DNA from: Butyrivibrio sp. AC2005
GTDB taxonomy: Bacteria > Bacillota > Clostridia > Lachnospirales > Lachnospiraceae
Direction: 5' to 3'
Assembly (NCBI RefSeq): GCF_000424145.1
Contig: NZ_KE384137.1
Coordinates: 62,001-126,000, forward strand
DNA: 64,000 bases
Shown: piece after piece, positions 1 to 64,000 of the stretch
How the letters are laid out: every line of letters begins with the position of its first letter
How positions within the stretch are numbered: the first letter of the stretch is position 1
Translations under genes and position numbers: made by a program
The notes under the pieces: generated by a model
The model's database searches: none
Told to the model about the DNA's origin: nothing
The model's input: the letters and a program-made list of their open reading frames with translations, nothing else

Positions 1-402
1 CATGTGGCTAAGAGCGCTGCTAAGCTTGTAGCTGCTTTATCAGGTGCAACAGTTCCGAAGGTAAATGTTGTAACAGGTAAGGCATACGGAAGCGCTTATG
101 TTGTTATGAATTCCAAGGCTATCGGAGCAGATATGACTTTTGCATGGCCTGATGCTGAAATCGGCACAATGAATGCAGATCATGCTGCAAAGATCATTGC
201 TGATGGTAAGGATTCCGGAACAGTAGCTGAAACAGCAGCTGCTTATGCGAAACTCCAGAACAATGTTGAAAGTGCTGCAGGCAGAGGATATGTAGATACT
301 ATCATCAATGCTGAAGATACAAGAAAATATGTAATAGGAGCTTTTGAAATGCTTTACAGCAAGCGTGAGGAGCGCCCTGTAAGGAAGCACACTACAGTAT
401 AA
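1..402 (+). CDS. Acyl-CoA carboxyltransferase (MmdA/PccB-like), C-terminal fragment
   Basis: This is the last 133 residues of a gene that begins before the window; the frame is open from base 1. The visible part matches the C-terminal half of the biotin-dependent acyl-CoA carboxyltransferases (methylmalonyl-CoA decarboxylase alpha, propionyl-CoA carboxylase beta, 12S transcarboxylase): TVPKVNVVTGKAYGSAYVVM is followed by GADMTFAWPDAEIGTM. In this family the domain moves carboxyl groups between biotin and an acyl-CoA. It is 14 bases from an OadG-like gene and heads a cluster with a biotin carrier, OadB and an OadA-like protein. The substrate (propionyl/methylmalonyl-CoA, acetyl-CoA or glutaconyl-CoA) cannot be decided without the N-terminal half. 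Confidence 0.85.
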   Translation, partial: HVAKSAAKLVAALSGATVPKVNVVTGKAYGSAYVVMNSKAIGADMTFAWPDAEIGTMNADHAAKIIADGKDSGTVAETAAAYAKLQNNVESAAGRGYVDTIINAEDTRKYVIGAFEMLYSKREERPVRKHTTV

Positions 403-416
403 GGAGGAGCCTGACA

Positions 417-1262
417 GTGAAGCATAAGATTTTTGCTTTAGGTGTTACGCTAATCTGCATGCTCGGTCTTACAGCTTGTGGCAGTAGTATTCAGAAAAAT
501 ACTGTAGCCGGAAGCAGATACGATGAGGCAGTATTCACAAAGGATTATCTTTTGAGTGTTGCTCAGACACTTGAGGATGACTACTTTGAGAACATGTATT
601 TACAGGGAATAACACCTGATAATTTTAAAGAAAAACTGGAAGACAGCTTTGATGAGTCTATGCTTGATGTTTTCGCGGCAGGTTACAGAAACTGGTACGA
701 CGCTATCGACGAACTCGGTTACAGCAGTCCCGATACACTTTCAGAAGACATCAGTGTAACTCATATAGATGAGTTTTCCTACTACGTAAACAAGGATGGT
801 GAACTCATGGTTGATGCAACCATTGAGGGTAAGGGTAATAACTCCCATACAGCTGTTCTTGAGTACAGTCTAGACAGAAAAGGAATGCCGACTCTGATTT
901 CGGTTAATGTTAATCATTCATTACCTGAGAAGCTTAAGAGTGCAGGACTTAACACTCTTCTCGGAATGGGAATGGCATTCACGGTACTTATTATCATTGC
1001 TCTTGTAATCTCATTGTTCCCTCTCATCAATAAGATGACAGAGAAGAAGCCTGAGACATCTAAAGAGATTACTCAGAAGTCAATGGAGACTGTAACATCT
1101 CAGATTGCTGAGAAGGAAGAACTTTCAGATGATGATGAGCTTGTAGCTGTTATTGCTGCTGCAATTGCTGCATATCAGGGAAGTGCTACTGCTGGTGGAG
1201 ATGGATTTGTTGTCAGATCTGTTCGTAAAGTCGGCAAAGCAAGTAATTGGAAAAGAGCTTAA
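417..1262 (+). CDS. OadG-family sodium pump gamma subunit with lipoprotein N-terminus
   Basis: The protein (281 aa) starts at GTG 417 behind AAGGAGGA at 401-408. It opens with a lipoprotein signal (lipobox LTAC, Cys about residue 21), followed by an extracytoplasmic domain of about 150 residues. One membrane segment (about residues 182-204) then matches OadG, and a cytoplasmic tail includes DDELVAVIAAAIAAYQG. OadG/MmdD subunits anchor the soluble carboxyltransferase to the OadB pump. The classic gamma subunit is under 100 residues, so the long lipid-anchored outer domain is an addition; I recall similar long forms in clostridia. It lies between the carboxyltransferase and the biotin carrier, as expected for one complex. 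Confidence 0.8.
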   Translation: MKHKIFALGVTLICMLGLTACGSSIQKNTVAGSRYDEAVFTKDYLLSVAQTLEDDYFENMYLQGITPDNFKEKLEDSFDESMLDVFAAGYRNWYDAIDELGYSSPDTLSEDISVTHIDEFSYYVNKDGELMVDATIEGKGNNSHTAVLEYSLDRKGMPTLISVNVNHSLPEKLKSAGLNTLLGMGMAFTVLIIIALVISLFPLINKMTEKKPETSKEITQKSMETVTSQIAEKEELSDDDELVAVIAAAIAAYQGSATAGGDGFVVRSVRKVGKASNWKRA

Positions 1263-1294
1263 TAATCAGAGCTTATTTTAGGAGGACATAAATA

Positions 1295-1654
1295 ATGAAA
1301 AATTATACAATTACCGTTAACGGAAACGTATATGAAGTAACTGTTGAAGAAGGTGCAGGAAGCGGAGCACCTGCAGCAGCTCCTGTTGCAGCACCTAAGG
1401 CACCTGCAGCTCCCACAAAGAAGGCAAGTGCCGGCGCAGGTAGTGTTAAGGTAACAGCCGGTGCAGCCGGAAAGGTTCTTAAGATTGAGGCTAATGTTGG
1501 TCAGTCTGTTAAGAAGGGCGACTCTGTTGTTGTTATGGAATCTATGAAGATGGAGATTCCTATGGTTGCACCTCAGGATGGAACAATTGCAAGTATCGAC
1601 GTTGCTGTAGGCGATCAGGTTGAAGCTGGCGGCGTTGTTGCAACAATGAACTAA
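1295..1654 (+). CDS. Biotin carboxyl carrier protein of the decarboxylase complex
   Basis: A 119-residue biotinyl carrier protein. The first 20 residues are the usual short beta-strand cap, then comes a flexible Ala/Pro-rich hinge (about 24-48) and a biotinyl domain (about 49-119). The biotin site ESMKMEI is present with the target lysine at residue 85. It carries carboxyl groups between the acyl-CoA carboxyltransferase, the OadA-like carboxyltransferase and the OadB pump. GGAGG at 1282-1286 sets the start. The stand-alone carrier (as in 1.3S transcarboxylase or MmdC) fits the finding that the OadA-like protein downstream lacks its own biotin domain. Confidence 0.92.
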   Translation: MKNYTITVNGNVYEVTVEEGAGSGAPAAAPVAAPKAPAAPTKKASAGAGSVKVTAGAAGKVLKIEANVGQSVKKGDSVVVMESMKMEIPMVAPQDGTIASIDVAVGDQVEAGGVVATMN

Positions 1655-1685
1655 AATTTGGAGAGACTCACACGGAGGTCGTTAA

Positions 1686-2837
1686 ATGGATTACATTGTA
1701 AACACATTATCGAATCTCTGGCAGCAAACTGCATTTACAACAATGACACCCGGAAACTATATCATGGTTGTTGTTGCTCTGATATTTATGTATCTTGCAA
1801 TCGCCAAAGATTTCGAACCACTTCTTTTGGTGCCTATCTCCTTCGGTATGCTACTGGTAAATATCTATCCGGATATTATGCTTTCAATTGAGAAATCATC
1901 GAATGGTGTAGGCGGACTTTTGTATTATTTCTACCTGCTTGATGAGTGGGCAATCATGCCGTCACTTATCTTTATGGGTGTAGGAGCGATGACAGACTTT
2001 GGTCCACTTATCGCGAATCCTAAGAGCTTCCTTATGGGAGCTGCTGCACAGTTTGGTATCTTTTCAGCTTACTTTATGGCTATTGCCATGGGCTTTAATG
2101 ATCAGCAGGCTGCAGCTATTTCTATCATCGGAGGAGCAGATGGCCCTACATCTATCTTCCTTGCAACAAAGCTTAATCAGACAACAATTCTGGGACCTAT
2201 AGCCGTGGCTGCATATTCGTACATGTCACTTGTGCCGATCATTCAGCCTCCGGTTATGAAGTTCTTAACAACTGACAAAGAAAGAAAAATCCGTATGCAG
2301 CAGCTCAGACCTGTTTCTAAGCTTGAGAAGATTCTTTTCCCTATCATTGTTACAATTGTTGTAAGTATGATTCTTCCTACTACAGCACCTCTTATTGGTA
2401 TGCTGATGCTTGGTAACCTGTTCCGTGAGAGTGGAGTTGTTCGTCAGCTTCAGGAGACAGCTTCAAATGCTCTTATGTATATCGTAGTTATCATGCTTGG
2501 TACTTCTGTAGGTGCTACAACAAGTGCTGAGGCATTCCTTAATATTACAACTATTAAGATTGTAGCTCTTGGACTTATTGCATTTGTTATCGGTACTGCA
2601 GCAGGAACATTGTTTGGTAAGCTGATGTGCGTTATTACCGGTGGTAAGGTTAATCCTCTTATTGGTTCAGCCGGTGTATCTGCTGTTCCTATGGCTGCCA
2701 GAGTTTCACAGAAGGTTGGTGCGGAGTATGATCCCAGTAATTTCCTTCTGATGCATGCTATGGGACCTAACGTAGCAGGCGTAGTTGGTACTGCAGTCGT
2801 TGCCGGTACCTTCATGGCGGTATTTGGAGTGTTCTAA
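1686..2837 (+). CDS. oadB: Sodium ion-translocating decarboxylase beta subunit (OadB/MmdB family)
   Basis: A 383-residue polytopic membrane protein. It has the conserved family segments GGADGPTSIF (about residues 155-164) and AGVSAVPMAARVSQKVGAEY (about 331-350), followed by NFLLMHAMGPNVAGVVGTAV. In this family the subunit decarboxylates carboxybiotin and drives Na+ export. GGAGGT lies about 11 bases before the ATG. It sits between the biotin carrier and the OadA-like gene. Whether it takes carboxybiotin loaded from an acyl-CoA, from oxaloacetate, or from both cannot be told from this gene alone. Confidence 0.92.
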   Translation: MDYIVNTLSNLWQQTAFTTMTPGNYIMVVVALIFMYLAIAKDFEPLLLVPISFGMLLVNIYPDIMLSIEKSSNGVGGLLYYFYLLDEWAIMPSLIFMGVGAMTDFGPLIANPKSFLMGAAAQFGIFSAYFMAIAMGFNDQQAAAISIIGGADGPTSIFLATKLNQTTILGPIAVAAYSYMSLVPIIQPPVMKFLTTDKERKIRMQQLRPVSKLEKILFPIIVTIVVSMILPTTAPLIGMLMLGNLFRESGVVRQLQETASNALMYIVVIMLGTSVGATTSAEAFLNITTIKIVALGLIAFVIGTAAGTLFGKLMCVITGGKVNPLIGSAGVSAVPMAARVSQKVGAEYDPSNFLLMHAMGPNVAGVVGTAVVAGTFMAVFGVF

Positions 2838-2877
2838 TTCCGTCAGTTACATAATATTTTTGTAAAGGAGAACAATT

Positions 2878-4278
2878 ATGGCAAAGCCAATTAAGATTAC
2901 AGAGACAGTTCTGCGTGATGCACATCAGTCACTGATTGCTACCAGAATGCCTACAGAACTTATGCTTCCCATAATTCCTACTATGGATAAGGTAGGATAC
3001 AACTCAGTAGAGTGCTGGGGAGGTGCTACATTTGATGCTTCCATGAGATTCCTTAAAGAGGATCCTTGGGAGAGACTTCGTAAGCTGAGAGAAGGCTTCA
3101 AGAACACAAAGCTTCAGATGCTTCTTCGTGGTCAGAATATTCTTGGCTACAAGCATTATCCTGATGATGTCGTTGAGTATTTTGTTCAGAAATCTATTGC
3201 TAATGGTATTGATATCATTCGTATTTTTGACTGTCTGAATGACCTTAGAAACCTCGAGACATCTGTTAAGACATGTAAGAAAGAGGGCGGACATGCTCAG
3301 ATAGCTCTTGCATATACACTTGGTGATGCTTATACACCTGAGTATTGGATGAATATCGCTAAGGAAATTGAGTCTATGGGTGCAGATTCTATCTGTATCA
3401 AGGATATGGCAGGACTTCTTCTTCCTTATGAGGCAGAGAAACTTGTAAAGTCTCTTAAGAGTGCTACAAGCCTTCCTATTGACCTTCATACTCATTACAC
3501 TTCAGGTGTTGCAAGTATGACATATCTTAAGGCTGCTGAGGCAGGTGTTGATATCATTGACTGTGCTATTTCACCTTTTGCTCTTGGTACATCACAGCCT
3601 GCAACAGAGGTTATGGTTGAGGCCTTCAAGGGACAGGAATTTGAGACCGGTCTTGATCAGAAGCTTCTTGCTGAAATTGCTGATTACTTCAGACCATACA
3701 GAGAAGAGTGCCTTGCAAGCGGACTTATGGATGCTAAGGTTCTTGGTGTTAATATCAAGACTCTTATGTATCAGGTTCCCGGTGGTATGCTTTCCAACAT
3801 GGTTAGCCAGCTTAAAGAGCAGAATGCAAGCGATAAGTACAATACAGTGCTTGAGGAGATTCCTCGGGTTCGTAAAGACTTTGGTGAGCCTCCGCTTGTT
3901 ACACCTTCATCACAGATCGTTGGTACTCAGGCTGTTATGAACGTGCTTATGGGTGAGAGATATAAGGTTGCTACTGACCAGACAAAGGATCTTCTTGCAG
4001 GTGAATATGGTAAGACAATCAAGCCTTTCAATCCTGAAGTACAGAAGAAGATTATCGGCGACAGAGAGGTTATCACATGCAGACCTGCAGATAAGCTTGA
4101 GCCCGGACTTAAAAAGTTTGAAGAGGATGTTAAGCAGTGGAAGCAGCAGGATGAGGACGTTCTGTCCTATGCATTGTTCCCTCAGGTTGCTACAGACTTC
4201 TTTAAATATCGTCTTGCTCAGCAGGAGAAGGTTGATCTCACAGCTGCTGACACTAAGAACGGAGCCTATCCTGCATAA
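2878..4278 (+). CDS. Oxaloacetate decarboxylase alpha / pyruvate carboxyltransferase domain protein without biotin domain
   Basis: This 466-residue protein is a pyruvate/oxaloacetate carboxyltransferase (HMGL-like TIM barrel plus PYC/OADA domain). Seen motifs are TETVLRDAHQSLIATRM at residues 8-24, the SICIKDMAG segment with a likely carboxylated lysine, and the metal-binding LHTHYTSG. It transfers CO2 between oxaloacetate/pyruvate and biotin. It ends without a biotinyl domain, so it is like the 5S subunit of transcarboxylase or a split OadA and must use the carrier at 1295. AAAGGAGA precedes the ATG. A strong terminator follows, so this is the last gene of the cluster. Confidence 0.9.
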   Translation: MAKPIKITETVLRDAHQSLIATRMPTELMLPIIPTMDKVGYNSVECWGGATFDASMRFLKEDPWERLRKLREGFKNTKLQMLLRGQNILGYKHYPDDVVEYFVQKSIANGIDIIRIFDCLNDLRNLETSVKTCKKEGGHAQIALAYTLGDAYTPEYWMNIAKEIESMGADSICIKDMAGLLLPYEAEKLVKSLKSATSLPIDLHTHYTSGVASMTYLKAAEAGVDIIDCAISPFALGTSQPATEVMVEAFKGQEFETGLDQKLLAEIADYFRPYREECLASGLMDAKVLGVNIKTLMYQVPGGMLSNMVSQLKEQNASDKYNTVLEEIPRVRKDFGEPPLVTPSSQIVGTQAVMNVLMGERYKVATDQTKDLLAGEYGKTIKPFNPEVQKKIIGDREVITCRPADKLEPGLKKFEEDVKQWKQQDEDVLSYALFPQVATDFFKYRLAQQEKVDLTAADTKNGAYPA

Positions 4279-4318
4279 ACCTCAAATACTTAGCAAGGTA
4301 TTTTTGAGCTTAGTTTAT

Positions 4319-4359
4319 AAAGAACAACTATCTTTACCTGGATAGTTGTTCTTTTTTTT
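4319..4359 (+). terminator. Intrinsic terminator of the decarboxylase cluster
   Basis: A perfect 12-bp stem (AGAACAACTATC at 4321-4332 and its complement at 4341-4352) with an 8-base loop is followed by seven T residues. It closes the five-gene biotin cluster. Confidence 0.93.
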
Positions 4360-4391
4360 AGTGTCAAAATGTACTTTAAAATGTTAATTTG

Positions 4392-4400
4392 TGATACAAT
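4392..4400 (+). promoter_or_regulatory. Extended -10 promoter candidate for glgX
   Basis: TGATACAAT reads as an extended -10 (TGn plus TACAAT) 83 bases before the glgX ATG and just after the terminator of the upstream cluster. No good -35 is seen (TACTTT at the right distance is weak). Confidence 0.45.
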
Positions 4401-4482
4401 TAGAGTAGTGTTTTGTTGGCATATGTTTGTTTTGAATTCTAAAAAGGTGAGAGGACAGAGGATTCCCCTCTAACATTTGCGT

Positions 4483-6654
4483 ATGACGGAGTTTAAAAGA
4501 CCAATACCTAAACAGGATAATTTTGCGTTTCCTCATGAGAGGGATTTGAGAAGGTCTGAGGAAAACAGGCAAATTCTTGCAGCTGATGTTATTAACGGTT
4601 TCAGGGTTCGCCCGGGGTACTATGATATTAATGGTGCCACGGTTCTTCCTGATGGCGTTAATTTTACTGTTTATTCTAACGGAGCAACGAAGGTCACGCT
4701 TCTTCTTTATCATAGAGGAGAGGAGAGACCCTATGTTTCGCTCACTTTTCCTGAAAGCTATCGTATCGGAAAAGTACATTCCATGATTGTGTTTGGATTA
4801 ACAATTGAAAATATGGAATATGCATATCGTGTAGATGGCCCCTGGGATGAAGATAAGGGACTTTTATTTGACTATAACCATATTCTTCTGGATCCTTATG
4901 CAAAGGCTGTTGCAGGACAAAAAGTATGGGGACAGACAATAAAATTTGAAGAGGCTTACAGAGCCAGAGTTGTAAGAAATGATTTTGATTGGGGTGAGGC
5001 CAGCTGGCTAAAAACTCCCATGAGTGACTCAATCATATATGAGATGCATGTTCGTGGCTTTACAATGTCTGAGTCAGCCGGTGTTAAATGCAGAGGTTCT
5101 TTTGCGGGGATAATGGAAAAGGTTGACTATTTGAAAAGGCTTGGCGTAACTGCTGTAGAGCTAATGCCTATTTTTGAATTTGACGAGACCAGGGATAAAA
5201 GAGTAGTTAACGGCAGAACTCTGCTTGATTACTGGGGATACAACACAGTAAGTTTCTTTGCACCCAATACCAGCTATGCTTCAACTGAAGAGTATAACAG
5301 AGAAGGCTTTGAACTTAAGGAAATGATTAAGCTTCTTAAAGAAAATGGAATAGAAGTTATTCTTGATGTGGTATTTAACCATACTGCTGAGGGGAATAAA
5401 AACGGTCCTTTCATTTCTTTCAAGGGATTCGATAATAATATTTACTATATGCTTACCCCTGACGGTGATTACTATAATTTCAGCGGATGCGGTAATACTC
5501 TTAATTGTAATCATCCTATGGTTCAGCAGATGATCGTGGAATGTCTGCATTATTGGGTAGAACAGTATAAAATTGATGGATTCAGATTTGATCTTGCAAG
5601 TATTCTTGGTAGAGATCAGAATGGTGCGCCTATGGAGGCACCGCCACTTTTGCAGAGGCTTGCCTTTGATCCTATTCTCGGGGATGTAAAGCTTATAGCA
5701 GAGGCATGGGATGCGGGCGGCATGTATCAGGTTGGATCTTTCCCATCCTGGGGAAGATGGGCCGAATGGAATGGACGATATCGAGATAGCATAAGATCCT
5801 TCCTCAAGGGCGAATACTGGGCAGCACCTGAGGCAGTAAGCCGTATTACAGGCTCCATGGATATGTATGGACGTAACTATGCAGGTTATGATTCTTCTGT
5901 AAACTTCATTACATGCCATGATGGATTTACCTTATATGATATGTTTTCCTACAACGAAAAGCATAATGAAGCTAATGGATGGAATAACACGGACGGAGCC
6001 AATGACAACAGAAGCTGGAACTGCGGTCATGAGGGTGAGACCGATAATCAGGAGGTAAATGATCTTCGGTTTAAAATGATGCGCAATGCGATTACAGTTC
6101 TTATGTGTAGCAGGGGAACTCCCATGATCCTTGCCGGAGATGAATTCGGTAATACTCAGTATGGTAATAATAATGCGTATTGTCAGGATAATGAGGTTTC
6201 GTGGCTGAACTGGGATCTTTTCAGCAAGAATCGTCAGTATTTTGATTTTTACCGAGATATGATCCAGTTTAGAAGGAAGCATCCCTGCATACGTAAGGAT
6301 TTAAAACCTGCAATGTCAGGACTTCCGCATATTTCTGTATTTACCGATCATCCATATAATACGAATATCAATGACAGTACAAAGGTTATAAGCATCATGT
6401 TTGCCGGATATATCAGAAAAAAAGGACATGATGATGTGGTTTTGATGTCTGTAAATGTTTACTGGGAGGATATTCAGATAACACTTCCTGAGCCGCCTGA
6501 TGGTTCATACTGGACACTGGTTGTGGATACAGCTGCTGAGGATAAACGATATTTTAATAACCGTCCTAAGCCGCTTACTATTCCGAATTGGAGACTAAAA
6601 TCCAGAAGCGTAAGTGTATTTATAGCAGCATATGGAGAAGGCTATGGCAGATGA
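4483..6654 (+). CDS. glgX: Glycogen debranching enzyme (isoamylase-type, GH13)
   Basis: A 723-residue GH13 protein with an N-terminal CBM48 domain (about residues 40-140) and an isoamylase-type barrel. GlgX hydrolyses alpha-1,6 branches left by phosphorylase. All catalytic regions are intact: DVVFNH (about 294), GFRFDLAS with the nucleophile Asp near 370, AEAWD with the acid Glu near 407, and FITCHDGF with Asp near 481. YWGYNTVSFFAP is typical of isoamylase/GlgX. I chose ATG 4483 over TTG 4477; the purine-rich GGTGAGAGGACAGAGG (4446-4461) is far upstream and a small hairpin (AGAGG/CCTCT) may bring it closer. Its end overlaps the next gene by 11 bases. The GlgB homologue at 32072 lacks these residues. 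Confidence 0.93.
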   Translation: MTEFKRPIPKQDNFAFPHERDLRRSEENRQILAADVINGFRVRPGYYDINGATVLPDGVNFTVYSNGATKVTLLLYHRGEERPYVSLTFPESYRIGKVHSMIVFGLTIENMEYAYRVDGPWDEDKGLLFDYNHILLDPYAKAVAGQKVWGQTIKFEEAYRARVVRNDFDWGEASWLKTPMSDSIIYEMHVRGFTMSESAGVKCRGSFAGIMEKVDYLKRLGVTAVELMPIFEFDETRDKRVVNGRTLLDYWGYNTVSFFAPNTSYASTEEYNREGFELKEMIKLLKENGIEVILDVVFNHTAEGNKNGPFISFKGFDNNIYYMLTPDGDYYNFSGCGNTLNCNHPMVQQMIVECLHYWVEQYKIDGFRFDLASILGRDQNGAPMEAPPLLQRLAFDPILGDVKLIAEAWDAGGMYQVGSFPSWGRWAEWNGRYRDSIRSFLKGEYWAAPEAVSRITGSMDMYGRNYAGYDSSVNFITCHDGFTLYDMFSYNEKHNEANGWNNTDGANDNRSWNCGHEGETDNQEVNDLRFKMMRNAITVLMCSRGTPMILAGDEFGNTQYGNNNAYCQDNEVSWLNWDLFSKNRQYFDFYRDMIQFRRKHPCIRKDLKPAMSGLPHISVFTDHPYNTNINDSTKVISIMFAGYIRKKGHDDVVLMSVNVYWEDIQITLPEPPDGSYWTLVVDTAAEDKRYFNNRPKPLTIPNWRLKSRSVSVFIAAYGEGYGR

Positions 6655-7303
6655 AAACGAACAAAAGACCGCAGGTGAAGAAAATAATAAAACTGATGTT
6701 AAAACTAAAGAGGAAGAAGAGAACCTTGTAGTTGAAGGTTATGAGTTTTTGTCGAAGGAAGATGCTAAAAAGGCAGAGTCTGACAAGCAAAAAATCATTA
6801 TTCTTGGGCAAAAGGTTCACTCAACGAAGGTGGTTGATCTTGAAGCTGTATATGAAAAAGCCATTTCAAATAAAATATTTTCAACTCCTGTTGGGTGGCA
6901 TTATCTTGCCAAGCTTCGTGACAGACTGATTGCTGCCGGAGTAAATGAGGATGATTTGATTCCTATTCCTGTAAACACAAAATTTACAAAAGTAGATTTA
7001 AAGGACGAATATCATCCCAGACAATATATAACTCCACTTCCGCAAAAAAAGAAAAGAGATGTAAAGGCAAGCTTTATAATACTTATTGCAATGAATATCA
7101 TACTGGTGGCACTTGTTGTCGCAATGTTTGTTATAGTTATGCGTTCCGATAATGATAACATAATAAACTATAAACAAAATGTTACTAACAGATATGCAGA
7201 GTGGGAAGAATCGCTTAAAGAGCGAGAGAAAGCTGTACGGGCGAAGGAAAGAGAGCTTAAAATTCAGGATAATACTGAATATGCCAGTGAAATTGAAGAA
7301 TAA
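6644..7303 (+). CDS. Single-pass membrane protein with C-terminal coiled coil, unknown function
   Basis: I do not recognise the family. The 219-residue product begins with an acidic, low-complexity stretch (about 1-30), then a soluble region of about 110 residues with KIIILGQKVHSTKVV and VGWHYLAKLRDRLIAAGV. A single membrane segment follows (about 142-166, ASFIILIAMNIILVALVV). The last 50 residues are a charged heptad-like helix (ESLKEREKAVRAKERELK). GGAGAAGG just before ATG 6644 favours this start over ATG 6632. The gene overlaps glgX by 11 bases, so translation is probably coupled. Soluble part before the membrane, coiled coil after it, suggests N-in/C-out topology, but this is inference. 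Confidence 0.75.
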   Translation: MADENEQKTAGEENNKTDVKTKEEEENLVVEGYEFLSKEDAKKAESDKQKIIILGQKVHSTKVVDLEAVYEKAISNKIFSTPVGWHYLAKLRDRLIAAGVNEDDLIPIPVNTKFTKVDLKDEYHPRQYITPLPQKKKRDVKASFIILIAMNIILVALVVAMFVIVMRSDNDNIINYKQNVTNRYAEWEESLKEREKAVRAKERELKIQDNTEYASEIEE

Positions 7304-7313
7304 TTCAGATTAT

Positions 7314-7343
7314 TTGTAAACAAAATGGACACAATTAGATAAT
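7314..7343 (+). promoter_or_regulatory. Promoter candidate for the response regulator operon
   Basis: TTGTAA (7314-7319) and GATAAT (7338-7343) are 18 bases apart, 25 bases before the response-regulator start. The region lies outside any gene. Confidence 0.5.
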
Positions 7344-7368
7344 ATACTGTGTTCGGGAGAGTGAAAAT

Positions 7369-8043
7369 ATGGATAAATTAAAGATACTGGTTGTAGATGA
7401 TGAATCAAGAATGAGAAAGCTTGTAAGAGACTTTCTTGTAAAAAGTGGATTTGAGGTTCTTGAAGCAGAGGATGGTCAGAAGGCTGTTGATATCTTTTTT
7501 GATGAAAAAGACATTGCCCTCATTATCCTCGATGTTATGATGCCTAAAATGGACGGCTGGCAGGTATGCCGTGAAATCAGGACCTATTCCAAAGTGCCTA
7601 TTATTATGCTTACTGCCAAAACAGAGGAAAGGGATGAACTTCAAGGTTTTGAACTTGGAGTTGACGAATATATAGGTAAACCCTTTAGTCCTAAAATCCT
7701 TGTGGCAAGGGTTGAAGCTATTTTAAGGAGAACTACCCAGGGCTCAAGTGATGATATTATTGAAGCGGGCGGTATTGTGATAAATAAGGCTGCCCATAAT
7801 GTAACAATAGATGGCAAGGAGATAGAGCTGTCTTTTAAGGAATTTGAACTTCTTACATTCTTTATTGAAAACAAAGGCATTGCACTTTCAAGAGAAAAGA
7901 TTCTGAATAATGTATGGAATTATGATTATTTTGGCGATGCACGAACGATAGATACCCATGTAAAAAAGCTAAGAGGAAAAATGGGAGATAAAGGTGACCT
8001 GATAAAAACAATATGGGGGATGGGGTATAAGTTCGAGGTGTAA
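7369..8043 (+). CDS. OmpR/PhoB-family response regulator
   Basis: A 224-residue two-component regulator. The receiver domain (residues 3-117) has the acidic pair in VVDDE, the phospho-acceptor Asp55 in LIILDVMMPKMDGW, the Thr in MLTAKTEE and the Lys in YIGKPFSP. The C-terminal winged helix (about 130-224) ends in the family pattern DTHVKKLRGKMG and IKTIWGMGYKFEV. It acts as a DNA-binding transcription factor, paired with the histidine kinase 73 bases downstream. GGGAG lies before the ATG. The target genes are not evident; the lipoprotein gene after the kinase is a natural candidate for co-regulation. Confidence 0.93.
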   Translation: MDKLKILVVDDESRMRKLVRDFLVKSGFEVLEAEDGQKAVDIFFDEKDIALIILDVMMPKMDGWQVCREIRTYSKVPIIMLTAKTEERDELQGFELGVDEYIGKPFSPKILVARVEAILRRTTQGSSDDIIEAGGIVINKAAHNVTIDGKEIELSFKEFELLTFFIENKGIALSREKILNNVWNYDYFGDARTIDTHVKKLRGKMGDKGDLIKTIWGMGYKFEV

Positions 8044-8116
8044 CAGCAAGGGTATATCCATGATCTGACGATGCTGCTACATTTCTTATGAAAAAATAGG
8101 AAGGCAAAATACTTAT

Positions 8117-9634
8117 ATGTCAGACAACAATACTAAGAAATTAAGACTGTCATTACGTACCGAATTAAACATACTGTTTCTGTTTGTCATGGTTGGAATG
8201 ATAGTTTTTCTGGTCATAATTAATCAATTTTTTCTTGAACGGGTTTACTTATCTCATCAGCTTGACGTGGTAAAGCAGGCTTATCAAAGTATTGACGAAG
8301 CATCGACAGACGGGAGCTTTGCTACTGATGAGTATGATATTGAGCTTCAGAGTATATGTGATACTTATGGAATTGAGCTTATCATACTTGATGCCGATTC
8401 ACAGATGATAAAGTCATCATCAAGTGACGCGGATTATATGGCTCATATTCTGTGGGATAATCTTATAGGCGACAGTATGATGGGAGGTAGTGAAGGCGTT
8501 AAGCGTATTATTGAAAAAAACGACGAGTATACTATTCAGATTGAAAATGACAAGCGCCTTAATACAGAATATCTGGAAATATGGGGTGTAATCGATTCTG
8601 GATATATCGTAATGGTAAGAAGCGCTCTTGCGGGTATAAGAGAGAGCGTTGGTATTTCGAACAGGTTCATGCTCTATTGCGGTATTGCTGCGATAGTTAT
8701 TGGTTCAATCAGCATTCTGTATCTGAGTAACAGAATTACAAGGCCCATACTTCAGCTATCAAAGATATCTGAAGAAATGAAAAACCTGAATTTTGAAGCA
8801 AAATATGTAGCTGACAACCATAAGAAAACTACCAATGAGATAGATATTCTCGGAGATAATATTAATGAGCTCTCAGAGACTCTTGAAGCTACAATTAAAG
8901 AATTAAAAAATGCAAATAATGAGTTGAAACAGGATATTGCGCATAAAGAGCAGATTGATGAGATGAGACGTGAGTTCTTATCAAATGTTTCGCATGAGCT
9001 TAAGACCCCTATAGCTTTAATACAGGGTTATGCTGAAGGTCTTGAGGAAGGTATAAGCGATGATCCTGAGAGTATGGTGTTTTATTGTGACGTAATCAGA
9101 GATGAAGCTTCAAAGATGGATACTCTTGTTAAAAAGCTTCTCACCCTGAATCAGCTGGAATTTGGAAATGACAATGCCCAGATGGAGCGATTTGATATAA
9201 CGGAAACTATTAAGAATTACATAAAATCTGCCGATATATTAACGAAACAGAAAAATGCCACAGTACAAATGGATGAATATCCACCCATTTACGTCTGGGC
9301 AGATGAATTTAAAACAGAAGAAGTTTTAATGAACTATTTTAGTAATGCTCTCAATCACATAAGTGGTGACTGCATTATTGAGATTAAACTTAAGACCTAT
9401 GACGATAAGGTTAGAATATCTGTATTTAATACTGGAGAACCTATTCCGGAGGATAGCATAGGACATATTTGGGAGAAGTTTTATAAGGTTGATAAAGCAA
9501 GAACCAGGGAGTATGGCGGTAGTGGCGTCGGCCTTTCAATTGTTAAGGCAATCATGGAATCCATGCATCAGGGATATGGAGTAAATAACTACGATAATGG
9601 TGTGGAATTTTGGTTTGAGCTGGAAACAAGATAA
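8117..9634 (+). CDS. Sensor histidine kinase
   Basis: A 505-residue membrane kinase. Two membrane segments (about residues 14-36 and 183-204) bracket a 145-residue extracytoplasmic sensor domain that I cannot assign. A HAMP domain (about 205-257), a coiled coil and a HisKA domain follow, with phospho-His293 in FLSNVSHELKTPIALIQGY. The ATPase domain has an N box (EVLMNYFSNALNH) and glycine-rich GGSGVGLSIV. It phosphorylates the response regulator encoded just upstream. The signal sensed is unknown; the third gene of the unit is a lipoprotein that could sit next to the sensor domain outside the membrane. Confidence 0.92.
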   Translation: MSDNNTKKLRLSLRTELNILFLFVMVGMIVFLVIINQFFLERVYLSHQLDVVKQAYQSIDEASTDGSFATDEYDIELQSICDTYGIELIILDADSQMIKSSSSDADYMAHILWDNLIGDSMMGGSEGVKRIIEKNDEYTIQIENDKRLNTEYLEIWGVIDSGYIVMVRSALAGIRESVGISNRFMLYCGIAAIVIGSISILYLSNRITRPILQLSKISEEMKNLNFEAKYVADNHKKTTNEIDILGDNINELSETLEATIKELKNANNELKQDIAHKEQIDEMRREFLSNVSHELKTPIALIQGYAEGLEEGISDDPESMVFYCDVIRDEASKMDTLVKKLLTLNQLEFGNDNAQMERFDITETIKNYIKSADILTKQKNATVQMDEYPPIYVWADEFKTEEVLMNYFSNALNHISGDCIIEIKLKTYDDKVRISVFNTGEPIPEDSIGHIWEKFYKVDKARTREYGGSGVGLSIVKAIMESMHQGYGVNNYDNGVEFWFELETR

Positions 9635-9651
9635 ACCTTATGGAGGCGTTT

Positions 9652-10665
9652 ATGGGTAAACGTGTTGTAAAGGCTTTAATTACATGTTTTGCAGTGGGAG
9701 TTTTCCTTACGGGGTGTGGTTCACAGTTTCCGGAGATGACTGATGATGAATACAATCAGACTGTTCAATATATGGTGAGCCTTCTGATGAAGTATTCAAA
9801 TAATGGTGTTGAAAAGCTTTCTTCACTCAGTTCGCTCGAACTTCAAAGACAAATGGCAAAAGAAGCCAGAGATTCTGCCAAGGCTGAGCGCGATGCTCAA
9901 ACCGCTGCTGCTATTGCAAATATGTCGGCTGATACTGCTGATACTGATGGAGCGACTGATGTTGATGAAACAGAGCAAACATATAATACCGAAAGCACTG
10001 ATGCGGCACAGAATGATTTAAATGAGCCTGAGCAGACTACCCTTACTGAACCCGAGGACGAGACAACTGAAAATACCAATCAGGAAGACAAGATAACTGA
10101 AAATACTAATTCTGAGGATGATATTGATAAGCTTTTGAATGAGTACGGTGACGAGCTTGATGAAGGCATAAAAAATTCAGGAGGAGAAGTACCCGATAAT
10201 AATACTGAAGATATACAGAATACTCCGCAGGAAACAGAACCCGATAAGGTGGTTCAAGGGATGAGACAGGAGCTTTCCAAGGGAATGTTTCTTACATATT
10301 CGGGATACAGCGTGGCTTCCACTTATCCTGATAATGATGATGTTTTTGTAATAAATGCTACATCCGGTAAAAAGCTGCTGATACTTAATTTCAGGCTTGC
10401 AAACACAAGCGGTATGGATGTGTCGGTTGATATGGAAAAGGCTAATCCACATTTCCAGGTTATTTTGAATGGTGTAAATGTTGGATATACCAATGTTACA
10501 ATGCTAGATAATGACCTCAGTTCATACTCCGGAACAATTACTTCAGGTGAGAAGAAGAGTATGGTACTGATAAAGCAGATGGATGCGTCCAAGCTGAAAA
10601 ATGTTGAGTCATTAGGTCTTATAGGTGATCTTGGCGGAGAAATAATTGAATTTTCATTGGAATAA
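9652..10665 (+). CDS. Lipoprotein with acidic linker and DUF4352-like domain
   Basis: A 337-residue lipoprotein. The signal peptide ends in a lipobox (FLTGCGS, Cys about residue 21). Residues 25-80 are helical, and about 80-200 form a Thr/Glu/Asn/Asp-rich acidic linker. The C-terminal part (about 205-337) looks like a DUF4352/DUF5067-type immunoglobulin-like fold, with VINATSGKKLLILNFRLANT. GGAGG at 9642-9646 points to ATG 9652 rather than ATG 9640. It is 17 bases after the kinase stop, so it is likely the third member of that operon, outside the cell membrane. Function unknown; a sensory accessory or envelope-stress role is only a guess. Confidence 0.78.
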   Translation: MGKRVVKALITCFAVGVFLTGCGSQFPEMTDDEYNQTVQYMVSLLMKYSNNGVEKLSSLSSLELQRQMAKEARDSAKAERDAQTAAAIANMSADTADTDGATDVDETEQTYNTESTDAAQNDLNEPEQTTLTEPEDETTENTNQEDKITENTNSEDDIDKLLNEYGDELDEGIKNSGGEVPDNNTEDIQNTPQETEPDKVVQGMRQELSKGMFLTYSGYSVASTYPDNDDVFVINATSGKKLLILNFRLANTSGMDVSVDMEKANPHFQVILNGVNVGYTNVTMLDNDLSSYSGTITSGEKKSMVLIKQMDASKLKNVESLGLIGDLGGEIIEFSLE

Positions 10666-10683
10666 TTTAATACATTATTTAAG

Positions 10684-10720
10684 CCCTCTTTACGCAGCAA
10701 AAAGTAAAGAGGGTTTTCTA
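10684..10720 (+). terminator. Intrinsic terminator after the two-component/lipoprotein unit
   Basis: A perfect 10-bp stem (CCCTCTTTAC at 10684-10693, complement at 10704-10713) is followed by TTTTCT. Confidence 0.9.
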
Positions 10721-10786
10721 ATTGTGTTAAAAATACGTTCAAAGTATAAAATAAATATAAATTTTTTCGTTATTGAGCCAAAATCG

Positions 10787-10795
10787 TGATATACT
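10787..10795 (+). promoter_or_regulatory. Extended -10 promoter candidate for apt-rel
   Basis: TGATATACT (TGn plus TATACT) lies 48 bases before the apt ATG. The -35 is weak, as is common for extended -10 promoters. Confidence 0.5.
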
Positions 10796-10843
10796 ATGTT
10801 AGTTATAAAGAACTTTTACTATTTAGTTTATGAGGTAAATACA

Positions 10844-11368
10844 ATGAAGAAGTTAGATGATTATGTAAGAACAATACCGGATTTTCCGGAACCCGGCATT
10901 ATGTTTCGCGATATTACTTCAGTAATACAGGATCCTGACGGACTTCAGCTTGCTATAGATGAGATGCAGAATCTTATTAAGGATGTGGATTTTGATGTTG
11001 TGGCAGGCGCTGAGTCAAGAGGATTTATTTTTGGAACAGCTCTTGCATATAATATGAAAAAAGGATTTGTTATGATCCGTAAGAAGGGTAAGCTTCCCTG
11101 TGAGACAATTTCAGAGGAGTATGAGCTTGAATATGGCACAGCTACTCTTGAAATTCATAAGGATGCAATTAAGCCCGGACAGAAGGTTATTATTGTTGAT
11201 GACCTCATTGCTACAGGTGGAACAATCAAAGCCATGATCAAAATGATTGAGAGACTTGGCGGCGAAGTAGCAGGCGTTCTTGTTCTTATGGAACTTAAGG
11301 GGCTTAAGGGCAGAGAAGCTCTTGGTAATTACAAGCTTTATTCTGCACTTTCCTACGAAGGCAAGTAA
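10844..11368 (+). CDS. apt: Adenine phosphoribosyltransferase
   Basis: The product (174 aa, the usual Apt length) makes AMP from adenine and PRPP. It has the family N-terminus DYVRTIPDFPEPGIMFRDIT, GAESRGFIFG for base binding, and the PRPP loop VIIVDDLIATGGT (about residues 117-129). GAGG eight bases before ATG 10844 supports this start, which gives the typical N-terminus; an upstream in-frame ATG at 10796 would add an unlikely hydrophobic leader. It is 25 bases before rel, a pairing common in Firmicutes that joins purine salvage with the stringent response. Confidence 0.96.
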   Translation: MKKLDDYVRTIPDFPEPGIMFRDITSVIQDPDGLQLAIDEMQNLIKDVDFDVVAGAESRGFIFGTALAYNMKKGFVMIRKKGKLPCETISEEYELEYGTATLEIHKDAIKPGQKVIIVDDLIATGGTIKAMIKMIERLGGEVAGVLVLMELKGLKGREALGNYKLYSALSYEGK

Positions 11369-11393
11369 AAAATTATTGCGGAGTGTGGCAACT

Positions 11394-13673
11394 ATGGGAC
11401 GGACAGATTTTGATGATGGAAAAATTGAATCAATCGATGAATTTCAGTCTCCCGAGGCTCTTTATGAAGGGCTTATTAGCCGTGTTCGCAGATATCATCC
11501 ATCTGATGATATTACTTTGATTGAAAAGGCTTATCAGGCTGCAGCCGAAGCTCATAAGGAGCAGAGGCGCAAGTCAGGTGAGCCTTATATTATTCATCCC
11601 CTTTGCGTTGCAATTATTCTGGCTGATCTTGAAATGGATAAGGAGACAATTGCAGCGGGGCTTCTTCATGATGTTGTTGAGGATACTATTTATACCAAGG
11701 CACAGGTTGAGGAGCAATTTGGCGCTGATGTAGCACTTCTTGTCGATGGCGTTACAAAGTTGCAGGGATTGGAGCTTTCAGGCGATTACGCAAGTAAGAC
11801 TCCTGATCAGATGGAGATGCAGGCTCAAAATCTTCGTAAGATGTTTTTGGCAATGGCCAAGGATATTCGTGTAATTTTGATTAAGCTTGCCGACAGACTT
11901 CATAATATGCGTACGCTTAAGCATATGCCTCCTGAGAAGCAGCAGAGGATTGCGCAGGAGACACTGGATATTTACAGTCCGATTGCCGGAAGACTTGGTA
12001 TCAGCAAGATTAAGATTGAACTTGATGATCTTTCTCTTAAATATCTGGAGCCTGATATTTATTATGACCTTGTTAAGAGGGTTGCGCAGAGAAAGGTTGA
12101 GAGAGAAAAATACGTAGAAGAAATATGCGCTGAAGTAAGAGAGCATGTTATTGCTGCAGGGATACATGGTGATGTAAACGGAAGAGTAAAGCATTTCTTT
12201 AGTATTTATAAGAAAATGCATAATCAGGGAAAAACTCTTGATCAGATTTACGATCTGTTTGCAGTCAGAATCATAGTGGATTCCGTAAAGGACTGCTATG
12301 CTGCACTTGGTGTAATACATGAGATGTATAAGCCGATTCCTGGACGATTTAAAGATTATATCGCTATGCCCAAGCCTAATATGTATCAGTCGCTTCATAC
12401 GACGCTTATTGGCACAACCGGACAACCCTTCGAGATACAAATAAGAACCTACGATATGCACCGTGCAGCTGAATACGGTATTGCTGCACACTGGAAGTAC
12501 AAAGAGGCATCCGACGGTAAGCATGTTGAGGGACAGGAAGAAGAAAAGCTTATATGGCTAAGACAGATTCTGGAATGGCAACAGGATATGTCCGATAACC
12601 AGGAGTTTATGAATCTGCTGAAGAGTGATCTTAACCTCTTCTCTGAGGATGTATATTGCTTTACTCCCAATGGAGAAGTTAAGAACCTGCCTGCGGGATC
12701 AACCCCTATCGACTTTGCATACAGTATTCACAGCGCAGTCGGTAATAAAATGATTGGTGCCAAGGTTAACGGTAAACTTGTTCCAATAGATTACAGAATA
12801 CAGAATGGTGACAGAATCGAAATTCTTACGAGCCAGAATTCAAAAGGTCCAAGCAGAGACTGGCTAAGTATAGTAGGAAGTACATCTACAAAAAATAAGA
12901 TCAATCAGTGGTTTAGAAATGAGTTCAAGGAAGAAAATATCAGTAAGGGTAAAGAGACCCTTGTTGAGTATTGTAAATCCAAGGGCATAGACATTTATAG
13001 TGTCATGAAGCCTGAATATCAGAACCTGATTGTCAGAAAATACGGATTCCACAGCTGGGATGCTGTTCTTGCGGCAGTTGGACACGGTGGCCTCAAGGAA
13101 GGCCAGGTAGTTAATAAGATTTTGGAACTGTATGAGAAGGATCATAAGCAGAACATCTCTGACGAGGAGGTTCTTGCTGCTGTTGCAGAATCCAATATTA
13201 CACCTCGTGTCAGCAGTTCGGGAAGCGCTATTATTGTAAAGGGTATCCATGATGTTGCTGTAAGATTTTCAAAATGCTGCAATCCTGTACCTGGGGATCC
13301 TATAGTTGGCTTTGTTACGAGAGGCCGTGGTGTGTCAATTCACAGGAAGGATTGTGTCAATGTTCGCGCTATGCAGAACGAGGACAGAACAAGGCTCATA
13401 GAGGCAAAGTGGGAAAGTCATGCACTTGGCGAAAAATATGTTGCTACTATCAACATTTTTGCCAATAACAGATCAGGACTCCTGGCGGATGTATCAAGAG
13501 CACTTACTGAGAAAAATGTAGATATTCTTTCCATGAATACGCGTACAAGTAAGCAGGGACTTGCGACTATGGAGACTTCTTTCCAGGTTTCCAGCAGGGA
13601 AGAACTTGGAGAGATTGTTGATAAGATCAGGAATATTGACAGTGTTATCGATATCGAGAGAACAACAGGCTGA
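11394..13673 (+). CDS. rel: Bifunctional (p)ppGpp synthetase/hydrolase
   Basis: A 759-residue long Rel protein that both makes and degrades the alarmone (p)ppGpp. The HD hydrolase domain keeps HDVVEDT (about residue 91). The synthetase domain has RVKHFFSIYKKM, then GRFKDYIAMPKPNMYQSLHT (RFKD, the bifunctional form, near 317). A TGS domain (VYCFTPNGEVKNLPAGSTP, near 418), a zinc-finger-like segment (FSKCCNPVPGD) and a C-terminal ACT domain (about 685-758) follow. ATG 11394 with GGAG ten bases upstream gives the normal start; the open frame before it overlaps apt. The 3' end contains half of an inverted repeat (13648-13713). Confidence 0.95.
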   Translation: MGRTDFDDGKIESIDEFQSPEALYEGLISRVRRYHPSDDITLIEKAYQAAAEAHKEQRRKSGEPYIIHPLCVAIILADLEMDKETIAAGLLHDVVEDTIYTKAQVEEQFGADVALLVDGVTKLQGLELSGDYASKTPDQMEMQAQNLRKMFLAMAKDIRVILIKLADRLHNMRTLKHMPPEKQQRIAQETLDIYSPIAGRLGISKIKIELDDLSLKYLEPDIYYDLVKRVAQRKVEREKYVEEICAEVREHVIAAGIHGDVNGRVKHFFSIYKKMHNQGKTLDQIYDLFAVRIIVDSVKDCYAALGVIHEMYKPIPGRFKDYIAMPKPNMYQSLHTTLIGTTGQPFEIQIRTYDMHRAAEYGIAAHWKYKEASDGKHVEGQEEEKLIWLRQILEWQQDMSDNQEFMNLLKSDLNLFSEDVYCFTPNGEVKNLPAGSTPIDFAYSIHSAVGNKMIGAKVNGKLVPIDYRIQNGDRIEILTSQNSKGPSRDWLSIVGSTSTKNKINQWFRNEFKEENISKGKETLVEYCKSKGIDIYSVMKPEYQNLIVRKYGFHSWDAVLAAVGHGGLKEGQVVNKILELYEKDHKQNISDEEVLAAVAESNITPRVSSSGSAIIVKGIHDVAVRFSKCCNPVPGDPIVGFVTRGRGVSIHRKDCVNVRAMQNEDRTRLIEAKWESHALGEKYVATINIFANNRSGLLADVSRALTEKNVDILSMNTRTSKQGLATMETSFQVSSREELGEIVDKIRNIDSVIDIERTTG

Positions 13674-13744
13674 TGCAGTTTTTACGAATGCTACATCCTG
13701 TGCTCGATATCGAACTTTTTATTTAAAAGGAAAAGGTATATAGA

Positions 13745-14434
13745 ATGGCAAATAAAGAGATAGGAACTGTGGCAGTTGGCTCCATGTGCCTTGGTATGGT
13801 ACAGACTAACTGCTATTTTGTTTATAAAGAAGACGGAAATGATCATAGTGTTAATGATGTTGAGGATAGTGATAGAAAATTCACACCTGTGATTTTTTTT
13901 GACCCTGCCGATGAAGGTGCACTTATATATGATGAACTTAAAAAGCGTGGCTTTAAAGTTGAAGCAATATACCTTACACATGGCCATTTTGATCATATAA
14001 GCGGAGTTAAGGAACTGAAGAAGCTTTCGGACGTAAAGGTATATGCCTATGAAAAAGAGGCAGGGCTCTGCGAGGATTTGGAATATAATCTTTCGGATAT
14101 GTTCGGAACGAATGTTTCCGTAAAGCCGGATGTGCTGCTTTCTGATGGTGAAATGTGTGAATGTGCAGGTCTCAAGTTCAGGATTATTGCAACTCCCGGA
14201 CACACAGAAGGGAGCTGCTGCTATTATTTCGAAGAGGATAATATTCTCATAAGCGGAGATACTTTATTTGAAGGGTCAGTCGGCCGTACGGATTTTCCGG
14301 GAGGCTCTGCAGCAACACTTGTCAGGTCATGCCATGAAAAGCTGTTTGTCCTTCCGGACGAAACGGTAGTTTATCCGGGACATGGACCATCTACCACAAT
14401 AGGATTTGAGAAAACTCACAACATGTATTTGTAA
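13745..14434 (+). CDS. Glyoxalase II-like metallo-beta-lactamase-fold hydrolase
   Basis: A 229-residue MBL-fold hydrolase. The metal site is intact: THGHFDH near residues 78-84, TPGHTEG, then ISGDTLFEGSVGRTDFPGG and VYPGHGPST. The last two are typical of the small glyoxalase II/YcbL-like branch that often follows rel in clostridia. Substrate unknown; hydroxyacylglutathione is unlikely in such an organism. The insertion near residues 33-45 (NDHSVNDVEDSDRK) is a surface loop. It lies 71 bases after rel and 21 before hemZ. Confidence 0.9.
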   Translation: MANKEIGTVAVGSMCLGMVQTNCYFVYKEDGNDHSVNDVEDSDRKFTPVIFFDPADEGALIYDELKKRGFKVEAIYLTHGHFDHISGVKELKKLSDVKVYAYEKEAGLCEDLEYNLSDMFGTNVSVKPDVLLSDGEMCECAGLKFRIIATPGHTEGSCCYYFEEDNILISGDTLFEGSVGRTDFPGGSAATLVRSCHEKLFVLPDETVVYPGHGPSTTIGFEKTHNMYL

Positions 14435-14455
14435 GGAAATAAAGGCATTATAAAA

Positions 14456-15961
14456 ATGATAAAGGTTTTACTTAATAAAGATAAGTTTAAATATGACATA
14501 CATTCGCTGGTTAAGGCATTTTATCCTAAAGAGGATGTTAGTGTTCTTACATATGATGAAGATAAGTGTAGGGAGGCAATTGAAGATAATATCGTATTTA
14601 TGATTGATATCAGTCTTATGGAGGAAGAAGGATATATCTCCATGAAGATTATTCATAATGATAATAGCGAGACATTTGCCAGGACGCAGTGTGCTGAGAA
14701 TGATTTAGAGAGCTCTGCTTCAACAAATGGGTCGACAGCTTCGCTTTCAACTCCTAAAAATGCACTTAAACAAATGATGTACAGAGAACTTTCAAAGGAA
14801 ATAGGCCATGACCTTCCCTGGGGTTCACTTACAGGGATAAGGCCTACCAGAATTCCTATGCAAATGCTTGACGCCGGTAAAGAGGAAGCAGAGATAAAGT
14901 CCTATATGAAGGACACTTTTTTTGTTTCTGATGAAAAGACAGAGCTTGCATATAATATTGCATTAAGAGAAAAGAAAATTCTTGATGATATAAATTACAA
15001 AAATGGCTATAGCATTTATCTGGGAATCCCTTTCTGTCCCACAACATGCTTGTATTGTTCTTTTACATCGTTCCCTATTGTTACCTGGAAAAAGAAGGTG
15101 AATGAATATATAGCATGTCTTGAAAAAGAAATTGATTATGTGGCAGATGCTTTTAAAGGGAAAACAGTTAATTCTGTATACATAGGCGGAGGTACTCCGA
15201 CAACTCTTGAACCTGACCAGATGACAAGGCTTATCACATATCTGAGAGAAAAAATAGACTTATCAGAGTGCAGAGAGTTCACTGTAGAGTCGGGAAGACC
15301 TGATTCTATTACACGTGAAAAACTGAGTGCCATGAAAAAATGCGGAGTGGACAGAATATCTGTTAATCCTCAGACTATGAGTGATGAGACACTTAAGCGC
15401 ATTGGAAGGCAACATACGGTTGCGCAGTTTGTGGATGCCTATAATATGGCCAGAGAAGAAGGCTTTGATAATATAAACATGGATATTATTCTGGGGCTTC
15501 CCGGCGAGACAGAAGAGGATGTTGAGCATACAATGAGGGAAATAGAAAAGCTGGGCCCTGATGACCTTACCGTGCACAGTCTGTCTGTGAAAAGAGGCTC
15601 AAGACTTGCTGAACACATTAGAAACAATGGCTTCTTTGTGGCAGGCGATACAGGAAAAATGATGGAAATCGCAAAGCGAAGTGCTGAAGGAATGGGGCTT
15701 TCTCCTTACTATCTGTACAGACAAAAGAACATTTCCGGTAATCTTGAAAACACCGGTTATGCCAGAGAGGGAAAAGCAGGTATTTACAATATTCTGATGA
15801 TGGAAGAGGTTCAGTCTATAGTTGCTCTTGGCGCCGGGACTGTTACTAAGCGTGTATATGGAGATGGCAGAATAGAGAGATGTGACAACGTTAAGGATGT
15901 GACTCTTTACATGAACAGTATTGATGAAATGATTGGGCGTAAGAAACGTCTCTTTGATTGA
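14456..15961 (+). CDS. hemZ: Radical SAM coproporphyrinogen III oxidase-like protein HemZ
   Basis: A 501-residue member of the oxygen-independent coproporphyrinogen dehydrogenase family. The radical-SAM cluster site CPTTCLYC has its cysteines at 194, 198 and 201; YIGGGTPTTL and RISVNPQTMSDETLKRIGR follow in the expected order. An N-terminal domain of about 170 residues is the HemZ-type extension. No other heme gene is in the window, so actual heme synthesis is unproven. The gene follows the MBL hydrolase by 21 bases, the usual clostridial order rel-MBL-hemZ. Confidence 0.92.
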   Translation: MIKVLLNKDKFKYDIHSLVKAFYPKEDVSVLTYDEDKCREAIEDNIVFMIDISLMEEEGYISMKIIHNDNSETFARTQCAENDLESSASTNGSTASLSTPKNALKQMMYRELSKEIGHDLPWGSLTGIRPTRIPMQMLDAGKEEAEIKSYMKDTFFVSDEKTELAYNIALREKKILDDINYKNGYSIYLGIPFCPTTCLYCSFTSFPIVTWKKKVNEYIACLEKEIDYVADAFKGKTVNSVYIGGGTPTTLEPDQMTRLITYLREKIDLSECREFTVESGRPDSITREKLSAMKKCGVDRISVNPQTMSDETLKRIGRQHTVAQFVDAYNMAREEGFDNINMDIILGLPGETEEDVEHTMREIEKLGPDDLTVHSLSVKRGSRLAEHIRNNGFFVAGDTGKMMEIAKRSAEGMGLSPYYLYRQKNISGNLENTGYAREGKAGIYNILMMEEVQSIVALGAGTVTKRVYGDGRIERCDNVKDVTLYMNSIDEMIGRKKRLFD

Positions 15962-16107
15962 AAATATCAAATTGGCGACTATGCAAATTGATATTCTTAA
16001 AATTGTATAAAAAATTAACTGTTTAATGAATATTCATCGTTAATATGATATTATTATGTATAAAGTTAACCAATGATTTGCCCATGCTGATAGCAGGAGG
16101 AGGAATT

Positions 16108-16746
16108 ATGCAAGACTATACCAAGATTGAGTATTCAAGAAACAATGATGTAATTCTTCGTAACACAAAGGGACATTTCGTTACACCGAATGCTCATGTT
16201 AATTATTTTATTGATCTTTGTGACACAAAAGCCAGAATGAAAGAGGCGAGAGCAGCAGGTGAATCCCTTGCTGAGTTCTATATTGCTTCGGAAGTAATTG
16301 ATACCATTCTTTGTCTTAATGGCATGGAGGTTGTTGGTTCTTATCTTGCTGATGCACTTACTCAGGCAGGTGTAATTTCCATGAATGCACATAAGACCAT
16401 GTATATAACAGGACCTGAATATAATGTTAACGGACAGATCATGTTCAGAGATAATAATAAACATATGATTGCGGAAAAGAAGGTTCTTATATTGTCAGAT
16501 TCTGTTACTACCGGTGGGATGTTAAGAAATGCACTGGATTCTGTTAGATTTTATGGCGGAGAAGTTGTCGGAATTGCTGCATTTTTCTCTGTAGCTACAC
16601 AGATTGAAGGTTTCCCTATAAGATCACTGTTCTCGACAAGAGATCTTCCTGATTATGCAAGTTATCCTCATGATAATTGCCCGCTTTGTAAAGAGGGAAT
16701 AAAGGTAGACGCTATATGTAACGGTTTTGGCTATTCCACATTATGA
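16108..16746 (+). CDS. Orphan phosphoribosyltransferase (orotate PRTase-like)
   Basis: A 212-residue type I phosphoribosyltransferase. The PRPP loop is VLILSDSVTTGGML (about residues 126-139), and the overall spacing resembles orotate phosphoribosyltransferase. A CPLC pair near the C-terminus is shared with some clostridial PyrE proteins. AGGAGGAGG at 16096-16104 sets the ATG at 16108. No other pyrimidine gene is nearby, so the exact substrate is open; I would not name it pyrE. It converges with the minus-strand gene that ends 19 bases away, with no obvious terminator between them. Confidence 0.82.
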   Translation: MQDYTKIEYSRNNDVILRNTKGHFVTPNAHVNYFIDLCDTKARMKEARAAGESLAEFYIASEVIDTILCLNGMEVVGSYLADALTQAGVISMNAHKTMYITGPEYNVNGQIMFRDNNKHMIAEKKVLILSDSVTTGGMLRNALDSVRFYGGEVVGIAAFFSVATQIEGFPIRSLFSTRDLPDYASYPHDNCPLCKEGIKVDAICNGFGYSTL

Positions 16747-16765
16747 CAGCAGGCAGCGAAAAGGA

Positions 16766-17371
16766 TTATTGGTTGAAGGCAATAAGAATGCCCTCAATAC
16801 CCATATCGCAAAGAAGAACATTTTGTGCAGGTATGTTGATTTCGTCGACATACCTGCTTTTATATTCATCAATTGAAAGCGCGGCTTTGATTTTATAGTC
16901 AGGACAGGAGTCAGCATAGCCCGGTTGTATTTTATCCGCCTTTGGTATGTATTCTTTTACATAGTGATTATAAATATCATCAGGAGATGCACAAAGCCAA
17001 AAGCAGCAGTTGCAATCGATGGTAAGCTTGTTTACAACACGGCGAAGCTGTTCATTCTTTAAATAATCAATTATAGGAAAGCCTGTAGTTTTGATTTCAT
17101 AAACAAGATTTGCAAGAAGTCTGTAATCACTTCTGGATAACCGATCAGAATAATGATTTATAAGAAAATCGCAAACTTCGTATTTTCCACAGTACATTAT
17201 TTCTGTAACTACAACATCAATAGGATTATGCTTGTCTGTGGTGAGCGCACTTATTTCCGGGAAAAGAGTATTGTCACGATATCCTTTTCCGGTATTTAAA
17301 ATAGTCTTTGCTTTTTCAGTTAGATATTCATATTTAAAATCCCTATTATTCATACTTTTATTGTAAGACAT
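16766..17371 (-). CDS. Hypothetical protein, the only minus-strand gene
   Basis: I do not recognise this 201-residue protein. It is soluble, with no signal or membrane segment. Visible features are a helical, ankyrin-like middle (residues about 50-110, PIDVVVTEIMYCGKYEVCDF) and several cysteines, including a CNCC cluster near 119-122. The reading frame is open and uninterrupted over 600 bases on the strand opposite to every neighbour. The start could be ATG at 17371 or the in-frame ATG at 17353; neither has a clear ribosome site. It is divergent from the metal-resistance operon, whose operator lies in the shared upstream region. Confidence 0.65.
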   Translation of the reverse strand: MSYNKSMNNRDFKYEYLTEKAKTILNTGKGYRDNTLFPEISALTTDKHNPIDVVVTEIMYCGKYEVCDFLINHYSDRLSRSDYRLLANLVYEIKTTGFPIIDYLKNEQLRRVVNKLTIDCNCCFWLCASPDDIYNHYVKEYIPKADKIQPGYADSCPDYKIKAALSIDEYKSRYVDEINIPAQNVLLCDMGIEGILIAFNQ

Positions 17372-17400
17372 TTGGTACTAAAAAAGTTATAAAAATAATA

Positions 17401-17460
17401 TTGACAATGAAAATTAGCAGTATTATATTTAAATCAACATATGAATAAATGTTCATATGT
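17401..17460 (+). promoter_or_regulatory. Promoter and ArsR/SmtB-type operator of the metal-efflux operon
   Basis: A near-ideal promoter, TTGACA (17401-17406) and TATATT (17424-17429) with 17-base spacing, is followed by a perfect inverted repeat: ACATATGAA (17437-17445), six bases, TTCATATGT (17452-17460). The form matches the operators of SmtB/CadC-family zinc or cadmium repressors. It begins seven bases after the -10, so bound repressor would block transcription initiation; zinc would release it. Confidence 0.88.
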
Positions 17461-17483
17461 AATATTGAGGAAGGAGAAAAAAG

Positions 17484-17801
17484 ATGACAATGCTTTCCTG
17501 TAAACTGGATGAACTTCCCGATGAAGAAGAGATGTATGATCTCGCAGAGCTTTTCAAGGTTTTCGGTGATTCTACCAGGATAAGAATACTGTTTGCCTTA
17601 TTTGCATCAGAATTTTGTGTGAATGATCTTGCAGAGAATCTGGGAATGACGCAGTCTGCTGTATCTCACCAGCTAAAAATACTTAAAATGAACAGCCTTG
17701 TTAAGAGTAGGCGAGAAGGTAAGCAGATGTATTATTATCTGGCGGATGACCATGTGAGAACAATAATTTCCATGGGCCGTGAACATATTGAAGAAAAATA
17801 A
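17484..17801 (+). CDS. ArsR/SmtB-family metal-sensing repressor
   Basis: A 105-residue winged-helix repressor. The DNA-reading helix is MTQSAVSHQLKILK. The last helix contains Asp88, His90, His101 and Glu104 with the spacing of the alpha-5 Zn(II) site of SmtB/CzrA (D-x-H ... H-x-x-E). The alpha-3 region has one Cys (SEFCVNDL) rather than the CadC double-Cys motif. This points to a zinc (perhaps cobalt) sensor more than a cadmium/lead sensor, by family knowledge. AAGGAG precedes the ATG by seven bases. It should repress its own operon through the palindrome at 17437-17460. Confidence 0.92.
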   Translation: MTMLSCKLDELPDEEEMYDLAELFKVFGDSTRIRILFALFASEFCVNDLAENLGMTQSAVSHQLKILKMNSLVKSRREGKQMYYYLADDHVRTIISMGREHIEEK

Positions 17802-17839
17802 CTATAAACAATAATAAAAAAAGAAAAGAGGAAAACAAT

Positions 17840-18055
17840 ATGAAGAAGAGTTACAAATGTGAAGTTGATTGTGCAAACTGTGCTGCAAAGATGGAAGATG
17901 CCATAAAGAAGATTGACGGCGTAACAAATGCAAGAGTTAACTTTATGACTCAGAAGCTTACACTTGAGGCTGATGATGACAGATATGCTGAAATTCTTGA
18001 TGCAGCAGTTAAGGCATGCAAAAAGGTTGAGCCTGATTGCGAGATTGAAATTTAA
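17840..18055 (+). CDS. Stand-alone heavy-metal-associated (HMA) domain protein
   Basis: A 71-residue protein consisting of one ferredoxin-like HMA domain, with the metal-binding pair Cys11 and Cys14 in VDCANCAAKM and an extra Cys7. The DCANCAAK form is that of the N-terminal domain of CadA/ZntA pumps rather than copper chaperones. The ATPase encoded 50 bases downstream has no such domain of its own, so this looks like its split-off metal-binding domain or metal donor. GAGG at 17829-17832 precedes the ATG. Confidence 0.9.
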   Translation: MKKSYKCEVDCANCAAKMEDAIKKIDGVTNARVNFMTQKLTLEADDDRYAEILDAAVKACKKVEPDCEIEI

Positions 18056-18105
18056 GAAAAATATTACGTGGAAAGCATATGACATAAATTTAGAGGCAGA
18101 AAAAT

Positions 18106-20031
18106 ATGACTAAGAAAATGAAGAAAACCAGAAACAGAATAATAGGAGTACTGTTTGCTTTTGCATTATTACTTATAGCAGAGCATACAGGACTTTTTGA
18201 AAAGCTTCCGACACCGGCGATATTTATAATTTATCTTGTTCCTTATCTCGTAATAGGTTATGACGTTTTAAGAAAAGCTTTTATAAACATCTCGCATGGG
18301 CAGATATTTGATGAGAATTTTCTCATGATGATAGCGACCTTCGGAGCTTTTGGTATTGGTGAGTATTCAGAGGCTCTGGCAGTAATGCTGTTTTACCAGA
18401 TAGGAGAGCTTTTTCAGAGCTATGCCGTCGGCAAGTCAAGAGCATCGATAACTGAGCTTATGAGTATTGCTCCTGAATATGCAAATGTAATTTTGGAGAA
18501 TGGAGATGTATGCGAGACAGATCCGGAGGAAGTTGAGATAGGAACTGTTTTACTCATAAAACCCGGTGAGAAAATTCCGATAGACGGAATAGTTATAGAG
18601 GGCGAATCGTTTATAGATACTTCCGCTATTACAGGTGAATCTGTTCCGAGACGTGTAACTGAGGGCGGAGAAGTAATAAGCGGTTGCCTGAATAAGGACA
18701 ATGTTCTGAAAATTCGTACTTCCAAAAACTATGAGGATTCTACTGTTTCAAAAATATTAGAGCTTGTTGAGAATGCCAGCAACAAGAAATCCAGGATGGA
18801 GAATTTTATAACAAGATTTGCCAGATATTATACGCCTGTTGTTACAATAGGTGCCGTACTTCTTGCAGTAATACCTCCTGTGTTAGGAATTATGTCCTTT
18901 GCTGATTCAATAAAAAGAGCATGCATTTTCCTTATAGTTTCCTGTCCCTGCGCGCTTGTAATATCTGTTCCTCTCGGGTTCTTTGGTGGAATAGGTGCAA
19001 GCTCAAAACATGGAATACTTGTTAAGGGAAGTAATTATCTGGAGGCAATTGCCGAAGCCAATACCCTTGTTCTTGATAAGACCGGGACTATTACTAAGGG
19101 AGAGTTCAGGGTAACAGAGATTATACCTGCTGCCACAGATGTAACAAAAGAAGAAATAATATGTATTGCAGCCGGTGCAGAAAAGTTTTCAAATCATCCG
19201 ATTGCAAGATCTGTAATGGAATATCATGAGCAGATGCATAAAGACATACCGTCATTATCCGATGACAGCGAAGAACTTACGGAAATAAAGGAAGTTCCTG
19301 GGCATGGCATTACTGCTAAGCTTGGTGATGAAGATATATACGTAGGAAATGCAAAGCTTCTTAGGGTAAATAATATAGAATTTACAGAGTCAAAGGCGCC
19401 GGGTACCATTATTTATGTTGCAAAAGGAAAACTTTTTGTTGGAACAATCATAATATCTGATACAATAAAAGAAGGTGCGGCAGAGTCTATTTCAAAAGCC
19501 AAAAAGGCCGGCGTAGCCAGGGTGATAATGCTTACCGGAGATAATGAGGATACAGCCAGGGCTGTTGCCGATAAGGTTGGAATAGATAAGGTATATGCAC
19601 AGCTTCTGCCCGCGGATAAAGTGGAAAGAGTTGAGAGCCTTCTTGATGAAAACAGTAATGGCAAGGTGGCTTTTGTAGGAGACGGTATTAACGATGCGCC
19701 GGTTCTTATGAGAGCAGATGTTGGAATAGCCATGGGAAGTATGGGATCAGATGCTGCTATAGAGGCTGCGGATATTGTTCTGATGGATGATGATATCGGA
19801 AAGATTTCAGCAGTAATTCAGATTGCCAGGAAGACCCTGAGAATAGTCAAGGAAAACATAGTCTTTGCTCTTTTCGTAAAAATATTGATACTGTTTCTTG
19901 GCGCTTTTGGATTTGCAACCATGTGGATGGCTGTTTTCGGAGATGTTGGCGTAGCAGTACTTGCAATCTTAAATTCAATGAGAGCCATGAAATGGTCGAA
20001 AGAGGACATGAATGGCAAAGTCAGAGCTTGA
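18106..20031 (+). CDS. P1B-type Zn/Cd/Pb-exporting ATPase
   Basis: A 641-residue heavy-metal P-type ATPase that exports divalent metals. It shows the TGES loop in SAITGESVPR, the membrane motif SCPCAL (about residue 280), DKTGTITKG with phosphorylated Asp324, HP in SNHPIARSV, and GDGINDAPV. The last helices contain Lys in ALFVKI and Asp in GDVGVAVLAILNS, which mark the Zn/Cd/Pb (CadA/ZntA) group rather than copper pumps. The protein starts directly with a membrane helix and lacks the usual N-terminal HMA domain, which the gene before it supplies. The last 20 bases overlap the serine hydrolase gene. Confidence 0.95.
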   Translation: MTKKMKKTRNRIIGVLFAFALLLIAEHTGLFEKLPTPAIFIIYLVPYLVIGYDVLRKAFINISHGQIFDENFLMMIATFGAFGIGEYSEALAVMLFYQIGELFQSYAVGKSRASITELMSIAPEYANVILENGDVCETDPEEVEIGTVLLIKPGEKIPIDGIVIEGESFIDTSAITGESVPRRVTEGGEVISGCLNKDNVLKIRTSKNYEDSTVSKILELVENASNKKSRMENFITRFARYYTPVVTIGAVLLAVIPPVLGIMSFADSIKRACIFLIVSCPCALVISVPLGFFGGIGASSKHGILVKGSNYLEAIAEANTLVLDKTGTITKGEFRVTEIIPAATDVTKEEIICIAAGAEKFSNHPIARSVMEYHEQMHKDIPSLSDDSEELTEIKEVPGHGITAKLGDEDIYVGNAKLLRVNNIEFTESKAPGTIIYVAKGKLFVGTIIISDTIKEGAAESISKAKKAGVARVIMLTGDNEDTARAVADKVGIDKVYAQLLPADKVERVESLLDENSNGKVAFVGDGINDAPVLMRADVGIAMGSMGSDAAIEAADIVLMDDDIGKISAVIQIARKTLRIVKENIVFALFVKILILFLGAFGFATMWMAVFGDVGVAVLAILNSMRAMKWSKEDMNGKVRA

Positions 20032-21967
20032 ACTTATTCAGCTGTTAATGAAGCTTATCGGTCATAAAACCGGTGAAATCAGTAAGGTTACATATACTCC
20101 TCAGAAGATAGCTTTTCCCAAGGATGCTGACGGAGAAACAAGTCTTCCGAGATCCACTCCTGAGGAGCAGGGTGTTGATAGTGCTTTTATAGAAAAGCTT
20201 TTCAGAGCACTCTATGATAATAACAAATGCCACATGCATAAGATTATGGCTGTCCGAAACGGACATGTCATTGGTGAATGTGCCTTTAAGCCGTTTGATA
20301 TGGATTATTGGCATGTGACTCATTCTATGTGCAAAAGCGTGACAGGAATGGCTATAGGTCTTCTTGTCTACGAAGGAAAAATTAAATTAGACGACAAAAT
20401 TGAAGATATATTCGGAAAAAAAGGGCCCTTGAGCTACATCTTTTCCAAAGGACTGACTGTAAGACATCTTCTTACCATGAGTAGTGGTGTTGAGTTTAAT
20501 GAGTCGGGCTCTGTCCTTTGTAATGATTGGAAAAAACAATTCCTTGAGTCATCAACGAAGTTTACTCCGGGGACTGCCTTTGAGTATAATTCAATGAATT
20601 CATACATGCTCTCTGCAATTGTGACGGAAGTTACTGGCGAGAGCATGTTTGATTATCTAAAACCAAGAATTTTTGAACCCCTTGGAATCAAAAGAGCCTT
20701 TTGGGAAAGCTGTCCCCAGAATATTACAAAGGGTGGATGGGGCTTATATCTAAGGCTTGAGGATATGGCTAAGCTTGGACAGCTATATTTGAATAACGGA
20801 ACCTATGACGGAAAGGTAATTCTTCCCGAGGAATGGGTGAAGGAATCTACTACCATACAGATTGCTACAGGAGAAGTAACTGCTCCGGGATATGGTTTTC
20901 AGCTATGGAATAGCAGCTCAAGGATAGGCGCATATACCTTTAACGGAATGCTTGGACAAAATGTATATGTATTTCCTGATGTAAACATGATGATAGTTAC
21001 AAATGCAGGTAATGAAGATCTGTTCCAAAAAGGAAATATGTCCGGAACGGTTCATAAGCTTATGTCAGAAATAAATGTCATAAATGAACCTATAGAGATG
21101 ACAGAGGAAGTACTTGCAAGGCAGAACAGTTTAAAGGAATTTATTCGAAAAGCTGAGGATTTGCCAAAGCAGCGAACCTGTATTGCAGGTGGCGGATGGA
21201 ACAAAAAGAAGAAACGTAATACCTTCGGGATGAGTCCGAAATTCAGACATCATTTTATGAAGTGTCTTGATGGTATCACTTACGATATGGACGATGAAGG
21301 TGTTGGTTTTATGCCGCTTCTTGTTCAGGTTATGCACAATAATTATACGGACGGAATTAAATCAATCGGATTTAAGCTTGATGACAGGACGGGTGCATTT
21401 TACCTTCTGATAAGGGAAGGTGATACAGTTCATGAGATAAAGTGCGGCTTTGACGGCTTTAGAGCAGTTACTGAAATTGATGAACATGGCGAAATATATT
21501 CGATATCAACAGTATCCGAGTTTTCGCTGGATGAATATAACAGGCCTGTTCTGAGAAATGAATTCTACTTATTAGAAGACTCTACAGCCAGAGTTATGAA
21601 TGTTTACTTTGGTAAGAGAGAACCTCTTCAGCATGATATAGGCTTTTCTCTGGAAAAGATGAATCCACCTGTAAATATAGGTATAAGATTCGATGAAATA
21701 CCGGGTAGTGGAATGCTGATTGGAATACTTAATCAGTTTGGACATTTGGATGTAGGAAAAGGAATGAGCGGTTTTGTTATAAACAGGCTTTCCGATTATG
21801 GTGCTATTGATGCTCTGATGCTGGCAATAATAAATACAGTAAGGCCTAAACTTCATGGAGTGCTACATGACAAAGAATCTTCCCTGGAGTATGATAGTAA
21901 TGATGAGTCTCAGAGAGATAGTGAGAATATTACAATTGATGATGATGCAATAATGGAGGACGACTAA
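20012..21967 (+). CDS. Serine hydrolase of the beta-lactamase/penicillin-binding fold, with extra C-terminal domain
   Basis: A 651-residue protein. Residues about 50-370 form a class C beta-lactamase/esterase-like domain: SMCK (SxxK, near residue 105) carries the catalytic Ser and Lys, YNSMN near 191 fits the Tyr motif. No signal peptide is visible, so it seems cytoplasmic. About 250 C-terminal residues form a beta-rich domain of unknown type with an acidic tail. The start lies inside the efflux-pump gene (20-base overlap) and the end is one base from the next gene, so it is probably co-translated with both. Substrate unknown. Confidence 0.85.
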   Translation: MAKSELELIQLLMKLIGHKTGEISKVTYTPQKIAFPKDADGETSLPRSTPEEQGVDSAFIEKLFRALYDNNKCHMHKIMAVRNGHVIGECAFKPFDMDYWHVTHSMCKSVTGMAIGLLVYEGKIKLDDKIEDIFGKKGPLSYIFSKGLTVRHLLTMSSGVEFNESGSVLCNDWKKQFLESSTKFTPGTAFEYNSMNSYMLSAIVTEVTGESMFDYLKPRIFEPLGIKRAFWESCPQNITKGGWGLYLRLEDMAKLGQLYLNNGTYDGKVILPEEWVKESTTIQIATGEVTAPGYGFQLWNSSSRIGAYTFNGMLGQNVYVFPDVNMMIVTNAGNEDLFQKGNMSGTVHKLMSEINVINEPIEMTEEVLARQNSLKEFIRKAEDLPKQRTCIAGGGWNKKKKRNTFGMSPKFRHHFMKCLDGITYDMDDEGVGFMPLLVQVMHNNYTDGIKSIGFKLDDRTGAFYLLIREGDTVHEIKCGFDGFRAVTEIDEHGEIYSISTVSEFSLDEYNRPVLRNEFYLLEDSTARVMNVYFGKREPLQHDIGFSLEKMNPPVNIGIRFDEIPGSGMLIGILNQFGHLDVGKGMSGFVINRLSDYGAIDALMLAIINTVRPKLHGVLHDKESSLEYDSNDESQRDSENITIDDDAIMEDD

Positions 21968-21968
21968 T

Positions 21969-22793
21969 ATGGCAAATGAAATATATTCAAAGGTTGAAAA
22001 ATGTGTAAAAGCAATAAGGAAGGTAACAGATTTTGAACCCAGAGTTGCGATTACACTTGGCTCAGGACTTGGCAATTATGCTGAGCAGATAGATGTAAAA
22101 TGTGAAATATCCTATTCTGATATTCCGGGATTTCCTATATCAACAGTTCCGGGACACGCCGGAAAATTTATTTTCGGATATGTTGGGAAGGTACCCGTTG
22201 TATGCATGAAGGGAAGAGTACATTTTTATGAAGGCTATGACATCAGTGATGTAGTTCTTCCGGCGAGAGTAATGCGAAGGCTTGGAGCAGAGATTTTATT
22301 CCTTACAAATGCTGCAGGCGGAATCAATTATACTTTTGATGCGGGTGATCTGATGCTTATAAATGATCATATTTCATTGTTTGCCAAAAATCCTTTAATT
22401 GGCCAGAATATTGATGAATACGGAACAAGATTTCCGGATATGAGCTGTGTATATGATAAGGAGCTTCGTGAGATTATTCTTGAAACAGCTCTCAAGAATA
22501 AGATACCGCTTAAGCAGGGAATATACGCGCAGGTTACAGGACCTTCCTTTGAGTCTCCGGCGGAAATCCGTATGTTAAGAATCAGCGGAGCAGATGCGGT
22601 AGGTATGAGTACCGTTGTAGAAGCAATCGCTGCAAGACACATGGGAATGAGAGTATGTGGTATTTCCTGCATAAGTAACCTCGCAGCAGGAATGCTTAAT
22701 GAGCCCCTGTCACATGAGGATGTACAGAAGGCTGCGGACAAGACAGGTCCTTTATTTGAGAAACTTGTTACTGAATGCGTAAAAAAATTCTAA
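21969..22793 (+). CDS. Purine-nucleoside phosphorylase
   Basis: A 274-residue trimeric-type purine nucleoside phosphorylase. It cleaves (deoxy)inosine and guanosine with phosphate. Motifs: TLGSGLGNYAEQ near the N-terminus, VPGHAGKFIFG, GRVHFYEGYD, LTNAAGGIN, and GADAVGMSTVVEAIAARHMG near residues 212-231. TAATATGG overlap shows it starts one base after the hydrolase stop region, behind GGAGG at 21956-21960. It pairs with the amidohydrolase downstream, consistent with nucleoside salvage. Confidence 0.94.
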   Translation: MANEIYSKVEKCVKAIRKVTDFEPRVAITLGSGLGNYAEQIDVKCEISYSDIPGFPISTVPGHAGKFIFGYVGKVPVVCMKGRVHFYEGYDISDVVLPARVMRRLGAEILFLTNAAGGINYTFDAGDLMLINDHISLFAKNPLIGQNIDEYGTRFPDMSCVYDKELREIILETALKNKIPLKQGIYAQVTGPSFESPAEIRMLRISGADAVGMSTVVEAIAARHMGMRVCGISCISNLAAGMLNEPLSHEDVQKAADKTGPLFEKLVTECVKKF

Positions 22794-22812
22794 TACCGGG
22801 TAGGAGATAAGC

Positions 22813-24120
22813 ATGAGAATCAGATTTTACAACGCCAGAATTCTTACTATGAAAGATGGGCAGGATATATTCGAGGGTGAACTTTGGGTAAGTAATGATA
22901 AGATTATTTTCTGTGATACTAACGAACAGATTGAGAATTATTATAAGGAAAATCCGGGCTCTATGCTCGTATTTGACAGAGAGATTGACTGTAAGGGTAA
23001 TCTTTTGATGCCTGGCTTTAAAAATGCGCATACTCACTCAGCAATGACACTTTTAAGGTCAAGAGCAGATGATATGCCGCTTTCTGACTGGTTGAATAAA
23101 CAGATATTTCCTGTGGAAGCAAAGCTTACTGAGGAGGATATTTATTACCTTACAAAGCTTGCCATATTGGAATATCTTGATGGGGGTATTACCTCAATTT
23201 TTGACATGTATCTTACACCCTTATCAATTGCTGATGCCTGCAGAGACACAGGAATGAGATGTGTTCAGGTTGGCGCTGTAAATAATTTCAGTCAGTCGCC
23301 TGAGCTTGTTGAAGAAATGTATAACAAGCTTAATGGCAGAGATGAATATAATTCGTATATCCTGGGATTCCATGCTGAATATACCTCCTCAAAGGAACTG
23401 CTTCAAAAGATAGCGGATTTGGCTTTGAAATATAAAGCACCTGTATTTACCCATATTTCAGAGACCGCGGACGAAGTTGCCGGATGCAGGGAGAGATATG
23501 GAATGAGTCCTGTTGAATTCCTTGACAGCCTTGGTATGTTTAATTATGGTGGTGGCGGATACCATTTGGTACATACCGATGAGAAGGATATGGAGATACT
23601 GAAAAAGCGCGGCATGTATGTTGTAACTAATCCCGGTTCAAATACAAAGCTTGCAAGTGGAATTGCACCTATAAATGAATACTTAAAGAGGGGAATACCT
23701 GTAGCAATAGGAACTGACGGACCTGCAAGTAATAATGCTCTTAATATGTTCAGGGAAATGTTCCTGGTTACCGGACTTGGTAAGCTTAAAGAAAATGATG
23801 CCGCATGCATAGATGCAATGGAAGTACTTAAGATGGCTACTGTAAATGGTGCTCACGCTATGGGACTTGCCAATGCCGATATACTTGAGCAGGGTAAGCT
23901 TGCCGATGTTATAATGATCGATCTTAATCAGCCTAATATGCAGCCGATTAACAATATCTGTAAGAATATAGTATATAGCGGTAATACCTCAAATGTTATT
24001 CTTACAATGATTGGGGGCGTTATCAGGTACGAGAACGGAAACTACAACATAGGTGTTAGCCCTGAGGAAGTGTACAAAAAGGCTAACGAAATAAAACAGA
24101 GAATAGATAAGGAATTATAA
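22813..24120 (+). CDS. mtaD: Amidohydrolase, MTA/SAH deaminase type
   Basis: A 435-residue metal-dependent amidohydrolase. Metal ligands are visible in FKNAHTHSAMTLLRS (HxH near residue 73), HAEYTS, HISETADE and GTDGPASNN. DMPLSDWLNKQIFPVE is characteristic of the 5'-methylthioadenosine/S-adenosylhomocysteine deaminase branch. The enzyme would convert these to their inosine forms, which a purine nucleoside phosphorylase could then cleave; that gene lies 19 bases upstream. Related guanine or cytosine deaminases cannot be excluded from sequence alone. Confidence 0.88.
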   Translation: MRIRFYNARILTMKDGQDIFEGELWVSNDKIIFCDTNEQIENYYKENPGSMLVFDREIDCKGNLLMPGFKNAHTHSAMTLLRSRADDMPLSDWLNKQIFPVEAKLTEEDIYYLTKLAILEYLDGGITSIFDMYLTPLSIADACRDTGMRCVQVGAVNNFSQSPELVEEMYNKLNGRDEYNSYILGFHAEYTSSKELLQKIADLALKYKAPVFTHISETADEVAGCRERYGMSPVEFLDSLGMFNYGGGGYHLVHTDEKDMEILKKRGMYVVTNPGSNTKLASGIAPINEYLKRGIPVAIGTDGPASNNALNMFREMFLVTGLGKLKENDAACIDAMEVLKMATVNGAHAMGLANADILEQGKLADVIMIDLNQPNMQPINNICKNIVYSGNTSNVILTMIGGVIRYENGNYNIGVSPEEVYKKANEIKQRIDKEL

Positions 24121-24133
24121 TTCCGGAGACGGT

Positions 24134-25825
24134 ATGACATATAGTTTAATTTTGGGAATTATCTTTGCATTTATATTTGCAATATTTTTGCTTGGCTATA
24201 ACAACAATAAAACCGAACAGAGAGTTTTTAGAAAGAAGTGCGCAGACGAATACGGTGCTGCGCCTTCGTCTCGTCTAAAGAAAAAGAATAAGGATGTCAG
24301 TGGCTTCTTTAAGGCAAAAAGAAGAACTTTTTCAGTTGATGACATCACCTGGAACGATCTTATGATGGAGGATGTATATGACAGGATAAATTACTGTGAA
24401 TCCTCATCAGGAGAAGAATACCTCTATTATTTACTAAGGTGTCCTGAAATAGAAAATGATAATTCCTTCAGTGCTATGGAAAAAAGCCTTAAGGTCCTCG
24501 AACAGAAGGAGGATGAAAGGATTTGCCTTAAGGAAAGCCTTCACAGAATAGGTAAAGCAGGCAAATACTCTTTATGGGATTATTTGCCGCTTGTTGATAA
24601 GGCTGAAGGTGGTTCTAATTTATTACACATAACAGTTCTTTTTCTTTATGCAGTATCTGTTATAGTAATGGCTTTTATGAATTTTATGGCAGGCTTTTTG
24701 CTGTTTATTATTCTGGTAGGGATAAATATTGTGTCCTACTTTAAGGTGAAAGGCGCTATAGATCCATACCTTACAACGTTTTCTTATGTTCTTAGGCTTG
24801 TAAGAAGTGCAGGTGAACTTAAAACAATTAAGTCAGAAGCTTTTTTTGATGAAATACAAAAAATAGATCAATATGAAAGCAGGTTAAAACCCTTTAAGCG
24901 AGGATCCTGGATTCTTATGTCAGGAGGTAAGGCTACGGGATCGTCAAATCCTATAGACATTCTTCTTGATTATGTGAGAATGACTACGCATCTTGATCTC
25001 ATTAAATTCAATTCCATGTATAAGAAGCTTAAAAAGGAGCTTGAAAGTGTTGAAAAGCTTACCGCACTCATAGGATATATTGATACCTGTGTGTCTGTAG
25101 CATATTACAGAGCTTCTCTTTCAGGCGGATATTGTATTCCTGCGTTTGATGATTCAGGGATATATTCAATAAAGGCCGGAAGACATCCGCTTATGGAGAA
25201 GCCTGTCCCAAATTCCTTTGAAGCAGAAAAAGGCTTTCTTATAACAGGATCAAACGCTTCGGGTAAATCCACCTTTCTTAAGATGTGTGCTATAAATACT
25301 ATTTTTGCACAGACTATACATACCTGCCTTTGTGATGAATACAGAGGCCCTTTTTACAGAGTTTATACCTCTATGGCTCTTAAGGATAACCTTAAGCTTG
25401 GTGATAGCTACTATATGGTGGAAATAAAATCACTTAAGAGAATTCTGGATGCTGCTTACGAGCAAAAGACACCCGTGCTTTGCTTTATAGATGAAGTTTT
25501 ACGGGGAACCAATACGGTGGAAAGAATAGCAGCATCCTCTAAAATACTTGAGTTCTTTGCTCAAAATAAGGAAAGAATAATGTGTTTTGCAGCAACACAT
25601 GACGGAGAACTGTCAGATATTTTAGGAAAGCTTTATGATGTACATCACTTTGAAGGTGAAATGAATGAAGGTGATGTGATTTTTGATTATAAATTAAAAA
25701 CAGGTCCTGCTACCAAGAGAAATGCCATAAGCCTCTTAAGAACAATCGGATATAACGATAACATAGTTAATGAGGCTGAGAGCATGGCTGCAAGATTCGA
25801 AGAAAAAGGGATTTGGAATTTGTGA
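24134..25825 (+). CDS. Membrane-anchored MutS-like ATPase
   Basis: A 563-residue MutS-family protein with an N-terminal membrane helix (about residues 3-22) and a membrane pair near 170-205. A lever/core-like helical region leads into a MutS ATPase domain with Walker [10 protein letters not shown] (near residue 372), Walker [13 protein letters not shown] and AATHDGEL. It lacks the mismatch-recognition and connector domains of true MutS and the Smr domain of MutS2, so a role in mismatch repair is doubtful. Such membrane MutS homologues occur widely in Firmicutes with no settled function. It is followed eight bases later by rnhA. Confidence 0.88.
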
Positions 25826-25832
25826 GGTTGAT

Positions 25833-26321
25833 ATGAAAGTTACAATTTATTCAGATGGATCTGCAAGAGGTAATCCGGATGGCCCCGGTGGCTATGGCAC
25901 AGTAATTCAATATGTGGATGCCAAAGGTGTTCTGCATGAAAAAGAATTGAGTGCAGGATATGACAAAACTACTAATAACCGTATGGAGCTCATGGGTGCG
26001 ATAATGGGACTTGAAGCATTGAATCGTCCTTGTGTGGTTGATCTGTATTCGGATTCAAAATATGTGATAAGCGCCTTTAATGAGAACTGGATAGACGGAT
26101 GGATTAAAAAGAACTGGAAAAAGTCAGATGGCAAGCCCGTAAAGAATGTTGAGTTGTGGAAGCGACTTCTGGAAGCATCAAATAGGCATCAGGTTACCTG
26201 GCATTGGGTTAAAGGTCATGACGGTCATACTGAAAATGAGAGATGTGATGGTCTTGCTACTGGGGCAGCCGATGGACCTTCCGGGGATTTACTGCATGAT
26301 GATGGCGGAGATCTGAGATGA
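25833..26321 (+). CDS. rnhA: Ribonuclease HI
   Basis: A 162-residue RNase HI, which removes RNA from RNA-DNA hybrids. The four acidic active-site residues are visible in [25 protein letters not shown] and [10 protein letters not shown], and the basic handle region ([19 protein letters not shown]) is intact. ATG 25833 follows TGAGGT and gives the classic N-terminus; the frame open upstream overlaps the MutS-like gene. The C-terminal 15 residues (acidic, Gly/Asp-rich) extend beyond the domain. Confidence 0.95.
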
Positions 26322-26395
26322 TGCTAATATTTTTACTCCATTTCTTTAAATGATTTCATTGAGCAAGAATTGAAATAAAGACAGCATAATCTGAA

Positions 26396-26423
26396 TTGAA
26401 ATAAATAAATTTTGTGGTATAAT
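26396..26423 (+). promoter_or_regulatory. Promoter of the transaldolase-family gene
   Basis: TTGAAA (26396-26401) is 16 bases before TATAAT (26418-26423), which is preceded by TGG (extended -10). It lies in the 173-base gap after rnhA; nothing else is seen in that gap. Confidence 0.75.
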
Positions 26424-26494
26424 ACTTTAGTGAAAACAAAAATATTTTAGATAATTGCTTAAGAATAGAAATCTTGGGCGGAATGGGGTGAATT

Positions 26495-27148
26495 ATGAAA
26501 TTCTTCTTGGATACTGCTAATGTTGATGACATTAAAAAAGCAAATGATATGGGCGTTATCTGTGGTGTAACAACAAACCCTTCACTTATTGCAAAAGAAG
26601 GAAGAGATTTTAATCAGGTTGTTGCAGAAATCGCTTCAATCGTTGATGGACCTATAAGTGGTGAAGTTAAGGCTACAACAGTTGATGCTGAAGGTATGAT
26701 CAAAGAGGGCCGCGAGATTGCTAAAATACATAAGAATATGGTAGTAAAGATTCCTATGACAGCAGAAGGCCTTAAGGCTTGTCACACACTTGCAGCAGAA
26801 GGTATTAAGATCAATATGACTCTTATCTTTACAGCTAATCAGGCTCTTCTTGCAGCAAGAGCAGGTGCTGCTTTTGTAAGTCCTTTCCTTGGAAGACTTG
26901 ATGATATCAGCACAAGAGGTACAGATCTTATTTCTGAGGTTGCTCAGATTTTTGACCTTCACGGCATTGATACAGAAATAATTGCTGCATCTGTTCGTCA
27001 TCCTATGCACGTTACAGATTGTGCTCTTGCAGGTGCACACATTGCAACAGTACCTTACAAGGTAATTGAGCAGATGATCAATCATCCTCTTACAACTTCA
27101 GGCATTGATAAGTTCCAGAAGGATTATAAGGCTGTTTTTGGTGAGTAA
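26495..27148 (+). CDS. fsa: Fructose-6-phosphate aldolase / small transaldolase
   Basis: A 217-residue member of the short transaldolase family (FSA/TalC type). The Schiff-base lysine lies in [11 protein letters not shown] (near residue 84). The N-terminus [13 protein letters not shown] and [16 protein letters not shown] are typical. It either cleaves fructose 6-phosphate or acts as transaldolase in the pentose pathway; members of this group in Firmicutes are often true transaldolases, so the name fsa is provisional. Its own promoter and terminator make it a single-gene unit. Confidence 0.9.
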
Positions 27149-27181
27149 TATTTAGGTCTGCTAATAACTTATATGCATTGA

Positions 27182-27220
27182 AAAAGGAGTACCATGTATG
27201 TGGTATTCCTTTTATTTTTT
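27182..27220 (+). terminator. Intrinsic terminator of the transaldolase gene
   Basis: A 13-bp stem with one G-T pair (27182-27194 with 27201-27213), a six-base loop and TTTATTTTTT after it. Confidence 0.88.
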
Positions 27221-27314
27221 ACCAATTTTTTATATATGATTAATAGTTTTAAAGCCTATGTTTTGATACCATTAATTATGATATACCAATATAAAGAATA
27301 AGGCTGGTTTTTGT

Positions 27315-30300
27315 ATGGCAGAAAATGAAGTAGAAGGGCTTCCTAAGGACCTATACCAGAAAGAAGAATTTGTAAGTTTGGTTAATAAGAAAGCAGAAAA
27401 TGGTGAATTCTCTGTTTCTTTTTGCTGTGTGTATTTCGCTGTCGAAAACTTTATGCAGTATTACATGAAATATGGTTTTGACGAAGGGTATCAGCTTATT
27501 TCATTTGTTGGTAAAAAAATCAGAAATGCATTTCCTGTAGATATTGCATGTAAGCTTGAAGATTCAACCTTCGCGGTTATTACTGATATTGAAGATGTAG
27601 ATACTTTCATAAACAGAATACGAAAAGATTTTGATGAAGTTTATATACATACCGGTATGGAGCTTCATGCAGGTATTTATCCTATTGAGCCTGACGACCG
27701 GAATGCTGAAGAAATAATACAAAATGCCAATATCGCGTGCTTCAACGGTGATTCAAAATCAGAAGGCATTACTGTGTTTGACAGGGAGCATGTTGATAAT
27801 AGTGTACTAATGCAGCACTACGTGGTGCATCATCTTGAATCTGCTCTTGAAAATGGTGAAATAGTTATTTATTATCAGCCGATTTTCCATACTTATTCAG
27901 GAAAGGTCTGCGGACATGAAGCGCTTGCACGTTGGAATAACCCTGAATATGGTGTTTTGATGCCCAATGACTTTGTCCCTGTTCTTGAAAATTCGAAAAA
28001 AATATATCTTTTGGATTCATTTGTAATAAAACAGGTATGTGAGGACCAGAGTAAGATTAAGGAGACGACAGGACTTGATCCGGTACCTGTTTCAATTAAC
28101 CTTACAAGGCTTGATTTTGAGCTTTGTGATATGTTAAAGCTTCTGGAAGAACAGGTAAAAAAATATAAGCTGTCCAGAAATCTTATTCAGATAGAGATTA
28201 GCGAAGCTGAGATAACAACTGACAGAAAAGGTATCAAGCGTGAACTTGAAAGATTCAGAGATGCCGGATTTACAATTGTGTTTGATGATTTCGGAAGTGA
28301 ATATTCATCTCTTCATATATTGAATGATATGCCCTTTGATGCTGTTAAGATAAACAGTAGTTTTCTTGAGGGATATACCTATGACAAGAAGCCGAGACTT
28401 ATGATGAAGAATGTCATCAACATGGTTAAGGAGCTTGGTATTCGTACTATGATGGGAAGCGTTGAGGATGAAGAAATCCTTGAGTTCTTAAAGCAGGCAG
28501 GCTGTGAAAAGACGCAGGGACATCTTTATAGTGAAGCTGTGCCCTTATGGTATTATCCGGAAGGTGGTTACCCGTTTGAATATGAATCGGAAGAGGAGCG
28601 GAATTTCTACAGCGAGATTGGCAATGTAAATATACTTTCACAGACACCTATAGAAGAAAAGCATATTGATGAGGAGGAGTCAATTTTCCTCAATCAGCTT
28701 CCCCTTGCTATATTGGAATTTGACAATAAGAGTAATTTCAAGGTTTTGATGTACAGTAAGGATTTTAATGATATTTTTGAACCTCTGTTCATAGGTGATG
28801 TAAAGTTTATTAGTGATCTTTTTGACTCACCCAGGCATTCTCTTACCAAGAATATGAAGCTTCTTGCGGCACAATGTTTTGATAATGATGATATACATTC
28901 CATGGAGTTTGTTACAAGCAAAGGCTATAACAGGCTTATGCTGAGACGAATAACATCGGCAAGGGAAATCGGGAAGATAGCTATACTCGCTATAGCTGAG
29001 AATATGACAGATGAAGATGCAGGTGCAAGAGCTGTTCAGCTAGATGCTCATCTGAAGTATCTATACATGATATACAATCGTGTTGATATAGTTAATGTTG
29101 ACATGGATACCTTTGAAACCGTATATGAGAACAATGTAAAATATACGCAGAGAATGTCAAAAGGTACATTTTCAAAGGCAGTTAAGACTTTTGCGGATGA
29201 AGCCATTTATAACGAAGACAGGGAATCCTTTATGGATTTCTATGATATCAGTACCCTCAATGAGCGTATTGAGGAATATAGCTTTGATCATCTGACTGAC
29301 TACTTTAGAACTATTGATGCGAAGGGTGATTATAACTGGCTGATGTATCTTATTATTCCGATTTTCTCAGAGGAAAATAAGATGTTTATTATGTGCTCAA
29401 GAAGCATTGATGCTGAGCGCATGAGAAAGCTTCCGGATATCAGTCAGAGTGGATCGGAATATTATGATATGCCAAGCGATCCGACATTCCTGCTTCTTGC
29501 CAGCGATGCATTTACCGATACTCTTGGCTATGGTTCGTTTGAACAGTTTATCAGAAATACCTTTTATCTTGAGGCTAATCTTACGGATGATAAAACTGTT
29601 TATATGCATCTTGGTCAGAGTGGACTTATATCCGATTTTGGTGAAACGGGTTATATTGAGCTTCCGTTTAATGATGTGATGAACAGCATGATCAATGCAC
29701 AGGTGCTCGATGAAGATAAACAAAAGGTTATAGAGTTTTTTGATAATAAAAAACTCTTACAAAACTATTATGGTGGTACAACAGCTGATCATATTGTCTG
29801 CCTTGAAATGACAGGTGCAAATGATATACCAAGATATCAGCATTTCTGCTATAGAATGAGAAAATCCAGGCAGGATGACAAGATACATATTTATATTTTG
29901 AAATATGATATTGACCAGTTTAAGAGAACCAACGAGAGAATAAGATATCTTGCTGAAAGGGATACATTGACCGGTCTCTTTAACAGAATGACAATCAGTA
30001 AAATATTTGAAGGCTTTATTCAGGATGGAGAAACCAAGAGTCTTGCGCTTGTTCTTCTTGATCTTGATTATTTCAAGCACATAAATGACAGATATGGGCA
30101 TGATTGCGGAGATAAGGTTCTTAAGGATGCTGCCAGAAGAATGCAGGAAAACCTCGGGGATGACTGTTATCCTGCCAGAATCGGCGGTGATGAATTCCTT
30201 GCCGTTATACGTAATAAGTCAGAGGATGAGGTTGACAGACTGCTTAAGAGCTTTTTAGAAGACAATAAGACAGTAGATTACAATGGTGAAAAAGTAAAAT

Positions 30301-30434
30301 TTACAATGTCTATAGGATATTCTGTATACCCTTCAGACGGAAAAGCGTATAATGAATTATATAGAAATGCTGATAAAGCTTTATACCATGTAAAAGAAAA
30401 CGGAAAGAACAATTATTCCAAGTACAAAGGGTAG
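27315..30434 (+). CDS. Cyclic-di-GMP signalling protein: degenerate GGDEF, EAL, PAS-like, GGDEF
   Basis: A 1039-residue cytoplasmic protein. Residues about 15-165 resemble a GGDEF domain whose signature is lost (KLEDST at the site). An EAL phosphodiesterase domain follows (about 180-420) with HEALARW, SINLTR, IEISEAEIT, FDDFGSEYSS, AVKINSS and KTQGHLYS; the main metal and catalytic residues are kept, although AEGVE reads MGSVE and the loop 6 Gly is Glu. A PAS-like region (about 450-860) links to a full GGDEF domain (ARIGGDEFLAVI, near residue 956). It may both make and break c-di-GMP. No receptor or membrane segment is seen. No RxxD inhibitory site precedes the last GGDEF. Confidence 0.9.
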   Translation: MAENEVEGLPKDLYQKEEFVSLVNKKAENGEFSVSFCCVYFAVENFMQYYMKYGFDEGYQLISFVGKKIRNAFPVDIACKLEDSTFAVITDIEDVDTFINRIRKDFDEVYIHTGMELHAGIYPIEPDDRNAEEIIQNANIACFNGDSKSEGITVFDREHVDNSVLMQHYVVHHLESALENGEIVIYYQPIFHTYSGKVCGHEALARWNNPEYGVLMPNDFVPVLENSKKIYLLDSFVIKQVCEDQSKIKETTGLDPVPVSINLTRLDFELCDMLKLLEEQVKKYKLSRNLIQIEISEAEITTDRKGIKRELERFRDAGFTIVFDDFGSEYSSLHILNDMPFDAVKINSSFLEGYTYDKKPRLMMKNVINMVKELGIRTMMGSVEDEEILEFLKQAGCEKTQGHLYSEAVPLWYYPEGGYPFEYESEEERNFYSEIGNVNILSQTPIEEKHIDEEESIFLNQLPLAILEFDNKSNFKVLMYSKDFNDIFEPLFIGDVKFISDLFDSPRHSLTKNMKLLAAQCFDNDDIHSMEFVTSKGYNRLMLRRITSAREIGKIAILAIAENMTDEDAGARAVQLDAHLKYLYMIYNRVDIVNVDMDTFETVYENNVKYTQRMSKGTFSKAVKTFADEAIYNEDRESFMDFYDISTLNERIEEYSFDHLTDYFRTIDAKGDYNWLMYLIIPIFSEENKMFIMCSRSIDAERMRKLPDISQSGSEYYDMPSDPTFLLLASDAFTDTLGYGSFEQFIRNTFYLEANLTDDKTVYMHLGQSGLISDFGETGYIELPFNDVMNSMINAQVLDEDKQKVIEFFDNKKLLQNYYGGTTADHIVCLEMTGANDIPRYQHFCYRMRKSRQDDKIHIYILKYDIDQFKRTNERIRYLAERDTLTGLFNRMTISKIFEGFIQDGETKSLALVLLDLDYFKHINDRYGHDCGDKVLKDAARRMQENLGDDCYPARIGGDEFLAVIRNKSEDEVDRLLKSFLEDNKTVDYNGEKVKFTMSIGYSVYPSDGKAYNELYRNADKALYHVKENGKNNYSKYKG

Positions 30435-30447
30435 GGGAGGTATCAAA

Positions 30448-31407
30448 ATGTCTGGTAAGTATAATATCTGTCTCGATATTGGCGGAACAAAGATTCTTGG
30501 TGCTATCTTTGACGAGAAAAAGGACATTGTTTACAGATTAAAGAAAAAGACAAAGGAAGCAGGTGATGATGCTGCCAACGTTGAGAAGATGATAATCAGT
30601 GTCGTTGAGGATATGATTAATGACTCCGGCATTAAGAAGAAGGACTTTAAGGCAATAGCTGCGGGAGCACCAGGAGTTATAGATCAGGGAGCCGGAATTA
30701 TACTTACATCGCCTAATCTTCCATGGACTGATTATGATATAAAATCATCCATAGAAAAGAAATTTGATATACCTTTTTATATTGGAAATGATGTTAATGT
30801 GGGCGTCCTTGGCGAATGGAAATATGGCGTCGCAAAGGGCTATAAAAATGTAGTCGGCTTTTTCGTTGGTACAGGAATGGGTGGGGGGCTGATTCTTGAC
30901 GGAAAGATGTTTACAGGTAATAAATATAAGGCTGCTGAGTACGGTCATATGATTCTTGATCCTGAGGGACCTCTTTGCGGATGTGGGCAGAGAGGATGTC
31001 TGGAGGCATTTTCCAGTAAGAAGGGAATGAGTTCCTATATCTTGCAGCAGACAGCGAGAGGCCGTAAAAACATGCTTGCTGAAACTATTGAAAATGGCGT
31101 ATTTAAGAGTAAGAACTTAAAGAAAGCAATTGCGGCAAAGGATACCGTAACTCTCGAGGCAGTGGACAGAGCCTGCCATTATCTTGCAATTGCAACCGGT
31201 AATATGATAAATACCATAAGTCCCGACATAGTGGTTTACGGTGGCGGAGTAATGGAAGCGGTTGGAGATTTCTTTATGGAAAAAATTCTTGCAGAGGTCG
31301 ACAGATACTGCATGCCATCCATAAGAAATACTGTTGAGCTTAAGAAGGCGGCACTTGGAGATGATTCAAACATTTACGGAGCGCTTGCCATGATTGAAGA
31401 TATGTAA
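30448..31407 (+). CDS. glk: ROK-family glucokinase
   Basis: A 319-residue ROK sugar kinase. It has the phosphate motif LDIGGTKILGAIFDE, the catalytic Asp in IGNDVNVGVLGEW, GTGMGGGLILDG, and the zinc motif GPLCGCGQRGCLEAFSS. Glucose phosphorylation is the likely role in Firmicutes. GGGGAGG at 30434-30440 overlaps the stop region of the preceding gene, so it is probably co-transcribed with the c-di-GMP protein. It may feed the glycogen metabolism suggested by glgX and the GlgB-like gene in this region. Confidence 0.9.
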   Translation: MSGKYNICLDIGGTKILGAIFDEKKDIVYRLKKKTKEAGDDAANVEKMIISVVEDMINDSGIKKKDFKAIAAGAPGVIDQGAGIILTSPNLPWTDYDIKSSIEKKFDIPFYIGNDVNVGVLGEWKYGVAKGYKNVVGFFVGTGMGGGLILDGKMFTGNKYKAAEYGHMILDPEGPLCGCGQRGCLEAFSSKKGMSSYILQQTARGRKNMLAETIENGVFKSKNLKKAIAAKDTVTLEAVDRACHYLAIATGNMINTISPDIVVYGGGVMEAVGDFFMEKILAEVDRYCMPSIRNTVELKKAALGDDSNIYGALAMIEDM

Positions 31408-31469
31408 AAGCTTAAAATATTGTTTTTAAGTTCTTTTACAATGATATATCGGAATATTTGTTATATAAT

Positions 31470-31525
31470 AAGACTTGTCACTGCCTGCTATTTCTTAGAA
31501 GGCGGTTGCAAGTCTTTATTTTTTA
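31470..31525 (+). terminator. Hairpin terminator between glk and dut, possible attenuator
   Basis: AAGACTTG (31470-31477) pairs with CAAGTCTT (31509-31516), and the stem continues imperfectly inward; TATTTTTTATT follows and runs straight into the dut ribosome site. A TATAAT sits at 31464-31469, so any transcript starting there would miss the hairpin's left arm. Confidence 0.65.
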
Positions 31526-31542
31526 TTCAAAGGAGAATCCTA

Positions 31543-31980
31543 ATGAAAGTAAATATAAAAAAGTTAAGTGATAAGGCGACTCTTCCGACAAGGGGAAGTG
31601 CAGCTGCAGCAGGATATGATTTATATGCAAATGTAAGCGAAACAACTCAGATTGCACCGCATACTACTGCGAAGATAGGAACCGGTCTTGCGATGGAGAT
31701 TCCGGATGGTTATTTTGGTGGCATTTATGCACGAAGCGGAATTGCAACCAAAGAAGGACTTCGTCCTGCAAACTGTGTCGGAGTTGTAGATTCCGATTAC
31801 AGAGGAGAAATAATTGTTGCTGTCCATAATGATTCAGATATTACAAGGGAGATTACTCCTGCTGAAAGAATTGCTCAGATTATCATTCAGCCGTATCTTT
31901 CCGTTGAATTTGAAGAGGCGGATGAGCTTGCTGAATCCGAGAGGGGAGCAGGCGGCTTTGGATCAACAGGCAAGGCATAA
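31543..31980 (+). CDS. dut: dUTP diphosphatase
   Basis: A 145-residue trimeric dUTPase that removes dUTP and supplies dUMP. All five family motifs are seen: AAAGYDLYA, the Ser-containing GGIYARSGIA, GVVDSDYRGEIIVAVHND, RIAQIII and RGAGGFGSTG. AAAGGAG nine bases before ATG 31543 fixes the start; the open frame upstream runs through the terminator hairpin and is not coding. The position directly behind a terminator-like hairpin is unusual. Confidence 0.95.
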   Translation: MKVNIKKLSDKATLPTRGSAAAAGYDLYANVSETTQIAPHTTAKIGTGLAMEIPDGYFGGIYARSGIATKEGLRPANCVGVVDSDYRGEIIVAVHNDSDITREITPAERIAQIIIQPYLSVEFEEADELAESERGAGGFGSTGKA

Positions 31981-32017
31981 TATAATCCTTTTTTTCGTAA
32001 ACAAATTGATTGAAAAG

Positions 32018-32026
32018 TGTTATAAT
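32018..32026 (+). promoter_or_regulatory. Extended -10 promoter candidate for the glgB-like gene
   Basis: TGTTATAAT (TGn plus a perfect TATAAT) lies 45 bases before the glgB-like ATG. The matching -35 is weak. Confidence 0.55.
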
Positions 32027-32071
32027 GATAAGAGCGGTTTAATATTTTAAATATAGATGCGGAGGGAATTT

Positions 32072-34582
32072 ATGAATAATAAGCTTTATAAACTTATGAA
32101 CTGGCCTGAGATTGAGGAGATTATCTACTCTGACGGAGACGATCCGCATCGAATCCTGGGCGCTCACAAGGTTGGTTCAAATCTTCTTATTCAGACTTTT
32201 TATCCTATGGCAGTTGAAATAGAAGTTGTTCCTGAAAGCGGAACCAAGAAATACAAGATGGAGCTTGCCGATGAAGCAGGTTTCTATGCAGCGCTTGTTC
32301 CTTATAAGGAAAACTTCAAATATAAATACAGAATTACTCTTGAAAACGGTGACGTTAAGGAAGTAATTGATCCGTATAACTTTACTGCAAGAATGGACCG
32401 TGAGGACTTCATAAAGTTCAACAGCGGAATGCATTATACAATTCATGAAAAACTTGGTGCACATCTGATTGAAATTGATGGTACCAAGGGCTGTGCTTTT
32501 GCCGTTTGGGCTCCTGATGCAGCGAGAGTAAGTGTTATTGGTGACTTTAATGACTGGGACGGAAGAGTAAACCAGATGCAGCGTGTTGATCACGATGGCA
32601 TTTTTGAGATATTTATTCCCGAAGCAAAGGCAGGGGACGGATATCAGTATGAGATTAAGACAAAGGGCGGTGTTACCTTTAAGAGACCTGACCCTTACGG
32701 ATATGCTTTTAAGGATAAGGAAAATGAAGTATCACAGGTAACTCCTCTGAATGATATAAAATGGACAGATGCTGCCTGGATTAAAAATCGCACTAAGTTT
32801 AACAGAGATACTGATGCTTTATCAATTTGTGAGCTTTCTCTTGATTCCTTTGCTGCAAAACATAAAAATCATATTCCTGATTATGAGGAACTTGCTCATG
32901 AAATAGTTGAATATGTCCAGAATCATGGATTTAATACCATTGAGCTCAAGCCCATAATGGAGCATATTTCAGGACATCCTTTTCATATCAATGGATTTTT
33001 CTCAATTCAGAAAAGATATGGTACGCCTGAGGGCTTCATGAAATTTGTAAATATTATGCATGAAGCAGGTATCAGGGTAATTATGGATTTTGTTACTACA
33101 TTTTTCCCTAAACTTCAGTGTGGCCTGAATTCGTTTGATGGTCAGGCGTTATATGAATATCCTGATCCGCGCATGGGTGTTCATCCCAGAACCGGTGACC
33201 TTATATTTGATTTTGGAAGAAAGCAGGTTACCAATTTTATTCTTGCAAGTGCATTGTTCTGGGTAGAGACTTTCCACCTGGACGGACTTAGAGTTGCTGA
33301 TATAGCTAAGATTCTTTATCTTGACTATGACAGAAAGCCGGGACAGTGGATTCCCAATATGTATGGTGGAAACGAGAATCTTGAAGCCAAGGATTTCCTT
33401 TGCAACTTTAATTCAGTTTTAAAGACAGCCAATCCGGGTGTGCTGACGCTTACAAAGGAAACCTCCTGCTGGCCGAGAGTAACAGGTGAACTTGATGATG
33501 GTGGCCTCGGATTTGATTATAAGTGGAATAACGGATGGACCAAGGATTTCCTTGACTATATACAGAATGATCCTCTGTTCAGATCCGGTAACCACAATGA
33601 GCTGACCTTCTCCCTTGTATATTGCTATACAGAAAGATTTATACTTGCATTTACACATGAGGAAATAGGAAAGGGCTTAGAAGGCCTTTATGATCTTATG
33701 CCTGGTGATTCTGCTCAGAAGATGGCAGGCGTAAGACTTGCCATATCTTATCTTATGACACATCCGGGTAAGAAGATGCTTTACATGGATCCTAATGAGC
33801 TCAGCATTGACAACGCGGTTTTTCTTGAAAATATGATTCATTCACTTAATGAAATCTACTATAGCAGACCTGCGCTTCATCAGATCGATACAAATGACAG
33901 CGGATTCGAGTGGATTAACAGCATGGCTGCAGAGGAATGCATGATGTCCTTTATGAGAAAGGGTGAATCGGATTCCGATCTGCTTGTGGTTGTTGTTAAT
34001 ATGGCAGGTGTTGACAGAACCTTTGAAGTCGGCGTTCCTGCTGATGGAAAATATTATGAGATTTTTAATTCCGATGATACCTGCTACGGCGGAACAGGAA
34101 TTGTAAATCCCGGAAGAATTGAAGCAAGCTTCACTGAAGCTGATGGAAGACCATATTCAATACCGATTAAGGTTGCATCATCTTCACTTGCTATTTTCTC
34201 ATATACTCCTTACACAACTCAGGAGAAGAAGATAAGAAAAATCCGTGAGGAAGAAGCAAATAACAAGATGCAGGAGCGTGAGAAGACTTTAAGAGAGCTC
34301 AAGAGCAGACAGGAAAAAGAAGAAGCTGAACTTTTAAGAGAGCTTCATGAGCGCTATGAGAAGGAGCTTGCTGCTCAGGAAGAGGCTATCGAAAAGAAAT
34401 ATGAGCAGATTGAGGAAGAGCGTATTTCAAGTATAGTTTCCGAAGCAGCACTTAAGTCTATTTCAGGCAAAAAGACTACAACAAAATCTACTGCTAAAAA
34501 GACTGCAGCAAAGAAAACTACTGCAAAAAAGACTACTGCTAAAAAGACAGTAAATAAAACAGATAAGAAGGAAGAAAATTAA
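32072..34582 (+). CDS. GlgB-like glucan branching enzyme homologue, catalytically degenerate, with coiled-coil and basic tail
   Basis: An 836-residue homologue of 1,4-alpha-glucan branching enzyme. It has an N-terminal beta domain, a CBM48 domain (about 130-225, VWAPDAARVSVIGDFNDW), a GH13 barrel and a C-terminal beta domain (to about 710). The catalytic residues are gone: region I reads DFVTTFFPK (339-347) for DWVPAHFPK; the nucleophile in GLRVDAV is Ala409 (GLRVADIA); the acid in AEES is Lys462 (TKETS); region IV HDE is HEE with Glu530. It should not be a working branching enzyme. Residues about 715-795 form a charged coiled coil, and 800-836 are a KKTTAK-type basic tail. GGAGGGA sets ATG 32072. 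It may bind glycogen as a scaffold. Confidence 0.9.
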   Translation: MNNKLYKLMNWPEIEEIIYSDGDDPHRILGAHKVGSNLLIQTFYPMAVEIEVVPESGTKKYKMELADEAGFYAALVPYKENFKYKYRITLENGDVKEVIDPYNFTARMDREDFIKFNSGMHYTIHEKLGAHLIEIDGTKGCAFAVWAPDAARVSVIGDFNDWDGRVNQMQRVDHDGIFEIFIPEAKAGDGYQYEIKTKGGVTFKRPDPYGYAFKDKENEVSQVTPLNDIKWTDAAWIKNRTKFNRDTDALSICELSLDSFAAKHKNHIPDYEELAHEIVEYVQNHGFNTIELKPIMEHISGHPFHINGFFSIQKRYGTPEGFMKFVNIMHEAGIRVIMDFVTTFFPKLQCGLNSFDGQALYEYPDPRMGVHPRTGDLIFDFGRKQVTNFILASALFWVETFHLDGLRVADIAKILYLDYDRKPGQWIPNMYGGNENLEAKDFLCNFNSVLKTANPGVLTLTKETSCWPRVTGELDDGGLGFDYKWNNGWTKDFLDYIQNDPLFRSGNHNELTFSLVYCYTERFILAFTHEEIGKGLEGLYDLMPGDSAQKMAGVRLAISYLMTHPGKKMLYMDPNELSIDNAVFLENMIHSLNEIYYSRPALHQIDTNDSGFEWINSMAAEECMMSFMRKGESDSDLLVVVVNMAGVDRTFEVGVPADGKYYEIFNSDDTCYGGTGIVNPGRIEASFTEADGRPYSIPIKVASSSLAIFSYTPYTTQEKKIRKIREEEANNKMQEREKTLRELKSRQEKEEAELLRELHERYEKELAAQEEAIEKKYEQIEEERISSIVSEAALKSISGKKTTTKSTAKKTAAKKTTAKKTTAKKTVNKTDKKEEN

Positions 34583-34584
34583 TA

Positions 34585-35493
34585 ATGAATATCATGTTAC
34601 CACCTATGACACTTACTGCTACTGCTGAAACTGCTATTGAGACCATAGCTGAGGTAACAGGAAACGAAAACTTAAAACCAGGAGTTATCCAGAACTATTT
34701 AAAGGACCTCCCGGATAAGGCTTTCGCCCTTTTGGTGAAGGTTGTGCTTGCCCTGGTAATTTTTATTATTCTGTGGCAGGTCATAAAAGGAATTTCCAAT
34801 GTTGTTGAGAAATCATTAAAAAAGACAAAGATTGAAGATTCTACGGCCAGGTTTCTTGCAAAAGTAACTAAAGTATCTCTTGATGTACTGCTTGTATTTT
34901 TCATAGCATCAACATTTGGAATGGATACGGCAAGTATAGTTGCTCTGCTTGGTTCTGCCGGTGTAGCAATTGGTCTTGCGGTTCAGGGAACACTTTCAGA
35001 TTTTGCAGGAGGTATTCTTATCTTACTTGCAAGACCCTTCAGAGTAGGCGATTACATCGTTGTAAACGGTGTAGGAATTGAAGGATCAGTAACAGAAATA
35101 TCTCTCATAAATACAAGAATGCTTACTGCGGATTACAGAAGAATAGTTGTTCCGAACGGAACGCTGGCATCCGCTACAATAACCAATAACAATGGAAATA
35201 CTATGAGAATTCTTGATACTATGGTTGGTATTTCTTACAGTGCTGATATTGATAAGGCAAGAGCTGTAGCAATAAAAGTGCTGGATGCTAACGAATTCAT
35301 ATCAGATAAGTATGAAAAGGTTGTATATGTGGATGAATTGGGTGATAGCAGTGTTAATCTCAGAATAAGAGGATGGGTAAAGCCTGCGGATTATCATAAG
35401 GCAAGATGGTCTATGAATGAGACTATTAAAAAGGCCTTTGACAGGGAGGGAGTTGAAATTCCTTATCCCCAGCTGGATGTTCATATGAGATAG
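34585..35493 (+). CDS. Small-conductance mechanosensitive channel, MscS family
   Basis: A 302-residue MscS-type channel. Membrane segments lie near residues 35-62, 88-108 and 110-145; the pore helix has the Gly/Ala pattern GSAGVAIGLAVQGTLSDFAG, followed by the family beta-domain start ARPFRVGDYIVVNG. It releases solutes on hypo-osmotic shock. The start is two bases after the stop of the GlgB-like gene, so the two are in one operon. The AAGAAGGAAG upstream is in the tail of that gene. Confidence 0.93.
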   Translation: MNIMLPPMTLTATAETAIETIAEVTGNENLKPGVIQNYLKDLPDKAFALLVKVVLALVIFIILWQVIKGISNVVEKSLKKTKIEDSTARFLAKVTKVSLDVLLVFFIASTFGMDTASIVALLGSAGVAIGLAVQGTLSDFAGGILILLARPFRVGDYIVVNGVGIEGSVTEISLINTRMLTADYRRIVVPNGTLASATITNNNGNTMRILDTMVGISYSADIDKARAVAIKVLDANEFISDKYEKVVYVDELGDSSVNLRIRGWVKPADYHKARWSMNETIKKAFDREGVEIPYPQLDVHMR

Positions 35494-35534
35494 GGCTTAT
35501 CAGTCATTAAGCATAACATCTCGTTAGAAAATGC

Positions 35535-35563
35535 TTGTCAAAGACAGGTTACATCTATATAAT
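35535..35563 (+). promoter_or_regulatory. Promoter of tRNA-Thr
   Basis: TTGTCA (35535-35540) and TATAAT (35558-35563) are 17 bases apart. The start of transcription would fall near 35570, about 30 bases before the tRNA. Confidence 0.8.
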
Positions 35564-35564
35564 G

Positions 35565-35597
35565 ATATTTGTGTTTTTAAAATAAAAACACAAATAT
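35565..35597 (+). repeat. Perfect inverted repeat directly before tRNA-Thr
   Basis: ATATTTGTGTTTTT (35565-35578) and its exact complement (35584-35597) flank five bases. It spans the expected transcription start and ends two bases before the tRNA. No T-run follows, so it is not a standard terminator of mscS. Confidence 0.85.
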
Positions 35598-35599
35598 TT

Positions 35600-35672
35600 G
35601 CTGGAATAGCGCAGTCGGTAGCGCAACTGATTCGTAATCAGTAGGTCGAGGGTTCAAGTCCCTTTTCCAGCT
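35600..35672 (+). tRNA. tRNA-Thr (anticodon CGT)
   Basis: A full cloverleaf can be drawn over 73 bases. The acceptor stem is GCTGGAA with TTCCAGC and U73. The D arm is GCGC/GCGC, and the anticodon stem ACTGA/TCAGT encloses TTCGTAA with anticodon CGT (codon ACG). The T arm is GAGGG/CCCTT with a TTCAAGT loop, where the last stem pair is G-T. CCA is not encoded. It is a single tRNA with its own promoter and terminator. Confidence 0.95.
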
Positions 35673-35689
35673 CTTTTATAAATATTTAC

Positions 35690-35719
35690 AAAACTCGTGG
35701 ATAATTCCACGAGTTTTTC
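35690..35719 (+). terminator. Intrinsic terminator of tRNA-Thr
   Basis: A perfect 12-bp stem (AAAACTCGTGGA at 35690-35701 with 35706-35717) and a four-base loop, ending in a T-run. The 113 bases from here to argH hold no further feature that I can support. Confidence 0.92.
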
Positions 35720-35832
35720 TATATCTTGTCGAATTGTATTCACTTTACCACTATGATATGTTAAAGTATAAATTATTGTATTAAATTACTGGATTACATT
35801 ATTGTATACATGAATTCAAAAAGGAGATTGAT

Positions 35833-37251
35833 ATGGCTCAGCTGTGGGGTGGCAGGTTTGAAGGCGAGATAAATGAGCTTGCCTGGAAATTTAATGCATC
35901 CATATATTTTGACAAGAGGCTTATTAAAGCAGATGCAATTGGAAGTAAGGCACATGTAACAATGTTGGCAAAACAGGGTATTATCACTGATGAAGAGCGT
36001 GATCAGATCATAGAAGGACTTGATAATATTCTGGAGGATGTTGAAAACGGAAAGCTTGAGATTACTGATAAATATGAAGATGTCCATAGCTTTCTGGAGG
36101 CTAATCTCATTGACAGAATAGGCGATGCCGGTAAGAAAATGCATACCGGAAGGTCAAGAAACGATCAGGTTGCTCTGGATATGAGACTTTTTGTAAGGGC
36201 TGAGGTTAAGAATGTAGCGGGCATAATTTATGAGATGCTGAATACATTAAATGCTCTTATGAAAGATAACATTCATACATATATGCCGGGATTCACGCAT
36301 CTTCAAAAGGCTCAGCCTGTTACACTCTCACATCATCTTGGTGCGTATTTTGAGATGTTTTACAGGGATTCCGAAAGACTTCTTCAGGTTTTCGAAGGCA
36401 TGAATTATTGTCCTTTGGGATCGGGAGCACTTGCAGGAACTACTTATCCGCTTGACAGATCATATACTGCAGAGCTTTTAAAATTCTATGAACCAACAAA
36501 TAACAGTATGGATTCAGTATCTGATAGAGATTATCTTATAGAATTTTTATCTGCTTTATCTATAATAATGATGCATCTTTCAAGATTTTCCGAAGAAGTT
36601 ATTATTTGGAACTCAAATGAATACGGTTTTGTGACGATAGATGATGCATATTCAACAGGAAGCAGTATTATGCCTCAGAAAAAGAATCCTGATATTGCGG
36701 AGCTTGTAAGAGGAAAGACCGGCAGAGTATATGGTGCACTTAATTCACTTCTGGTCACTATGAAGGGAATACCTCTTGCATATGATAAGGACATGCAGGA
36801 GGATAAAGAGGTCAGCTTTGATGCTATTGATACAACTAAAAACTGCCTGATTCTGTTTACCGATATGCTTAAAACCATGAAATTTAACAAGGATAATATG
36901 GAGAAAAGTGCGATCCGGGGATTCACCGATGCAACAGATGCTGCAGATTATCTTGTTAATAAGGGTGTACCTTTTAGGGATGCTCATGGTATTATAGGTA
37001 GAATAGTTTTACATTGTATTGAAAAGCAGTGTGGCATTTCAGACCTGACAATTGATGAGCTAAAAACTTTTGCAGACCAGTTTGATAATGATATATACGA
37101 AGCAATCAGTCTTAAAACTTGTGTTGAGAAGAGACTGACTGCAGGTGCACCCGGTCCTGAAGCAATGAAGGCGTCTATTAAGAAGAATGAAGAGCGACTT
37201 AATGAGTACTGGGCTAATTCAGAAGGCTTTTATACATTGGAAGTAATTTAA
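35833..37251 (+). CDS. argH: Argininosuccinate lyase
   Basis: A 472-residue enzyme of the fumarase/aspartase superfamily that splits argininosuccinate into arginine and fumarate. Motifs: MAQLWGGRFEGEINELAWKF at the start, HTGRSRNDQVALD, and the signature GSSIMPQKKNPD (near residue 277). AAAAAGGAGA precedes the ATG. No argG is in the window, so the other arginine genes lie elsewhere. It is 33 bases before asd. Confidence 0.96.
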   Translation: MAQLWGGRFEGEINELAWKFNASIYFDKRLIKADAIGSKAHVTMLAKQGIITDEERDQIIEGLDNILEDVENGKLEITDKYEDVHSFLEANLIDRIGDAGKKMHTGRSRNDQVALDMRLFVRAEVKNVAGIIYEMLNTLNALMKDNIHTYMPGFTHLQKAQPVTLSHHLGAYFEMFYRDSERLLQVFEGMNYCPLGSGALAGTTYPLDRSYTAELLKFYEPTNNSMDSVSDRDYLIEFLSALSIIMMHLSRFSEEVIIWNSNEYGFVTIDDAYSTGSSIMPQKKNPDIAELVRGKTGRVYGALNSLLVTMKGIPLAYDKDMQEDKEVSFDAIDTTKNCLILFTDMLKTMKFNKDNMEKSAIRGFTDATDAADYLVNKGVPFRDAHGIIGRIVLHCIEKQCGISDLTIDELKTFADQFDNDIYEAISLKTCVEKRLTAGAPGPEAMKASIKKNEERLNEYWANSEGFYTLEVI

Positions 37252-37284
37252 ATATCTATATACATACAAGAGGAGAGTGGAAAA

Positions 37285-38370
37285 ATGAGCGAAAAATTGA
37301 AAGTAGCAGTTCTTGGTGCAACAGGTATGGTTGGTCAGAGATTTATAACAATTCTTGACAATCACCCCTGGTTTGAGGTTGCTGTTGTTGCAGCAAGTCC
37401 CAGAAGCGCAGGCAAAACCTATGAGGAATCTGTAGGTGACAGATGGAAGATGGAAGTTCCCATGCCTGAGAAGGTTAAGAATCTTGTTATTAAGGATGTA
37501 ACTAATGTTGAAGAGGTAACAAAGGATGTTGACTTTGTTCTTTCAGCAGTAAATATGTCAAAGGATGAGATTAAGGCTATCGAGGAAGAGTATGCTAAGA
37601 CAGAAACTCCTGTAGTTTCTAATAACAGTGCCCACAGATGGACTCCCGATGTTCCTATGATTATTCCGGAAGTTAACCCTCATCATGCAGATGTTATCGA
37701 GTTCCAGAAGAAGAGACTTGGTACAACAAAGGGATTTATTGCTGTTAAGCCCAACTGCTCAATTCAGAGCTATGCTCCCGCACTTTCCGCCTGGAAAGAA
37801 TTTGAGCCCTATGAAGTAGTTGCAACAACTTACCAGGCTATTTCAGGTGCAGGTAAAAACTTCAAAGAGTGGCCCGAGATGGAAGGAAATATCATTCCCT
37901 TTATCTCAGGTGAGGAAGAAAAGAGCGAAAAAGAGCCACTCAGAATCTGGGGACATATTGAAAATGGCGTCATTGTACCTGCTGAAAGTCCGATTATTAC
38001 ATGTCAGTGTATAAGAGTTCCAGTTTTGTATGGACATACGGCCGCAGCTTTTGTAAAATTTAAGAAGAAAGCTACAAAAGATGAACTTATTAAGTGTCTT
38101 GTGAATTTTAGCGGTAAGCCTCAGGAGCTTGGTCTTCCCAGCGCTCCCAAGCAGTTTATTCAGTATCTTGAGGAGGATAATCGTCCTCAGGTATCACTTG
38201 ATGTAAACTACGAAGGTGGTATGGGTGTAAGCATAGGCCGTCTTCGCGAGGATACTGTATATGACTGGAAGTTTGTAGGTCTTTCTCACAATACACTTAG
38301 AGGAGCTGCAGGCGGTGCAGTTGAATGCGCAGAACTCCTCAAGGCACTTGGATACATTAGCAAGAAGTAA
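37285..38370 (+). CDS. asd: Aspartate-semialdehyde dehydrogenase
   Basis: A 361-residue NADPH-dependent enzyme of lysine, threonine and methionine synthesis. The N-terminal nucleotide fold begins AVLGATGMVGQRFI. The catalytic Cys158 lies in KPNCSIQSY, and TTYQAISGAGKNF and GHTAAAFVKF follow. The segment pattern and length match the archaeal/fungal-type subgroup rather than the E. coli type. AGAGGAGAG precedes the ATG. Near it are argH and, further on, metH and the ilv genes, but they are not one operon by spacing. Confidence 0.95.
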   Translation: MSEKLKVAVLGATGMVGQRFITILDNHPWFEVAVVAASPRSAGKTYEESVGDRWKMEVPMPEKVKNLVIKDVTNVEEVTKDVDFVLSAVNMSKDEIKAIEEEYAKTETPVVSNNSAHRWTPDVPMIIPEVNPHHADVIEFQKKRLGTTKGFIAVKPNCSIQSYAPALSAWKEFEPYEVVATTYQAISGAGKNFKEWPEMEGNIIPFISGEEEKSEKEPLRIWGHIENGVIVPAESPIITCQCIRVPVLYGHTAAAFVKFKKKATKDELIKCLVNFSGKPQELGLPSAPKQFIQYLEEDNRPQVSLDVNYEGGMGVSIGRLREDTVYDWKFVGLSHNTLRGAAGGAVECAELLKALGYISKK

Positions 38371-38405
38371 TAGGACTTAAAAAATCTGGGGTGAGGACAA
38401 TTTTT

Positions 38406-39785
38406 ATGGAAAAAACAAAGGTTCAGGAACTTGAAGTACTAAATGGCTATTTTAACAGTGGGGACAATCAGATTGTTATAGTATATGGCCACATTCGTAC
38501 AGGTAGCGCAACTGTAATTACAACATTTGCAGAAGATAAAGAATACCTTTATTATTGCGCTTGTTCTGCTTCTGAAAGGCTGCAGCAGTTTTTAATAGGT
38601 GATATTCTGAGAAAAAAAGGACATGATGTTCCGGATTTTCCTACCTATAAAGAAATAACTGAGGCTATAGAGAATTATGCTATAAAGATTAATAAACCTC
38701 TTGTTGTTTTTGTTGAGAATTTTGAAGATATAATAAAAGCATCACCGAATTTTATAGAGGAAATAAGCTCTGTTGTTTATAAGAGCGGTCATCCTCAGAT
38801 GATGGTTGTCCTCATGGGCTCAAATGCAGCATGGATAGAGAACAACATGGTTGAAAAGATTGGTGCGCAGGCAGCCAATATTTCCGGGTTCCTGAAGATT
38901 AAACTCTATTCCTTCCAGGAGATGAGAAAGAGATTCTCAAAGATGAGTGATAGGGATGTTATTTCTTCCTATGCTGTTTTTGGTGGAAATGCAAGACTCT
39001 GGTCTTATTTTGATGAGAATAAGACATTTAAGGAAAATGTATGTGAAAAATTCCTGGATGTACTTAACAGTGTCCTTCTTCGTGAAACCTTAAGAATACT
39101 TGAAGAGAACTTGAGAGAAACGGCAGTTTATAATACTATTATGTATGGACTTGCTAATGGTAAGAATAAGCTGAATGATATTCACCATGCAACCGGATTT
39201 TCAAGAGCTAAGATTATGGTTTATTTAAAAAGCCTTATTGAGCTTGGAATGGTTGAAAAAGTTTATTCTTTTGCAACAACCGGACATGAGAATGTTCAGA
39301 AAGGTGTTTACAGAATTTGTGATCCTTTAGCACATTTCTTTTATAGATTCTTTTATGCACATCTGACAGAGATTATAAGGCTTGATTCTGAAGAATATTA
39401 CAACACATTTATCGCAGAGGGGCTTGATGAATATGTTGCTTCTGCATACAGAGCTGTTTGCAGAGAGTATGTTGTTAAACTTGCTGAATATGATAAGCTT
39501 CCCTTCAAGATTGATGAAGAGGGTGAATGGGTTGGAAAAATTGATTCTCTTGATATTGTAGCTCAGAGTGAATCCGGTGACACACTTGTTGGTGCTTGTT
39601 ACTGGAATTCCAAGATGGACGTGGATGCAATAGAAAAAATAAGAAGCTGCTGTAAGAGAGCAAGAGTTAATCCGGATTATTATTATCTTTTCTCTGCCAT
39701 GGGCTTTGAGGATGGTCTTAAGGAGCTTGCAGAAAAAGAAGCGTCCATCAAACTTATAGAATTGGAAGAAATGATGAATGCCTAA
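38406..39785 (+). CDS. ATPase-DUF234 family protein with degenerate P-loop and nuclease-like motif
   Basis: A 459-residue member of the archaeal-type ATPase plus DUF234 family. The P-loop expected as GxxxVGKT reads GHIRTGSAT (Ser34 for the Walker A Lys, Ala35 for Thr), and the Walker B region reads VVFVENFED where the family usually has IDEF. In the C-terminal DUF234 part the usual D...ExKW pattern reads LDIVA (Asp383) and GACYW (Ala397, Tyr399). A winged helix (about 265-320, NDIHHATGFSRAKIMVYLKS) is intact. So DNA binding may remain while ATP hydrolysis and any nuclease activity are probably lost. GGTGAGGA supports ATG 38406. It overlaps topB by eight bases. Confidence 0.82.
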   Translation: MEKTKVQELEVLNGYFNSGDNQIVIVYGHIRTGSATVITTFAEDKEYLYYCACSASERLQQFLIGDILRKKGHDVPDFPTYKEITEAIENYAIKINKPLVVFVENFEDIIKASPNFIEEISSVVYKSGHPQMMVVLMGSNAAWIENNMVEKIGAQAANISGFLKIKLYSFQEMRKRFSKMSDRDVISSYAVFGGNARLWSYFDENKTFKENVCEKFLDVLNSVLLRETLRILEENLRETAVYNTIMYGLANGKNKLNDIHHATGFSRAKIMVYLKSLIELGMVEKVYSFATTGHENVQKGVYRICDPLAHFFYRFFYAHLTEIIRLDSEEYYNTFIAEGLDEYVASAYRAVCREYVVKLAEYDKLPFKIDEEGEWVGKIDSLDIVAQSESGDTLVGACYWNSKMDVDAIEKIRSCCKRARVNPDYYYLFSAMGFEDGLKELAEKEASIKLIELEEMMNA

Positions 39786-41850
39786 GAGCGTTTTTATTGC
39801 CGAAAAGCCCAGCGTAGCAAGGGCTTTCGGCGCTGCATTAAAATATAATTTTTCTAATAAAGACGGATATATGGAATCTGAAGAAGCCATCGTCACCTGG
39901 TGTGTAGGACACCTGGTGACGATGAGTTATCCTGAGGTGTATGATGAGAAAATGGCCAAATGGTCATTGAACACAATTCCATTTATTCCGTCTCAATTTA
40001 AGTACGAAATTATTCCACAGAGTGCTAAGCAGTTCAATATAGTTAAGGGACTTCTAACACGCGAAGATGTGGATACAATATATATTTGCACTGACTCGGG
40101 ACGTGAAGGAGAGTATATTTACAGACTTGTTGATCAGGAAGCAAAGGTTATCGGCAAGGTAAAAAAACGAGTTTGGATTGATTCACAGACTGAGGAAGAA
40201 ATTCTCAGAGGAATACGCGAAGCCAAAGATGACAGTGAGTATGACAATATCGGAGCTGCTGCATATCTGAGGGCTAAGGAAGATTATCTGATGGGTATCA
40301 ACTTTTCAAGGGCACTGACTCTTCGATATGGTTATTCCATCAGATCTTTTCTTGGACTGGATAAATGCGTAGTTGCTGTTGGCCGTGTTATGACCTGTGT
40401 ACTCGGCATTGTTGTGGATAGAGAGAGGGAGATAAGGAATTTTGTTAAGACTCCTTTCTACAGAGTGCTGGGTGATTTTGCTATCGGTGATAAAAGCATA
40501 TCTGCTGAATGGCGTGTTCAGGAAAAGAGTAAGTATAATGGTTCCTTTGAACTTTATAGTGAGAAGGGCTTCAAGGAAGAAAAATCTGCCAAGGCTCTCA
40601 TTGAATCCCTGGGGCAGCTTCCTGTGAAAGGGAATATCGCACTTCTTGAAAAGAAGAAGGAAACCAAGAATCCTCCGCTATTGTATAATCTTGCAGAGCT
40701 TCAAAATGACTGCTCTAAATTTTTTAAGATTGATCCTAATCAGACTCTTGCCATAGCTCAGGAATTATATGAAAAAAAGCTTACAACTTATCCGAGAACT
40801 GATGCCAGGGTTTTAAGTACTGCAATTTCTAAAGAAATTGATAAAAATATCAAAGGGCTTATGTCGTATGAACCTGCCGGTATTTTTGCCAAGTCAATAT
40901 TGCAGCATGAGTCATATAAGAATATTGCCAGGACAAGGTATGTAAATGATAAAGCTATAACCGACCACTACGCGATTATACCTACAGGTCAGGGATTAGG
41001 ATCTCTAAGTTCCCTAAGTCCTACTGCTGCCAAGGTTTATGAAATAATAGTAAGAAGATTTTTGGCAGTATTTTATCCTGCAGCTCAATACTCGAAAATT
41101 AAGATGGAAATGATTGTACAAGGGACTGATCCTCAATTTGAGGAGCATTTCTTTGCGGGCTTTAAACTGCTTAGTTCAAAAGGCTATCTTCATGTTATGG
41201 ATTATTCTTTTTTCAAGAAGAAGGATGAAAAGGAGAATGAGGAGAAGAATGATAACGATGCTGAGGATGCAGCTGCAGACGAAGGCCTTTTTGAAGCTCT
41301 GTCAAAGCTAAAAAAGGGCGATGAGATTGATTTGACTGCCGCATCAATTAAAGAGGGTGAGACAACACCTCCAAAGCGCTATAATTCAGGTACTCTTATT
41401 CTTACAATGGAGAATGCAGGTCAGTTTATAGAGGATGAGGAATTAAGATCACAGATCAAGGGCTCAGGTATCGGTACGAGTGCCACGAGGGCGGGCATTC
41501 TTGATAAGCTTGTAAAAAACAGATATCTGGAGCTTAATAAGAAAACTCAGATAATAACACCTACTCAGATGGGTGAGATGATCTATGATACCGTATTTGT
41601 ATCAATGAAACCTATGCTTAACCCATCACTTACAGCAAGTTGGGAGAAGGGACTGACACAGGTAGAGCAGGGTGAGATATCTGAAGACGAATACATGAAA
41701 AAGCTTACTGATTTCATAACCAGGCGCACTAATTACGTCAAAGATAATGATATGAGATCACATATGCAGAGATTTTTTGCAGCTTCAGCACAATATTACA
41801 AAAAAGCTCCTGCAAAAAAAGCTGCAAATAAAGGTAAGAAAAAATCATAA
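39778..41850 (+). CDS. topB: DNA topoisomerase III
   Basis: A 690-residue type IA topoisomerase. The N-terminus FIAEKPSVARAFGAALKY and the TOPRIM motif CTDSGREGEYIYR are intact; the DNA-cleaving Tyr338 lies in LTTYPRTDARVLS. KGSGIGTSATRAGILDKLVK near residue 561 is the family signature of the TopB group. An acidic insert (about 480-505, ENEEKNDNDAEDAAADE) and a basic C-terminal tail (KKAPAKKAANKGKKKS) are extras. It relaxes and decatenates DNA. It overlaps the degenerate ATPase gene, so their expression is coupled. Confidence 0.95.
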   Translation: MPKSVFIAEKPSVARAFGAALKYNFSNKDGYMESEEAIVTWCVGHLVTMSYPEVYDEKMAKWSLNTIPFIPSQFKYEIIPQSAKQFNIVKGLLTREDVDTIYICTDSGREGEYIYRLVDQEAKVIGKVKKRVWIDSQTEEEILRGIREAKDDSEYDNIGAAAYLRAKEDYLMGINFSRALTLRYGYSIRSFLGLDKCVVAVGRVMTCVLGIVVDREREIRNFVKTPFYRVLGDFAIGDKSISAEWRVQEKSKYNGSFELYSEKGFKEEKSAKALIESLGQLPVKGNIALLEKKKETKNPPLLYNLAELQNDCSKFFKIDPNQTLAIAQELYEKKLTTYPRTDARVLSTAISKEIDKNIKGLMSYEPAGIFAKSILQHESYKNIARTRYVNDKAITDHYAIIPTGQGLGSLSSLSPTAAKVYEIIVRRFLAVFYPAAQYSKIKMEMIVQGTDPQFEEHFFAGFKLLSSKGYLHVMDYSFFKKKDEKENEEKNDNDAEDAAADEGLFEALSKLKKGDEIDLTAASIKEGETTPPKRYNSGTLILTMENAGQFIEDEELRSQIKGSGIGTSATRAGILDKLVKNRYLELNKKTQIITPTQMGEMIYDTVFVSMKPMLNPSLTASWEKGLTQVEQGEISEDEYMKKLTDFITRRTNYVKDNDMRSHMQRFFAASAQYYKKAPAKKAANKGKKKS

Positions 41851-41883
41851 CTGAAGATTATGAGGGAAAGAAAGGAAATGATC

Positions 41884-42561
41884 ATGAACGAATATTCAAT
41901 AGAAAATCTGTATGACTTAAATGAGACCATCGCTGCCGATATTTTTAAGGGTGTAACATATCCCTGGGAAGTACTTCCGAAGATTAAGGAATTTATTGTA
42001 GAGCTTGGAAAAACACTTCCTGAAGAAAAATTCGAAAAGCGTGGAGAAGATATCTGGGTTGCAAAGAGTGCAAAATTTTTATCTGATAATGTTTATATTG
42101 CAGGTCCCTGCATCATAGATGAAGAGGCTGAAATAAGACCCGGTGCATTCATAAGAGGAAGCGCGATAGTTGGTAAAGGTGCTGTAGTAGGTAATTCTAC
42201 CGAGCTTAAGAATGTCATTCTGTTTAATAAGGTTCAGGTTCCGCATTATAACTATGTGGGTGATTCCATACTGGGCTTTAAGTCACATATGGGTGCCGGC
42301 TCTATCACATCAAATGTAAAGTCTGATAAGAAGCTTGTTGTCGTTAAGAACGGTGCTGATGATATGGTGGAAACAGGACTTAAAAAGGTTGGTGCCATGC
42401 TTGGGGATAACGTTGAAGTTGGCTGCGGAAGTATTCTTAATCCCGGTACAGTAGTTGGAAGAGAGAGTAATATTTATCCTCTTTCTTCGGTTAGAGGATG
42501 TGTTCCTGCAAAGCATATTTATAAAGAAAAAGGGGTTGTTGTTCCTAAGAACAATGACTGA
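41884..42561 (+). CDS. Left-handed beta-helix (hexapeptide) protein, nucleotidyltransferase-like
   Basis: A 225-residue protein built mainly of hexapeptide repeats (about residues 60-200; for example IRPGAFIRGSAIVGKGAVVG and GDNVEVGCGSILNPGTVVGR). These form the acyltransferase domain seen in GlmU and related UDP-GlcNAc pyrophosphorylases. The nucleotidyltransferase domain is absent. NYVGDSILGFKSHMGAGSIT and a conserved Lys-rich stretch are like the GlmU acetyltransferase part, so an acetyl- or other acyltransfer to a sugar is possible but the substrate is unknown. AAAGGA at 41872-41877 favours ATG 41884 over earlier ATGs. Confidence 0.85.
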   Translation: MNEYSIENLYDLNETIAADIFKGVTYPWEVLPKIKEFIVELGKTLPEEKFEKRGEDIWVAKSAKFLSDNVYIAGPCIIDEEAEIRPGAFIRGSAIVGKGAVVGNSTELKNVILFNKVQVPHYNYVGDSILGFKSHMGAGSITSNVKSDKKLVVVKNGADDMVETGLKKVGAMLGDNVEVGCGSILNPGTVVGRESNIYPLSSVRGCVPAKHIYKEKGVVVPKNND

Positions 42562-42588
42562 AATATATAAGAGGGATATATAGGGGAT

Positions 42589-43929
42589 ATGAAAAAAGTT
42601 TTTTCTTGTATAATGACTGCTGCTGTTACAGTTTCTCTATGTGGATGCGGCTCGGTCATTGATGATACATTTGGGAAATTTAGCAAAGGGCTTGAAACTA
42701 TTCGCGATTCTGTAAACACAGGTGCGGATGTTATTGAGAATCTTGAAAACGAAATTACGGATGAACTTGCTGAGAAGACAGATAAACCTGTAGTTGAATC
42801 TACAGATGAACCTATAAATAAAACAGATGTTTCTGCAAATGATGAAAACAAGGATTCTACTGAGGATTTCGAGCCTTATATAGCAGAAAAGGCTGAGGAT
42901 GGACCGGTTGATTCTCTTGCATACGTGAAGGCTTATTCTGATATTGTAAATGTTCAGGCTGATGTACGAAAAAAGAACGAAGAGGTGCAGAAGGATACAA
43001 AATATCCGTTTGATTCATATTATATTTATGATATTGATAAGGATGGTATACCTGAACTGATATTACAATATGGTGAACTTGGTGAAGATGTTTTTACTGA
43101 GGACTATAAGGGTGTAGTCTATACAATGGATGGTAATTCAGCGGTTATCCTTGATGATGATTTTGAATTGTCTTATGCGGATTTATATACTGATCCCGGT
43201 GAAAATGGTATGCTTTGCTATCGCTACTCAGCTAAAAAGGCTACCTGCTACAGGGTAATATATGAAAACGGTGAGAGAATGGAAGAAGAGCTGCATACTG
43301 AAGAAGCTGAAGGCACTGACAATTATCTTAAGAGAGGAAGATATAAATCTCCATCCAAGATAGTCCCCGGTTCCTATGAACTGTGTCATACACGGAACTG
43401 CGTAACTCTTCCCATCAGGAAGTATGACAGTATTATGAAGCATATTGACGGAAACAGAGGAGATTTAATTGAACTGTCTTTCCCTGATAATGATGAGAAT
43501 TATTATGAAAATATAATATCAGAGAACAAAGAAATATATCTTTATGGTGCTGATAAATATATGCATAATAAAGGCCTTATTCATTATGAGGATATTTTTA
43601 ATAAGGATGTACTGCGAGATAACACTGGTAATGAAATAAAATTTGTAGAGAAGAAATATGCAGATTTAAATGAAGACGGAGTATATGAATGCATAATATA
43701 TCTTCGAGGTGAATATGCTTCCGGGAATTCGGACATGAGAGTCATCATGACTGTGGAAGACGGTGAGAATTATGCATATTCATCGTTTTATCCACCTGAA
43801 ACAGATATAACCGAATATGGTGAATTCGAGAACCATAGCAGGTATGGAAGTTCATATTACAGAATTATTTTTGACAAAGAGGAAGCCGAAGAATATTATG
43901 TTCCGGTTTGGGAAAACCAGGCTTCTTAA
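42589..43929 (+). CDS. Lipoprotein with EF-hand-like calcium loops, unknown function
   Basis: A 446-residue secreted lipoprotein: signal peptide with lipobox SLCGC (Cys about residue 19), then an acidic linker (about 45-105). The folded part contains two Asp-rich loops of calcium-binding form, YDIDKDGIPELIL (about 145) and ADLNEDGVYECII (about 362), like EF-hand/VCBS-type repeats. I do not recognise the family beyond that. GGGG precedes the ATG. It stands alone, with the next gene under its own promoter. Confidence 0.78.
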   Translation: MKKVFSCIMTAAVTVSLCGCGSVIDDTFGKFSKGLETIRDSVNTGADVIENLENEITDELAEKTDKPVVESTDEPINKTDVSANDENKDSTEDFEPYIAEKAEDGPVDSLAYVKAYSDIVNVQADVRKKNEEVQKDTKYPFDSYYIYDIDKDGIPELILQYGELGEDVFTEDYKGVVYTMDGNSAVILDDDFELSYADLYTDPGENGMLCYRYSAKKATCYRVIYENGERMEEELHTEEAEGTDNYLKRGRYKSPSKIVPGSYELCHTRNCVTLPIRKYDSIMKHIDGNRGDLIELSFPDNDENYYENIISENKEIYLYGADKYMHNKGLIHYEDIFNKDVLRDNTGNEIKFVEKKYADLNEDGVYECIIYLRGEYASGNSDMRVIMTVEDGENYAYSSFYPPETDITEYGEFENHSRYGSSYYRIIFDKEEAEEYYVPVWENQAS

Positions 43930-43951
43930 TGGGAAATTAGATATTCACTAT

Positions 43952-43981
43952 TTGACGAATACTATATAACAGTATTATAAT
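43952..43981 (+). promoter_or_regulatory. Promoter of the DUF6465-type gene
   Basis: TTGACG (43952-43957) and TATAAT (43976-43981) are 18 bases apart and lie 38 bases before the small gene. Confidence 0.75.
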
Positions 43982-44019
43982 CAAAAAAGTTTATGACATA
44001 TTACGAGGAGGAAATTGTT

Positions 44020-44223
44020 ATGGCAGCTATTAAGACAAAAATCGAGCTTCAGTATGCAGATAAGAGTATATCTTCAGAGGATCTTGTAGAGAGAGCTAAG
44101 GCAGCTTACGAAGCAGAGTATGGTGTTAAGGGTGCAAAGAATCTTGAGCTTTACGTTAAGCCTGAGGAGAATAAGGCTTACTATGTAGTAAACAACAAGA
44201 TGACAGGAAGCATCGATCTTTAA
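44020..44223 (+). CDS. Small DUF6465-type protein
   Basis: A 67-residue protein that looks like the DUF6465 family common in Lachnospiraceae: KTKIELQYADKSISSEDLVE, then AKNLELYVKPEENKAYYVVN and a terminal NKMTGSIDL. The beta-alpha-beta pattern is visible, but no function is known to me. GAGGAGGAA at 44005-44013 sets ATG 44020. A good promoter, ribosome site and terminator suggest a well expressed single-gene unit. Confidence 0.85.
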   Translation: MAAIKTKIELQYADKSISSEDLVERAKAAYEAEYGVKGAKNLELYVKPEENKAYYVVNNKMTGSIDL

Positions 44224-44235
44224 TTTTGATTTTTT

Positions 44236-44271
44236 GAAAGGCCTCAGGTTTATGCCTGGGGCTTTTCTTTG
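44236..44271 (+). terminator. Intrinsic terminator of the DUF6465-type gene
   Basis: A 13-bp stem with two G-T pairs (GAAAGGCCTCAGG at 44236-44248 with 44255-44267), a six-base loop and a short T-run. Confidence 0.85.
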
Positions 44272-44286
44272 ATTTATCGAGGTAGT

Positions 44287-45204
44287 ATGAACAAGGATTT
44301 ATCGTTACAAAAGGATTTAAATAAACTTAAAGCATGCGAACTTTTTCTTTTGGATATGGATGGGACATTGTATCTGGGAGATGAAGTTTTTGAGGGAGCT
44401 ATTGATTTTATACAAGCTCTTAAGAAACTGGGGAAAAAATATATTTATCTCACTAACAACTCATCAAGATCAGGGAGCGATTATATTGAAAGACTTAAAG
44501 GTATGGGGTTCCCCTGTGAGGCCGAAAATATTTATACATCCGGAATGGCTACTGCAGAATATTTAAGACTGCGATGCTCGGACAGATATATATATGTCGT
44601 GGGAACTAAGACTTTTTATAATGAATTAAAAAATGCAGGCTTGAAGGTTTTTGATTCCTATGATTATGATGATCTTGAATTCTATGAAAATAATGCATAT
44701 GGATTAAATGGAATTAAGGATACGGAAGAATTCAGAGAGTATCTTAATCAAAGTGATAATATTCCTGTTGTCTGCGTGGGATTTGATACCGAACTGGTAT
44801 ATAGGAATCTGGATCTTGCGGTTCATTTTTTGAGAAAAGATGCTGCTTTTGTTGCAGCAAATCCTGACTGGGTATGTCCAATGCCGAAGGGTGAGGTACT
44901 TCCTGATTGCGGAAGTATATGTGCACTTCTTACGGCTTCATCCGGGAAGGAACCCAGGTATATTGGGAAACCCAACCGTAAAATGGTAGATATTATTTCG
45001 TCCATGTCAGAAATACCAAATGGAAAGATATGCTGTGTGGGTGACAGGCTTTATACTGATATTGCCGTGGCTCAGAATGCAGGAGCAGTTTCTGTTTGCG
45101 TATTATCAGGTGAATGCAATGAATCGGAAATCTCAGAAATGAAAATAAAGCCGGATTATGTGCTTGATAATGTAAAAGAACTCGGTGAATTACTGCATGG
45201 CTGA
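44287..45204 (+). CDS. HAD-IIA family phosphatase (NagD-like)
   Basis: A 305-residue haloacid dehalogenase-superfamily hydrolase. Motif I is FLLDMDGTLYLGDEVFEGA (nucleophile and acid Asp), motif II is YLTNNSSRSG, motif III Lys is in YIGKPNRKM, and motif IV is CCVGDRLYTDIAVAQNAGA. The C2 cap fits the NagD/p-nitrophenyl phosphatase group, which acts on nucleotides or sugar phosphates. The substrate cannot be read from sequence. GAGGT precedes ATG 44287; the TTG at 44269 lies in the terminator of the upstream gene and is unlikely. Confidence 0.92.
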   Translation: MNKDLSLQKDLNKLKACELFLLDMDGTLYLGDEVFEGAIDFIQALKKLGKKYIYLTNNSSRSGSDYIERLKGMGFPCEAENIYTSGMATAEYLRLRCSDRYIYVVGTKTFYNELKNAGLKVFDSYDYDDLEFYENNAYGLNGIKDTEEFREYLNQSDNIPVVCVGFDTELVYRNLDLAVHFLRKDAAFVAANPDWVCPMPKGEVLPDCGSICALLTASSGKEPRYIGKPNRKMVDIISSMSEIPNGKICCVGDRLYTDIAVAQNAGAVSVCVLSGECNESEISEMKIKPDYVLDNVKELGELLHG

Positions 45205-45233
45205 TCGAGCATAAAAAATTTATAAAAAGTTAA

Positions 45234-45268
45234 GGGAATATGCCTTGTGCGCATATTCCTGTTTTTTT
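45234..45268 (+). terminator. Intrinsic terminator of the HAD phosphatase gene
   Basis: A 10-bp stem (GGGAATATGC at 45234-45243 with 45251-45260, one G-T pair) is followed by TTTTTTT. Confidence 0.9.
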
Positions 45269-45325
45269 AGAATTAATCTATGAAGTGATAATTTTTTATT
45301 GATGTTACATTTATGAGGGGTGATT

Positions 45326-46654
45326 ATGAACGATATAATTTTAAATGTAACTCCAAGTGTTTTTGGGGTAATTGCCTATATTCTTATTTCCATAGGCTAT
45401 TGGAATATTTTTAAAAAGTGCGGAGTTAAACCTTATTTGTCGTTTATTCCGATAGTAAGGGAATATAATATAAGCCTTTGCGCGGATAAAGAAGAGGATG
45501 GTAAGAATTACATTATACTTGCAATGATATATTATGTGTTGGAGGTATTATATACCGTATTTAAGGATAATGTAAAAATTGTCTTATTTTTATTTATTTT
45601 TCTTATTTCAGCTGCAATAGCGCTGTTTATATACCATTTGAGAATAAACCTTGGACTTATAAAGGTCTTTGGTCGTAGTAAAAAATGGATATGGGCGTTT
45701 ATTTTCTGTGAAACAATCACGGTACTTATTTTCGGTCTTTCAAAAAACTTTGTGCCGACAAAAAAGGTTGACATCGTTCCGGATAAGTATGGTGTAAAGG
45801 GACTTGACCAGGATATAAATTCAATTGATGACGGACTGACTGTAAATATTTCGGAAAAGACTTCATATTTTTATTTTAAGAAAAAAACATTATTAAAAGA
45901 TATACATATGAATATTAAAAAAGGGCATATGGTGCTTCTTCTCGGTGGATCAGGAGCAGGTAAAACCACGTTCTTAAATGCTATAACCGGCTATGAAAAG
46001 GCTAAGGCAAATATTACGCTTGGAGATATTGATGTGTATAAGGATTATGGCAAGATGATCTATGATGTGGGTTTTGTGCCGCAGCAGGATCTTGTTCGTG
46101 GTAATGATACGGTTACACTTACGCTTGCTGATGCTGCAGCTTTAAGACTGCCTTCAAATATACCTTTAAAAGAAAGATCAGAAAGAATAGACAAGGTTCT
46201 CGATCAGTTCGGACTTACTGTTGTTAAGCATAATCTTGTTGATAAGCTCTCCGGAGGACAAAAGAAGAGAGTCTCTATTGCAATGGAGTTTATATCGGAT
46301 CCGACACTTTTTATTTTGGATGAGCCCGATTCTGGACTTGACGGCGTTGTGGCCAGAAGTCTGTTTCAAAAACTACGTGCAATTGCAGATGAGGGTAAGA
46401 TTGTAATTGTAATTACGCACACACCGGACAGAGTTGTTGACTTGTTTGATGATGTTATTGTTCTTATAAAAGATAAGACCAGAACGGGACGACTTGCATT
46501 TTATGGCCCTGTTAAGGAGTCATATGAATTCTTTGATGAAAACACAATGGAAGGCATTTTAAGGAAAATCAATCCAAAGGATGTCGGAGGCGACGGAAGG
46601 GGCGAAGAATTCGTTGAGAAATATGCTGAGCTCATGAAGGGAAAAGTGGGGTGA
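45326..46654 (+). CDS. ABCG-type ATP-binding protein with N-terminal DUF5684-like membrane domain
   Basis: A 442-residue fusion. Residues about 1-145 hold four membrane segments and the DUF5684-like sequence YWNIFKKCGVKPYLSFIPIV. Residues about 170-410 are an ABC ATPase: GGSGAGKTT (near 209), PQQDLVRGNDTVTLTLAD, LSGGQKKRVSIAMEF and FILDEPDSGLDG. The form of the signature and the D-loop resemble ABCG/White half-transporters. The permease is separate and starts seven bases downstream. A membrane domain in front of the ATPase that is not the permease is unusual. GAGGGG precedes ATG 45326. Substrate unknown. Confidence 0.88.
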   Translation: MNDIILNVTPSVFGVIAYILISIGYWNIFKKCGVKPYLSFIPIVREYNISLCADKEEDGKNYIILAMIYYVLEVLYTVFKDNVKIVLFLFIFLISAAIALFIYHLRINLGLIKVFGRSKKWIWAFIFCETITVLIFGLSKNFVPTKKVDIVPDKYGVKGLDQDINSIDDGLTVNISEKTSYFYFKKKTLLKDIHMNIKKGHMVLLLGGSGAGKTTFLNAITGYEKAKANITLGDIDVYKDYGKMIYDVGFVPQQDLVRGNDTVTLTLADAAALRLPSNIPLKERSERIDKVLDQFGLTVVKHNLVDKLSGGQKKRVSIAMEFISDPTLFILDEPDSGLDGVVARSLFQKLRAIADEGKIVIVITHTPDRVVDLFDDVIVLIKDKTRTGRLAFYGPVKESYEFFDENTMEGILRKINPKDVGGDGRGEEFVEKYAELMKGKVG

Positions 46655-46660
46655 CGGAGC

Positions 46661-47605
46661 ATGAGAAGAAGACGTATCAAGCATACCGGTCGTTTTTTGC
46701 AGACTATTATATATCTCGGAAAATTATTCAGGATGTTTTTATTTCAGAATGACTGGAAGGTTTTGCCAATCTCTGCTGTAATTGCTGGACTGGTGGCTTT
46801 TTCTGTTGGTCAGAATCTCTTTAAGACTATGGAAGGCACACTTATGGGGAGTTTTGCCGTTGCCTGCATATGCGTATGGAATGGATTTTTTAATTCAATA
46901 CAGGTAATATGTCGTGAGAGGGCAATCGTAAAAAGAGATCACAGATCAGGACTTCATATTTCATCTTATATGGTTGCGCATATGATATATCAGGCAGTTC
47001 TTTGTGTAGTTCAATCCGGAATAATTATTTTTGTTTTTATGAGAATGAATGTAAAAATGCCTGACAAGAGCCTGATTACAGATTGGCCGCTCGTTGATAT
47101 CGGCATAACTCTGTTTCTTATAACGTACTGTGCTGATATGCTTGCACTTTTGATATCTGCTGTAGCAAGAACAACTACATCGGCTATGACAATCATGCCA
47201 TTTATTCTGATAGTTCAGCTTTTGTTTTCCGGTAGCTTTTTCTCACTACCGGAACAGGCAATGCCATTTACCAATCTCACAGCAACCAAATGGGGACTTA
47301 CAGCGCTGTGTGCTCAAGGGGATTATAATTCACTTCCCATGGTGAGTGTATGGAATAATGCTCTGAAGATGAAGAATGTTGAAATAAATAATGAAAAGCC
47401 TCTTTTAGATCTGTTCAAGTATGTTGAAAATAATAATATGAGAGATGATATTCTCATGATGACTGCAAAAGAGAATCAGATTGAAGATTATGCCTTCAGC
47501 AGGGAGGTTATTTACAATGCCTGGAAATGGCTTATTATGTGGACAATCATATATGTTTTTGTAGCAACGCTTTTACTTGAATTTATAGATAAAGATAATC
47601 GGTAG
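46661..47605 (+). CDS. ABC-2 type (ABCG-like) permease
   Basis: A 314-residue membrane protein with about six segments. VWNGFFNSIQVICRERAIVKRDHRSGLH is split here as ICRERAIVKRDHRSG, the ABCG-type coupling helix region just after the second segment; MIMPFILIVQLLFSGSFFSL is near the fifth. It forms the export channel for the ATP-binding protein encoded seven bases upstream. A hydrophilic stretch of about 75 residues between the last two segments is likely extracytoplasmic. Confidence 0.85.
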   Translation: MRRRRIKHTGRFLQTIIYLGKLFRMFLFQNDWKVLPISAVIAGLVAFSVGQNLFKTMEGTLMGSFAVACICVWNGFFNSIQVICRERAIVKRDHRSGLHISSYMVAHMIYQAVLCVVQSGIIIFVFMRMNVKMPDKSLITDWPLVDIGITLFLITYCADMLALLISAVARTTTSAMTIMPFILIVQLLFSGSFFSLPEQAMPFTNLTATKWGLTALCAQGDYNSLPMVSVWNNALKMKNVEINNEKPLLDLFKYVENNNMRDDILMMTAKENQIEDYAFSREVIYNAWKWLIMWTIIYVFVATLLLEFIDKDNR

Positions 47606-47661
47606 ACTCTTTTTGTTTTTAGAATAATAACTTAGAATATATGTATTGGGGAATATATTTT

Positions 47662-49587
47662 ATGGGGGTTACTGTGGGCGTAAATATTAAAAACAGAAAA
47701 AGGAATATAGGAGTATTTTTTAACTGTTCAGAGGAGAGATTTCAAAAAAGTTTTTGCCATTCACTGTCAACTGCAGCAAGAAAAAAGGATTATAATCTAA
47801 TTTTCTTTATGACTTTTGAGGTAATAGATGATGAGAGTGACTTCAATAGGATGAATGAGAAAATGATAAAGTTTGCGCCTATTGAGTATCTCGATGCAAT
47901 TATCATTGCCTATGATACTTTTGACAGGGAGTCAATCAGACAGAAGCTGGAAGATGAGATAAGGAAGAGAGCGTCCTGCCCTGTAATAAGCTTTAGGGAA
48001 AAATATAAAGATTTTTACAGTATTACAAGTAATGCCAATGACGCCATAAGCAATATGGTAAATCATCTTGCCGATTATCATCATTGCAATAATATAGCTT
48101 TCATGGCCGGCTATAAGTACCATTATGACAGTAATGAGCGACTTGAGATTTACAAAAAGGCCATGCGTATCAGAGAACTTCCTATCTATGATAATTATAT
48201 TTTTTATGGTGATATGTGGAGGTTTAAGGGAGAGGAAGCTTTCAGATATTTCTTTTCAGATCCGGAGCATATCCCGGATGCAGTAATATGCGCTAATGAC
48301 CATATGGCAAGAGCGCTTTGTAATGCTGCAATCGAGCATGGACTTGATATTCCTTCAGACCTTATTGTTACGGGTGTCGATGACATTGCAGAAGCGGTTG
48401 AATATCATCCTACGCTAACAACTGTCAGTGTTGATATAGAAAACATGACGATGCGCACTATAGAGCTGGCGGATAAGCTGATTCACAAACAATATATAAA
48501 ATCGGTCAATATTGTTCCGGCAAAAATAATGTACAGGGAAAGCTGTGGCTGTAATGGAGAGGAAGTGGTAGTTCCATATCAGCAGCAGTTAAATCAGTAT
48601 TATGAGAGAATGAGTCACTTGCTGGGGCAGCCCCATAATCAGACTATGTTCCAGATAGGACTTGATGGCTGCGACACACTAGAAGAGCTGCTTGGTACTA
48701 TTCAGAAGAACATTGATGTAGTAATGAAGCATAAAGCCTTCTTTATTTTTCTGTCAGGAAGAGATAATGAAAATGGCGGAAGGGATTTTAAAGAAGACAT
48801 TACCGATGAAGTTGAGCAGATATTTGGCTATAGAGATGGGGAAAGATTGCCGGAATATACAAGAAAGATCAGGACAGATACTTCTCAACTGTTGGATGAA
48901 TTTGAAAATGATAAGCCAAGAACAGTGTATTTTTCACTTCTTCATGACAGTACGAATTGTCTTGGGTTTGTTGTTTCCGAATTTGCCAGCTTAAATGATA
49001 CTGTTGACCAGTATTATTTTGATTATTTGCTGAAAATATCACTTGCCCTGAACAAGCATTATATGGCTGCAGAGTTGAAGTATCTCCTTGAACAGTCAAA
49101 GCAAAAGAGTCTTACCGATTTTATGACAAAACTGAGTAACAGGAGAGGCTTTGACCAGTTTGTATCGCAAAACATTAAGGAGTGGATTAAAGCAGCTGAA
49201 GAAATAGCTTTTATGACACTTGATATTGACGGGCTAAAGAAAATAAATGATGAGCTTGGCCATGAGGCCGGGGATCTTGCCATATCGGCTGCCGCAAAAA
49301 TTATCAGGAAGAGATGTCCTGATAATGGTTTGTGTGCAAGAATAGGCGGGGATGAGTTCCTGATGATATTCCCTGTTAAAAAAACATCACCGGATGAAAT
49401 TGCTTCTAAAATTGAAGCAGGCATGAAAAAAAGAAATATATCCGGAGCTTTTCCGTTTAAGCTTAGCGTATCTATCGGCTGGTACAAGACAATTATGGAA
49501 AAAGGAACCAGGATAGAGGATTGTCTTGCCGAAAGCGATCAGAAAATGTATGAAATAAAGAAAATTCACCATGGAGATGAATTTTAA
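47662..49587 (+). CDS. Periplasmic-binding-protein-fold sensor fused to GGDEF diguanylate cyclase
   Basis: A 641-residue protein without signal peptide or membrane segment. Residues about 15-290 are a LacI/GalR-type sugar-binding fold (PDAVICANDHMARALCNAAI, then GVDDIAEAVEYHPTLTTVSV), here without the HTH. A middle region (about 300-470) includes a coiled coil and a possible GAF-like domain. The C-terminal GGDEF domain (about 480-641) is complete: LTDFMTKLSNRRGFDQF, DIDGLKKINDELGHEAGD and ARIGGDEFLMIF. It should make c-di-GMP in response to a cytoplasmic ligand, perhaps a sugar. The start is uncertain: ATG 47641, ATG 47662 or GTG 47674. Confidence 0.87.
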   Translation: MGVTVGVNIKNRKRNIGVFFNCSEERFQKSFCHSLSTAARKKDYNLIFFMTFEVIDDESDFNRMNEKMIKFAPIEYLDAIIIAYDTFDRESIRQKLEDEIRKRASCPVISFREKYKDFYSITSNANDAISNMVNHLADYHHCNNIAFMAGYKYHYDSNERLEIYKKAMRIRELPIYDNYIFYGDMWRFKGEEAFRYFFSDPEHIPDAVICANDHMARALCNAAIEHGLDIPSDLIVTGVDDIAEAVEYHPTLTTVSVDIENMTMRTIELADKLIHKQYIKSVNIVPAKIMYRESCGCNGEEVVVPYQQQLNQYYERMSHLLGQPHNQTMFQIGLDGCDTLEELLGTIQKNIDVVMKHKAFFIFLSGRDNENGGRDFKEDITDEVEQIFGYRDGERLPEYTRKIRTDTSQLLDEFENDKPRTVYFSLLHDSTNCLGFVVSEFASLNDTVDQYYFDYLLKISLALNKHYMAAELKYLLEQSKQKSLTDFMTKLSNRRGFDQFVSQNIKEWIKAAEEIAFMTLDIDGLKKINDELGHEAGDLAISAAAKIIRKRCPDNGLCARIGGDEFLMIFPVKKTSPDEIASKIEAGMKKRNISGAFPFKLSVSIGWYKTIMEKGTRIEDCLAESDQKMYEIKKIHHGDEF

Positions 49588-49604
49588 ATAATTGATTTTT
49601 AGAA

Positions 49605-49633
49605 TTGTTAAAAACGTCCTAAGGAAGTATAAT
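49605..49633 (+). promoter_or_regulatory. Promoter of the ATP synthase operon
   Basis: TTGTTA (49605-49610) and TATAAT (49628-49633) are 17 bases apart, 46 bases before atpB. Confidence 0.8.
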
Positions 49634-49678
49634 AATATATGTTTAATATAGAAAATGCTTTTCAGGGACGGTATTATT

Positions 49679-50368
49679 ATGGATATTGGTGGACTTTTAA
49701 AAGAGCTGTTACTAGAGGATAAAGTGCTTATACACTTTGACTTTATGAACGGCTTTTTTGATATTAATAAGTCAGTTGTTGTGACCTGGGGTGTAATCGC
49801 TGTATTGGCCCTTACTCTGATTTTCTTAACAAGTAATATGAAGCTTCATGACATAAGGACAAAACAGCTTGTTGCAGAATCGATTGTAGACGGACTTCGA
49901 GGGATAACGGGAGGAATGCTCGGAGAGGAAGGCTATAAATACAGAGATTTTATGGCGGTTGTATTAGTGTTTATCGGAGCATCCAATCTGGTTGGGCTTT
50001 TCGGATTTACTCCGGCTACTATGGATCTGAACGTTACATTGGCTCTTGCACTTACAAGTATTGTACTTGTTGAGGCTGCCGGCATTATAGAAAAGGGATT
50101 CGGAAAATGGCTTAAGGGCTTTTCACAGCCAATGGCTATTGTTACTCCGATGAATATCTTAGAGCTTGCAATAAGACCTCTTTCTCTTTGCATGCGACTT
50201 TTCGGTAATGTCATCGGTGCGACGGTTATTATGGAACTGCTCAAAATGGCTGTTCCGGTAGTTGTTCCTGCCGCGTTTTCGGTTTATTTTGATATTTTTG
50301 ATGGCTTGATACAGGCATATGTATTTGTATTCCTTACATCTCTGTATATAAAGGAAGCCATTGAATAA
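49679..50368 (+). CDS. atpB: F1Fo ATP synthase subunit a
   Basis: The 229-residue membrane subunit that forms the ion half-channels against the c-ring. The essential Arg lies in LSLCMRLFGNVIGA (about residue 175), and ELAIRPLSL precedes it. About five or six membrane segments are visible. ATG 49679 (AGGG upstream) is preferred to ATG 49655, which has no ribosome site. It is the first gene of the operon; no atpI is seen before it. Confidence 0.93.
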   Translation: MDIGGLLKELLLEDKVLIHFDFMNGFFDINKSVVVTWGVIAVLALTLIFLTSNMKLHDIRTKQLVAESIVDGLRGITGGMLGEEGYKYRDFMAVVLVFIGASNLVGLFGFTPATMDLNVTLALALTSIVLVEAAGIIEKGFGKWLKGFSQPMAIVTPMNILELAIRPLSLCMRLFGNVIGATVIMELLKMAVPVVVPAAFSVYFDIFDGLIQAYVFVFLTSLYIKEAIE

Positions 50369-50407
50369 TAAATGAGGTTTTTAAGAATAATTAAGGAGGA
50401 AATATAT

Positions 50408-50623
50408 ATGAGTTTAACAGCAATAGGTGCTGCGATTGCAGCATTTACAGGAATTGGAGCAGGTATCGGTATTGGTATAGCTACAGCCAAGGCAGTTGAT
50501 GCCGTTGCAAGACAGCCTGAAGCAGATGGAAAGATCATGAAGCTCCTGCTTCTTGGTTGTGCACTTGCAGAGGCTACAGCTATTTATGGTTTCGTTGTAT
50601 CTATCATGATACTATTTACCTGA
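50408..50623 (+). CDS. atpE: F1Fo ATP synthase subunit c
   Basis: A 71-residue two-helix proteolipid with the RQPE polar loop (35-38) and the ion-binding Glu55 in ALAEATAIYG. Compared with the well known Na+ type (Ilyobacter), the Gln32 position is Ile22, the Ser66 position is Ala56 and Val63 is Leu53, with Tyr kept. Loss of the Na+ side ligands points to a proton-type ring (inference). AAGGAGGA seven bases before ATG 50408 fixes the start, against an upstream in-frame ATG at 50372. Confidence 0.95.
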   Translation: MSLTAIGAAIAAFTGIGAGIGIGIATAKAVDAVARQPEADGKIMKLLLLGCALAEATAIYGFVVSIMILFT

Positions 50624-50645
50624 TATTTTTGGGAGGATTACTACA

Positions 50646-51137
50646 GTGTTAAGTATCAGCATAATGAACATTGTATATACAGTGATTAATCTTTTAATCC
50701 TCTATGTGGTGTTCAGATTATTTTTGTTTAAAAGAGTTGATGCAGTTCTTCAAAAAAGGCGAGAAGAAATTGAGCAGGCCACAGCTGAAGCTGTTAAGAA
50801 AGAAAAGGAAGCAGAAAATTTCAAGGAGAGCTATGCTAAAAAGCTTCAGGATGTTGGCAAAGAATGCGATGAAATGGTTGCTAAATCCAAGAAGGATGGC
50901 TATGACGAGTATGATCGCATTATAAATGATGCTAAGGAAAAGGCTGAGCAGATAATTATTGAAGCTAAGCATAATGCTCAGATTGAGGCTCAGCGTGAGA
51001 AGGATGCATATGTTTCAGAACTCACAGATCTTGTTGTGCATGCTGCTAATAAGATTGCTGTTTCCAAGCACGATGAGGAGACTGACAAGGAGCTTTATAA
51101 CAAGTTTATCTTTGAGGCTATTGAGAAAAGCGAATAA
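50646..51137 (+). CDS. atpF: F1Fo ATP synthase subunit b
   Basis: A 163-residue peripheral stalk subunit: one N-terminal membrane helix (about 5-25, NIVYTVINLLILYVVFRLFL) and a long charged helix to the end. It starts at GTG 50646 behind GGAGG. The length is that of a normal b, so the missing delta domain is not fused here (as it is in mycobacteria). Only 23 bases separate it from atpA, leaving no room for an atpH gene. Confidence 0.93.
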   Translation: MLSISIMNIVYTVINLLILYVVFRLFLFKRVDAVLQKRREEIEQATAEAVKKEKEAENFKESYAKKLQDVGKECDEMVAKSKKDGYDEYDRIINDAKEKAEQIIIEAKHNAQIEAQREKDAYVSELTDLVVHAANKIAVSKHDEETDKELYNKFIFEAIEKSE

Positions 51138-51160
51138 CTGATATCAGAGGTTTGATATTT

Positions 51161-52960
51161 ATGATAAACGAAAACAAAGCAAAGCTTCGCTATTCTTCTG
51201 TTGCTCCATCAGATTCACAGGCTGAACAGATTAAGAAGGCGCTGGCAAAAAAGTTCAATAACCCTGATCTTGAGCTAGAAATTATTCATGATCCTAAAGT
51301 TAGCGGTGGTTTCGTAGTAAATTATGGCAACTTTGAGTATGACTGGAGTGATGAAGGTCGTACAAGACAGCTGAAGGAGCTTATTGAACTAACTAAAAAA
51401 AGACAAAATACAAGTGCAGAGAATCTTGTTTCCATAATCAGAGACAGGGTTAATAATTTTGACCTTAAGGCTGAAGGAAAAGAGGTCGGCAGAACTATAT
51501 GGGTTGGTGACGGAATTGCTAATGTTGTCGGTATTGATCATGCTTTTTATGGTGAAATAGTACGTTTTGAAGATGGAACCAAAGGCATGGTACAGGATAT
51601 ACGTGATGACCATATCGGTGTAATTCTGTTCGGCAGCGACGAAGGAATCAGACAGGGAAGCAGGTGTGTGCGTACTTACAAACAGGCAGGTATTCCTGTT
51701 GGAGAGGCCTTCGTTGGAAGAGTAATTGACGCTCTTGGTAATCCGATAGATGGCAAGGAAGAGATAAAGACAGATGTTTATCGTCCTGTTGAAGAACCGG
51801 CTCCCGGTATAGTTGAGAGGCGTTCTGTTAATGAACCCCTTGAAACAGGTATATTGTCGATTGATACAATGTTTCCTATCGGTCGTGGTCAGCGTGAGCT
51901 TATTATCGGCGACAGACAGACAGGTAAGACATCAATTGCAATGGATGCAATTCTGAACCAAAAGGGTAAGGATGTAATATGTATCTATGTTGCGATTGGT
52001 CAGAAAGCAAGTACTATAGCTAAACTTATAAATACTCTTAAGGAAGCCGGTGCCATGGGATATTCCATAATAGTTGCATCAACAGCATCTGACAGTGCAC
52101 CGCTTCAGTATATTGCTCCGTATGCAGGTACAGCCATGGCTGAATACTTTATGCTTATGGGAAAGGATGTTCTTATTGTTTATGATGACCTTTCCAAACA
52201 TGCGGTTGCTTACAGAGCCTTATCGCTGCTGCTTGAAAGATCTCCAGGAAGAGAAGCTTATCCCGGAGATGTATTCTACCTGCATTCGAGACTTCTTGAG
52301 AGATCAAGTAAGCTTTCAAGTGATCTTGGAGGAGGCTCAATTACTGCGCTTCCCATAATTGAAACTCAGGCAGGAGATGTTTCTGCATATATTCCTACAA
52401 ATGTTATTTCAATCACTGACGGACAGATTTTCCTTGAATCAGATCTGTTCTTCGAAGGAATGAGACCTGCTGTTAATGTAGGTTTGTCTGTATCACGTGT
52501 TGGTAGTGCTGCCCAGACGAAGGCTATGAAGAAGGCTGCGGGAAGTATTCGTATTGATCTTGCTCAGTATAGAGAGATGGCTGTATTTACACAGTTTGCA
52601 TCTGATCTTGATGAAACAACCAAGAATCAGCTTCGACATGGAAGCGTACTTATGGAACTTTTAAAACAGCCTTTGGGTAGGCCGTATGCAATGTATGAGC
52701 AGGTAATTCTTCTTGTTTGTGCAAACAGCGGAAAACTTGATTTTGTTCCGGTTAATCAGGTTAAGGATTACAAGAATAAACTTCTTAAGTATTTTGAAGA
52801 TAATAAGAAGGATATTATTGAGGACCTTACCAAGTCCAGGGATTTATCAGATGCAACCAGGAAGGCTATTCTTGAAACTGCTGATGCGTTCGAGAAGATC
52901 AACAATGAAGCTTTAAAGCAGGAACTAAAAAACAAAAGGAAAAGACTGGTTTTAGATTAA
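51161..52960 (+). CDS. atpA: F1Fo ATP synthase alpha subunit with fused N-terminal delta (OSCP C-terminal) domain
   Basis: A 599-residue alpha, about 95 residues longer than usual. Residues 8-75 match the C-terminal domain of delta/OSCP: LRYSSVAPSDSQAEQIKKAL (compare SAAALSEQQ... of E. coli delta), HDPKVSGGFVVNYGNFEYDW (compare [20 protein letters not shown]) and a closing helix RTRQLKELIEL. From about 85 a standard alpha begins (ENLVSIIRDRVNNF, then VGDGIANVVGID). Walker A GDRQTGKT is near 250-257. AGAGG lies ten bases before ATG 51161, and the frame is unbroken. Normally one delta holds the top of F1; three alphas would bring three copies of this domain. Confidence 0.93.
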   Translation: MINENKAKLRYSSVAPSDSQAEQIKKALAKKFNNPDLELEIIHDPKVSGGFVVNYGNFEYDWSDEGRTRQLKELIELTKKRQNTSAENLVSIIRDRVNNFDLKAEGKEVGRTIWVGDGIANVVGIDHAFYGEIVRFEDGTKGMVQDIRDDHIGVILFGSDEGIRQGSRCVRTYKQAGIPVGEAFVGRVIDALGNPIDGKEEIKTDVYRPVEEPAPGIVERRSVNEPLETGILSIDTMFPIGRGQRELIIGDRQTGKTSIAMDAILNQKGKDVICIYVAIGQKASTIAKLINTLKEAGAMGYSIIVASTASDSAPLQYIAPYAGTAMAEYFMLMGKDVLIVYDDLSKHAVAYRALSLLLERSPGREAYPGDVFYLHSRLLERSSKLSSDLGGGSITALPIIETQAGDVSAYIPTNVISITDGQIFLESDLFFEGMRPAVNVGLSVSRVGSAAQTKAMKKAAGSIRIDLAQYREMAVFTQFASDLDETTKNQLRHGSVLMELLKQPLGRPYAMYEQVILLVCANSGKLDFVPVNQVKDYKNKLLKYFEDNKKDIIEDLTKSRDLSDATRKAILETADAFEKINNEALKQELKNKRKRLVLD

Positions 52961-52971
52961 GGTGATTTTCA

Positions 52972-53904
52972 GTGGCAAATATTAAAGAAATTCGCGATCG
53001 AATCGGAAGTATTCGCGACACAATGAAAATTACAAATGCGATGTATATGATATCATCGAACAAGCTTAGGAAGGCTAAGAAACAGCTTGCAGATACTGAG
53101 CCTTATTTCTATGCGCTACAGGCAATGATAGCAAGAGTTTCCAGACATATTCCGGATGATGTAGATGATATTTTTCTTAAGACAACGGAGGATATTCCCT
53201 TTGAACACAGAGCTAAGGGATATCTTGTCCTTACCTCTGACAAGGGACTTGCAGGTGCGTTTAATCATAACGTCGTAAGAATGGCAGAAGAACATATAAA
53301 ACAGAACAATAAGCTTAAAAATTATAAGCTATATGTTGTCGGTGAGTTTGGAAGGCATTATTTTACGTCTCTTGGACTGAAGATTGATGAAAACTTCCGA
53401 TACACTGCACAGAATCCTAACCTTGACAGAGCCAGAGATATTGCATCCATTCTTATTGATGATTATACAAACGGAGTAATAGACGAGGTGTATGTTGTTT
53501 ACACTTCCATGAAGAACTCTTTGACTAGTGAAGTGAAGATGGAGAAGATACTTCCGCTTGATATAATCGAAAATGCAAGAAACAGATATAGAATAATCGA
53601 TGCATATAACGAAGAGTTTGTTTTTGAGCCCAGTCCAAAGGCTATTCTTGATAATATAGTTCCGAATTTTATATGCGGATTTATTTACGGTGCTTTGGTT
53701 GAAACATTTTGTTCTGAGCAAAACTCCAGAATGATGGCTATGGACAACGCAAATAAAAATGCCACCTCGATGATAGGCGAACTGCAAAAACAGTACAACA
53801 GACAAAGGCAGGCAGCTATAACGCAGGAAATTACGGAGGTTGCAAGTGGTGCCAAGGCGCTTAAGAGAGCCAAGGCAGCAAAAGCTGCAAAGCAGAAAAA
53901 ATAA
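52972..53904 (+). CDS. atpG: F1Fo ATP synthase gamma subunit with basic C-terminal extension
   Basis: A 310-residue rotor subunit (E. coli has 287). The N-terminus IKEIRDRIGSIRDTMKITNA and the C-terminal helix RQAAITQEITEVASGAKAL are canonical; after the usual end there are 13 more residues, KRAKAAKAAKQKK. The gamma C-terminus lies at the top of the rotor, so this tail would protrude towards the alpha N-termini, where the fused delta domains are. GTG 52972 follows AAGGTGA at 52959-52965. Confidence 0.93.
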   Translation: MANIKEIRDRIGSIRDTMKITNAMYMISSNKLRKAKKQLADTEPYFYALQAMIARVSRHIPDDVDDIFLKTTEDIPFEHRAKGYLVLTSDKGLAGAFNHNVVRMAEEHIKQNNKLKNYKLYVVGEFGRHYFTSLGLKIDENFRYTAQNPNLDRARDIASILIDDYTNGVIDEVYVVYTSMKNSLTSEVKMEKILPLDIIENARNRYRIIDAYNEEFVFEPSPKAILDNIVPNFICGFIYGALVETFCSEQNSRMMAMDNANKNATSMIGELQKQYNRQRQAAITQEITEVASGAKALKRAKAAKAAKQKK

Positions 53905-55323
<1,419 letters not shown>

Positions 55324-55349
55324 TGCCTTTGATGTAAAGGAGATTTAAA

Positions 55350-55775
55350 GTGCCACAGGAAAGGAAGACCTTTAGATTACAGGTTATGTCAATAAATGGT
55401 GTCTTCTTTGATGACAGAGCTTCTGAAATAATCTTGCCTTGCATAGATGGTGAGTTTGCCATACTTGCCAATCATGAAGAGATGGTGCTGGCCATTTATA
55501 ATGGTAAGATGATAATAAGGGATGCCATCGGAGACAAAATAGAGGCTATTGTTGGCATTGGCTCTGCTCAGATTGCCAATAACAGAGTAATTGTGCTTGT
55601 TGATACATGTGAAAAACCTGAAGATATCGACAGGATAAGAGCGCAGAGAGCTCTGGAGAGAGCAGAAGAAGAAATGAGACAAAATAATTCAATTAAGGAA
55701 TACTACTCAGCTCAGGCTGCTATGGCGAGGGCATTATCCCGTCTTAAGAACTCAGCTGATTATGGTATTGATTGA
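55350..55775 (+). CDS. atpC: F1Fo ATP synthase epsilon subunit
   Basis: A 141-residue epsilon: an N-terminal beta-sandwich (about 1-90, with DGEFAILANHEEMVLAI) and a C-terminal pair of helices (about 95-135) that in this family can inhibit hydrolysis. GTG 55350 follows AAGGAGAT. It is the last ATP synthase gene; no terminator is obvious before the acyltransferase gene, which begins 37 bases later. Confidence 0.94.
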   Translation: MPQERKTFRLQVMSINGVFFDDRASEIILPCIDGEFAILANHEEMVLAIYNGKMIIRDAIGDKIEAIVGIGSAQIANNRVIVLVDTCEKPEDIDRIRAQRALERAEEEMRQNNSIKEYYSAQAAMARALSRLKNSADYGID

Positions 55776-55812
55776 TGTTTTGCAAAAAAAATAAAAAATG
55801 ACAGGGTATCAG

Positions 55813-56895
55813 ATGAGAAATAAGACATTTGATAAGATTAAAGCAGTTGCATGTATTCTCGTAATCCTTATTCATTGTAAATTTCCCTCTGTTATTGGGG
55901 ATTTGTTTGAAGCATTGGCACGCTTTGGTGTGCCGATGTTTTTTGCTATTGCGGGAGTTTATCTGGCAGGGAAATCTGATGAAATTCCCGAAATGCGTAA
56001 AGGATTATTGAGAAAGCTTAAAAAAACTGGGATAATAACCCTGAAAATCTGGCTTATATATACCATATATTCTTTTATCTATGCTATGGCTAAAGACTAT
56101 GGTGCTGCAGCCTGGTTCAATGAAAAGTTCAATACCTTCGAGTTTAGTAGATTAATTCTGTTTAATTCCGGAAAAATTATATACGACTTTACCTATGCTT
56201 TTGATCATATGTGGTATCTTTTTGCGCTTATGTATGTTTACGGGCTGTGCTATATTTTTGCTCCGGTAATGAAGCCTTTGTCCAAACCACTAACAGTGAT
56301 TCTTCTAGCATTTTTATATTTTGGTGAATTCTTACAGCTGTATTATCCCATCAGACCATTTGGTATAAGCGTATCAATATGGTATGTAATCAGAAACTGG
56401 CTTTTTGTGGGAATACCGTTTTCCATGCTGGGATATTGGATGAAGCAGGACAAGGCATCAACACAGATAAAACAACCGCTTACTCTTGGGAGTGTACTTG
56501 TTGTTACAGGGATATTTTTGACATTGATTGAATATAAAATATGGGGATCAGTTGAAGTTTATTTTGGTTCTCTTTTTATTGTAATCGGACTTTTGATAGT
56601 AGGGCTTAATGCAGAACATGATGTTCATAATAATGGGGTGGTTACGAATAATAAAAGAAATGAGTTGCTGGAATTTACCGGCAATCATTTATCTTCGAAT
56701 ATTTATTATTTTCACGTTCTTATTATTTCCTTATTTGGATTTATAATCGACAGAACATATCCTGATGCATATGCAAATGCTCTTTTTATGTATTTAAGGC
56801 CGGTTTTTGTGATTATCATTACGATATTAATATCACTACTGATTTATAAGAGTAAATTTATCACTGTTAATTCAAATAGGAATCTGAGAAAATAG
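55813..56895 (+). CDS. Acyltransferase 3 family membrane protein
   Basis: A 360-residue protein with about ten membrane segments. The family start is visible: KIKAVACILVILIHCKFPS (with the conserved His) and RFGVPMFFAIAGVYLAG. Such proteins acetylate or acylate surface polysaccharides, peptidoglycan or secreted molecules. The start is either ATG 55798 (no ribosome site) or ATG 55813 (AGGG six bases upstream), chosen here. It lies between the ATP synthase operon and metH; the target is unknown. Confidence 0.85.
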   Translation: MRNKTFDKIKAVACILVILIHCKFPSVIGDLFEALARFGVPMFFAIAGVYLAGKSDEIPEMRKGLLRKLKKTGIITLKIWLIYTIYSFIYAMAKDYGAAAWFNEKFNTFEFSRLILFNSGKIIYDFTYAFDHMWYLFALMYVYGLCYIFAPVMKPLSKPLTVILLAFLYFGEFLQLYYPIRPFGISVSIWYVIRNWLFVGIPFSMLGYWMKQDKASTQIKQPLTLGSVLVVTGIFLTLIEYKIWGSVEVYFGSLFIVIGLLIVGLNAEHDVHNNGVVTNNKRNELLEFTGNHLSSNIYYFHVLIISLFGFIIDRTYPDAYANALFMYLRPVFVIIITILISLLIYKSKFITVNSNRNLRK

Positions 56896-56922
56896 GAAAC
56901 ATATTGTTTTTAGGAGAAATAG

Positions 56923-59517
56923 ATGACCAGACAAGATTTTTGGAACTTAATAGAAAGAAAAGGAATACTGTTTCTTGACGGAGCTACCGGCACAAATCTT
57001 ATGAAGGCAGGTCTGCCAGCAGGTGCATGTACCGAGGAATGGATTCTTGAAAATCCGGATACCATAAAGAATCTTCAGACAAGCTATGTGGAAGCAGGGA
57101 GTGATATTATTTATGCGCCTACTTTTACAGGAAATAGAATAAAGCTAAAGAACTTTGGTTTGGAAAACAGAATTGGAGAAATAAATAACAGTCTTGTAAC
57201 GCTGGCGAAAGAAAGTGCTAACGGAAAGGCACTTGTTGCGGGCGATATAACCATGACCGGAAGGCAGCTTAAGCCAATGGGTGATTTGGATTTTGAGGAG
57301 CTTATTGATGTATATAAGGAACAAATCAGAATCCTTGACAATGCCGGATGTGACATTCTCGTAGTTGAGACCATGATGAGCCTTCAGGAATGCAGGGCAG
57401 CACTTATTGCAGCCAAGGAAGTTTCCGATATTGCTGTTATTGTTACGCTTACCTTCGAAGGTGATGGAAGAACTTTATTTGGAACAGATGCAAAAACTGC
57501 AGCTATAGTAATGGAGTCTCTTGGAGCAGCTGCAGTAGGAGCAAACTGTGGTACCGGACCTGATAATATGGTGGACATTATTGCAGATATGGCATCAGTG
57601 ACATCTATTCCTATTATTGCCAAGCCTAATGCCGGGCTTCCGGTTGTCACCGAAGATGGATCAACCGAGTATGATATGGACTGTGATACCTTTGTTGCAG
57701 AGATGGAGAAGCTTATAAAGGCAGGAGCTACAATTATAGGTGGGTGCTGCGGAACTACTCCGGATTATATCAGAGGCATACACGAAAAATATGCGGATTA
57801 TACAATCTCATCCAATGAATTGATTAAAGCTGATGGATCCTCTTTTACAAGAAAGCCTGACGGCTTGCGTTTTCTTACCAGTGAACGTAAGACGGTTGCC
57901 TTTGGCCTTAACGATCCTTTTATGATAGTCGGAGAACGTATAAATCCTACCGGAAAGAAGAAGCTTCAGGCGCAGCTTCGCGAGGGTAATCTCGATATGG
58001 TATGCGATTTTGTATCACAGCAGGAAGAGGACGGTGCAACAATTCTTGATGTCAACGTCGGTATGAGTGGTATTGATGAAAAACAGATGATGAGCGATGT
58101 TCTTGATGAAATTATTCCACTTACATCACTTCCTCTTTGCATAGACACAAGTGATGAAGCTACCATGGAAATGGCGCTTCGTAAGTACCCGGGTCGTGCA
58201 CTCATAAATTCTATTTCTCTGGAAAAGGACAAGGCTGAGAGATTCATTCCTCTGGCAAAAAAATATGGTGCTATGTTCATAGCGCTTCCCGTAGGCCCAA
58301 AGGGATTGCCCGGAAGTCTTAAGGAAAAGCACGAGTTTATAGAAACTTTATGCAGTAAAGCATATGAATTCGGATTAAATAAGGAAGATATAGTTGTGGA
58401 CGGTCTTGTTGCAACAATCGGAGCAAATCCTGATGCTGCGCTTGAAACCTTATCCACAATAAGCTATTGCAAGGAACATGGACTTGCAACAATCTGCGGA
58501 TTATCCAATATTTCTTTCGGACTTCCGCAAAGAGCATTTATAAATACTGCATTTCTTACAATGGCAATAGGGAGTGGTCTTACTATGGCCATATGCAATC
58601 CTTCTCAGGAGCTTCTCGTAAACAGTGCTTTTGCGTCCGATCTGTTAAGGCATAAGGAGGAAGCTGATCTTCGTTATATCGAGAGGATGGGAAGGTATGA
58701 TGGGATGAATGTCCAGGTTACATGTGTCCCTAAAGGCCAAAAGCTTGTAGCGATGGCTCCTGATGCTTCAGCAGGTACAAATTCTGCTAAAGCAGGTTCT
58801 GATTCGGATAACAAGGAAAACGGAAATGTTAATGTATCAGATTCTCTGATAAAAGAAGAGCTTTCTGATGTAAAGACAGTATTTTATAACAAGATAAAGA
58901 CTGATGTAATGAAGGGTTCAAAAAGGACAATTGAAAAGGATACTCTGGAAGCTGTAGATGCAGGTTGTGAACCCAAGGTCTTATTAAACGAATACCTTAT
59001 GCCGGCCATAAATGAAGTTGGTGACCTTTTTGATAAAGGTAAATACTTCCTTCCTCAGCTCATAGCTAGTGCCGAAGCTATGAAGCTTAGCATTGCAAAG
59101 CTTGAACCTTTATTAAAGGAAGGCGATGAAGAAGGAGCAAAAGATAAGGATACTATAGTAATTGCTACTGTACATGGAGACATCCACGACATTGGCAAAA
59201 ACCTTGTGGCACTTATGCTGAAAAATCATGGCTTTAACGTAATTGATCTTGGAAAGGATGTTCCAAGTGAAAAGATAGTAGATACAGCTATAGCAGAAAA
59301 TGCAAAGATAATTTGCCTCTCAGCGCTTATGACAACTACCATGCAGGAAATGAAAAATGTTGTAAAGCTTTCAAAAGAGAAAAACTGCGACGCTAAAATA
59401 CTCATAGGCGGGGCTGTTGTAACAGAAGACTATGCATGGGAAATCGGTGCGGACGGATACTCCTCCGACGCCGCCAACTGCGTCATCGTAGTAAAAAATA
59501 TTATTAAGAATCTATGA
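56923..59517 (+). CDS. metH: Cobalamin-dependent methionine synthase, short form without reactivation domain
   Basis: An 864-residue MetH. The homocysteine domain (about 1-300) has the zinc cysteines in VGANCGTGPDNM (near 208) and GGCCGTTPDYI (275-276). The methyltetrahydrofolate domain (about 320-600) starts IVGERINPTGKK. The cap domain (about 645-740) and the cobalamin domain with VHGDIHDIGKN (near 750) follow, and the protein ends there. The AdoMet-binding reactivation domain found in E. coli MetH (1227 aa) is missing, so another protein must reactivate oxidised cobalamin. Such forms are known in anaerobes. A Ser/Asn/Gly linker lies near 620-640. Confidence 0.95.
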   Translation: MTRQDFWNLIERKGILFLDGATGTNLMKAGLPAGACTEEWILENPDTIKNLQTSYVEAGSDIIYAPTFTGNRIKLKNFGLENRIGEINNSLVTLAKESANGKALVAGDITMTGRQLKPMGDLDFEELIDVYKEQIRILDNAGCDILVVETMMSLQECRAALIAAKEVSDIAVIVTLTFEGDGRTLFGTDAKTAAIVMESLGAAAVGANCGTGPDNMVDIIADMASVTSIPIIAKPNAGLPVVTEDGSTEYDMDCDTFVAEMEKLIKAGATIIGGCCGTTPDYIRGIHEKYADYTISSNELIKADGSSFTRKPDGLRFLTSERKTVAFGLNDPFMIVGERINPTGKKKLQAQLREGNLDMVCDFVSQQEEDGATILDVNVGMSGIDEKQMMSDVLDEIIPLTSLPLCIDTSDEATMEMALRKYPGRALINSISLEKDKAERFIPLAKKYGAMFIALPVGPKGLPGSLKEKHEFIETLCSKAYEFGLNKEDIVVDGLVATIGANPDAALETLSTISYCKEHGLATICGLSNISFGLPQRAFINTAFLTMAIGSGLTMAICNPSQELLVNSAFASDLLRHKEEADLRYIERMGRYDGMNVQVTCVPKGQKLVAMAPDASAGTNSAKAGSDSDNKENGNVNVSDSLIKEELSDVKTVFYNKIKTDVMKGSKRTIEKDTLEAVDAGCEPKVLLNEYLMPAINEVGDLFDKGKYFLPQLIASAEAMKLSIAKLEPLLKEGDEEGAKDKDTIVIATVHGDIHDIGKNLVALMLKNHGFNVIDLGKDVPSEKIVDTAIAENAKIICLSALMTTTMQEMKNVVKLSKEKNCDAKILIGGAVVTEDYAWEIGADGYSSDAANCVIVVKNIIKNL

Positions 59518-59525
59518 TTGTATCT

Positions 59526-59555
59526 TTGACACATACATCATATAAATGCGATAAT
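59526..59555 (+). promoter_or_regulatory. Promoter of the ilv genes
   Basis: TTGACA (59526-59531) and GATAAT (59550-59555) are 18 bases apart. The expected start near 59562 is about 155 bases before ilvB, leaving a leader that contains the hairpin at 59591-59674. Confidence 0.8.
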
Positions 59556-59590
59556 ATTTATATGATTATTCGTGATTTAATCTACACACA

Positions 59591-59674
59591 GCTCTGAGGA
59601 AATATATGTTTTAAGAGCGCCGATTATACGCGAAGCGTAACGAGGCGCGAATAAAATATATATTTCCTCAGAGC
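59591..59674 (+). repeat. Leader hairpin of ilvB, copy 1 of a structured element
   Basis: A 22-bp outer stem (59591-59612 with 59653-59674, one G-T pair), a small internal loop, a 5-bp stem (GCGCC at 59617-59621 with GGCGC at 59644-59648) and an apical stem TACGC/GCGTA with loop GAA. Bases 59619-59648 are identical to 61448-61477. The copies also share ACACAGC before and GCGTCC after. It lies 43 bases before ilvB. No T-run follows, so it is not a plain terminator. I do not recognise it as a known riboswitch or T-box. Confidence 0.85.
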
Positions 59675-59717
59675 GTCCGGTTAACACCCGGCTAACATAA
59701 ATACTGGAGGATTGCAT

Positions 59718-61352
59718 ATGAATGGAGCACAGGCAATTGTTAAATGCCTTGAAGAAGAAAAGGTAAAGATTGTATATGGCTATTCGGGAGTGGCTATCGC
59801 ACCCTTTTATGATGCTCTTGGTGATACAAAGGTAAAACAGATACTTGTCAGAACTGAACAGAATGCAGCACATATGGCAAGCGGATACGCGAGAATAAGC
59901 GGAGAAGTAGGAGTGTGTGCTGTTACAAGCGGACCCGGTGCCACAAATCTTATAACAGGTATTGCAACTGCTTATGCGGACAGTATACCACTTGTATGTA
60001 TCACCGGTCAGGTTAATTCAGAACTGATCGGAAGTGATGTATTTCAGGAGGCTGATATTACAGGTGCAGCTGAATCGTTTGTAAAATACAGCTATCTTAT
60101 ACGTAATGTAAATGATATTCCAAGAATATTTAAAGAAGCTTTTCATATAGCCAGTACAGGAAGAAAAGGACCTGTATTAATCGATATTCCGATAGATATT
60201 CAACAGGCGGAGATCAGCAAGTTTGCTTATCCTGACAAGGTTAATATGAGAACCTATAAGCCTACGGTAGAGGGTAATGCCGCTCAGATAAAAAAGGTTG
60301 TAAAAGAAGTTGCGCAGGCTAAGCGTCCTATTATTTGTGTTGGCGGTGGCGTTCATCTCTCCGGAGCCGCATTGGAAATAAGAAAATTTGTAAAGGATAA
60401 CTGCATTCCTGTTGTATCAACCATGATGGGAATTGGAGTGATGGCATCGGAAGACCCGTATTATTTCGGAATGGTCGGCAATAACGGAAGACCGTGCGCC
60501 AACAGGGCACTTAATGAATCCGATCTGCTTCTTATGGTAGGAGCACGTGTCGCTGATCGTGCAGTAAACAGGCCGGATCTGATAACAGAGAATAAGGTTC
60601 TTATTCATATTGATGTTGATCCCGCTGAGATAGGAAAAAACGTAGGTCCCACAATTCCTCTTGTAGGTGACATAAAGCACATTTTTAAGAAAATAAATGA
60701 ATATGAGGATGAGGTTGACCTTATCCACGAGAGAACCGAATGGATCAATACACTGAAAAAATATAAGCAGGAGATGGTTGAAATCAGACCTGTTATTGAT
60801 ACTACAAAGTACGTGGATCCCATGCCGTTTTTGCAGAATCTGTCCCGCAAGCTTCCATCAGATGCGATTTATGTTGCTGACGTGGGACAAAATCAGATTT
60901 GGTCCTGCAGATGGCATCTTGTAAGAGACGGCAGATTTCTTACATCAGGTGGAATGGGAACCATGGGGTATTCAATTCCTGCAGCCTTTGGCGCTAAATA
61001 TGCAGATCCCAAGAAAAAGGTTGTTGCTGTAATGGGTGATGGAGCTTTCCAGATGTCCATGATGGAGCTCTCAACCATACGCCAGCACGGAATGAATGTA
61101 GGAATAATTGTATTTACTAACGGATTTTTGGGAATGGTTCGTGAATACCAGCATTATGCATTGAATGACAGATATAACATGGTTGTACTTCACAATACAC
61201 CAAAACTCGATAAAATCGCTGAAGCCTATGACATGAAGTACCTTCGTGCCTCTTCACAGGAGGAAGCAAACAAACTGATTGACGAACTGGTCCAAAACGA
61301 TGAATGCGTCCTTTGCGAAGTAGTAGTCGACCCCATGGACCTCGCAAAGTGA
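59718..61352 (+). CDS. ilvB: Acetolactate synthase large subunit (divergent)
   Basis: A 544-residue thiamine-diphosphate enzyme, first step of valine/leucine/isoleucine synthesis. The catalytic Glu lies in VRTEQNAAHMASGYARISG (near 47), TSGPGATNLITGIATAYADS follows, and the cofactor motif begins AVMGDGAFQMSMMELSTI. It is somewhat divergent: the usual GYPGGAVLPIYDAL reads GYSGVAIAPFYDAL. The pairing with two small subunits and ilvC supports the call. GGAGG before ATG 59718 sets the start. Confidence 0.9.
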   Translation: MNGAQAIVKCLEEEKVKIVYGYSGVAIAPFYDALGDTKVKQILVRTEQNAAHMASGYARISGEVGVCAVTSGPGATNLITGIATAYADSIPLVCITGQVNSELIGSDVFQEADITGAAESFVKYSYLIRNVNDIPRIFKEAFHIASTGRKGPVLIDIPIDIQQAEISKFAYPDKVNMRTYKPTVEGNAAQIKKVVKEVAQAKRPIICVGGGVHLSGAALEIRKFVKDNCIPVVSTMMGIGVMASEDPYYFGMVGNNGRPCANRALNESDLLLMVGARVADRAVNRPDLITENKVLIHIDVDPAEIGKNVGPTIPLVGDIKHIFKKINEYEDEVDLIHERTEWINTLKKYKQEMVEIRPVIDTTKYVDPMPFLQNLSRKLPSDAIYVADVGQNQIWSCRWHLVRDGRFLTSGGMGTMGYSIPAAFGAKYADPKKKVVAVMGDGAFQMSMMELSTIRQHGMNVGIIVFTNGFLGMVREYQHYALNDRYNMVVLHNTPKLDKIAEAYDMKYLRASSQEEANKLIDELVQNDECVLCEVVVDPMDLAK

Positions 61353-61420
61353 TAGGCTGTGAAATCAATCATTGAACACAGATGAGTTGAATTTTTATCT
61401 GTATATTTATCCAATACACA

Positions 61421-61502
61421 GCCGGAATAAATATATATTTCAAATGTGCCGATTATACGCGAAGCGTAACGAGGCGCAGATGAAATATATATTTGTGACG
61501 GC
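61421..61502 (+). repeat. Leader hairpin of ilvN, copy 2 of the structured element
   Basis: An 82-base hairpin in the 168-base gap between ilvB and ilvN, ending 18 bases before the start. The base stem GCCG (61421-61424) pairs with CGGC (61499-61502); a stem of about 14 bp follows (61427-61440 with 61483-61496), then GTGCC (61446-61450) with GGCGC (61473-61477), then the same apical loop as copy 1. The arms differ from copy 1 but still pair, and one C-G pair of copy 1 is U-G here. Upstream GGCTGTG (61355-61361) could pair with CACAGCC (61417-61423), which competes with the base stem. Confidence 0.85.
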
Positions 61503-61520
61503 GTCCTGGGAGGCTAAAAA

Positions 61521-62009
61521 ATGAAACGAATATATTCTGTTTTGGTTGAGAACCATGCCGGCGTTCTTTCAAAGGTAGCCGGTCTGTTTTCAAGACGAAA
61601 TTTTAATATTGATTCTCTTGTCGTTGGTGAGACAAATTCAAAGGATGTATCCTGCATGACAATTGTTTCAAGCGGTGATGAGAGAACTATCGAACAGATA
61701 GAAAAGCAGTTAAATAAAAAGCTTGACGTTATAAAGGTTAAAACCTTTAAGGAAAGTATGAGCATATGTCGTGAGCTTACTCTTATAAAGGTACGATACA
61801 ACCGTGAAAACAGAAGAGATATCATGGAAAACTGCGACATCATGAAGGCTCAGATCGTTGATATGAGCAGAAACATGATGATAATTCAGATTTGTGATAC
61901 CCCTGAAAGAGTTGAAGTATTTATCGAGATGCTTAGAACTGTCTCTATTGTGGAAATGGCACGGACTGGAACAGTTGCACTTACTAAATGCAACGAAGGA
62001 GATAAATAA
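61521..62009 (+). CDS. ilvN: Acetolactate synthase small subunit, first copy
   Basis: A 162-residue regulatory subunit. Two ACT-type domains: residues 1-75 (VLVENHAGVLSKVAGLFSRR) bind the feedback inhibitor valine in this family, and 80-160 form the C-terminal domain. Compared with the second copy at 62116 the Asn/Gly motif is present (ENHAGVL) but the following GETNSKDVSCMTIV is less typical. GGGAGG at 61508-61513 precedes the ATG. It activates the large subunit and makes it sensitive to feedback. Confidence 0.9.
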   Translation: MKRIYSVLVENHAGVLSKVAGLFSRRNFNIDSLVVGETNSKDVSCMTIVSSGDERTIEQIEKQLNKKLDVIKVKTFKESMSICRELTLIKVRYNRENRRDIMENCDIMKAQIVDMSRNMMIIQICDTPERVEVFIEMLRTVSIVEMARTGTVALTKCNEGDK

Positions 62010-62047
62010 TTTATCCCTTTAAAGTTTTAAATAATAAAAGTATTTTA

Positions 62048-62076
62048 TTGACTTTATAATTAAAAGCGAATAAAAT
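62048..62076 (+). promoter_or_regulatory. Promoter of the second ilvN
   Basis: TTGACT (62048-62053) and TAAAAT (62071-62076) with 17-base spacing, in the 106-base gap between the two small-subunit genes. No hairpin element of the ilv type is seen here. Confidence 0.7.
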
Positions 62077-62115
62077 TTGAAGATATTAGATTAATTTACA
62101 TTTATTTGGAGTGGT

Positions 62116-62631
62116 ATGAAGAGAAAAGTCTTTCAATTACTTGTAGATAATACATCCGGCGTTTTAACAAGGATTTCAGGCTTGTTTGCAAGAAGAGGTT
62201 ATAATATCGAGAGTATTACAGCCGGAACTACAGCAGATCCCAATTTTACCAGAATAACAATAGTTACATCAGGTGATGATGTGATCCTTGACCAGATTGA
62301 GAAACAGCTTAGTAAGCTCATTGATGTCAGGGATATACATGAACTTGAGCCTGAAGAGAGTGTTTACAGAGAACTTGCATTGGTAAAGGTTCGCGCTGAT
62401 GAGAAAGAGCGCGAGAGCCTTATATCCATAGTAAACATTTTCAGGGCTAATATTATTGATGTTACACCCGAGTCTCTTATTATTGAGATTACAGGTAATC
62501 AGTCCAAGGTTGACGCGCTCCTCAGAATGCTGGAGGGCAGGGAAATATTGGAACTTGCGAGAACCGGAATTGCCGGTCTCGGAAGAGGTACTGATAAAGT
62601 GATTTCCATTGAGGAATTACAGAATATGTAA
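62116..62631 (+). CDS. ilvN: Acetolactate synthase small subunit, second copy
   Basis: A 171-residue small subunit with the standard ACT start VFQLLVDNTSGVLTRISGLF, ARRGYNIESITAG and TIVTSGDDVILDQIEKQLSK. The C-terminal domain ends with LARTGIAGLGRG. It is closer to the usual IlvN/IlvH than the first copy. GGAG precedes the ATG, and it has its own promoter. Two small subunits with one large subunit in view suggest either two regulatory states or a second large subunit elsewhere. Confidence 0.93.
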   Translation: MKRKVFQLLVDNTSGVLTRISGLFARRGYNIESITAGTTADPNFTRITIVTSGDDVILDQIEKQLSKLIDVRDIHELEPEESVYRELALVKVRADEKERESLISIVNIFRANIIDVTPESLIIEITGNQSKVDALLRMLEGREILELARTGIAGLGRGTDKVISIEELQNM

Positions 62632-62638
62632 AGGATAA

Positions 62639-63736
<1,098 letters not shown>

Positions 63737-63745
63737 TGAAAAGGA

Positions 63746-63774
63746 GAGCTGCCGCATAGCGGCAGCTCATTTTT
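63746..63774 (+). terminator. Intrinsic terminator after ilvC
   Basis: A perfect 10-bp GC-rich stem (GAGCTGCCGC at 63746-63755 with 63759-63768), a three-base loop and ATTTTT. Confidence 0.93.
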
Positions 63775-63781
63775 GAAGATT

Positions 63782-64000
63782 ATGGAGTATTACAGTAAGA
63801 AGCCATTACGGGTAAGATTGTTTACGCTTTTGATTCTTTCCATTATTATGTATATGGTAGCGGTGGTGCCTTTCTTTGTTTCAAGGGGCATGCCGTTTTT
63901 CTATTATGGAGATTATAATGTCCAGCAGATTCCTTTTTATACTATTGCACATAGGGCTGTAAGAAGCGGTAATCTGTTTTATTTGTGGAATATGGATTTA
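63782..64000 (+). CDS. YfhO-family membrane protein, N-terminal fragment
   Basis: An open frame from ATG 63782 to the window end gives 73 residues. It shows an N-terminal membrane helix (about 12-34, LFTLLILSIIMYMVAVVPFF), then FYYGDYNVQQIPFYTIAHRA and a following SGNLFYLWNMDL. This is the start pattern of the YfhO/GT-C-like glycosyltransferase family, where GD...QQ..PF and W.....G occur. These proteins help add sugars to teichoic acids or lipids. The rest lies outside the window. Confidence 0.75.
   Translation, partial: MEYYSKKPLRVRLFTLLILSIIMYMVAVVPFFVSRGMPFFYYGDYNVQQIPFYTIAHRAVRSGNLFYLWNMDL

Follow-up and report, generated by a model that had tools for sequence, protein, structure and literature searches.

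A δ C-terminal domain fused to the F-ATPase α subunit of Butyrivibrio sp. AC2005 and its relatives: a candidate natural enzyme with more than one stalk

In the textbook view, an F-ATPase has a single side stalk, and the c-ring alone fixes its H+/ATP ratio. The window analyzed here, a 64,000-nucleotide stretch of DNA from Butyrivibrio sp. AC2005 (contig NZ_KE384137.1, positions 62,001 to 126,000), contains an F-ATPase operon in which a δ C-terminal domain stands at the front of α, and this raises the question of whether a natural enzyme can depart from that rule. In the laboratory, the rule has been broken by removing the δ N-domain and fusing the C-domain to α, and Ueno et al. 2025, who did so, conjectured that the same may happen in nature, on the strength of one bacterium and two database entries (PMC12229609). 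The preliminary description of the window took such an arrangement to be undescribed. That view was mistaken, as the same paper built an enzyme of this kind, solved its structure (Protein Data Bank [PDB] ID: 9jc1), and named natural fusions in its Discussion (Acidaminococcus fermentans, UniProt G4Q3K6 and A0A1I2C5T3). The string "Lachnospir" is absent from its main text. An earlier survey reports, in the part bearing on this subject, δ-less gene sets in Clostridia and a b/δ fusion (PMC5709465). No other account of such fusions was found in the openly licensed PMC literature, which most subscription papers lie outside. Relative to the literature searched, the new elements are the breadth of the fusion in Lachnospiraceae, full-δ–α fusions as likely intermediates, a probable repeated loss of the N-domain, a b–δCTD–α chain, and the pairing in Butyrivibrio with an ordinary, Na+-looking enzyme.

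The fused α subunit and its operon

The operon has the order a–c–b–[δCTD–α]–γ–β–ε at 49655–55775, and 23 bases separate the end of atpF (51137, stop included) from the ATG of the fused α at 51161 (Table 1); the coordinates confirm the gene order and the gap given in the preliminary description. No atpH is present between atpF and atpA, and the operon thus departs from the canonical layout with a separate δ. The b subunit (163 residues) gave no OSCP match at E ≤ 1, and hence is not a b–δ fusion of the mycobacterial type. An operon lacking atpH is also characteristic of N-ATPases. The window α scored 585.6 bits against TIGR03324, below the cut-off of 750.5 that would mark an N-ATPase, and N-ATPase operons, unlike this one, begin with atpD and atpC (as described in PMC5376962). 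Immediately upstream of the operon is a gene whose product combines a LacI-type sugar-binding domain with a GGDEF domain (window 47641–49587).

Table 1 Features of the F-ATPase operon in window coordinates
Feature	Position	Strand	Basis and remarks
atpB, subunit a	49655..50368	+	PF00119, E 5.8e-39
atpE, subunit c	50372..50623	+	Likely start ATG 50408; PF00137; aligned to 4bem c subunits
atpF, subunit b	50646..51137	+	163 codons from GTG; sole b gene in operon; PF00430, E 1.8e-17
atpA, fused	51161..52960	+	599 aa: δ C-domain, short linker, complete α
δ/OSCP C-terminal domain (residues 6–81), without preceding N-domain	51176..51403	+	PF00213; AF2 model
Short linker (residues 82–85) and retained α N-terminal helix (86–98)	51404..51454	+	Model secondary structure; without in-frame start codon
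atpG, γ	52972..53904	+	PF00231, E 1.3e-95
atpD, β	53917..55323	+	TIGR01039 above cut-off
atpC, ε, both domains kept	55350..55775	+	TIGR01216 above cut-off; PF02823, PF00401

About 80 extra N-terminal residues of α had been assigned to the δ C-domain in the preliminary description, which proposed a search against the OSCP/δ family as a check. The assignment was borne out. Residues 12–73 match positions 109–170 of the 172 positions of Pfam OSCP (PF00213), above the curated cut-off (E = 1.1e-7 with the whole protein and 9.4e-9 with the first 100 residues), and the part of the profile that covers the δ N-domain is unmatched. Matches to nine NCBIfam δ models in these first 100 residues stay below the respective curated cut-offs. 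The α part is a full atpA product (TIGR00962, 750.3 bits versus a cut-off of 484.45). In a template-free AF2 model (mean pLDDT 79, pTM 0.77), residues 6–81 form a compact β–α–β–β–β–α domain (block pLDDT 73–87), followed by a short gap and the α N-terminal helix at 86–98; a low-confidence stretch spans residues 405–447. The best PDB match to a profile of the fused region was 9jc1_I (E = 1.5e-9), and residues 10–570 of the window protein align to 8–569 of this chain. The sole PDB α aligning from residue 10 was that of 9jc1, the others starting at residue 79 or later (60 listed of 68 PDB αs). In a fold search with the window model, the three 9jc1 chains took ranks 1–3 of 994 matches at E ≤ 0.001 (E 1.8e-60 to 1.3e-57, 573–575 columns, TM 0.77–0.81 of the query), and the other 47 among the matches listed aligned over at most 509 columns. 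As modeled, the window protein matches 9jc1 in fold and in the order of its domains.

As the gene reads, each α subunit produced from it has a δ C-domain in front, and the operon encodes no δ N-domain. The mycobacterial b–δ fusion keeps the δ N-domain. It resembles the window protein in joining δ to another stator subunit, but δ is placed on b and not on α, and its profile match to the fused region is weak (PDB IDs 9vkp and 7jg5, E = 0.026 and 0.61). The fusion of A. fermentans, likened here by the paper's description (PMC12229609), has the δ C-domain on α and lacks the N-domain, as in the window.

The window genome also holds a second complete operon on contig G000:C8 (locus L004), with the order a–c–b–δ–α–γ–β–ε and an unfused α. 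Its δ, of 179 residues, is a complete atpH product (E = 1.2e-41). The preliminary claim that atpH is lacking thus holds for the window operon and fails for the genome, and the C8 gene is the very observation, a complete atpH elsewhere, that the description had said would refute its reading. Likewise, the claim that the enzyme has lost the δ N-domain stands for the fusion and the operon, but a full δ is encoded elsewhere in the same genome. Two b genes scored above the cut-off, one for each operon. This canonical bacterial F-ATPase equals the window operon in subunits and order apart from its separate full δ, unfused α, and Na+-like c subunit.

Distribution and evolution of the fusion

At 95% across the first 101 residues, the fused α of Butyrivibrio sp. 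XPD2002 is the nearest to that of the window. From 97 confirmed stretches, 80 named loci were kept, and their form was judged by frame length. α lies in the same frame in all of them except the broken L134; 22 of the 80 have the C-domain only (L134 included), and 58 have about 90 or more codons ahead, as for a full δ. Ten of the 11 Butyrivibrio-titled loci are C-only (L131–L140), nine of them intact, with six of the nine from named strains, and the eleventh, from B. fibrisolvens 16/4 (L155), has the full-δ form. In L134 (Butyrivibrio sp. VCD2006), the fused α frame stops after 177 codons, at about 5006, as a pseudogene or a sequencing error. The full-δ form was found in Pseudobutyrivibrio loci, strain ATCC 27753 (titled Lactobacillus rogosae), Eubacterium uniforme, and Agathobacter ruminis. 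The full-δ–α frame of E. uniforme ATCC 35992 (L188) has 758 codons, roughly 65–85 more than its relatives.

Other operons of the family were chosen from search hits, so that the counts of forms are not frequencies: 28 besides the window are C-only in the window's order, 12 are full-δ fusions, and in seven (one cut by a contig end) a δ of the window subtype is still separate. The Lachnospiraceae survey proposed at the outset thereby returned the fusion, without an operon atpH, in 28 other C-only operons. Beyond the family, unbroken fused frames of 601–659 codons occur in at least 10 genomes of at least seven other families in a sample of 398 genomes taken across the phylum. Among the matches listed, nine of those ten frames have 601–641 codons, below the full-δ frames seen here (669 or more), and one further genome has a fused frame cut by a contig end.

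The α tree (57 rows) was rooted at its midpoint, and its bootstrap had not settled. In it, the canonical α of the window genome groups with four other canonical αs (98/80), and αs of the window's kind make up a separate clade (100/99). C-only and full-δ forms are intermixed. The C-only label changes 10 times on the best tree and 8–10 times in 200 bootstrap trees (5–95%), and at least two changes are forced by well-supported branches. This mixing and the forced changes point to a probable repeated loss of the N-domain. The recurrence of the fusion in one family suggests a path in which δ was fused first and the N-domain dropped later, with the full-δ–α fusions as likely evolutionary intermediates. 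A relaxed constraint on the N-domain of the full-δ–α fusions was considered and is not claimed: in these fusions, identity is 0.45 in the N-domain versus 0.61 in the C-domain at an α identity of 0.76–0.82 (918 pairs, 69 sequences). The corresponding values for unfused δ are 0.39 versus 0.47, from just six pairs of five sequences (L079, which is cut, and L126, whose start is uncertain, were left out).

Several loci have unusual architectures. L080:3656–5992 (G068:C33) encodes a single b–δCTD–α chain of 778 codons, whose PF00430, PF00213, and α domains are all above the cut-off. The PF00213 match extends back to profile position 54, across the apparent C-terminal helix of b, and a profile of the δ N-domain gave no match in this chain. 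The model of the chain (pTM 0.49, with low-confidence linkers) contains a folded δ C-domain and a long b helix and is mute on the docking of b. The b sequences were aligned in 33 b rows with six fused α rows (alignment A5), which replaced an alignment (A4) that had placed b sequences on α columns. Besides a normal b, L117 (G071) and L118 (G375) encode a δCTD–α above the cut-off and another, long-tailed b-like protein. The latter lies between the normal b and δCTD–α (L118:6482–7381, minus strand, 299 codons; L117:3484–4443, plus strand, 319 codons). Two tandem δ-C-like repeats seen by eye in these tails were rejected for lack of support from Pfam OSCP (E = 0.64 in G375; none at E ≤ 10 in L117). 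L115 (G065:C15) combines a b–δCTD fusion (OSCP E = 6.9e-12) with a free α. The γ and β of L115 share one 766-codon frame, which may be a sequencing error. L117/L118 and L115 (on a long branch) group with the canonical clade on the α tree, which suggests that these fusions arose separately.

Number of stalks

Here, we propose that the window enzyme is a natural F-ATPase that can carry more than one stalk, at least in part, with a higher proton cost per ATP and the ability to work at a low proton-motive force; by analogy with the engineered enzyme, we give this reading a probability of about 60%. In this second F-ATPase of the Butyrivibrio, δ is reduced to its b-binding C-domain and joined to the front of every α. 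In the proposed mechanism, because the N-domain would no longer occupy the threefold axis, each α could dock its own b2 stalk with its a subunit. More than one stalk would raise the number of protons used per ATP and so permit ATP synthesis at a low proton-motive force.

Ueno et al. deleted δ residues 2–104 of the Bacillus PS3 FoF1 and fused the rest to α (δΔN–α), and they argued that the δ N-domain limits the enzyme to one stalk (PMC12229609). In the engineered enzyme (9jc1), the numbers of b2 stalks and of a subunits reached three. Particles on the grid had 0, 1, 2, and 3 stalks in 15, 51, 26, and 8% of cases (34% with two or three), gel ratios indicated about two stalks per F1, H+/ATP was 5.8 versus 3.0, and the threshold proton-motive force was halved, as reported in the same paper. 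The window enzyme shares with it a δ C-domain joined to α by a short linker, the missing N-domain, and, by its operon, the lack of another δ. It differs in being natural, in having a δ C-domain of the EYDWS subtype, and in keeping the ε C-terminal domain (PF00401), which was removed from the engineered enzyme. The preliminary description had counted three copies of the δ C-domain per F1, of which one or two could hold b; the copy on each α is upheld, and as many as three b2 stalks, each with an a subunit, can bind in the engineered enzyme. The b–δCTD–α chain of L080 supports the multi-stalk reading, since it holds the sole b above the cut-off in the G068 genome; an internal ATG of this gene with a fair ribosome site, from which free α might be made, weighs against it. 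The argument is not applicable to the full-δ–α relatives, in which three N-domains are made and one would fit the axis; these may be single-stalk intermediates. Because full-length δ is also fused to α in many relatives, the fusion by itself does not argue for many stalks. A broader picture, in which multi-stalk F-ATPases are natural and common in gut Lachnospiraceae, with the whole δ fused, the N-domain lost several times, one lineage with a b–δCTD–α chain, and in Butyrivibrio an H+-driven low-gradient enzyme beside a Na+-driven one, is put at slightly below even odds.

The best of the alternatives, which we consider rather unlikely, is an ordinary single-stalk enzyme, in which one (or two) of the three C-domains would hold b and the fusion would replace the lost grip of the N-domain on F1. 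One outer stalk is a stated rule for F-type enzymes (PMC5376962), the spare copies of full-δ–α fusions would idle, and three stalks were present in just 8% of the engineered particles; however, the engineered enzyme had about two stalks per F1 by gel and a doubled H+/ATP (PMC12229609). The N-domain loss that seems recurrent on the α tree also speaks for the multi-stalk reading over a single stalk, although a mere tether would allow it too.

It is far less plausible that the δ of the second operon complements this F1 in trans with an N-domain or a whole δ. A separate full δ is encoded in the window genome and in 17 of 18 further genomes (17 of the named loci and G207), part of which carry full-δ fusions, but the genome of KH1T2 (L179) has a fused copy only and no separate full δ. 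In a sample of 397 family genomes, α was found in 325 and a δ match in 325. From these, 22 with one α and only a weak δ match were picked by eye, together with two for comparison, and one of the 22 (G222) proved to have a full-δ fusion. No δ N-domain was found with PF00213 and the N-domain profile in any of the 21 single-α genomes left, a number that is a lower bound. Seventeen of the 21 have plain δCTD–α fusions and four have odd forms; completeness is at least 90% in 18. Whole PF00213, searched to E 10, returned the ATPase locus and weak matches (E 0.011 or worse) in the 21. Such weak matches in the 24 genomes, mostly in long frames, were not accepted as δ (that of G256 C157 was translated). 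The profile, made from the N-domains of 26 relatives, gave no match in the ATPase loci of the 21 and two chance-level matches elsewhere (E = 0.74 and 0.92). Its positive controls were four genomes with E ≤ 1e-30, all with rows in the profile; among unseen controls, it found the ordinary δs of G000 (1.2e-6) and G008 (2.1e-5) and missed the ordinary second δs of G017 and G122, each of which has two PF00213 matches. The profile is thus not fully sensitive to ordinary δs, and whole PF00213 fills this gap. The result in the 21 genomes indicates that the N-domain loss is real and argues against complementation. Candidate relics of the N-domain upstream of the fusions (PF00213 read through stops in G062, G137, and G142) were discarded, as their translations contain no recognizable N-domain.

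Slightly less credible still is a mixed F1, in which internal initiation would yield fused and unfused α from one gene and fewer fused copies per F1. In L080, an in-frame ATG at codon 276, inside the N-terminal helix of the α part, has a ribosome-site energy of −7.7, which 2.4% of 2367 internal codons reach, and free α could be made there. However, the window gene has no in-frame ATG, GTG, or TTG over a stretch that begins just under 60 codons ahead of the first position of the α match and ends 24 codons past it, so that ordinary internal initiation there cannot give unfused α; the same holds for L057 over that stretch, and no shared internal start was seen among the 45 loci listed (44 fused). 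The ribosome-site energy of the window ATG is −6.5 versus a median of −7.5 (227 control genes, best start in the first 40 codons). Finally, an assembly or annotation artefact or a pseudogene, of which the stop inside the α frame of the L134 assembly might be an example, is refuted by nine other Butyrivibrio loci and 28 further family operons in which the C-only frame is intact.

Ion type and the paired enzymes of Butyrivibrio

The c subunits were compared at the Gln and Thr sites, which we take to be Na+ ligands. The window c subunit has Ile at the position of Gln in the Acetobacterium woodii c-ring, and the residue following the ion-binding Glu is Ala instead of Thr (AEAT). The C8 c subunit is nearest to Na+-type c-rings; it shares AETTGIY with the A. 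woodii c2 chain, whose Gln is replaced by Glu. Gln or Glu occupies the ligand-Gln position in five of the five canonical c subunits compared, and neither was seen at that position in the window's own clade, in a list read by eye. By the c-subunit motif, the window enzyme would be of the H+ type, and the ordinary second F-ATPase of Butyrivibrio looks Na+-driven. Butyrivibrio would then pair the fused, H+-driven enzyme with an ordinary single-stalk F-ATPase that looks Na+-driven. Such a pair is in keeping with the Ech and Rnf pumps of Butyrivibrio, which are predicted to pump H+, and H+ or Na+, respectively (PMC4478896). That paper scored every F0F1 subunit as present in all 62 rumen butyrivibrios, and its passages on these subunits make no mention of a fusion. 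Since cultured Butyrivibrio strains have the C-only form beside an ordinary enzyme and Pseudobutyrivibrio keeps the N-domain in its fusion, the two genera offer a natural system in which to test whether stalk number and H+/ATP depend on the N-domain. C-only fusions also occur in a separate clade (L051, L056, L058–L063, L114, and L120–L123), whose c subunits have 111–138 residues with extra N-terminal sequence; in L051, L056, and L058–L063, the a subunit is weakly similar to that of the window.
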